Of a DNA stretch of 23,295 bases, positions 1 to 23,295 are shown in pieces; the stretch's first letter is position 1, and each line of letters starts with the position of its first letter. The DNA is from a virus. The stretch lies in the IMG/VR virus record IMGVR_UViG_3300026116_000097, positions 1 through 23,295 of that record; one strand, given 5' to 3'. Under the pieces are notes generated by a model. It was not told where the DNA came from. It made no database searches and saw only the letters and a program-made list of their open reading frames with translations. A program made the position numbers and the translations under genes.

Positions 1-135
1 CTGATCGTGAAGGAAGGCGATGACCTTCTCAGCGCCACACGCTACGGCGTGATGATGCGGCGGATCGCGACCGTCCAGGCAAAGACAGCCACCAACGCAG
101 TCAGGAGCGGGGGCCGCGCCTCGTGGATGTCATGA
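1..135 (+). CDS. Terminase large subunit, C-terminal end (partial)
   Basis: Frame 1 is open from the first base and stops at TGA 133-135, giving the last 44 residues of a protein that starts outside the window. The end reads KEGDDLLSATRYGVMM, which matches the closing helix of the terminase large subunit nuclease domain, where a DDxxDAxRY-type motif carries the last acidic residue of the RNase H-like fold. The protein would be the ATP-driven motor and nuclease that packages phage DNA through the portal. The next gene overlaps its stop codon (ATGA at 132-135), and the portal follows, as in P22-type phages. The motif and order are seen; the family call is inferred from 44 residues only. Confidence 0.75.
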   Translation: MIVKEGDDLLSATRYGVMMRRIATVQAKTATNAVRSGGRASWMS

Positions 136-434
136 GCTTCACTCTCCCCGCCACCCAATACAGCGACCAGCGCACCGATGTCGAGGCAATGCTCCGCGTC
201 ATCGAGCAGACCTGCCCGAAGACCACACCGAAGGATGTACGCGCCGCGCTGCTGACTGGTGCGGACGAGATCAAGCGATGGCGCACGCTCGCGCAGGACA
301 CGGCACGCCAGCTTGAGGAAGCGGCCAATGTTCGCATCAGTGAGATGGCGACAACCTCGCAGGCGAATGAGATCCAGCGTGGGGTGAAGCAGACGATGCT
401 GGACCTGGCCATGAGGTTCAAAGAACTGGCATGA
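132..434 (+). CDS. Small helical protein between terminase and portal
   Basis: This gene encodes 100 aa if it starts at ATG 132, which overlaps the terminase stop as ATGA; an upstream in-frame GTG at 123 would add three residues but lies inside the terminase gene. The stop overlaps the portal start, again as ATGA (431-434). The product is rich in Ala, Glu, Gln and Arg and looks almost wholly alpha-helical, with no signal peptide, cysteine cluster or membrane segment. I do not recognise the family. The tight coupling on both sides suggests translation in step with terminase and portal, so a role in head assembly or packaging is likely but not shown. Confidence 0.75.
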   Translation: MSFTLPATQYSDQRTDVEAMLRVIEQTCPKTTPKDVRAALLTGADEIKRWRTLAQDTARQLEEAANVRISEMATTSQANEIQRGVKQTMLDLAMRFKELA

Positions 435-2632
435 GCGCCCAGCCCTCAGACTTCGACCGCGACGCAACGACCGACGAAGGCATCTGGCGCGAGTGCGCCG
501 AACGCCTGCGGATGGCGACGGCGGCCGAGTCTGAGAACCGCATCAAGGGCATCAGCGCGCTTCAGTTCCGCTGGGGCGAGCAGTGGGATGCCGATGTGCG
601 CAATACGCGCAAGATCGACGGCCGCCCCGCACTCACAATCAACCACACGAACACGTTCTGCGCGCGCCTCGCGAACACGCTCCGCCAGCAGCGCCCGCGC
701 ATCAAGTGTCACCCAGTGGGCGACGGTGCAGACGTCGATACGGCCGCGACCGTCAACGGCCTGATCCGTCACATCGAGACGCTGAGCAATGCCTCGGTGG
801 CCTACGACACGGGCGTCGAGAGCGCGATCAACATCGGCTGGGGCTACTGGCGCATCGTCAGCCAGTACATCGACGAGAAGAGCTTCGATCAGGAGCTGAA
901 GATCCTGCCGATCCGCAACACCTTCACGGTGTACATGGATCCGGCCGCCACCATGCCCGCTGGCGAGGACATGGGCTGGTGCATCATCAGTGAAACGATG
1001 AAGCGCTCGGAGTACAAGCGGAAGTACCCGAAGGCAGAAAACTGCGAATGGCGCTACACCGATGCGCCTGGCGACATGGTGACGGACTGGGAGAGCAAGG
1101 AAGAACTGCGCCTGGCCGAGTACTACCGCATTCACGAGGTGCGAGACACGCTGTGCAAGCTGTCTGATGGGTCCACGAAACTGATGTCGGAGCTTGTGGA
1201 CCCCGATGTGATCGCGGCCATGGGCCTCATGATCGTGGCCAAGCGTCCAACCACACGCCGTGAGGTGCAGTGGTTCCGGCTTAACGGCTGCACAGTGATT
1301 GATCAGCGCACGATCCCGGGCCGCTTCATCCCTGTGATTCGCTGCGAGGGTAACGTCCTCGACGTGAATGGCCGCGTCTGCCGCAAGGGCATGGTTGAGG
1401 ACCTCAAAGACCCTGCGCAGATGTTCAATTACTGGCGCACGGCACAGACCGAGCGTTACGCGTTGACGCCCAAGGCGCCATGGGTCGTCGCTGAGGGGCA
1501 GATCGAGGGTCACCCCGAATGGAATGACGCGAACCAGAAGAGCTATTCCACGCTCGTCTACAAGCCGATAGCGGGCCCCGATGGCATGACGCCATTGCCG
1601 CCGCCGGTTCGCGTGCCGCCGGCTCAGGTGGAAGCGGGCATGTCCGAGGCTGCGCAGGGTGCCGAGCACGACCTGATGTCGGTCGCCGGCATGCCGCAGG
1701 AGAATCCAGAGATCTCCGCGCGCGTGGTGAGTGGCAACAAGTATCTGCAGCGCCGACAGGGCATGCAGGACCTGACGCACTTCCAGTACTACGACAACCA
1801 GACGCTGGCAATTGCATGGACGGGCTCTATCCTGCTGGAGCTTATCCCGTACTACTACGACACGCAGCGGATGCAGCGGATCATCGGCGACGACGGCGTG
1901 CCGCAGATGGTCGGCATCAACCAGCCGACCGAAAGCCCCGAGAATCCGTCGATTCAGATCGTGAAGAACGACCTCAAGGTGGGTCGCTACGACGTCGTGA
2001 TGGATACAGGGCCCGGCTACGCGACGAAGCGCGAGGAAGCCGCCGAATCGATGCTGGAACTTCTTGGTACACCGCTCGGTGAGCAGGTGGCCTCGACGAG
2101 CGGCGACATCATCGTGCGCAACATGGATTTCCCGGGCGCCGATGAGGTGGCCGATCGCATCGCTGTCACAATCCCGGGCGCGCTCGACAAGATCATGGAG
2201 GGCTTGCCGAAGCAGGCGCAGACCATCATTGGCTCGCTGCAGGCGCAGATGAAGCAGCTGCAGGACCAGAACCAGCAGCAGGCGCTCGAGATCAAGTACG
2301 GCCGCGGCATAGCCGAGCTGAAGGAAGAGGGCGCAACCAGGCGCACGCTCATCACAGCGACCGGAAAAGCGCACGACACCGAGCGCAAAGCCAAGAGCGA
2401 CGATCTCAACAGCGAGCGCGACTACGAAGGCTGGCAGAGCGAAGTGGACAAGAATGTCCGCGCAAAGATTGCCGTGGCGCATATCCAACGCGATACCGCG
2501 CTCGACGTCGCCGAGATTCGCGTGGGCGGTCAGTTGCTGAACACCCATGCGGAGGCGGCCCACGAAGCGAAAGCCGCAGATAAGGCCATCGAGGCCGCCC
2601 AGACAGACAGGCGCGAGAGCGCAGGAAAGTAA
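431..2632 (+). CDS. Portal protein (P22 gp1-like)
   Basis: The 733-aa product is close to the 725 aa of the P22 portal and sits at the P22 portal position, between terminase and scaffold. The portal is a 12-subunit ring at one capsid vertex through which DNA is packaged and ejected. The N-terminal part (about residues 1-120) holds a typical opening with RFRWGEQW-like and NHTNTF segments; the central part has the conserved stretch SARVVSGNKYLQRRQGMQDL near residues 430-450, followed by an aromatic TYYYD-like region. After residue 600 the protein becomes a long Gln/Ala/Glu/Lys-rich coiled-coil tail, in keeping with the barrel helix of P22-type portals. The start ATG overlaps the upstream stop. 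A long opposite-strand open frame across it is a composition artefact. Confidence 0.93.
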   Translation: MSAQPSDFDRDATTDEGIWRECAERLRMATAAESENRIKGISALQFRWGEQWDADVRNTRKIDGRPALTINHTNTFCARLANTLRQQRPRIKCHPVGDGADVDTAATVNGLIRHIETLSNASVAYDTGVESAINIGWGYWRIVSQYIDEKSFDQELKILPIRNTFTVYMDPAATMPAGEDMGWCIISETMKRSEYKRKYPKAENCEWRYTDAPGDMVTDWESKEELRLAEYYRIHEVRDTLCKLSDGSTKLMSELVDPDVIAAMGLMIVAKRPTTRREVQWFRLNGCTVIDQRTIPGRFIPVIRCEGNVLDVNGRVCRKGMVEDLKDPAQMFNYWRTAQTERYALTPKAPWVVAEGQIEGHPEWNDANQKSYSTLVYKPIAGPDGMTPLPPPVRVPPAQVEAGMSEAAQGAEHDLMSVAGMPQENPEISARVVSGNKYLQRRQGMQDLTHFQYYDNQTLAIAWTGSILLELIPYYYDTQRMQRIIGDDGVPQMVGINQPTESPENPSIQIVKNDLKVGRYDVVMDTGPGYATKREEAAESMLELLGTPLGEQVASTSGDIIVRNMDFPGADEVADRIAVTIPGALDKIMEGLPKQAQTIIGSLQAQMKQLQDQNQQQALEIKYGRGIAELKEEGATRRTLITATGKAHDTERKAKSDDLNSERDYEGWQSEVDKNVRAKIAVAHIQRDTALDVAEIRVGGQLLNTHAEAAHEAKAADKAIEAAQTDRRESAGK

Positions 2633-3661
2633 ATGGCTCAGGTCCTCACGAACGAGAACATGGTGGAGTTCATTCAGACGCGTCAGGCGCCAGAGTTCAA
2701 GGCGCCAGAAGCGAAGTCTGAACCTGCCAACCCATCCGAAGCCGCGGCTGCAAAGCCAGCGGACTCAGCAACAGCATCGGCAGCAGAACCGGCAAAGGCC
2801 GAGCGGCCGCGCGCGGAGGATGGAAAGTTCGTGAAGGCCGAAGAGGCCAAGAAGGAAGAGCCGGCGGCGAAGGCCGCAGACGATGACGAGCACGATGATG
2901 ACGGTGCGAAACTGAGCGACGCGGTAAAACGCAAGATCGACAAGATCGTCGCAAAGAAGCACAGGGCGATGAAAGAGGCCGAAGAGTTCGCGCGCGATGA
3001 GTATCGTGAGCGGAAAGCGGCAGTTGAGCGTGCAGAGGCCTTGCAGCGTGAAATCGACGCGCTGAAGGCCGGGAAGTCACAGCCCGGCACGGCATCCACC
3101 GAGGGCGATGAGCCCAAGATGGAAGACTTCAAAACGGTTGGCGAATACGCGAAAGCACTCGCGAAGTACGAAACGGCGCAGGCCCTCAAGGCCGAACGCG
3201 CAGAGCGTGCGAAAGATACCCAGAAGCAGGCAATCGAGAACGTGCAGCAGCAGTTTGCTGAGCGCGTGGCTTCGACCGCCAAAGAGATTTCCGACTATCA
3301 CGAGGTAGTCGAGGCTGCTGATTGGGAAGTCCCGCACCACATTCAGGCGTACATCGTGGATAGCGAGCATGGAGCCCGTCTGGGCTACGAGCTCGCGAAG
3401 AATCGCATTGAGTTCGACCGTATCGCAAAACTGTCGCCGATCCGCGCGTTCGCGGAGCTCGGCAAACTGGAAGACAAGCTCACCGCGAAAGCGGCGCCGG
3501 CCAAAGAGCCCGCAGCCGCGTCGGCGCAAGTCTCCAGAGCCCCCGCACCGATCACCCCACTCGAAGGCAAGTCCACGACGGTCGCAAAACGGCCCGAGGA
3601 CATGAACTTTCAAGAGCTGCGCGCCCACCGAATGGCGGAGCGCGCGGCGGGGAAGAGGTGA
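2633..3661 (+). CDS. Scaffolding protein (P22 gp8-like)
   Basis: The ATG follows the portal stop with no gap. The product has 342 aa, similar to the 303 aa of P22 scaffold. It is highly charged and low in complexity: an Ala/Pro/Glu/Lys-rich, probably disordered first 80 residues with an acidic DDDEHDDD run, then a long coiled-coil region (about 90-230), and a basic C-terminal helix ending AHRMAERAAGKR. A short, basic, C-terminal helix-turn-helix is what P22-type scaffold uses to bind coat protein. Scaffold guides procapsid assembly and then leaves. The identification rests on position between portal and coat, composition and the basic C-terminus, not on a conserved catalytic motif. Confidence 0.85.
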   Translation: MAQVLTNENMVEFIQTRQAPEFKAPEAKSEPANPSEAAAAKPADSATASAAEPAKAERPRAEDGKFVKAEEAKKEEPAAKAADDDEHDDDGAKLSDAVKRKIDKIVAKKHRAMKEAEEFARDEYRERKAAVERAEALQREIDALKAGKSQPGTASTEGDEPKMEDFKTVGEYAKALAKYETAQALKAERAERAKDTQKQAIENVQQQFAERVASTAKEISDYHEVVEAADWEVPHHIQAYIVDSEHGARLGYELAKNRIEFDRIAKLSPIRAFAELGKLEDKLTAKAAPAKEPAAASAQVSRAPAPITPLEGKSTTVAKRPEDMNFQELRAHRMAERAAGKR

Positions 3662-3671
3662 GGGAACGGCT

Positions 3672-4310
3672 ATGACCATCAATAGCCCCGGTCTCACCAT
3701 GGCAGATGCTTCTGAAAGCCTTCTGCAGCGTTTTTCTGTGAAGTGTGCCAAGCCAGATGCGAACGGTTGCATTCACTGGCTGGGGTCAAAAACGAAACGT
3801 GGTTATGGGGTCATCCTGATCGGAAAGGTCCGAGGGAAGAATCTCAGAACGACGGCTCATCGTGCCGCGTGGCTGCTAGAACGAGGCGACTTGTCGCCTG
3901 AAATCCTAGTGCTGCATAAGTGCGATAACCCTTCATGCGTCAATGTCGATCATCTATTTCTCGGATCACCTGCAAACAACACGCGCGACATGGTGGCTAA
4001 GAATCGCCACGGTTGGCGCCATGGGACTCCATGGCAGAAGTTGAATGCAGTGGATGGCGAGCGGATTCGTGATCTGCGTGCCGCAGGGTATTCACAGCAG
4101 AAGATCGCTGATTGGATTGGCGTCAGCAGGCCGCTGATATCAATGGTGTTGGCCGGGAAAATCTTTCATTCCCGACACCCTATTGGGCTGCTAAGGAGCA
4201 GCGAACATCAGCAACAATTTGCTTACGATCAGCTACATCACCAACGAAGGTCTGTTGGTGCTGGAAAACACGCTGGTCTTCGCCGACAAGGTGGACCGTC
4301 AGTATTCTGA
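3672..4310 (+). CDS. HNH endonuclease with C-terminal HTH, inserted upstream of coat
   Basis: The 212-aa frame starts at ATG 3672 behind a GAGGGA ribosome site; ATG 3699 (residue 10) is an alternative. It carries the zinc-type HNH signature of phage homing-like nucleases: AHRAAW (His63), then HKCDNPSCVNVDHLF (His82, Cys84, Cys89, Asn91, His94). A helix-turn-helix follows at about residues 141-158 and the family domain seems to end near residue 165 (GKIF). The last 45 residues are simply the coat gene read in another frame, so the original stop seems to have been lost. The first ten or so residues do not resemble an HNH opening. It probably nicks or cuts DNA of related phages lacking the insertion. 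It separates scaffold and coat, which are adjacent in P22. Confidence 0.85.
   Translation: MTINSPGLTMADASESLLQRFSVKCAKPDANGCIHWLGSKTKRGYGVILIGKVRGKNLRTTAHRAAWLLERGDLSPEILVLHKCDNPSCVNVDHLFLGSPANNTRDMVAKNRHGWRHGTPWQKLNAVDGERIRDLRAAGYSQQKIADWIGVSRPLISMVLAGKIFHSRHPIGLLRSSEHQQQFAYDQLHHQRRSVGAGKHAGLRRQGGPSVF
4187..4202 (+). promoter_or_regulatory. Hairpin over the coat gene ribosome site
   Basis: GCTGCT (4187-4192) and AGCAGC (4197-4202) form a perfect 6-bp stem around the loop AAGG. The ribosome site AAGGAG (4193-4198) of the coat gene therefore lies partly in the loop and partly in the right arm. Ribosomes translating the HNH gene pass through this hairpin and stop only at 4310, so they would open it. 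The pairing is seen; control of coat translation by it is inference. Confidence 0.4.
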
Positions 4311-5568
4311 CGAGTTTGCCATCAAGGGCGCGAAGATCGGTGCCACCTGCAACGTGCGGCGCCCGCCGCGTTACCTCGGCACTTTCGGCCCCGCGCTGAA
4401 TGTCGAAGACACGAACGAGACCTATGTTCCGGTCTCGCTGAACAATCAGTTCCATGTGGACGTGCAGTTCACGACGGCGGACTTGCTGCTGTCGATGGAT
4501 ATGTTCCGCACGCGCGTGCTGAAGCCGATGATGGCGACAGTTGCGAACCGCATCGACTCGGACGGCCTGTATTTCGCCTACCAGAACACGGCCCAGTACG
4601 TGGGCACGCCGGGCACGGTGCCGTCGAACTACCTGACGTTCGCATCAGCGGACGCCCAGCTGTCGAACGAAGCCATCCCCGAGGATGGCCGCTGCATGAT
4701 CCTCTCGCCCTACACCATGGCTTCTGCCGTGGACGGGGTGAAAGGCCTGTTCAATCCCCAGGCACAGATCGGCGAGTTCCTGAAGCGGAACATGATCGCG
4801 AAGAACTTCGCGAACTTCGACTGGTACAAAGACCAGAACGTTGTCACGTTCACCCAGGGCAACTTCCCGAGTGCCCCGACGCTGAAGGCTGTCACTCAGC
4901 CGGCGATCATCTCCACGGGCTGGGCACAGTCGGGCTTCCTGCAGACGACCGGATGGGGCGCAACCGCCGCGGGCCCGAAGGTCGGCGACATCATCTCCAT
5001 TGCGGGTGTCTATCCGGCGAACCCGCAGAGCCGCACGCAATACGGTTCGGCGCTCAAGACGTTCGTGGTGCTGCCACCGGGTGGGTATACGCAGAACCCG
5101 ATTGGTGCGGCAACGCCTGGGCCGGCATACGCGGCGGCATCGCTCACATACGGCACGTTCAGCGCCACGACAGGCGTCTACACCTCAGACGGCGGCGAGG
5201 ATCTCTCGCTGCTCATCGGCGAGGTTGTGATCACTGGCGGTCAGTTCCAGAACGTGGCCGTGCCGGGCGGTTCCATCTCGACGACGGCGGCGCTGTCCTT
5301 CTGGGGAACGACGACCACCTCAATGGACGGCATCGTCACCCCGCAGGGCATCGCGCTTCACAAGACGGCCTTCGCGCTCGCATTCGCGGATCTTCCGCTG
5401 CCACGTGGCGTGGAAGAGGCGGCACGCGCCAACGATGCGGATATCGGTATGTCGATGCGCATGGTGACGCAGTACACCGTGAACAACGATGCGATGCCGA
5501 CGCGTTGCGACGTCCTGTACGGCTATGCGGGTTTGTACCGCAATGCCGCTGTGCGCGTGGTCGGCTAA
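4207..5568 (+). CDS. Major coat protein (P22 gp5-like), apparent ATC start
   Basis: This is the main capsid protein, 453 aa counted from codon 4207. It fits the P22 coat family in length (430 aa in P22), in position after scaffold, and in motifs: an opening NNLLTISYITNE, then ENTLVFADKVDRQYSDEF, a VQFTTADLLLSMDMF stretch, and an inserted beta domain around residues 230-340 containing GDIISIAGVYPANPQS. The frame is closed upstream by TAA 4192-4194, and no ATG or GTG exists before well-conserved sequence. TTG 4219 is the first usual start but has no ribosome site. TAAGGAG 4192-4198 lies 8 nt before ATC 4207, which would give (M)SNNLLTISYITNE. I chose 4207 on that ground; a true ATC start, a base error, or removal of the HNH insert at RNA level all remain open. 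Confidence 0.88.
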   Translation: MSNNLLTISYITNEGLLVLENTLVFADKVDRQYSDEFAIKGAKIGATCNVRRPPRYLGTFGPALNVEDTNETYVPVSLNNQFHVDVQFTTADLLLSMDMFRTRVLKPMMATVANRIDSDGLYFAYQNTAQYVGTPGTVPSNYLTFASADAQLSNEAIPEDGRCMILSPYTMASAVDGVKGLFNPQAQIGEFLKRNMIAKNFANFDWYKDQNVVTFTQGNFPSAPTLKAVTQPAIISTGWAQSGFLQTTGWGATAAGPKVGDIISIAGVYPANPQSRTQYGSALKTFVVLPPGGYTQNPIGAATPGPAYAAASLTYGTFSATTGVYTSDGGEDLSLLIGEVVITGGQFQNVAVPGGSISTTAALSFWGTTTTSMDGIVTPQGIALHKTAFALAFADLPLPRGVEEAARANDADIGMSMRMVTQYTVNNDAMPTRCDVLYGYAGLYRNAAVRVVG

Positions 5569-5580
5569 GGAGAATCACAC
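5566..5580 (+). promoter_or_regulatory. Strong ribosome site TAAGGAG after coat
   Basis: TAAGGAG (5566-5572) contains the coat stop codon and sits exactly 8 nt before ATG 5581. The same 7-mer with the same 8-nt spacing precedes ATC 4207 of the coat gene, which is the main evidence for placing the coat start there. Confidence 0.8.
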
Positions 5581-5862
5581 ATGAGCTACACCAATCCTGG
5601 CCCGGCTATTACGACGGGCAGCACCATCACCGGCACCGGCAGCCCCTGGGGAGGCGGCGCCTCAGCAACCAGCACCGTGGGCTTCTATGGCGTGACTCCC
5701 ATCACGCAGCCAACGAACGCGGCGCAGGCGGCCCTGACGCTGACCACCGCAATCGGTGGCGGCTATGGGTTCAACACGGCTACAGCCTTCAACGCGTTCA
5801 CCGCGCAGTTGGAGAACATCCGAGCAAGCCTCGTGCTGCTTGGCCTGCTCAAGGGTTCGTAA
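5581..5862 (+). CDS. Small coat-proximal protein, paralogue 1 (decoration or head-fibre candidate)
   Basis: This 93-aa protein follows the coat gene behind a strong TAAGGAG ribosome site. Its first 30 residues are Gly/Thr/Ser-rich; the rest, from GFYGVTPITQP to the end, is shared with the next gene. The motif GFxGVTPxxQP followed by a helix ending in LxxLGLL recurs in phage head-fibre and tail-fibre proteins that follow the coat gene. The strong translation signal, small size and place fit a capsid decoration or head-fibre protein made in many copies. The paralogy and motif are seen; the role is inferred. Confidence 0.8.
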   Translation: MSYTNPGPAITTGSTITGTGSPWGGGASATSTVGFYGVTPITQPTNAAQAALTLTTAIGGGYGFNTATAFNAFTAQLENIRASLVLLGLLKGS

Positions 5863-5872
5863 CCAAAACAGC

Positions 5873-5894
5873 AGAGGGGGCATAAGCCCCCTCT
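5873..5894 (+). terminator. Perfect 9-bp hairpin between the paralogues
   Basis: AGAGGGGGC (5873-5881), loop ATAA, GCCCCCTCT (5886-5894) form a perfect GC-rich stem just after the first paralogue. No run of T follows (CGTGG), so it is not a standard Rho-independent terminator. It may act as a weak terminator or as an RNA-stabilising or processing stem at the 3' end of the highly expressed coat region. Confidence 0.5.
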
Positions 5895-5907
5895 CGTGGA
5901 GATTCGC

Positions 5908-6186
5908 ATGAGTGCACCAGTAGGGACAGGCCGCGCGTTGGGCGTTGCAATGTCCGTGATGGAGTTCGATCAGATCTCGATGACCACCCAGTCAAAGGCT
6001 GGCTTCTTTGGCGTTACCCCGGTAACTCAACCGGCCAATGCAGCGCAGGCCGCATTGACCCTCGTCACCGCCATTGGAGGCGGTTACGGATTCAATACGG
6101 CGACCGCCTTCAACGCGTTCACGGCTCAGCTTGAGAACATCCGGGCTTCGCTCGTGACTCTTGGCTTGCTCAAGGGCGCCGCGTAA
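5908..6186 (+). CDS. Small coat-proximal protein, paralogue 2
   Basis: The 92-aa product starts at ATG 5908 behind GGAG; the GTG at 5896 would lie inside that ribosome site. From GFFGVTPVTQP onward it nearly copies the preceding gene (GGGYGFNTATAFNAFTAQLE is identical in both), while the first 30 residues differ completely. Most base changes between the two copies are at third codon positions, so this is an old duplication kept under selection. As with its twin, it is a decoration or head-fibre candidate; the two could form mixed oligomers or bind different sites on the capsid. Confidence 0.8.
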   Translation: MSAPVGTGRALGVAMSVMEFDQISMTTQSKAGFFGVTPVTQPANAAQAALTLVTAIGGGYGFNTATAFNAFTAQLENIRASLVTLGLLKGAA

Positions 6187-6969
6187 ATGCCGTTCCGCAT
6201 CGCCTTCACGACGGAGTGCGTCGTGCCACTTTCCAAATGGAATGAGCAGGCAACCTTCAACGCAGGATGCCCGCGCGTGCAGCTGGGTGTCCTGCGCAAC
6301 CGGAAACTTGCCGTGGTCGGCGGCAGCCCTCAGGTCATTCATGACATTGAGGAACTGCGCGCTTGGAATGGAGATATCTGGGCTATCAACCACACGGCCG
6401 ACTGGCTGGCCAGCCATGGCATTGCATCCACGTTGTTTACGGTCGATCCGGTTGCGATCGATTCGCCGGTGCGTAAGCGATTACTTGCTACCTCATGCGC
6501 GCCAGAGATGTTCACTGAAGATACCGTCGCCTTCGACATGATTGAGACACACCCGCAGGGATGCGCAGGCGGGACAAGCTCGGCAACCCGTGCACCATGG
6601 CTTGCTTTGTCTATGGGCTACACGGATGTGAGCTTTTTCGGATGCGAAGGCTCCTACGTGAATAACGACCATGTCGATCGCAACGAGCAGGTGGATCGGC
6701 AGTTGATCGTGCGTGCCGGAGGATGCGACTACATCACACGTCCGGACTACTACGTGCAGTGCCAGGAGTTCGCAAAACTCTTCGCAGAGTTTGGCTGCGT
6801 ATTCAAGAACCGCAGCGGCGGCCTTCTGAAGGCGATGCTCGAGAATCCAGACACGTGGGAAGTAGTCGCTGTTTCTCCGGCGCTGAAAGCGCATCTCGAA
6901 GAAGTAAATGGCAAGCAGGGCCTGTACGAAGGCAACTCATCCTATCCAGTGCCGGCGCAGGCGGCATAA
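6187..6969 (+). CDS. MptE-like (DUF115-type) Rossmann protein
   Basis: The ATG follows the previous stop directly. The 260-aa product has the N-terminal pattern LAVVGGSPQVIHDIEELRAW followed by GDIWAINHTADWLASHGI and a FTVDP strand, which resembles the nucleotide-binding Rossmann core of MptE-like proteins (archaeal 6-hydroxymethylpterin diphosphokinase and the DUF115 glycosyltransferase-related group). Later come GGTSSATRAPWLALSMGY and FFGCEGSY. It has no signal or membrane segment but eight or more cysteines. Related proteins occur in phage structural operons without known function. Enzymatic modification of a virion or surface component is possible; the fold assignment is moderate and the substrate unknown. 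Confidence 0.7.
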   Translation: MPFRIAFTTECVVPLSKWNEQATFNAGCPRVQLGVLRNRKLAVVGGSPQVIHDIEELRAWNGDIWAINHTADWLASHGIASTLFTVDPVAIDSPVRKRLLATSCAPEMFTEDTVAFDMIETHPQGCAGGTSSATRAPWLALSMGYTDVSFFGCEGSYVNNDHVDRNEQVDRQLIVRAGGCDYITRPDYYVQCQEFAKLFAEFGCVFKNRSGGLLKAMLENPDTWEVVAVSPALKAHLEEVNGKQGLYEGNSSYPVPAQAA

Positions 6970-6978
6970 GGGCACCCA

Positions 6979-7362
6979 ATGCAAGACACACAGGCCTTCG
7001 CTCCGCTCTACAAGCGCACGAGCACTTCGGGCAGCACTGTAACGCCAGGAACACTGGCGACGAGCGTCACTGTGGCCGCAACCAATGCCGCAGCAACCGC
7101 ATCGGGCCAGATCCCAGGGTGCTGTCCAAGCGATAGCACCCAAATACAGATTGCAAATACGACAACGTCTTGGGCGTTCGTGAACTTCGGCGTGTTACGG
7201 CTCACCGTGACTGCCGCGACAGTTGCGGCAAGCTATCCAGTCGCGCCAGGCGCCGTGGTTGTGGTCACGGTCGATCCTGAAGTCGATGCCGCCTCCGTCA
7301 TTCTGGGTACTGCGCCTGGCGCACTGACCTCGGTCATCTTTACTCGCGGAGCCGGCATATGA
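6979..7362 (+). CDS. Small beta-rich virion-operon protein, unknown
   Basis: This 127-aa protein starts at ATG 6979 behind AAGGG. It is rich in Thr, Ala and Val, with alternating beta-strand patterns and no charged enzyme-like motifs, and ends in a strand-rich AGAVVVVTVDPEVDAASVIL region. Such composition is typical of small phage capsid-decoration or tail proteins, but I do not recognise the family. Its stop overlaps the next start as ATGA, so it is translated together with the fibre-like protein that follows. Confidence 0.7.
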   Translation: MQDTQAFAPLYKRTSTSGSTVTPGTLATSVTVAATNAAATASGQIPGCCPSDSTQIQIANTTTSWAFVNFGVLRLTVTAATVAASYPVAPGAVVVVTVDPEVDAASVILGTAPGALTSVIFTRGAGI

Positions 7363-7799
7363 GCGTGAAATCACCAGGGCTGCCCACTGGGCTTGCTAAC
7401 GTAGCAAACACATTTACTGCGCTGCAGAAGTTCAACCCCGGAACTGCAGAATGCCTGCGGCTCATCGCGGCGGATTCGGCAGGTGATTGCTTCATGAGCT
7501 TCTATAGCTCGGATGGCACGACATTTCGCGCGTACATCGGCAACGGCAGCACGACCACGAACACGTTCGATATTTCGAACCTCGCCAATGCTGACATGGA
7601 TTTCTATACCAATAGCATCAAGCGCCTCAATCTCACGGCGGCCGGCGCGCTCAACATCATCGGAACGGTGGGCTTCAACAATACTCCCGCTATCGCAAAG
7701 CCGACTGTGACCGGGGCGAAGGGGTCAAACGCGGCGCTTGCCTCGCTCCTGACTGCTCTGGCTGCCTATGGTCTCGTCATCGACAGTACCACCGCGTGA
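7359..7799 (+). CDS. Fibre-like protein with head-fibre C-terminal motif
   Basis: The 146-aa product opens with a short collagen-free linker, then shows a beta-rich repeat pattern (FMSFYSSDGTTFRAYIG, NADMDFYTNSIKRLNLTAAG) common in phage fibres. Its last 45 residues, from GFNNTPAIAKPTVTG to LLTALAAYGLV, have the same layout as the C-terminal motif of the two coat-proximal paralogues: GFxxTPxxxP, then a helix ending in a Leu-rich Gly-Leu turn. This suggests a shared oligomerisation or attachment module. It overlaps both neighbours by 4 nt. A short head or tail fibre is the likeliest role. Confidence 0.7.
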   Translation: MSVKSPGLPTGLANVANTFTALQKFNPGTAECLRLIAADSAGDCFMSFYSSDGTTFRAYIGNGSTTTNTFDISNLANADMDFYTNSIKRLNLTAAGALNIIGTVGFNNTPAIAKPTVTGAKGSNAALASLLTALAAYGLVIDSTTA

Positions 7800-8740
7800 C
7801 TACGACAGCTTCAGATCTGATCCAAGGTGCGCTGCGGTTCATCAACCAGTACGCACCCGGTGAATCGCTCGACGCTAGCGACGCCCAGGATGCGCTAGCA
7901 ACGCTGAACGATCTGCTCGAATCGTGGAGCACGGACGAAGCAAGCGTGTTCGCATCGAACGAAAACGTGTTCAATTACACGTCTGGTCAGTATCAGTACA
8001 CGATTGGCAACTATGACGCTGGGCAATTTGCCGGCACCGTCACAAGCGGCTCGGCTGTCATCACAACTGCTACCGTTCCGTCCGATATGGTGGAGGGCGG
8101 AGACCTGTCTGGTGCCGGCATTCCTGACGGAGCGACGATCCTCTCATTCAATGCGGGTGCCAATACGGTCACGATGTCGGCCGTTGGCACAAGCAGTCCC
8201 GGCGCACAGCAGATTAGCTACACAATCCCCGGTGACTTCAAGATGGAGCGCCCGCTTCGTATCACGAATGCGTTCACGCGCATCTACACGCAAGGCTCAG
8301 GACTCGACTATCCGATCGAGATAGTGGATCAGAAGCGGTACGTCGACATCGGCTTCAAGGCCATCCAGGCGCCATGGCCAATCGTGCTCTGGTACAACCC
8401 GACGTATCCACTCGGAACAATCTTCGTCTATCAGAATCCGTCAGGCTCGGCAGAGCTGCACCTCTACACGGACCTCATCCTCACCAACCTTGCAAGCCTC
8501 ACGCAGGAGATCGTGCTACCACAAGGCTATGCGCGAATGATCAAGCGCATGCTGGCGCGCGAGCTCGCCCCGGAATACGGCGCCATCTGGTCGCCTCAAC
8601 AGGAGAAGCTGGCAAAAGAGGCGTACGACTATGTGAAGTCGCTGAATGCCGTGCCGACGCCGGTCTCGAACTACGATCCGGAGCTGATTCAGCATGCGCG
8701 AACGGATGCGGGATGGATTTTGACGGGGGGATTTCGGTAG
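7796..8740 (+). CDS. Head-closure/tail accessory factor (P22 gp4-like)
   Basis: Translation starts at GTG 7796, overlapping the previous stop (GTGA). The N-terminus, DLIQGALRFINQYAPGESLD followed by AQDALATLNDLLESWSTDE, is the helical hallmark of P22 gp4-type factors, which bind under the portal ring and close the filled head. At 314 aa it is nearly twice P22 gp4 (166 aa). The extra length includes a Gly/Ser/Thr-rich beta domain at about residues 79-146 (GTVTSGSAVIT to QISYTIPG). The C-terminal part (about 150-290) includes helices with LPQGYARMIKRMLARELAPE. Position just before gp10 supports the call. Confidence 0.85.
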   Translation: MTTTASDLIQGALRFINQYAPGESLDASDAQDALATLNDLLESWSTDEASVFASNENVFNYTSGQYQYTIGNYDAGQFAGTVTSGSAVITTATVPSDMVEGGDLSGAGIPDGATILSFNAGANTVTMSAVGTSSPGAQQISYTIPGDFKMERPLRITNAFTRIYTQGSGLDYPIEIVDQKRYVDIGFKAIQAPWPIVLWYNPTYPLGTIFVYQNPSGSAELHLYTDLILTNLASLTQEIVLPQGYARMIKRMLARELAPEYGAIWSPQQEKLAKEAYDYVKSLNAVPTPVSNYDPELIQHARTDAGWILTGGFR

Positions 8741-8749
8741 TCTCCAGAT

Positions 8750-9226
8750 ATGAACACCATAGAATCAGTCTGGAAAAAGATCGAGCAGCGTGGGCCTGAT
8801 GAATGCTGGCCGTGGAAGGGTTACACGTCGAGTGGCTACGGCCGCATAGACATCTGCGGGATCAAGGGCGTGTACGCACATAGGGCCGCATACATTGCTG
8901 CGTTCCCCAGCAGCCTGCCGTTGAAAGACGATGAAAGTGATCAAGATGTCCTACATCGTTGCGATAATCCGGTTTGCTGCAATCCGAATCATCTGTTTAT
9001 CGGAACGCATGCCGAGAACATGGAGGACAAGCGGAAGAAAGGACGCGCGCCGCGGCTGACTGGCGAACGTGGACCTCGTGCAAAGCTGACGTCAGAAGAC
9101 GTGTTCTGGATGCGCATGCAGAAGAAGTACGGCGCAACCAAGAAAGCGCTCGCATTGCTCTACGAAGTCAGCGAAGCGACTGTCTCTGGCGCGCTCTACG
9201 GTCGCCACTATCAGGACGTCACGTAA
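8750..9226 (+). CDS. HNH endonuclease with HTH, inserted between gp4- and gp10-like genes
   Basis: This 158-aa protein is from the same family as the HNH protein before the coat gene, but clearly diverged. It opens ECWPWKGYTSSGYGR, then has AHRAAY (His44) and HRCDNPVCCNPNHLF (His69, Cys71, Cys76, Asn78, His81), then a helix-turn-helix near residues 128-148 (TKKALALLYEVSEATVSGAL). It has its own stop, TAA 9224-9226, overlapping the ATG of the gp10-like gene by one base. The ribosome site is weak. gp4 and gp10 genes are adjacent in P22, so this is a free-standing homing-type insertion at a gene junction. Confidence 0.88.
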   Translation: MNTIESVWKKIEQRGPDECWPWKGYTSSGYGRIDICGIKGVYAHRAAYIAAFPSSLPLKDDESDQDVLHRCDNPVCCNPNHLFIGTHAENMEDKRKKGRAPRLTGERGPRAKLTSEDVFWMRMQKKYGATKKALALLYEVSEATVSGALYGRHYQDVT

Positions 9227-10776
9227 TGGGCCTGAACTTCCAAGGCGGGGACTTCGGTTTCGTGGGCCAGGCGTATACCGCGCCCGATCCGAACCAGGAC
9301 CGCCAGCGCGCGGTGAACTGGTATTGCGAATATTCGCAGGACCCAAAGAGCAAGACGCCGGTCGCATTGCTCGGCGCTCCCGGCAAGAACGAGATTCTCG
9401 ACTTCAGCATCACAAGCAGCGACGTCGCCATCCCTGATACAGGTGGCGTGCGCGGTATCTGGGTGCTTCCGGGTGGTACGGATGCCCTTTGGGTGGTGGG
9501 TGAATCCGTCATTCTCACCCAGACGACCGTGCCTGCCACGCAGACATCGATTGCGCAGTTCTCGAAGACTTTCATCGGCAACCTGCTCACCAATTCAGGG
9601 CCGGTCTGCATCCGCGACAACGGCCCAGGAGGTTACGCCGTCATCGTGGACGGACAATACGGCTACACCTATAACCTCACCACGAACGCCTTCGCGCAGA
9701 TCACCGATTCGGCATTCCTGCCCGCTGATCGGGTGGCATTCATCGATGGCTGGCTGATCTTCAACCATGTCGGCACGCAGACATTCTTCACGAACGCCTC
9801 GGTGCCCTACACAATCACCTTCAGCGGCAGCTTCTATGCGCTAAAGGACTCCTCGAGCGACAACCTTGTGACGCTCATGGAGAACAACCGCGAGTTGTGG
9901 TTGGTCGGCGAGCGTACGAGCGAGGTCTGGTACGACGCAGGCGGTGCAAACTTCGCCTTTAGCCGCATTCCGGGAGTGGCTCCGCAAATTGGCTGCTCGG
10001 CAGCCCAGTCGATCGCGCGCCTCGGGTCTTCCCTCGTATGGCTCGGAAAGAGCGAGCGCGGCGAGAACATCGTCATTAAGACTGAACAATACAGCTACGT
10101 CGATATCTCGACCCGGGCGGTCGAGGCTGCGATCACGAGCTACCCGCTGGTGTCCGATGCGATCGGCTTTGTGTACGAAGAAGAGGGGCACCTCTTTTAC
10201 GTGCTGACCTTCCCAACCGCCGACAAAACGTGGGTATACGATCACACGGCGAGTGAAGCGGCCGGCACGCCCCAATGGCATGAGCGGGCTTCTTTCAATC
10301 CCGACACAGGGGTACTTCATCGCGATAAAGCGAGCTGTTTCGCGAACTACCAGAACATCCGCGTCGTCGGGGACTTCCAGGCGCAGAAGGGCTACCAGAT
10401 GAGCCGGAAGTATTTCACCGACGGTGATACGCCGCTCGTGGCGATCCGCCGCTGCCCACACGTGTGGAGCAAGGAAAACCGAAAGAGGATGTTCTTTGCT
10501 TCCCTGCAGATCGATTTCGCGCCGGGAGTGGGCTTGCAAACGGGGCAGGGATCGGACCCGCAGCTCATGGTGCGCTTCTCGCGCGATGGGGGAGCCACCT
10601 TCGGCACCGAGTTCTTTCTGGCAGTCGGCAAGGCGGGTCACTACAAAAACCGCGCCATGCGCCGCAGGATCGGCGTATCGCGCGATTTCGTCGCCGAGGC
10701 GAGGTTCACCGATCCCACTCCACGCGACATCGTGGGTGCGACATTGTTCGCGCAGCCAGAAGTTGAGGCTGCCTGA
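9226..10776 (+). CDS. Packaged-DNA stabilisation protein (P22 gp10-like)
   Basis: The ATG at 9226 overlaps the HNH stop (TAATG). The frame is open further upstream to 8974, but that part lies inside the HNH gene in another frame and should be excluded. The 516-aa product is comparable to P22 gp10 (472 aa), the second head-closure and tail-hub factor, which binds gp4. It is beta-strand rich throughout, in line with a beta-propeller-like fold, and opens with GQAYTAPDPNQDRQRAVNWY. The C-terminal part, with MVRFSRDGGATFG and RRRIGVSRDFVAEARF, matches the final beta domain of the gp10 stabilisation family. Family and order agree. Confidence 0.85.
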   Translation: MGLNFQGGDFGFVGQAYTAPDPNQDRQRAVNWYCEYSQDPKSKTPVALLGAPGKNEILDFSITSSDVAIPDTGGVRGIWVLPGGTDALWVVGESVILTQTTVPATQTSIAQFSKTFIGNLLTNSGPVCIRDNGPGGYAVIVDGQYGYTYNLTTNAFAQITDSAFLPADRVAFIDGWLIFNHVGTQTFFTNASVPYTITFSGSFYALKDSSSDNLVTLMENNRELWLVGERTSEVWYDAGGANFAFSRIPGVAPQIGCSAAQSIARLGSSLVWLGKSERGENIVIKTEQYSYVDISTRAVEAAITSYPLVSDAIGFVYEEEGHLFYVLTFPTADKTWVYDHTASEAAGTPQWHERASFNPDTGVLHRDKASCFANYQNIRVVGDFQAQKGYQMSRKYFTDGDTPLVAIRRCPHVWSKENRKRMFFASLQIDFAPGVGLQTGQGSDPQLMVRFSRDGGATFGTEFFLAVGKAGHYKNRAMRRRIGVSRDFVAEARFTDPTPRDIVGATLFAQPEVEAA

Positions 10777-11120
10777 TGCCAGCCTCACAGCTCAACTCGC
10801 TGCCCAACTATCCGGTTCCGCTCGCGCGTGGCCAGGTCACGGAGTCAGCGTGGTATCGGTTTTTTGCTGGCCTGTTCCAGGGCCTGCCGCCCGAAAATGT
10901 CACGGTGCCCGCAGTCGGCGCCTCTCCCTACACCTACAGCGCAGTACGAAAGGGCTCGCTGATTGTCGAAGGCGGAACTGTATCGAGCATCGAGTTCAGC
11001 CGTAACGGCACGGACTACTACGATGTCGGCACGACGGCCGGCATGTTCATGCTCAACGCGTCAGACATCCTCAGGATCACGTACTCGGGCTTGCCCAACG
11101 TGACGTTCGTGCCGTCATGA
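10776..11120 (+). CDS. Small tail-proximal virion protein, unknown
   Basis: The ATG overlaps the gp10-like stop by one base (TGATG). The 114-aa product has a short N-terminal linker (residues 1-45) and a compact beta-rich C-terminal part, SPYTYSAVRKGSLIVEGGTV to RITYSGLPNVTFVPS, of a type often seen in small tail or fibre proteins. It is at the place of the P22 tail needle gene 26 but lacks the long trimeric coiled coil of a needle, so I do not call it one. A virion role is inferred from the operon only. Confidence 0.7.
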   Translation: MPASQLNSLPNYPVPLARGQVTESAWYRFFAGLFQGLPPENVTVPAVGASPYTYSAVRKGSLIVEGGTVSSIEFSRNGTDYYDVGTTAGMFMLNASDILRITYSGLPNVTFVPS

Positions 11121-11587
11121 GCTGGGATGCGAACGGAGCGCCGCTCGATATCGAGATCCTCGATGAGAATCGCATCGTCGAGTCTGCTCCGCTAGAATCG
11201 AGCCGGGCAGCGCTCGTCAATCGAGCCGTGCAGGAATTCTCAAAGCTCCCGCAGACCGAGTGTCCCGTGACGCATCGGTTTGCACCCGGGGTTTACCTGC
11301 GCGAGATCTCCATGCCCGCCGGCGCTATCGTCATCGGAAAGATTCACCGCACCGAGCATTTCAATGTGCTGATCCGTGGCGCGTGTCTCATCGTACATGA
11401 CGATGGCCGAAAAGAAGAATTGCGCGCGCCAATGTCCTTTGTCTCGAAGGCGGGCGTGCAGAAAGTCCTCGTCATCCTCGAGGACATGATCTGGCAGACC
11501 ATCCATCCCACGATGGAAACCGATCTTGCGCGGCTCGAAACGGAGCTGATTCAGCCCTATGAGCCTGCACTGGAGTATCAATCATGA
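11117..11587 (+). CDS. Cupin-fold protein
   Basis: The 156-aa product overlaps both neighbours as ATGA. The middle holds a cupin-like double-stranded beta-helix: THRFAPGVYLREISMPAG, then the first metal-site motif with His77, Glu80, His81 and Gly88 (HRTEHFNVLIRG), and a second motif ending with His130 (EDMIWQTIHP). Cupins bind a divalent metal or a small ligand. Homologues of this type are found in phage tail operons and bacteria, but their substrate is unknown to me. Its place among the tail and ejection genes suggests a virion or assembly role rather than metabolism; that is inference. Confidence 0.75.
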   Translation: MSWDANGAPLDIEILDENRIVESAPLESSRAALVNRAVQEFSKLPQTECPVTHRFAPGVYLREISMPAGAIVIGKIHRTEHFNVLIRGACLIVHDDGRKEELRAPMSFVSKAGVQKVLVILEDMIWQTIHPTMETDLARLETELIQPYEPALEYQS

Positions 11588-12030
11588 CCTGGGTTGCGGC
11601 AGCCATTGGTGGAAGCGCGCTGATTGGCGCGGGCTCTTCCTATCTCGGAAGCAAGCAGCAAGCCAAGGGCGCGCAGAAAGCCGCCGATATAAATCTCGGC
11701 ATGTTCAACACGCTGAACCAGCAGCAGCAGCCATACATCCAAAGTGGCTACGGTGCGATGGGCCGGCTCAATACGCTGCTCGGGCTCAATCCGAATCCTT
11801 CGTATCGCGCGCCAGCCGTGACAGGCAGCCCCGCATATCAAATCACGCCAAGCGGCGGCATCGATCAGATGCTGCAGGTCGGCCCATCACGACAGCATGA
11901 CGTTTTCGCGGGCGGGCCAGGCGGCGATCCGCGCGGCGGCGGCAATCCGGTTCAGTTGCGGCAGCTCCTCGCACTCCGGGCCGCGCACGGTGACAGACAG
12001 GCGCAGGCGATCCTGACAGGAGGCGTCTGA
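11584..12030 (+). CDS. Small ejection (internal virion) protein, glycine-zipper N-terminus
   Basis: This 148-aa protein begins with a glycine-zipper membrane-active helix (AAAIGGSALIGAGSSYLGSK, residues 5-24), followed by a short amphipathic Gln/Ala-rich helix and a Gly/Pro-rich, probably flexible C-terminal half. Such openings are typical of phage DNA-transfer proteins (the P22 gp7 position), which leave the virion at infection and help form a channel across the cell envelope. The start overlaps the cupin stop, and the end overlaps the next gene (TGATG). The family is inferred from motif and location. Confidence 0.7.
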   Translation: MTWVAAAIGGSALIGAGSSYLGSKQQAKGAQKAADINLGMFNTLNQQQQPYIQSGYGAMGRLNTLLGLNPNPSYRAPAVTGSPAYQITPSGGIDQMLQVGPSRQHDVFAGGPGGDPRGGGNPVQLRQLLALRAAHGDRQAQAILTGGV

Positions 12031-12680
12031 TGGGCTTCTTCTCGGGCCTGAAAAAGGCACTGAACCCGCTCGGGACTGATCATCCCATCGGCAATCCTGG
12101 CGGATACATCCTAGGCAACATCATCAACAAGGACCAGCCGGCACCCGCAGCTGCCGCCTCGAGTACAGGCATGCCCATGGATGCAGGCATATCGTACGGC
12201 GATCCAGGCTCGGCCGACTACGGCTCCCTGACGAAGCCGTTCGACGTCGAGGAGTTCTACAAGTATCAGGACCCCGGCTACTGGTTCCGGCTGCAGCAGG
12301 GCACGCAAGGCCTGCGCAATGCGGCTGCCGCAGGTTCTGGCGCACTCTCCGGCGCCGCCCTGAAGGACCTGCTCGCCTACAACCAGGACATGGCAAGTCA
12401 GGAGTACACCAACTCCTTCAACCGCTACCAGACCCAGCAGGGCAACATCTTCTCGCGCCTGTCGGACATCGCGCACCTTGGGCAGAGCGCAGCTGCAGGT
12501 GTGGGCTCACAGGGAACGGCGCTGGCCAGCAACGCTGGCCAGCAGGTCTACAACGCTGGATCAGCAACTGGCGCGGGATACGTCGGCGCCGGCAATGCCC
12601 TCGCGCAGGGCGCGCAGAATTACTGGCTCTACAACAACCCGCAGGCATGGCAGCCCAGAGTTAGCGCGGGAGGCGTCTGA
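12030..12680 (+). CDS. DNA-ejection / internal virion protein
   Basis: The 216-aa product opens with a short basic helix (MGFFSGLKKALNPLG), continues through an Ala/Pro linker, and then has the recognisable core KYQDPGYWFRLQQGTQGLRN, a Gly/Ala hinge, and LKDLLAYNQDMASQEYTNSF followed by Gln-rich helices. This DPGYxFRLxQG...LxxYxQDxASQEY pattern is widespread in podovirus internal and DNA-transfer proteins. The C-terminal part is Gly/Ala-rich with membrane-like low-complexity helices. It overlaps neighbours on both sides by one base, and lies in the block matching P22 genes 7, 20 and 16. Confidence 0.78.
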   Translation: MGFFSGLKKALNPLGTDHPIGNPGGYILGNIINKDQPAPAAAASSTGMPMDAGISYGDPGSADYGSLTKPFDVEEFYKYQDPGYWFRLQQGTQGLRNAAAAGSGALSGAALKDLLAYNQDMASQEYTNSFNRYQTQQGNIFSRLSDIAHLGQSAAAGVGSQGTALASNAGQQVYNAGSATGAGYVGAGNALAQGAQNYWLYNNPQAWQPRVSAGGV

Positions 12681-14104
12681 TGGCCGAGCTCGTCGGGCTC
12701 AACACTCAGGTGCCGGACATCCTGCCGAAGCTCTCGCAGCTTCTACAGATCCAGCAGCAGCGGACGCAGCTTGCAGGGGCCGAGCAGACTCAGCGCCAGC
12801 GTGCAGCGCTTGCCAAGTACGACTTCGGCCAGCACGTCGGCGAGGATGGCACTGTTGACCTCAACAGCCTGACGCAGGACCCAGAACTGCGCGCGGCGGC
12901 GGGCGACCAGTATCTCGAAGTACTCCAGCACGCTGCATTGGCAAAGCAGTCGCAGCTCGAAGCAAAGTCGAAACTCTTCAGTCTCCGCGGCGATCAGGTT
13001 GCAAGTCTCGCGCAGACTATCACGCCGTTGCTCAGCGATCCGGACGTCGCCGAGGACAACGATAAGGGGCGCCAGAAGGTCAACGAAGCGTGGATGCAGT
13101 ATGGGCAGCTCCATGGAGATGAAGCCCTTCCTGTGCTTCGTACATTCGCCGCGCCACTGAAAAACGCGCCGCCCGGGAAGATGTCGCAGGCCCTGCGCAT
13201 GATCCAGATGCAGGCGCTCGATGTGGAGCGCCAACGTGAGGCGCGCCTGCCGACGCTCGTCAACAAGGGAGGATCGCTCGTCAATGTCAACCCGGATGTG
13301 TCTACAGCCGCGCCGGGGGAAATTCCGCTCACGCTGGCGCCGGGTGCAACGATCGTCACCGATCAGAAGGGCGCGCAGTTTGTCCTGAATCCGCAGACGA
13401 ACACTGTCACTCCAGTGGGTCAGGGAGGCGCTGCTGGACCGTCTGCATCACCCTCTGCGCCAACGTTCACGCAGCCAAAATATGTTGGTCAGTCCGAGGA
13501 TATCCGCGCTCAGCAGCAGGAGGTGGATGCAGTTCGTAAGCAGGCCGATACCGCACCGGTCAATCGCAACATCTTCCAGCACATCCTGAAGATGGCGGAC
13601 GAGACGAATACTGGTCCGCTGGTCTCGCTCATTCAGAACACGTCGATTGGCGGCCAAGTCTTTGGCGACAACTACCAGGAGCTGGGGAAGTACCTCGAGA
13701 AGAACGCCATCGCGAATATGCAGGCGATGGGAGGTCCTCCAAGCGATGCGCGCCTGTCCGCAGCGGTCGCCGCCAACGGCTCGACGAAGTTCAACCCAAA
13801 GGCATTGAAGGCCGTTACCGACTTCAACTACGCCACCAATACCGGACTGGAACGCTACCGACAGGGACTGGATAAGGCGATCGGGACCGGGACGAATGTG
13901 GATTACTCGAAGCTACCTGAGTTCAAGGCAGCATGGGCTAAGAACTTCGATATCGACGCATTCCGACTCGAGAACGCGGTAGCTGATGGCAACGAAGCCC
14001 AGCAGCGAGAGATTCTGGAGAGCCTGACGCCAGCGCGACGTAAGGAAGTGGCCAAGAAAATGGCAGCGCTGGACTCCCTTGCCGAAAGCGGGAATCTGCC
14101 GTGA
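12680..14104 (+). CDS. Ejection / internal virion protein (P22 gp20 position)
   Basis: The 474-aa product is largely helical: an N-terminal Gln-rich coiled coil (about 15-45), a helical domain up to residue 200, a small beta-rich patch (LTLAPGATIVTDQKGAQFVL, about 217-236), a Gly/Ser/Pro linker (about 245-270) and a C-terminal helical domain that ends EVAKKMAALDSLAESG. There is no signal or enzyme motif. Length and order match P22 gp20 (471 aa), one of three proteins ejected ahead of the DNA. Its sequence is not recognisably gp20, so the call rests on position, size and composition. Confidence 0.72.
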   Translation: MAELVGLNTQVPDILPKLSQLLQIQQQRTQLAGAEQTQRQRAALAKYDFGQHVGEDGTVDLNSLTQDPELRAAAGDQYLEVLQHAALAKQSQLEAKSKLFSLRGDQVASLAQTITPLLSDPDVAEDNDKGRQKVNEAWMQYGQLHGDEALPVLRTFAAPLKNAPPGKMSQALRMIQMQALDVERQREARLPTLVNKGGSLVNVNPDVSTAAPGEIPLTLAPGATIVTDQKGAQFVLNPQTNTVTPVGQGGAAGPSASPSAPTFTQPKYVGQSEDIRAQQQEVDAVRKQADTAPVNRNIFQHILKMADETNTGPLVSLIQNTSIGGQVFGDNYQELGKYLEKNAIANMQAMGGPPSDARLSAAVAANGSTKFNPKALKAVTDFNYATNTGLERYRQGLDKAIGTGTNVDYSKLPEFKAAWAKNFDIDAFRLENAVADGNEAQQREILESLTPARRKEVAKKMAALDSLAESGNLP

Positions 14105-16005
14105 GTCAGGCGGCTCTCGCGTTGCTCCAGACAGATGATAGTTCTGCGGACGATTCGCAGCAGTCACCCTCGAAGCGTGCGATCGATTTGCTGGAGGGCA
14201 AAGCCCAGGTTGCAGAGCGCCTTCCTGTCAGCGGCATCGAGCATGCTCGGAAAGCACTGTCTGTATTTGCGCAGCATCCGTTTACAGCGGCTACCGGGAT
14301 GCTGGAGAACGCAGTCAGTGGCGTGACCGGTGGCGTGGGATCGCTAGTCGAGGCCGTCACGGGATCGGACCCCGGAACCTACTCCGAGAAGCTGGCATAT
14401 CGCCCTCGCACCGAGGCTGGTTCGCAGATAGCGGAGCTTGGAGGCGAAGAGGCGGCGAAGATTGGCTCGGTATATGACCAAGTTGCCGGCACCGGGCCGC
14501 TTGCACAGACCATCAAGGAGCGCATTCCGCAATTCGCGGCCGCAGCGGGCACAGTCTCAGGACTGGCCGAAGTTCCTCGGCTTGGTCGAGTTTCCCCGCA
14601 TGTTTCTCCGCTGACGCCCACTGTCGAGCAAATTGTTACAGATGCGGCCTCCAAGCAATCGATGGGTGCAGCCGCCGCGGTCCCTTCGCGGCTGGCAACG
14701 GCCAGCCCCGAGCTCCAGGCCGCCATTCGCGCGGAAGCGCGCTCTGGTGGTGTGGATCTCAATACGCTCGACCGGCATCTAGAGGCCGATTCTCTGCCCG
14801 TGCGTGTGCGGCTCACGCGTGGGCAGGCAACACAGGACCCTGTACTCATCTCCGATGAGATGAATCGCCGCGGCAAAGATCCAGAGTTTGCCGCTCGCTT
14901 CAATGAGCAGAATCAGCAACTCATCGACAACCTCGACGAGATCCGACGTGAGGCATCGCCCAACGTTGTTGGAAACGATCCCATCCAGAACGGCCAGCAG
15001 ATTGTTGATAGCTACAAGTCGATCGACCAGACGTCGCGCGATGAGATCAACGCAGCATACAAAGCCGCGCGCGATGCCAACGGCGGTGATCTACCGATGG
15101 ATGCCCAGGCCTTCACGAAAACGGCAGACGCGGCTCTGAAGAAGAACATGAAGGCGCGCTATGTGCCTTCGGAGATCGCGGCAGATCTTGCGGAGATTCG
15201 CGAAACAGGCTCGATGAATTTCGAGACTTTCGAGAATCTTCGGACGAATCTTGCCGCAGAAGCGCGCAAGGCAGAGCGCTCTGGGGATGGAAACGCAGCG
15301 GCGGCCGTCAATCTCATTCGTGATGCGATTGAAAACGTAGAGCCGATGGGCAAGGCGAAGGAGGTCAAACCACTCTTCGACCAGGCACGCTCGCTTGCGA
15401 AAGCTCGGTTCGATCGCGTGAAAGCCGATCCCGCGTACAAGGCCGCCATAGAGGATGCCGCTGAAGTCGGGCAGGCATCGCCACTCGCAGACCAGTTCGT
15501 CGAGAAGTACATCGTAAAGGGCAAGGGCGCTCACTTGGATCGCATGCGCGAAAACCTCGCGAATGATCCAACCGCCAACGAGGTGATTTCGGCAGCCGCG
15601 CTGAACTATCTCAAGGCCAAGTCAGGCGTGAACCTCTACACCAACGAGGGCAACTTTTCGCAGGCAGGATTCAATCGCGCTCTGGCGGAGATCACTCCAA
15701 AGCTCGACAGGCTCGTGAGCCCTCAGGCCGCCGAGCAGATCCAGACATTGGGCAACGTCTCGCGTTATGTGATGGCACAGCCGCGCGGATCGTTCGTCAA
15801 CAACAGTAATACGACCGTGGCCGCGCATGCTGCCAACATCGCGAAGGGAGTAGCCGAGCGCAGTGTCAATGCCATGGTGCCCGGCGCAGACCTCGGAACA
15901 CTGGGCCGCGAGAAGCTTGCCAAGCGCGCCGAAAAGAAGGAAGTGCAGGAAGCACTCAAACCCGGCGCCGGCATCGGCATGAAGCCGAAGAAGGGTCAGC
16001 CGTGA
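14101..16005 (+). CDS. Large ejection / internal virion protein (P22 gp16 position)
   Basis: Translation starts at GTG 14101, overlapping the previous stop (GTGA). The 634-aa product compares with 609 aa for P22 gp16 and ends the ejection-protein block, as gp16 does. It has a membrane-active stretch near residues 55-85 (GMLENAVSGVTGGVGSLVEA), then a long Ala/Glu/Arg helical region with the phage-typical DLRTNLAAEARKAERS-like and NLIRDAIENVEP segments, and a basic C-terminus (AEKKEVQEALKPGAG). No lysozyme or protease motif is visible. Its last 10 nt overlap an opposite-strand microprotein gene. The role in DNA delivery across the envelope is inferred. Confidence 0.75.
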   Translation: MSQAALALLQTDDSSADDSQQSPSKRAIDLLEGKAQVAERLPVSGIEHARKALSVFAQHPFTAATGMLENAVSGVTGGVGSLVEAVTGSDPGTYSEKLAYRPRTEAGSQIAELGGEEAAKIGSVYDQVAGTGPLAQTIKERIPQFAAAAGTVSGLAEVPRLGRVSPHVSPLTPTVEQIVTDAASKQSMGAAAAVPSRLATASPELQAAIRAEARSGGVDLNTLDRHLEADSLPVRVRLTRGQATQDPVLISDEMNRRGKDPEFAARFNEQNQQLIDNLDEIRREASPNVVGNDPIQNGQQIVDSYKSIDQTSRDEINAAYKAARDANGGDLPMDAQAFTKTADAALKKNMKARYVPSEIAADLAEIRETGSMNFETFENLRTNLAAEARKAERSGDGNAAAAVNLIRDAIENVEPMGKAKEVKPLFDQARSLAKARFDRVKADPAYKAAIEDAAEVGQASPLADQFVEKYIVKGKGAHLDRMRENLANDPTANEVISAAALNYLKAKSGVNLYTNEGNFSQAGFNRALAEITPKLDRLVSPQAAEQIQTLGNVSRYVMAQPRGSFVNNSNTTVAAHAANIAKGVAERSVNAMVPGADLGTLGREKLAKRAEKKEVQEALKPGAGIGMKPKKGQP

Positions 16006-16148
16006 TGCGTCACGATCATCACTGCGGCTATGACCAGCAGCATGCAGAGCCCAAGCGTGATCCACAGCGCTTTGCGGAAGTTCGGGAACTCGATCGCCAG
16101 CCAGATCACACCGGCCACCAGAATGATCGGGATCAGAACTGCGTGCAT
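15996..16148 (-). CDS. Opposite-strand membrane microprotein (50 aa)
   Basis: On the minus strand ATG 16148-16146 opens a 50-aa frame that ends at TGA 15998-15996. The product has two hydrophobic segments, HAVLIPIILVAGVIWLAIEF (2-21) and LWITLGLCMLLVIAAVMIV (28-46), separated by the basic turn PNFRKA, so it is a two-span membrane hairpin. The plus-strand frame over the same bases is His/Asp/Gln-rich nonsense. No ribosome site is present, but TATAGT (16161-16156) would place transcription start close to the ATG, so a leaderless message is possible. It lies between the ejection and tail-spike genes, where P22 keeps its opposite-strand immI genes including sieA. Function unknown; superinfection exclusion is a guess from place and topology. 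Confidence 0.6.
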   Translation of the reverse strand: MHAVLIPIILVAGVIWLAIEFPNFRKALWITLGLCMLLVIAAVMIVTHHG

Positions 16149-16171
16149 GGCACTGACTATACATCAGCCAC

Positions 16172-16183
16172 GGAGGCCCTGTC
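16172..16183 (+). promoter_or_regulatory. Ribosome site deciding the GTG start of fibre 1
   Basis: GGAGG (16172-16176) sits 7 nt before GTG 16184 and supports that start for the first fibre protein, which has no upstream gene overlap. Confidence 0.65.
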
Positions 16184-17137
16184 GTGACCGACATCCTCTC
16201 GCCATCTCCCAAGCAGCAGTTCTTTGACAATAACGGGCGGCCGTTGGTGGGCGGGAAACTGTTCACCTATGAGGCGGGTAGCTCCACGAAGCTTGCCACC
16301 TACACCGACTCTGGCGGTCTCACAGCCAACGCGAATCCGATCGTCCTCGACTACCGGGGCGAGGCGAATATCTGGATCCCTCCGAACGTCGCATATAAGT
16401 ACGTTCTGTCACCGAGCACGGATACAGACCCGCCGACAAATCCCATCTGGTCCATCGATGACGTAATAAGTTCACAACTCATTACCCTCTATGGAGGGGT
16501 CGATGAAGGAGTGGCGAACGCCTACGTCCTGACGTTCACAGCGAACTTCACCGCGTACACAGACGGCATCGTTATCTACTGGATTCCGGCGCACACCAAC
16601 TCGACGGCCAGCACGATCAATGTCAATGGTCTCGGAATCGTCGATATCGTCAACCAAGATGGCACTCCGCTCACCTCGAGCCAGCTCGTTGCAAACCAGG
16701 TTGCCACCATCATGTATGTGGGCGGGCAGTTCTTGCTGATCTCTTCGGGCATTGCGCCGAGCGTCGTCACGGGGTTTTTCACGCCAGCCTGGACAGGATT
16801 CTCAGCCGACCCGATCGGCGAAATCTTTTACACGAAGATCGGCGCGCTCATCATTCTCACGTTCGGTGTCTTCAGCACAGGGACATCCAACTCCACAGAG
16901 ATGAGTATTACAAATCTGCCATCGATCATTCGACCGCAGACCGATCCTAATCCGAGAGCGGTATGCCTCGTGGTGGATAACGGCCAGTCGGCTTCGGGCG
17001 CATTCAGCTTCGGCGTTATACCTGGAACGATGATTTTCTATAAGGGAACGGCGCCTCCGTCAGCCACTGGCTTCACAAATGCGGGCACCAAAGGCTTCGC
17101 GTCATATACGCCGATTTTCTATACGACACTCGCATGA
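16184..17137 (+). CDS. Tail fibre 1 with virion-binding N-terminal domain
   Basis: The 317-aa product starts at GTG 16184. Residues 1-90 form a virion-anchoring domain with FFDNNGRPLVGGKLFTYEAG, TYTD, NPIVLDYRGEANIWI and an IWSIDD end; this layout is common at the N-terminus of podovirus fibres and spikes. Residues 100-190 resemble a widespread fibre module (YVLTFTANFTAYTDGIVIYW, STINVNGLGIVDIV). The C-terminal 120 residues (PAWTGFSADPIGEIFYTKIG onward) are a beta-rich tip domain. There is no obvious enzyme. It is followed, with a 4-nt overlap, by a second protein with the same anchor. It probably serves as a short receptor-binding fibre or as an adaptor for the second. Confidence 0.8.
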   Translation: MTDILSPSPKQQFFDNNGRPLVGGKLFTYEAGSSTKLATYTDSGGLTANANPIVLDYRGEANIWIPPNVAYKYVLSPSTDTDPPTNPIWSIDDVISSQLITLYGGVDEGVANAYVLTFTANFTAYTDGIVIYWIPAHTNSTASTINVNGLGIVDIVNQDGTPLTSSQLVANQVATIMYVGGQFLLISSGIAPSVVTGFFTPAWTGFSADPIGEIFYTKIGALIILTFGVFSTGTSNSTEMSITNLPSIIRPQTDPNPRAVCLVVDNGQSASGAFSFGVIPGTMIFYKGTAPPSATGFTNAGTKGFASYTPIFYTTLA

Positions 17138-18813
17138 TCCTCTCGCCCATTCCAGTGATGAAGTTCTTCGACAACAACGGTCGCCCGTTGGTTGGAGGGC
17201 TGCTATTCACTTATGAGGCGGGTACTTCGACCAAGATCGCCACCTATACGGATGACTCAGGCGGAAGTCTCAACACGAATCCAATCGTGCTCGACTTCAG
17301 AGGCGAGGCGAACCTCTGGATCGATCCACAGCTCACTTACAAGTTCGTTCTCTCTCCGGCCGGAGACACCGATCCTCCGACGAGACCCATTTGGAGCGTC
17401 GACAACCTGTCCGCGCTTGGAGGTACGCAGTCTGTCGGTCAGGTGCTGTACCCGAGAACAGATGAAGAAGTAGCCGCGGGCATCACCCCGGTCCAGTACC
17501 AGTGGCCACCGAGATACGGCCTGCGCTACTCGGGGATCCTCGCCGATGGATCTACGGATTGCACCACTGCTATTGCTACCGTTGCGAACGCGCTCGCGGG
17601 GGTCGTCACCAATGGGCAGTGTCAGATCACGCTGCCGTTCAACGTGCTCTATGACCGCACAACCATCATGGGGCTCCTTGATCAGAGTGTGGTGCTGTTT
17701 GATCTGACGCAGATCAATGATCTGAACGGCGCGGGAGAGACTGCGAAGCGTATCGGGATGCTGGCGGCGGATGTGGCTGTGTCTGACTCCCAGTGGAGCA
17801 TCGATAGCGGTCATCACTGCGTGATGTCCACGAACAATCACGGTACCTCTGGATCGCTCTCGGCAAGTAAGCGATTAGCCACGTGGCTGTGGGCCGCGGG
17901 CGTGTTCACGCTCGGCACTCTCGCGAAAAGAGGCGACCGAGGCGCTGCACAGGCCCAGTGGGGCAAGGACACCGGGGACTACTACTCGTGGAAGCTCTCA
18001 TCTTTTGCGCCGTGGCTTGCCATTGCGGCGGATTACGAGCGCTGGGCGACAGGGCAGTCTGCGACGAGCGGCGTCTCCTACACTTTGGCGAGTGGTCGCA
18101 TTTACGTTGCCGCAAGCACTGGAACCACGGGCAGCACGGAACCGAATTGGTCAAGCGGTACATCCTCAGACGGTGGAGTCAACTGGACCTACGTCGATGA
18201 CTCCGATCGCACCATCTACACGATTGACCAGTACGGTCGGACACTGATCGGCAACGGTGCGGCTGGGCGCACCTTCTACATCAAGGTCACGCCTACCGAT
18301 CCAGGCGGTGGTAGCTGCTCGATTGAGTATGAGGCGACGGGCGTCAGCAAAGTGACGGACCTGCGTCTGACTGCAACCACCTCGGGCTCCGCTAGTTCTC
18401 CGCAGCCGTTCTTCCGTGCCCAGGATGCAGTGGGCGTGCGCGTCTTCGATAGCGCAGCTTCCGACGAGCTCGCGCGATTCTCCGATACGCTGGGACTATG
18501 GACCGGCATGGGCTCGGAGCGCTGGAGTCAGGCCGTTGACGGAGATACGACGCCCACGGTCCTCAATCAGCGCGTGCTCTACACCAACAATACCGGTGCC
18601 ACGAGCATCACGTTCTTCGATGACGGCGTGGATGGGCAGGAGATCAAGATTGTAGCCACGGACGCCAATACAACGCTGGTTAACTCCACGAATTTACTTT
18701 TGACCGGCGCTGCAAACCAACTGCTCACGCAGTTTTCAAGCGTGACGTTCTCAAAGGTGCCGGCGGCAATCGCATCGAACCGCTGGATCGAGACTGCAAG
18801 ATCCATCAAATGA
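17134..18813 (+). CDS. Tail spike / fibre 2 with the same anchor domain
   Basis: The 559-aa product repeats the anchor of fibre 1 (FFDNNGRPLVGGLLFTYEAG, NPIVLDFRGEANLWI, PIWSVDN). After it, YSGILADGSTDCTTAIATVA followed by ITLPFN resembles the start of a pectate-lyase-type beta-helix, as in tail spikes. A carbohydrate-binding-like module lies at about 315-350 (IYVAASTGTTGSTEPNWSSG, then DGGVNWTYV). The C-terminus (TGATSITFFDDGVDGQEIKI, then LVNSTNLLLTG and RWIETARSIK) is the usual spike-capping end. It probably binds, and may cleave, a surface polysaccharide; no catalytic residues can be named. An opposite-strand esterase gene ends 5 nt after its stop. Confidence 0.8.
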   Translation: MILSPIPVMKFFDNNGRPLVGGLLFTYEAGTSTKIATYTDDSGGSLNTNPIVLDFRGEANLWIDPQLTYKFVLSPAGDTDPPTRPIWSVDNLSALGGTQSVGQVLYPRTDEEVAAGITPVQYQWPPRYGLRYSGILADGSTDCTTAIATVANALAGVVTNGQCQITLPFNVLYDRTTIMGLLDQSVVLFDLTQINDLNGAGETAKRIGMLAADVAVSDSQWSIDSGHHCVMSTNNHGTSGSLSASKRLATWLWAAGVFTLGTLAKRGDRGAAQAQWGKDTGDYYSWKLSSFAPWLAIAADYERWATGQSATSGVSYTLASGRIYVAASTGTTGSTEPNWSSGTSSDGGVNWTYVDDSDRTIYTIDQYGRTLIGNGAAGRTFYIKVTPTDPGGGSCSIEYEATGVSKVTDLRLTATTSGSASSPQPFFRAQDAVGVRVFDSAASDELARFSDTLGLWTGMGSERWSQAVDGDTTPTVLNQRVLYTNNTGATSITFFDDGVDGQEIKIVATDANTTLVNSTNLLLTGAANQLLTQFSSVTFSKVPAAIASNRWIETARSIK

Positions 18814-18818
18814 ACAAG

Positions 18819-19448
18819 CTACTGGATAGCGTTATTCGACTGGAGCACGGGCTTCAGCGCGTTCCACATTACCTCATACCCCTTGGCGTTTGGATGAACT
18901 CCGTCCGAGTTGAACAGCGCCGGGTTGTAGGCATAGTCGGGTTGCACGCTCATCGGATAGAAAAGGTCAACGTAGTTGTATCCGAATGCATTCGTGACAC
19001 GCTGGATGTCGCTGTTGAATCTCCAGATTGCATAGGGGATATCTGCCGGCATCACAGAAAGGATCACGACGCGAGCGCCAGAGGCGGACGCCATTTCGGC
19101 CATGCGCGCGATGTTGTCGGCGTTCGGGTTCTCCATGCTGACAAGGTCGTTCACGCCACCCTCGATCACGACGACGGTAGGGTGATGCGCAAGTACGTCA
19201 GTGTCGAAGCGCGCAAGCATTTGCGCGGTGGTTTCTCCGCCGACTCCTGCGTTGACCGAATCCGGAACGAGCGTCGACAGTTCCTGCCAGTGGGCAATGA
19301 TGCTATCACCAACAAAAACAACCTTGGGGGATATGGTCGGGGCTTGGGCTACTGGTGGAGTAGGACTTGTCTGGAGAGGAGCTTCAGCAGAACTCCCACC
19401 GCAGCCCGAAATAATAAGAAGGACTGCGAAGATACTTATTCTTTTCAT
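18819..19448 (-). CDS. SGNH/GDSL hydrolase lipoprotein (likely conversion gene)
   Basis: The leftward 209-aa product has a lipoprotein signal (MKRISIFAVLLIISGCGG, lipidated Cys16; no Asp at +2, so outer-membrane sorting is likely) and a Pro/Thr linker. The catalytic domain has all SGNH blocks: VFVGDS with Ser49, Gly70-Gly71 in NAGVGGETT, Asn100 in GGVND, and Asp182/His185 in SDGVHPNAKGY. Such enzymes remove acyl or acetyl groups from polysaccharides or lipids. A strong ribosome site and a separate promoter, in a strand opposite to the late operon, mark it as an independently expressed gene, probably active in the lysogen. Next to the spike genes, it may deacylate the receptor glycan. Substrate and effect are inferred. 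Confidence 0.88.
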   Translation of the reverse strand: MKRISIFAVLLIISGCGGSSAEAPLQTSPTPPVAQAPTISPKVVFVGDSIIAHWQELSTLVPDSVNAGVGGETTAQMLARFDTDVLAHHPTVVVIEGGVNDLVSMENPNADNIARMAEMASASGARVVILSVMPADIPYAIWRFNSDIQRVTNAFGYNYVDLFYPMSVQPDYAYNPALFNSDGVHPNAKGYEVMWNALKPVLQSNNAIQ

Positions 19449-19460
19449 TCCACCTCCCTG
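19449..19460 (-). promoter_or_regulatory. Strong ribosome site of the SGNH gene
   Basis: Read leftward, CAGGGAGGTGGA directly precedes ATG 19448. It is one of the strongest ribosome sites in the window and fixes the start at the lipoprotein signal. Confidence 0.8.
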
Positions 19461-19472
19461 TATGAGCCGCGA

Positions 19473-19501
19473 ACATTACGCGAATGCGGATTACCCGGCA
19501 A
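19473..19501 (-). promoter_or_regulatory. Sigma70-type promoter for the SGNH gene
   Basis: On the minus strand TTGCCG (19501-19496) and TAATGT (19478-19473) are separated by exactly 17 nt. Transcription would start near 19466, leaving a leader of about 18 nt with the ribosome site. The match to TTGACA/TATAAT is moderate; the spacing and position are ideal. Confidence 0.55.
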
Positions 19502-19559
19502 ATTTTGGGGACATAAAGCGTGATGTGATGAGCAGAAGAATTAGACGGAAGGGTGAGAT

Positions 19560-19787
19560 GTGACGGATCAATTCCGGATCATCGGCCAGCTCGAAGCGCA
19601 GATGGACTCGCACCAGGAGCGGCTCGACCGTATCGAATCGAAGCTCGATGCGCTCACGGAGTACATCCAGCAGCAAAAGGGCGGGGCGCGCCTGATCTGG
19701 GCCATTGCCACAGCGGGCGGCGTCGTCGGCGTGAGCGCCGTGAAGCTCGGTACGATGCTCGTTACTGCGATACGAGGCACGCCGTGA
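19560..19787 (+). CDS. Coiled-coil membrane protein (XhlA-like holin partner)
   Basis: The 75-aa product starts at GTG 19560 after a GGTGAG site; ATG 19558 is followed at once by a stop. An N-terminal coiled coil (IIGQLEAQMDSHQERLDRIE to LTEYIQQQ) is followed by one membrane segment (ARLIWAIATAGGVVGVSAVK and onward, about 44-70). This layout is that of XhlA-type proteins, which act with holins and endolysins in lysis. It heads the lysis cassette, and its stop overlaps the endolysin start (GTGA). The layout is seen; the family name is an analogy. Confidence 0.65.
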   Translation: MTDQFRIIGQLEAQMDSHQERLDRIESKLDALTEYIQQQKGGARLIWAIATAGGVVGVSAVKLGTMLVTAIRGTP

Positions 19788-20254
19788 GCCTGCTCTCGGA
19801 CCTGCAGCGCGATGAAGGCTATCGAGCCAGTCCCTATCTCGACACTGCGGTTCCACCGAAATGGACGATGGGCCACGGCCGCAACCTCGAAGCAAGCCCA
19901 CTTACCGGCGCGGAATGGAAGGCGATGCTCGATGCGAAGGAAATCGCAGTCAACATCTCGCCGAACGGTGCCGCGCGCCTGCTTGAGAACGGCATAGCCC
20001 AGGCGCGCACGCAATGCGGTCAAGCCTTCGGGTGGTGGCCGCAACTCGATGAGGTGCGCCGTGAGGTGATCGTGAACCTCACGTTCAACATGGGCATGCA
20101 GCGCCTCGTTGGGTTCAAGAACATGTTGGCCGCCATCAAGGCGGGAGACTTCGACACGGCGGCGGCGGAACTGCTGGATTCGGCTTACGCAAAGCAGGTA
20201 GGCGGCCGGGCAGTTCGCTTGGCGAATCAGCTTCGCACTGGAGTACGCGTATGA
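19784..20254 (+). CDS. Endolysin, T4-type lysozyme (GH24)
   Basis: The 156-aa enzyme starts at GTG 19784, overlapping the previous stop; the frame is open further upstream, but that part covers the preceding gene. It hydrolyses the glycan strands of peptidoglycan. Catalytic residues of the GH24 family are visible: Glu11 (RDEGYR), Asp20 (PYLDT) and Thr28 (KWTMGHGRN), with two extra residues between Asp and Thr compared with T4 lysozyme. The C-terminal half has the usual LTFNMGMQRLVGFKNMLAAI core. There is no signal peptide or anchor, so release depends on a holin. It ends in an ATGA overlap with the holin candidate. Confidence 0.92.
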   Translation: MSLLSDLQRDEGYRASPYLDTAVPPKWTMGHGRNLEASPLTGAEWKAMLDAKEIAVNISPNGAARLLENGIAQARTQCGQAFGWWPQLDEVRREVIVNLTFNMGMQRLVGFKNMLAAIKAGDFDTAAAELLDSAYAKQVGGRAVRLANQLRTGVRV

Positions 20255-20496
20255 GCATTCGAGCCTTCCATATGGCCCTTGCGCAGATCCTGATATTCGC
20301 CATCGCGCTAGGCGGCTTCATCGGCCTGATGTACGTGATCGTCATCGGCCAGTCGCACCTCGACGCCACCACCGAAAAGCTGATCTACACGATGCTGGGC
20401 GTCTTCGGGACGATCGTCACGCAGATGGCCGGCTACTTCTACTCGCGCCAGAGGCCTGACGCGCCTGCCACTCAACCGGAGCCAAAGACCCCATGA
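20251..20496 (+). CDS. Two-span holin candidate
   Basis: The 81-aa product has two membrane segments (about residues 8-32, ALAQILIFAIALGGFIGLMY, and 43-62, KLIYTMLGVFGTIVTQMAGY) joined by a short polar loop, and a charged Pro-rich tail (PDAPATQPEPKTP). Size, topology and place directly after the endolysin fit a class II holin that forms the inner-membrane lesion. It overlaps the genes on both sides by 4 nt. Holins share little sequence, so the call rests on topology and context. Confidence 0.7.
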   Translation: MSIRAFHMALAQILIFAIALGGFIGLMYVIVIGQSHLDATTEKLIYTMLGVFGTIVTQMAGYFYSRQRPDAPATQPEPKTP

Positions 20497-20834
20497 AAGT
20501 TCGCTACGCGCCGTTCTGCGGCCTTCTGCTCGTCCTGCTCAGCGCCTGCGCCACCTTCGGATATGAGCAGCCTAGGAGCCTCCCCGATCGCATCGCCTAT
20601 GTGACGAGCGGCGCCGATGCCGTGGTGGTGTCGACGACCAATGCGCTCAACGCCCATGTCATCTCAAGCACCGATGCGCAGTTCGTCAGCACAACCGGCA
20701 AACAGCTTTCACTGCTCGTCCAGGCCGCATCGACGGACCCTGACCCGAAGTCCGCAGAGGGTCGCCTTGCGCTTGCAGAAAGCGTCCTGCGCCAGCTCCA
20801 GTCCTACCTCGCCAGCAAGCAGGTGAAGTCATGA
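20493..20834 (+). CDS. Lysis-cassette lipoprotein
   Basis: The 113-aa product has a lipoprotein signal (MKVRYAPFCGLLLVLLSACA; lipobox LSAC, lipidated Cys19). The mature part is mostly helical: a Ser/Thr/Val-rich region and a C-terminal helix LALAESVLRQLQSYLASKQV. It sits where many phages encode the outer-membrane spanin (Rz1), but it is larger and not Pro-rich. It could be a spanin subunit of a different type or a lysis-linked lipoprotein. The signal is clear; the role is not. Confidence 0.72.
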   Translation: MKVRYAPFCGLLLVLLSACATFGYEQPRSLPDRIAYVTSGADAVVVSTTNALNAHVISSTDAQFVSTTGKQLSLLVQAASTDPDPKSAEGRLALAESVLRQLQSYLASKQVKS

Positions 20835-21037
20835 GTGCCGCCATCGCCGTTACCGCCATCGATCTGCTGCTGCAGTTCATCGATCGAACAAGCGCCGCTG
20901 CGGCGGTCGTCAAGAAGGCGCACGAGGAAGGACGGCAGCCAACGGGCGCCGAACTCGCCCAGCTTCGAGGCAGCCTCGATGCTCACCTGTCGGATCTGGA
21001 CGCGGCGATCGCGCAGGCGAAGGCCGAGGGGCGCTGA
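20831..21037 (+). CDS. Small helical protein closing the lysis cassette
   Basis: The 68-aa product starts at ATG 20831 in an ATGA overlap. Its N-terminus is a moderately hydrophobic helix (AAIAVTAIDLLLQFIDRTSA), followed by a charged helix pair ending LDAAIAQAKAEGR. No membrane-spanning segment is certain. Similar small proteins end lysis or virion operons in other phages, but I cannot assign a function. A large inverted repeat starts 6 nt after its stop. Confidence 0.65.
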   Translation: MSAAIAVTAIDLLLQFIDRTSAAAAVVKKAHEEGRQPTGAELAQLRGSLDAHLSDLDAAIAQAKAEGR

Positions 21038-21042
21038 CCTCA

Positions 21043-21113
21043 CCGCCTGCCGGTTTACGAATCCCTGATCAAGACGGCGTCAGGGACTCGCAAGCATGCT
21101 CCCCGGCAGGCGG
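21043..21113 (+). repeat. Nested inverted repeat after the lysis cassette
   Basis: CCGCCTGCCGG (21043-21053) pairs perfectly over 11 bp with CCGGCAGGCGG (21103-21113). Inside, TCCCTGA (21062-21068) pairs perfectly over 7 bp with TCAGGGA (21080-21086). The RNA would fold as an outer stem with an inner hairpin. It lies between the end of the rightward lysis genes and the stop of the leftward zinc-ribbon gene, so it may terminate transcription from both sides or protect 3' ends. No T-run is present. Confidence 0.55.
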
Positions 21114-21127
21114 GGAGGCCGGCGGCA

Positions 21128-21400
21128 TTATTCGGCGAACTCGATCATGTCATCAAACTCCTGGTCTTCGTCCATCGGTGTCGACATCGACCAGACGGTT
21201 GGGTTGCGGCCCTTGCAGCCACGACACGTGAACCGCTCCTTCACCGTGTCGAGATCGGCGTCCATGCGGACTTTCATCGGTAACCGCGCCTGCAGATCTT
21301 GTGCCCAGAAGCACGCGCGCCGGCCACACGTGACACAGCGGACGTGCACGAAGAACTGGCCGTCCAGCTCACTGAGTTTTCGGACTCCGTAGAGGCGCAT
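21128..21400 (-). CDS. Small zinc-ribbon protein
   Basis: The leftward 90-aa product has two CxxC knuckles: Cys22/Cys25 (RCVTCGRRACFW) and Cys59/Cys62 (FTCRGCKGRNP), separated by about 33 residues, followed by an acidic C-terminal tail (MDEDQEFDDMIEFAE). Four cysteines in this layout form a zinc ribbon. Similar small ribbon proteins are common in phages and mobile elements, but their function is not known. No good ribosome site is visible before ATG 21400. It is the second of two leftward genes that run opposite to the late operon. Confidence 0.65.
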   Translation of the reverse strand: MRLYGVRKLSELDGQFFVHVRCVTCGRRACFWAQDLQARLPMKVRMDADLDTVKERFTCRGCKGRNPTVWSMSTPMDEDQEFDDMIEFAE

Positions 21401-21427
21401 GGGCGAAGGATCGCGCAGATTCGCGCC

Positions 21428-21459
21428 ATCCAGTAAGAGCAGCGGGGGAACTACTGGAT
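21428..21459. repeat. 8-bp inverted repeat between the two leftward genes
   Basis: ATCCAGTA (21428-21435) and TACTGGAT (21452-21459) are perfect inverted copies with a 16-nt spacer. The right arm includes the stop codon of the leftward helical-protein gene and the left arm lies 28 nt before the zinc-ribbon start. It could be an RNA hairpin between the two genes or an operator. Confidence 0.4.
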
Positions 21460-21660
21460 ATCGCGCAGCGCGTGCTCAAGCACGTCGATTCGTTCCTGCG
21501 CCTCGTCGGCCAGTGCGAGTTCGGCGGCCGCCTCGTCGACCACACCCGCCGCCAGAAGCTGGTGTCCTGCCGCTATGTGCTCGCGCCGCTCTGCAAGGGC
21601 TTCAGCGAGGGCGAAGAAATCACGCTGCCACTGGGCGTCACACTGGAATCGTTTCGGCAT
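21451..21660 (-). CDS. Small helical protein, leftward, unknown
   Basis: ATG 21660 opens a 69-aa frame to TAG 21451. The product opens with a short basic stretch (MPKRFQCDAQWQRDF) and then consists of Ala/Glu/Leu-rich helices (ALAEALAERREHIAAGHQLL; ADEAQERIDVLEHALRDIQ), likely a helical hairpin. I do not recognise it. The only ribosome-site candidate, AAGG, is too close to the ATG, so the gene call is moderate. It lies between the zinc-ribbon gene and the integration region, in the same direction as the integrase. Confidence 0.45.
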   Translation of the reverse strand: MPKRFQCDAQWQRDFFALAEALAERREHIAAGHQLLAAGVVDEAAAELALADEAQERIDVLEHALRDIQ

Positions 21661-21739
21661 CCTTGACGTAGCGTAGCGCCTTGCGGCCGCGCTCGTCCCG
21701 GAGTTCGAGGATCACATGGGAGCCGTAGCGCCACGGTGG

Positions 21740-21921
21740 ACGTTGCCCTAATGTTGCCTTACGCCTGCCCACTGGAGCCTTCCCGTGCCCAAGTTGCCTC
21801 AGGCCCCAACCCGCAGGTAGTTGATTTGTAAGGGTCTCATGGCGTTGGATGGGAATGTCGTAGGCTCCGCGTTCCACGTGAAACAAAGGCTTAGAAGTCA
21901 TGCTGCCCTGATGTTGCCTTT
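21740..21921. repeat. Direct repeats resembling integrase arm sites (attP region)
   Basis: Two 22-nt direct repeats, 21740-21761 and 21900-21921, match at 18 of 22 positions and are offset by exactly 160 bp. Their shared minus-strand core is GGCAACATNAGGGCA. A shorter third copy, GGCAACTTGGGCA (minus strand), lies at about 21786-21800. The right copy encodes the last residues of the integrase. Repeats of this kind next to an integrase 3' end are typical arm-type binding sites flanking the attP core. The core itself is not identified; the AT-rich segment at 21820-21833 and the parS-like palindrome are candidates. Confidence 0.55.
21870..21885. promoter_or_regulatory. parS-like ParB-binding palindrome
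   Basis: The 16-mer CGTTCCACGTGAAACA differs at one position (the first) from the chromosomal parS consensus TGTTNCACGTGAAACA. It sits 13 nt beyond the integrase stop, between the two arm-type repeats. No parA or parB gene is in the window, so a host ParB, or a phage one elsewhere, would have to bind it. Confidence 0.55.
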
Positions 21922-23013
21922 GGAACTGATCATTTTTTGACCAGCATCCGGGTTCATGTCCGGCATGTATTTTCCGTACACCTTGAAGATCATCGTCACG
22001 TCTTTGTGCCCCATCTGCTTCGCGATCCAGAGCGGGTTCTCGCCGCTTGAGAGCGCCCACGAGGCGAAGGTGTGCCGGAGCTGATACGGGTATCGGTAGC
22101 GGACGCCAACCTCGACGCACGCTCTCCTGAACGCCCTGGCGAGCGATCTGTCTTCGTACCAGCGCTTGCCGGTACTGGGGTCGGTAAAGACCGGAGCGAT
22201 GGCTCCGGGTCGCTCACGAACTCCAAGAATGGCGCGCGCGGCAGGAAGCAGACTGACCAGTCTCTCCCCTGAGATGGTCTTGGGCCGCTTCTCGCGACCG
22301 ACACGAACAGCTCGCCGGATGGAAATGCGACTGGGCGGATCGTCCACGTCTCCCCACTGAAGCCCGATAATTTCGCCACTGCGCAGTCCAGTGCAGGCCC
22401 AGAACGTCCAGAGGTTCCCGAGGCTGGTTCGGCTGAGTCGATCAATTTCCTCACCGGTGAACGGGTCGATTTTCTCAGTCGGCGCGGTGACACGGCGGAC
22501 CTTGAAGTCCGAGAGCGGATTCGTTTCGATGATTTCATCTTCTAAGGCTTGCTCGAGCGTGCCGCGGAGTGGCGTGAGGAGATTGAGGATGCGCTGGCGT
22601 GACAGATTAAGACTGGCCACCTGAAGGCGAATGTCCGCGCGCGTGAGGCTTTGTAGCGTCTTCTGATTGAACCAACTGCCAACCGTCCGAGCATCGCGTC
22701 GGTACTTGTAGAGCGTCTCAGGCTCGATCTGTCCTTCGAGCGCATCGAGATAGTTACGAAGCGCAACGTCGATCGGCGTGCCGGCCCGTGAGAGCTGGAG
22801 ATTCGCTCGCGGCGACTCAGGAAAGTGCTTCGCATAGTCGAAGGTGTTTGTCGCGATCTCATGCTCTATGGTCGCCTTGAGTCGCTTGACGTAGTTGAGA
22901 TTACGGCCAGTCGGGGGGAGCGCGATCCTTTCCCGGTACCTGGCACCTTTCCAGACGAAGCTGATGCCGATTGAGCTCGCGCTTGTGGCGCGTACACCTG
23001 ACCCGCGACCCAT
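21898..23013 (-). CDS. int: Tyrosine-family integrase
   Basis: The leftward 371-aa protein catalyses recombination between attP and attB. I start it at ATG 23013 because the arm-type DNA-binding domain begins there (GVRATSASSIGISFVWKGAR); an upstream in-frame ATG at 23067 would add 18 unrelated residues. The core-binding domain spans about 75-165. The catalytic domain shows CTGLRSGEIIGLQWG (first Arg), a Lys in RPKTISGERLV, YQLRHTFASW (His-x-x-Arg type), KQMGHKD (second His) and VYGKY (nucleophilic Tyr). All key residues are present, so it looks active. Its start lies inside the excisionase frame, and its last codons form one copy of the arm-type repeat. Confidence 0.93.
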   Translation of the reverse strand: MGRGSGVRATSASSIGISFVWKGARYRERIALPPTGRNLNYVKRLKATIEHEIATNTFDYAKHFPESPRANLQLSRAGTPIDVALRNYLDALEGQIEPETLYKYRRDARTVGSWFNQKTLQSLTRADIRLQVASLNLSRQRILNLLTPLRGTLEQALEDEIIETNPLSDFKVRRVTAPTEKIDPFTGEEIDRLSRTSLGNLWTFWACTGLRSGEIIGLQWGDVDDPPSRISIRRAVRVGREKRPKTISGERLVSLLPAARAILGVRERPGAIAPVFTDPSTGKRWYEDRSLARAFRRACVEVGVRYRYPYQLRHTFASWALSSGENPLWIAKQMGHKDVTMIFKVYGKYMPDMNPDAGQKMISSKGNIRAA

Positions 23014-23177
23014 CTGTTGAAGTTTCTCGTGTGGATGTAGATGCGGCCGTTGGATGCCTTCCTCCATACGATACCCTCAGGCCAGTGGCCGTTGGAAATG
23101 TTGGCGCGCACGCCTTCCTCTGTATCCCCTGTGAGGGAGCAGAACTTCGGAATGCGAACCCAGACGATGCGCGGCAT
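22866..23177 (-). CDS. xis: Excisionase (Xis)
   Basis: ATG 23177 has a GAGGAA ribosome site. The first 60 residues are a winged-helix excisionase: VWVRIPKFCSLTGDTEEGVR, then GHWPEGIVWRKASNGRIYIH and NRWVAG. This small protein binds the attachment site and directs the integrase towards excision. Such proteins normally end soon after RWVxG; here the frame runs on for about 40 more residues, overlapping the integrase start by 148 nt in another frame. The extension (Ser/Arg/Gly/Thr-rich) looks like a shadow of the integrase sequence, so the original stop may have been lost or the overlap is real and couples the two genes. Confidence 0.82.
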   Translation of the reverse strand: MPRIVWVRIPKFCSLTGDTEEGVRANISNGHWPEGIVWRKASNGRIYIHTRNFNRWVAGQVYAPQARAQSASASSGKVPGTGKGSRSPRLAVISTTSSDSRRP

Positions 23178-23295
23178 GATTCCTCTTCCGCTACCAGTAG
23201 CTCTAGGTCTCGACCGGCCAAAGCAACTGCAACTGCTTGGCTGCGTCAGCGCGTGCGGCGTTCTACAGCGCCTCCATGACGGCCGGCGTCGGATG
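23178..23295 (-). promoter_or_regulatory. Upstream region of xis-int
   Basis: No convincing gene is seen in these 118 bases. A short imperfect palindrome, GCTACCAGTAGC (23190-23201, 5-bp arms, 2-nt centre), lies 13 nt before xis and could be an operator. Possible -35 boxes (TTGCAG, TTGCTT) around 23223-23234 lack a good -10 partner. A few codons ending at TAG near 23263 on the minus strand could be the tail of another leftward gene, but are too short to call. Confidence 0.25.

Follow-up and report, generated by a model that had tools for sequence, protein, structure and literature searches.

Genes that are begun by near-cognate codons include infC, which encodes IF3 and starts with AUU in E. 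coli and with ATC in Streptomyces, and sigR, whose GTC start is repressed by IF3 (PMC5472188). IF3 normally disfavours initiation at AUC-type codons (PMC5472188), and its overexpression also reduces re-initiation in E. coli (PMC2268962). In a survey of prokaryotic start codons, one AUG-to-AUU switch was found among 61,358 AUG starts and one GUG-to-AUU switch among 5,080 GUG starts, and no switch to AUC was reported (PMC5622118), which indicates that AUC and AUU starts are very rare in bacteria. Here, we describe a phage major coat protein gene that appears to start at ATC.

The window, i.e., the whole stretch of DNA analysed (23,295 nucleotides), corresponds to an entire IMG/VR viral record and represents a soil-type podovirus. 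Its gene order of portal, scaffold and coat is the same as in PBR31. The features surrounding the coat start were the following:

431 to 2632, + strand: P22-like portal gene (PF16510, E 2e-147).
2633 to 3661, + strand: scaffold-position gene with an ATG start, between portal and coat; no Pfam match was found for this gene, and the homologous position in PBR31 is annotated as a capsid scaffolding protein.
4187 to 4202, + strand: small hairpin GCTGCT-AAGG-AGCAGC, with the Shine-Dalgarno (SD) core in its loop (-8.0 kcal/mol alone).
4192 to 4198, + strand: extended SD TAAGGAG, 8 nt 5' of ATC; its TAA (4192-4194) closes the coat frame upstream.
4207 to 4209, + strand: ATC start codon of the coat gene; nearly all relatives have a start codon at the homologous position.
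4207 to 5568, + strand: P22-like major coat protein gene (PF11651), stop TAA at 5566-5568; N-terminus aligned with 252 relatives.

The coat frame matched P22_CoatProtein (PF11651) over residues 3-289, with an E-value of 4e-27 and 95 bits against a cut-off of 24. Direct reading confirmed the arrangement described in the earlier note, namely TAAGGAG, 8 nt and ATC, followed by AGC AAC AAT TTG CTT ACG (SNNLLTISYITNE). As also claimed there, the coat frame is closed at 4192 without an ATG or GTG, only GGA GCA GCG AAC being present between the TAA and ATC 4207. The next in-frame NTG is TTG 4219, 20 nt beyond the SD, and no usable ATG, GTG or TTG lies in the coat frame near a good SD in the window. 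The same 7-mer was indeed found a second time at 5566-5572, again 8 nt ahead of an ATG (5581). A window of this kind should contain TAAGGAG 0.89 times by chance (2 observed), so the 7-mer alone is no evidence; what goes beyond chance, as judged by alignment, is the conserved and homologous position of the start. The stretch around the 4187-4202 hairpin had a folding z of only -1.56. ATC and the leader were identical in L002 and L003, two separate, near-identical assemblies (coat 99% identical), which in practice excludes a base error.

When coat starts were compared in related phages, the homologous codon was nearly confined to start codons: codon 1 of 252 distinct relatives, counted after six rows had been moved by one codon, was ATG in 135, GTG in 70, TTG in 35, ATC in 8, ATT in 3 and ACG in 1. 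The ATC/ATT sequences were the window with L002; L021; L031; L035; L069 with L272; L349; L018; L038; and L348. At least nine separate changes are required to place them on a coat tree from which codon 1 had been left out. L419, another ATT case, was found later outside the main set, by a pattern requiring ATC/ATT. Alanine, serine and proline at residue 2 permit removal of the initiator methionine. Codon 2 encoded one of these residues in all ATC/ATT rows and, in the window's clade, in 130 of 136 members, which argues that codon 1 behaves as a start throughout.

The use of ATG differed between groups. In the lower-GC sister clade (N-terminus NNLLTISK), codon 1 was ATG in 106 out of 110 cases, versus 14 out of 81 in the group closest to the window, which has Y at residue 10; there, we observed 47 GTG, 12 TTG, 5 ATC, 2 ATT and 1 ACG. 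Within this closest group, the scaffold gene directly upstream started with ATG in 77 of the 79 readable cases (the search sought Met and the remainder were judged by eye). Non-ATG starts were thus found in 67 of 81 coat genes versus 2 of 79 scaffold genes (p 3e-28, to be read as an effect size, since the rows are related). Because the coat gene avoids ATG and the scaffold gene does not, this is a property of the coat gene and not of the host's general start usage, and a general host preference for non-ATG starts was ruled out. GC content alone was also rejected as an explanation: it is 0.46 in the sister clade versus 0.59, but 0.56 in the ATG-started members of the window's clade, and scaffold ATG occurs in the same genomes as non-ATG coat starts. 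Overall, these alignments show non-ATG coat starts to be the norm in the window's clade, ATG still being used by 28 of its 136 members.

The coat leader of the window lies inside another open reading frame, which overlaps the coat start out of frame by 103 nt and extends over most of a tract that has been replaced relative to the nearest sister:

3672 to 4310, + strand: predicted free-standing HNH homing-endonuclease gene, between scaffold and coat (PF13392, E 1e-8).
3671 to 4221, + strand: replaced tract (approximate), by comparison with L004; HNH gene, right end TAAGGAGCAGCG, ATC and about five coat codons.

The PF13392 HNH domain was found in the window, L021 and L069, and HNH homologues were present at the same place in L002, L003, L021, L069 with L272, L419 and L380, the contig of the latter ending inside the HNH gene. 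Presence was patchy, since in the searched set only the window with L002, L021, and L069 with L272 carried HNH at this site. HNH identity to the window was 62-74% and fell roughly as coat identity does; repeated transfer and ancient inheritance followed by many losses are therefore equally possible. The HNH stop codon of L021 and L419 lies 13 nt before ATC or ATT and overlaps or adjoins the coat SD; in L021, the TAA of TAAGGAG is itself the HNH stop, and HNH and coat are in one frame with this TAA between them. The window has one base fewer than L021 and L419, and its HNH frame consequently runs 103 nt into the coat gene.

L004, the nearest HNH-less sister, has a coat protein 93% identical to that of the window, a GTG start and the native hairpin. 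Compared with L004, the end of the scaffold gene is kept in the window and is followed by HNH, TAAGGAGCAGCGAAC and ATC; moreover, 7 differences were counted in the first 13 coat bases and 0 in the next 46; the leader, the start codon and some five codons thus seem to form a single tract. In the main set, the coat start was ATC in 3 out of 3 HNH lineages, versus ATC/ATT in 6 of 125 other rows (p 2.5e-4). With L419 as the fourth, all HNH-bearing lineages that could be read to the coat start have ATC or ATT. The 9-mer GGAGCAGCG precedes no coat start other than ATC/ATT in the set. L031 and L038 have no HNH, yet keep the GGAGCAGCG end and ATC/ATT, as a scar would. As a portable motif elsewhere, the GGAGCAGCG end was rejected, the pattern scan returning coat genes and unrelated matches that were mostly one repeated phage sequence. 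A second, related HNH gene (8750-9226, + strand; PF05551 and PF13392) is flanked by two other genes and ends in a TAA that overlaps an ordinary ATG (TAATG), showing that not every HNH gene here accompanies a weak start.

The SD matched over 6 nt or more in 5 of 9 ATC/ATT lineages, compared with 6 of 125 others (p 1.5e-4); the 7-nt match TAAGGAG occurred in the clade only before ATC/ATT starts. In tree-independent pairs, the SD followed the codon in 4-5 of 9 and almost never the reverse (p about 0.06). Exceptions were L069, with ATC but no good SD, and L349, with an in-frame GTG 9 nt upstream. No SD trade-off was detected between ATG and GTG/TTG starts (p 0.35). These tests were devised after the data had been seen, leaders recombine, and the p-values assume more independence than exists; for example, four ATC/ATT lineages have a leader 9-mer in common and may not be independent. 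The pattern agrees with, and does not prove, a pairing of weak codons with extended SDs like that at the AUU/AUA starts of S. aureus.

In relatives without HNH, the spacer between scaffold and coat is mostly some 16 to 73 nt long. Compared with shuffled sequences, its mean folding z was -1.7 in the clade (n = 121) versus 0.07 in the ATG-using sister clade (n = 20), and GGAG was mostly paired in 77% of the clade spacers. These predicted folds suggest that the clade's spacer usually forms a hairpin that hides the SD. In the MSYITNEAL group, it takes the form GCUCCUAA...UUAGGAG, and its loop-side pairs show compensatory changes; as this set was chosen by the hairpin motif, only pairs outside the motif count as covariation. 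Leader covariation was weak in the window's own group. The scaffold stop codon is often located in or beside the 5' arm of the hairpin, a layout from which we infer translational coupling, whereby a ribosome ending on the scaffold gene would open the hairpin.

In relatives, the coat gene is interrupted or flanked by group I introns (Rfam RF00028), as observed in L081 (3059-3279), L256 (4519-4768) and L269 (2276-2544 and 2624-2849), and gaps in the coat matches of L086, L234, L235 and L258 point to further insertions; this gene is a mobile-element hot spot in the family. In the intron-bearing L081 (at 2998-3003), the coat start position is occupied by ACG, preceded by TAGGAG and by an in-frame TAG 12 nt upstream; this ACG is possibly another near-cognate start. 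In the window, two tandem small genes 3' of the coat gene (5581-5862 and 5908-6186, + strand) share 87% identity over 63 residues, which suggests that they were duplicated recently. The adjacent genes 16184-17137 and 17134-18813 (+ strand) have N-terminal domains that are 64% identical, as in duplicated tail-fibre-like proteins. A 705-codon open frame at 446-2563 (- strand), antisense to the portal gene, is probably a by-product of high GC content and codon usage.

Based on sequence comparison, we consider that AUC 4207 is the real coat start, sustained by the extended SD and acquired with the HNH cassette, with a probability of about 0.72. The near-cognate start proposed in the earlier note is well supported by the comparison; what the note had missed is the likely HNH-borne origin and the clade-wide non-ATG norm. 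Ordinary initiator fMet-tRNA would translate the coat from AUC, reading it via the first two bases, while the long SD UAAGGAG would compensate for poor third-base pairing and ribosomes arriving from HNH would perhaps help initiation. The ATC itself may have been acquired by co-conversion with the cassette, the right end of which (AAGGAGCAGCG-NNN-AT[C/T]) would double as the coat start site. Such a weak start would keep coat translation moderate and tied to ribosomes from the upstream gene, i.e., scaffold natively and HNH here. A limit on coat synthesis, as suggested in the earlier note, is thus possible: weak initiation may be of use by matching coat to scaffold, or may be a tolerated side effect of homing. 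More tentatively, the cassette could carry its neighbour's start as a unit, composed of the HNH gene, a stop fused to the SD (AAGGAGCAGCG) and an AUC/AUU that makes the allele resistant to cleavage, with the extended SD rescuing coat translation. We regard this as rather doubtful; if it were true, immunity to the nuclease would have shaped the codon at which an essential capsid gene starts, in phages whose clade keeps coat initiation weak in any case.

Different readings of the same codon were weighed against this one. A simple sequencing or assembly error of an ATG has nothing in its favour except that the window is a metagenomic sequence, and is barely conceivable: the codon is identical in three assemblies, the nearest relatives have GTG or TTG, and ATC/ATT recurs in the lineages counted above. 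The same observations speak against the suggestion, made in the earlier note, that an ATG was changed to ATC by mutation. The other start considered there, TTG 4219 (codon 5), with ATC as part of an untranslated leader, is a legal start; TTG was moreover present at codon 5 in 4 of 9 ATC/ATT lineages versus 18 of 125 others (p 0.04). However, it lacks an SD at a suitable position, codon 5 is CTG, CTA or TTA in the other five ATC/ATT lineages, and, across the clade, residues 2-4 (SNN, ANN, PNN) are conserved while their codons change synonymously. A start at TTG 4219 is thus improbable.

A coat made as an HNH fusion, through a frameshift or readthrough of the stop, or from a spliced transcript with an ATG brought in upstream, appears even less probable. 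The overlap of the HNH frame with the coat start, the single TAA between HNH and coat in L021 and the introns in the coat genes of relatives would fit such a product, but the frame relation between HNH and coat differs among the window, L021 and L069, for which reason the fusion was rejected, and HNH is absent from most ATC/ATT lineages. No Rfam intron match was found in the window, across the coat start or elsewhere. We also searched for phage-encoded initiation components: no IF3 was found in the records of eight relatives and no tRNA in the window, and the one confident tRNA in the records of ten relatives was tRNA-His. A more serious, although still rather unlikely, alternative accepts AUC as real but gives it no regulatory meaning, the codon being a side effect of HNH homing that is tolerated because the strong SD rescues translation or because the target site is spoiled. 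The joint replacement of leader and first codons, the ATC/ATT in all HNH-bearing lineages read to the coat start and the scar-like ends of L031 and L038 are all consistent with it. However, ATC/ATT also occurs without any HNH trace in L018, L035, L348 and L349, and HNH leaves the clade-wide weak coat starts unexplained.

With AUC 4207 as the coat start, one phage capsid gene shows at least nine occurrences of ATC/ATT beside GTG, TTG and ATG relatives, a natural series in which trade-offs among SD strength, hairpins, coupling and start codon can be followed. Gene callers restricted to ATG, GTG and TTG will mis-start such coat genes, as did the mechanical ORF list, which gave TTG 4219.

Compared with known systems, the coat gene resembles infC and sigR in being begun by a near-cognate codon; these are low-level regulators tested with IF3 mutants (PMC5472188), whereas here the gene encodes a capsid protein and is known from its sequence. 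The AUU/AUA starts of S. aureus (PMC13009471) likewise combine an extended SD with a weak AUH start conserved across relatives, but they were mapped by ribosome profiling and reporters, while the phage start is supported by comparison only and its codon turns over quickly. SD-hiding hairpins with translational coupling are described in phage operons (PMC2988022); here, the SD would be hidden just after the upstream stop codon, as suggested by folding and partial covariation only, and together with a clade-wide non-AUG start. In T4, a homing endonuclease is likewise inserted next to an essential gene, at gene 60 with its 50-nt bypass insert (PMC5009743), and an unusual translation feature is found near its end; that feature may protect against cleavage, a role that by analogy could be played here by a start codon instead of a bypass. 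Finally, the free-standing homing endonucleases of T4 are intergenic and their flanks are co-converted (PMC2988022), similar to the intergenic HNH gene and replaced flanking tract observed here; unlike in T4, the flank in this phage holds a start codon.
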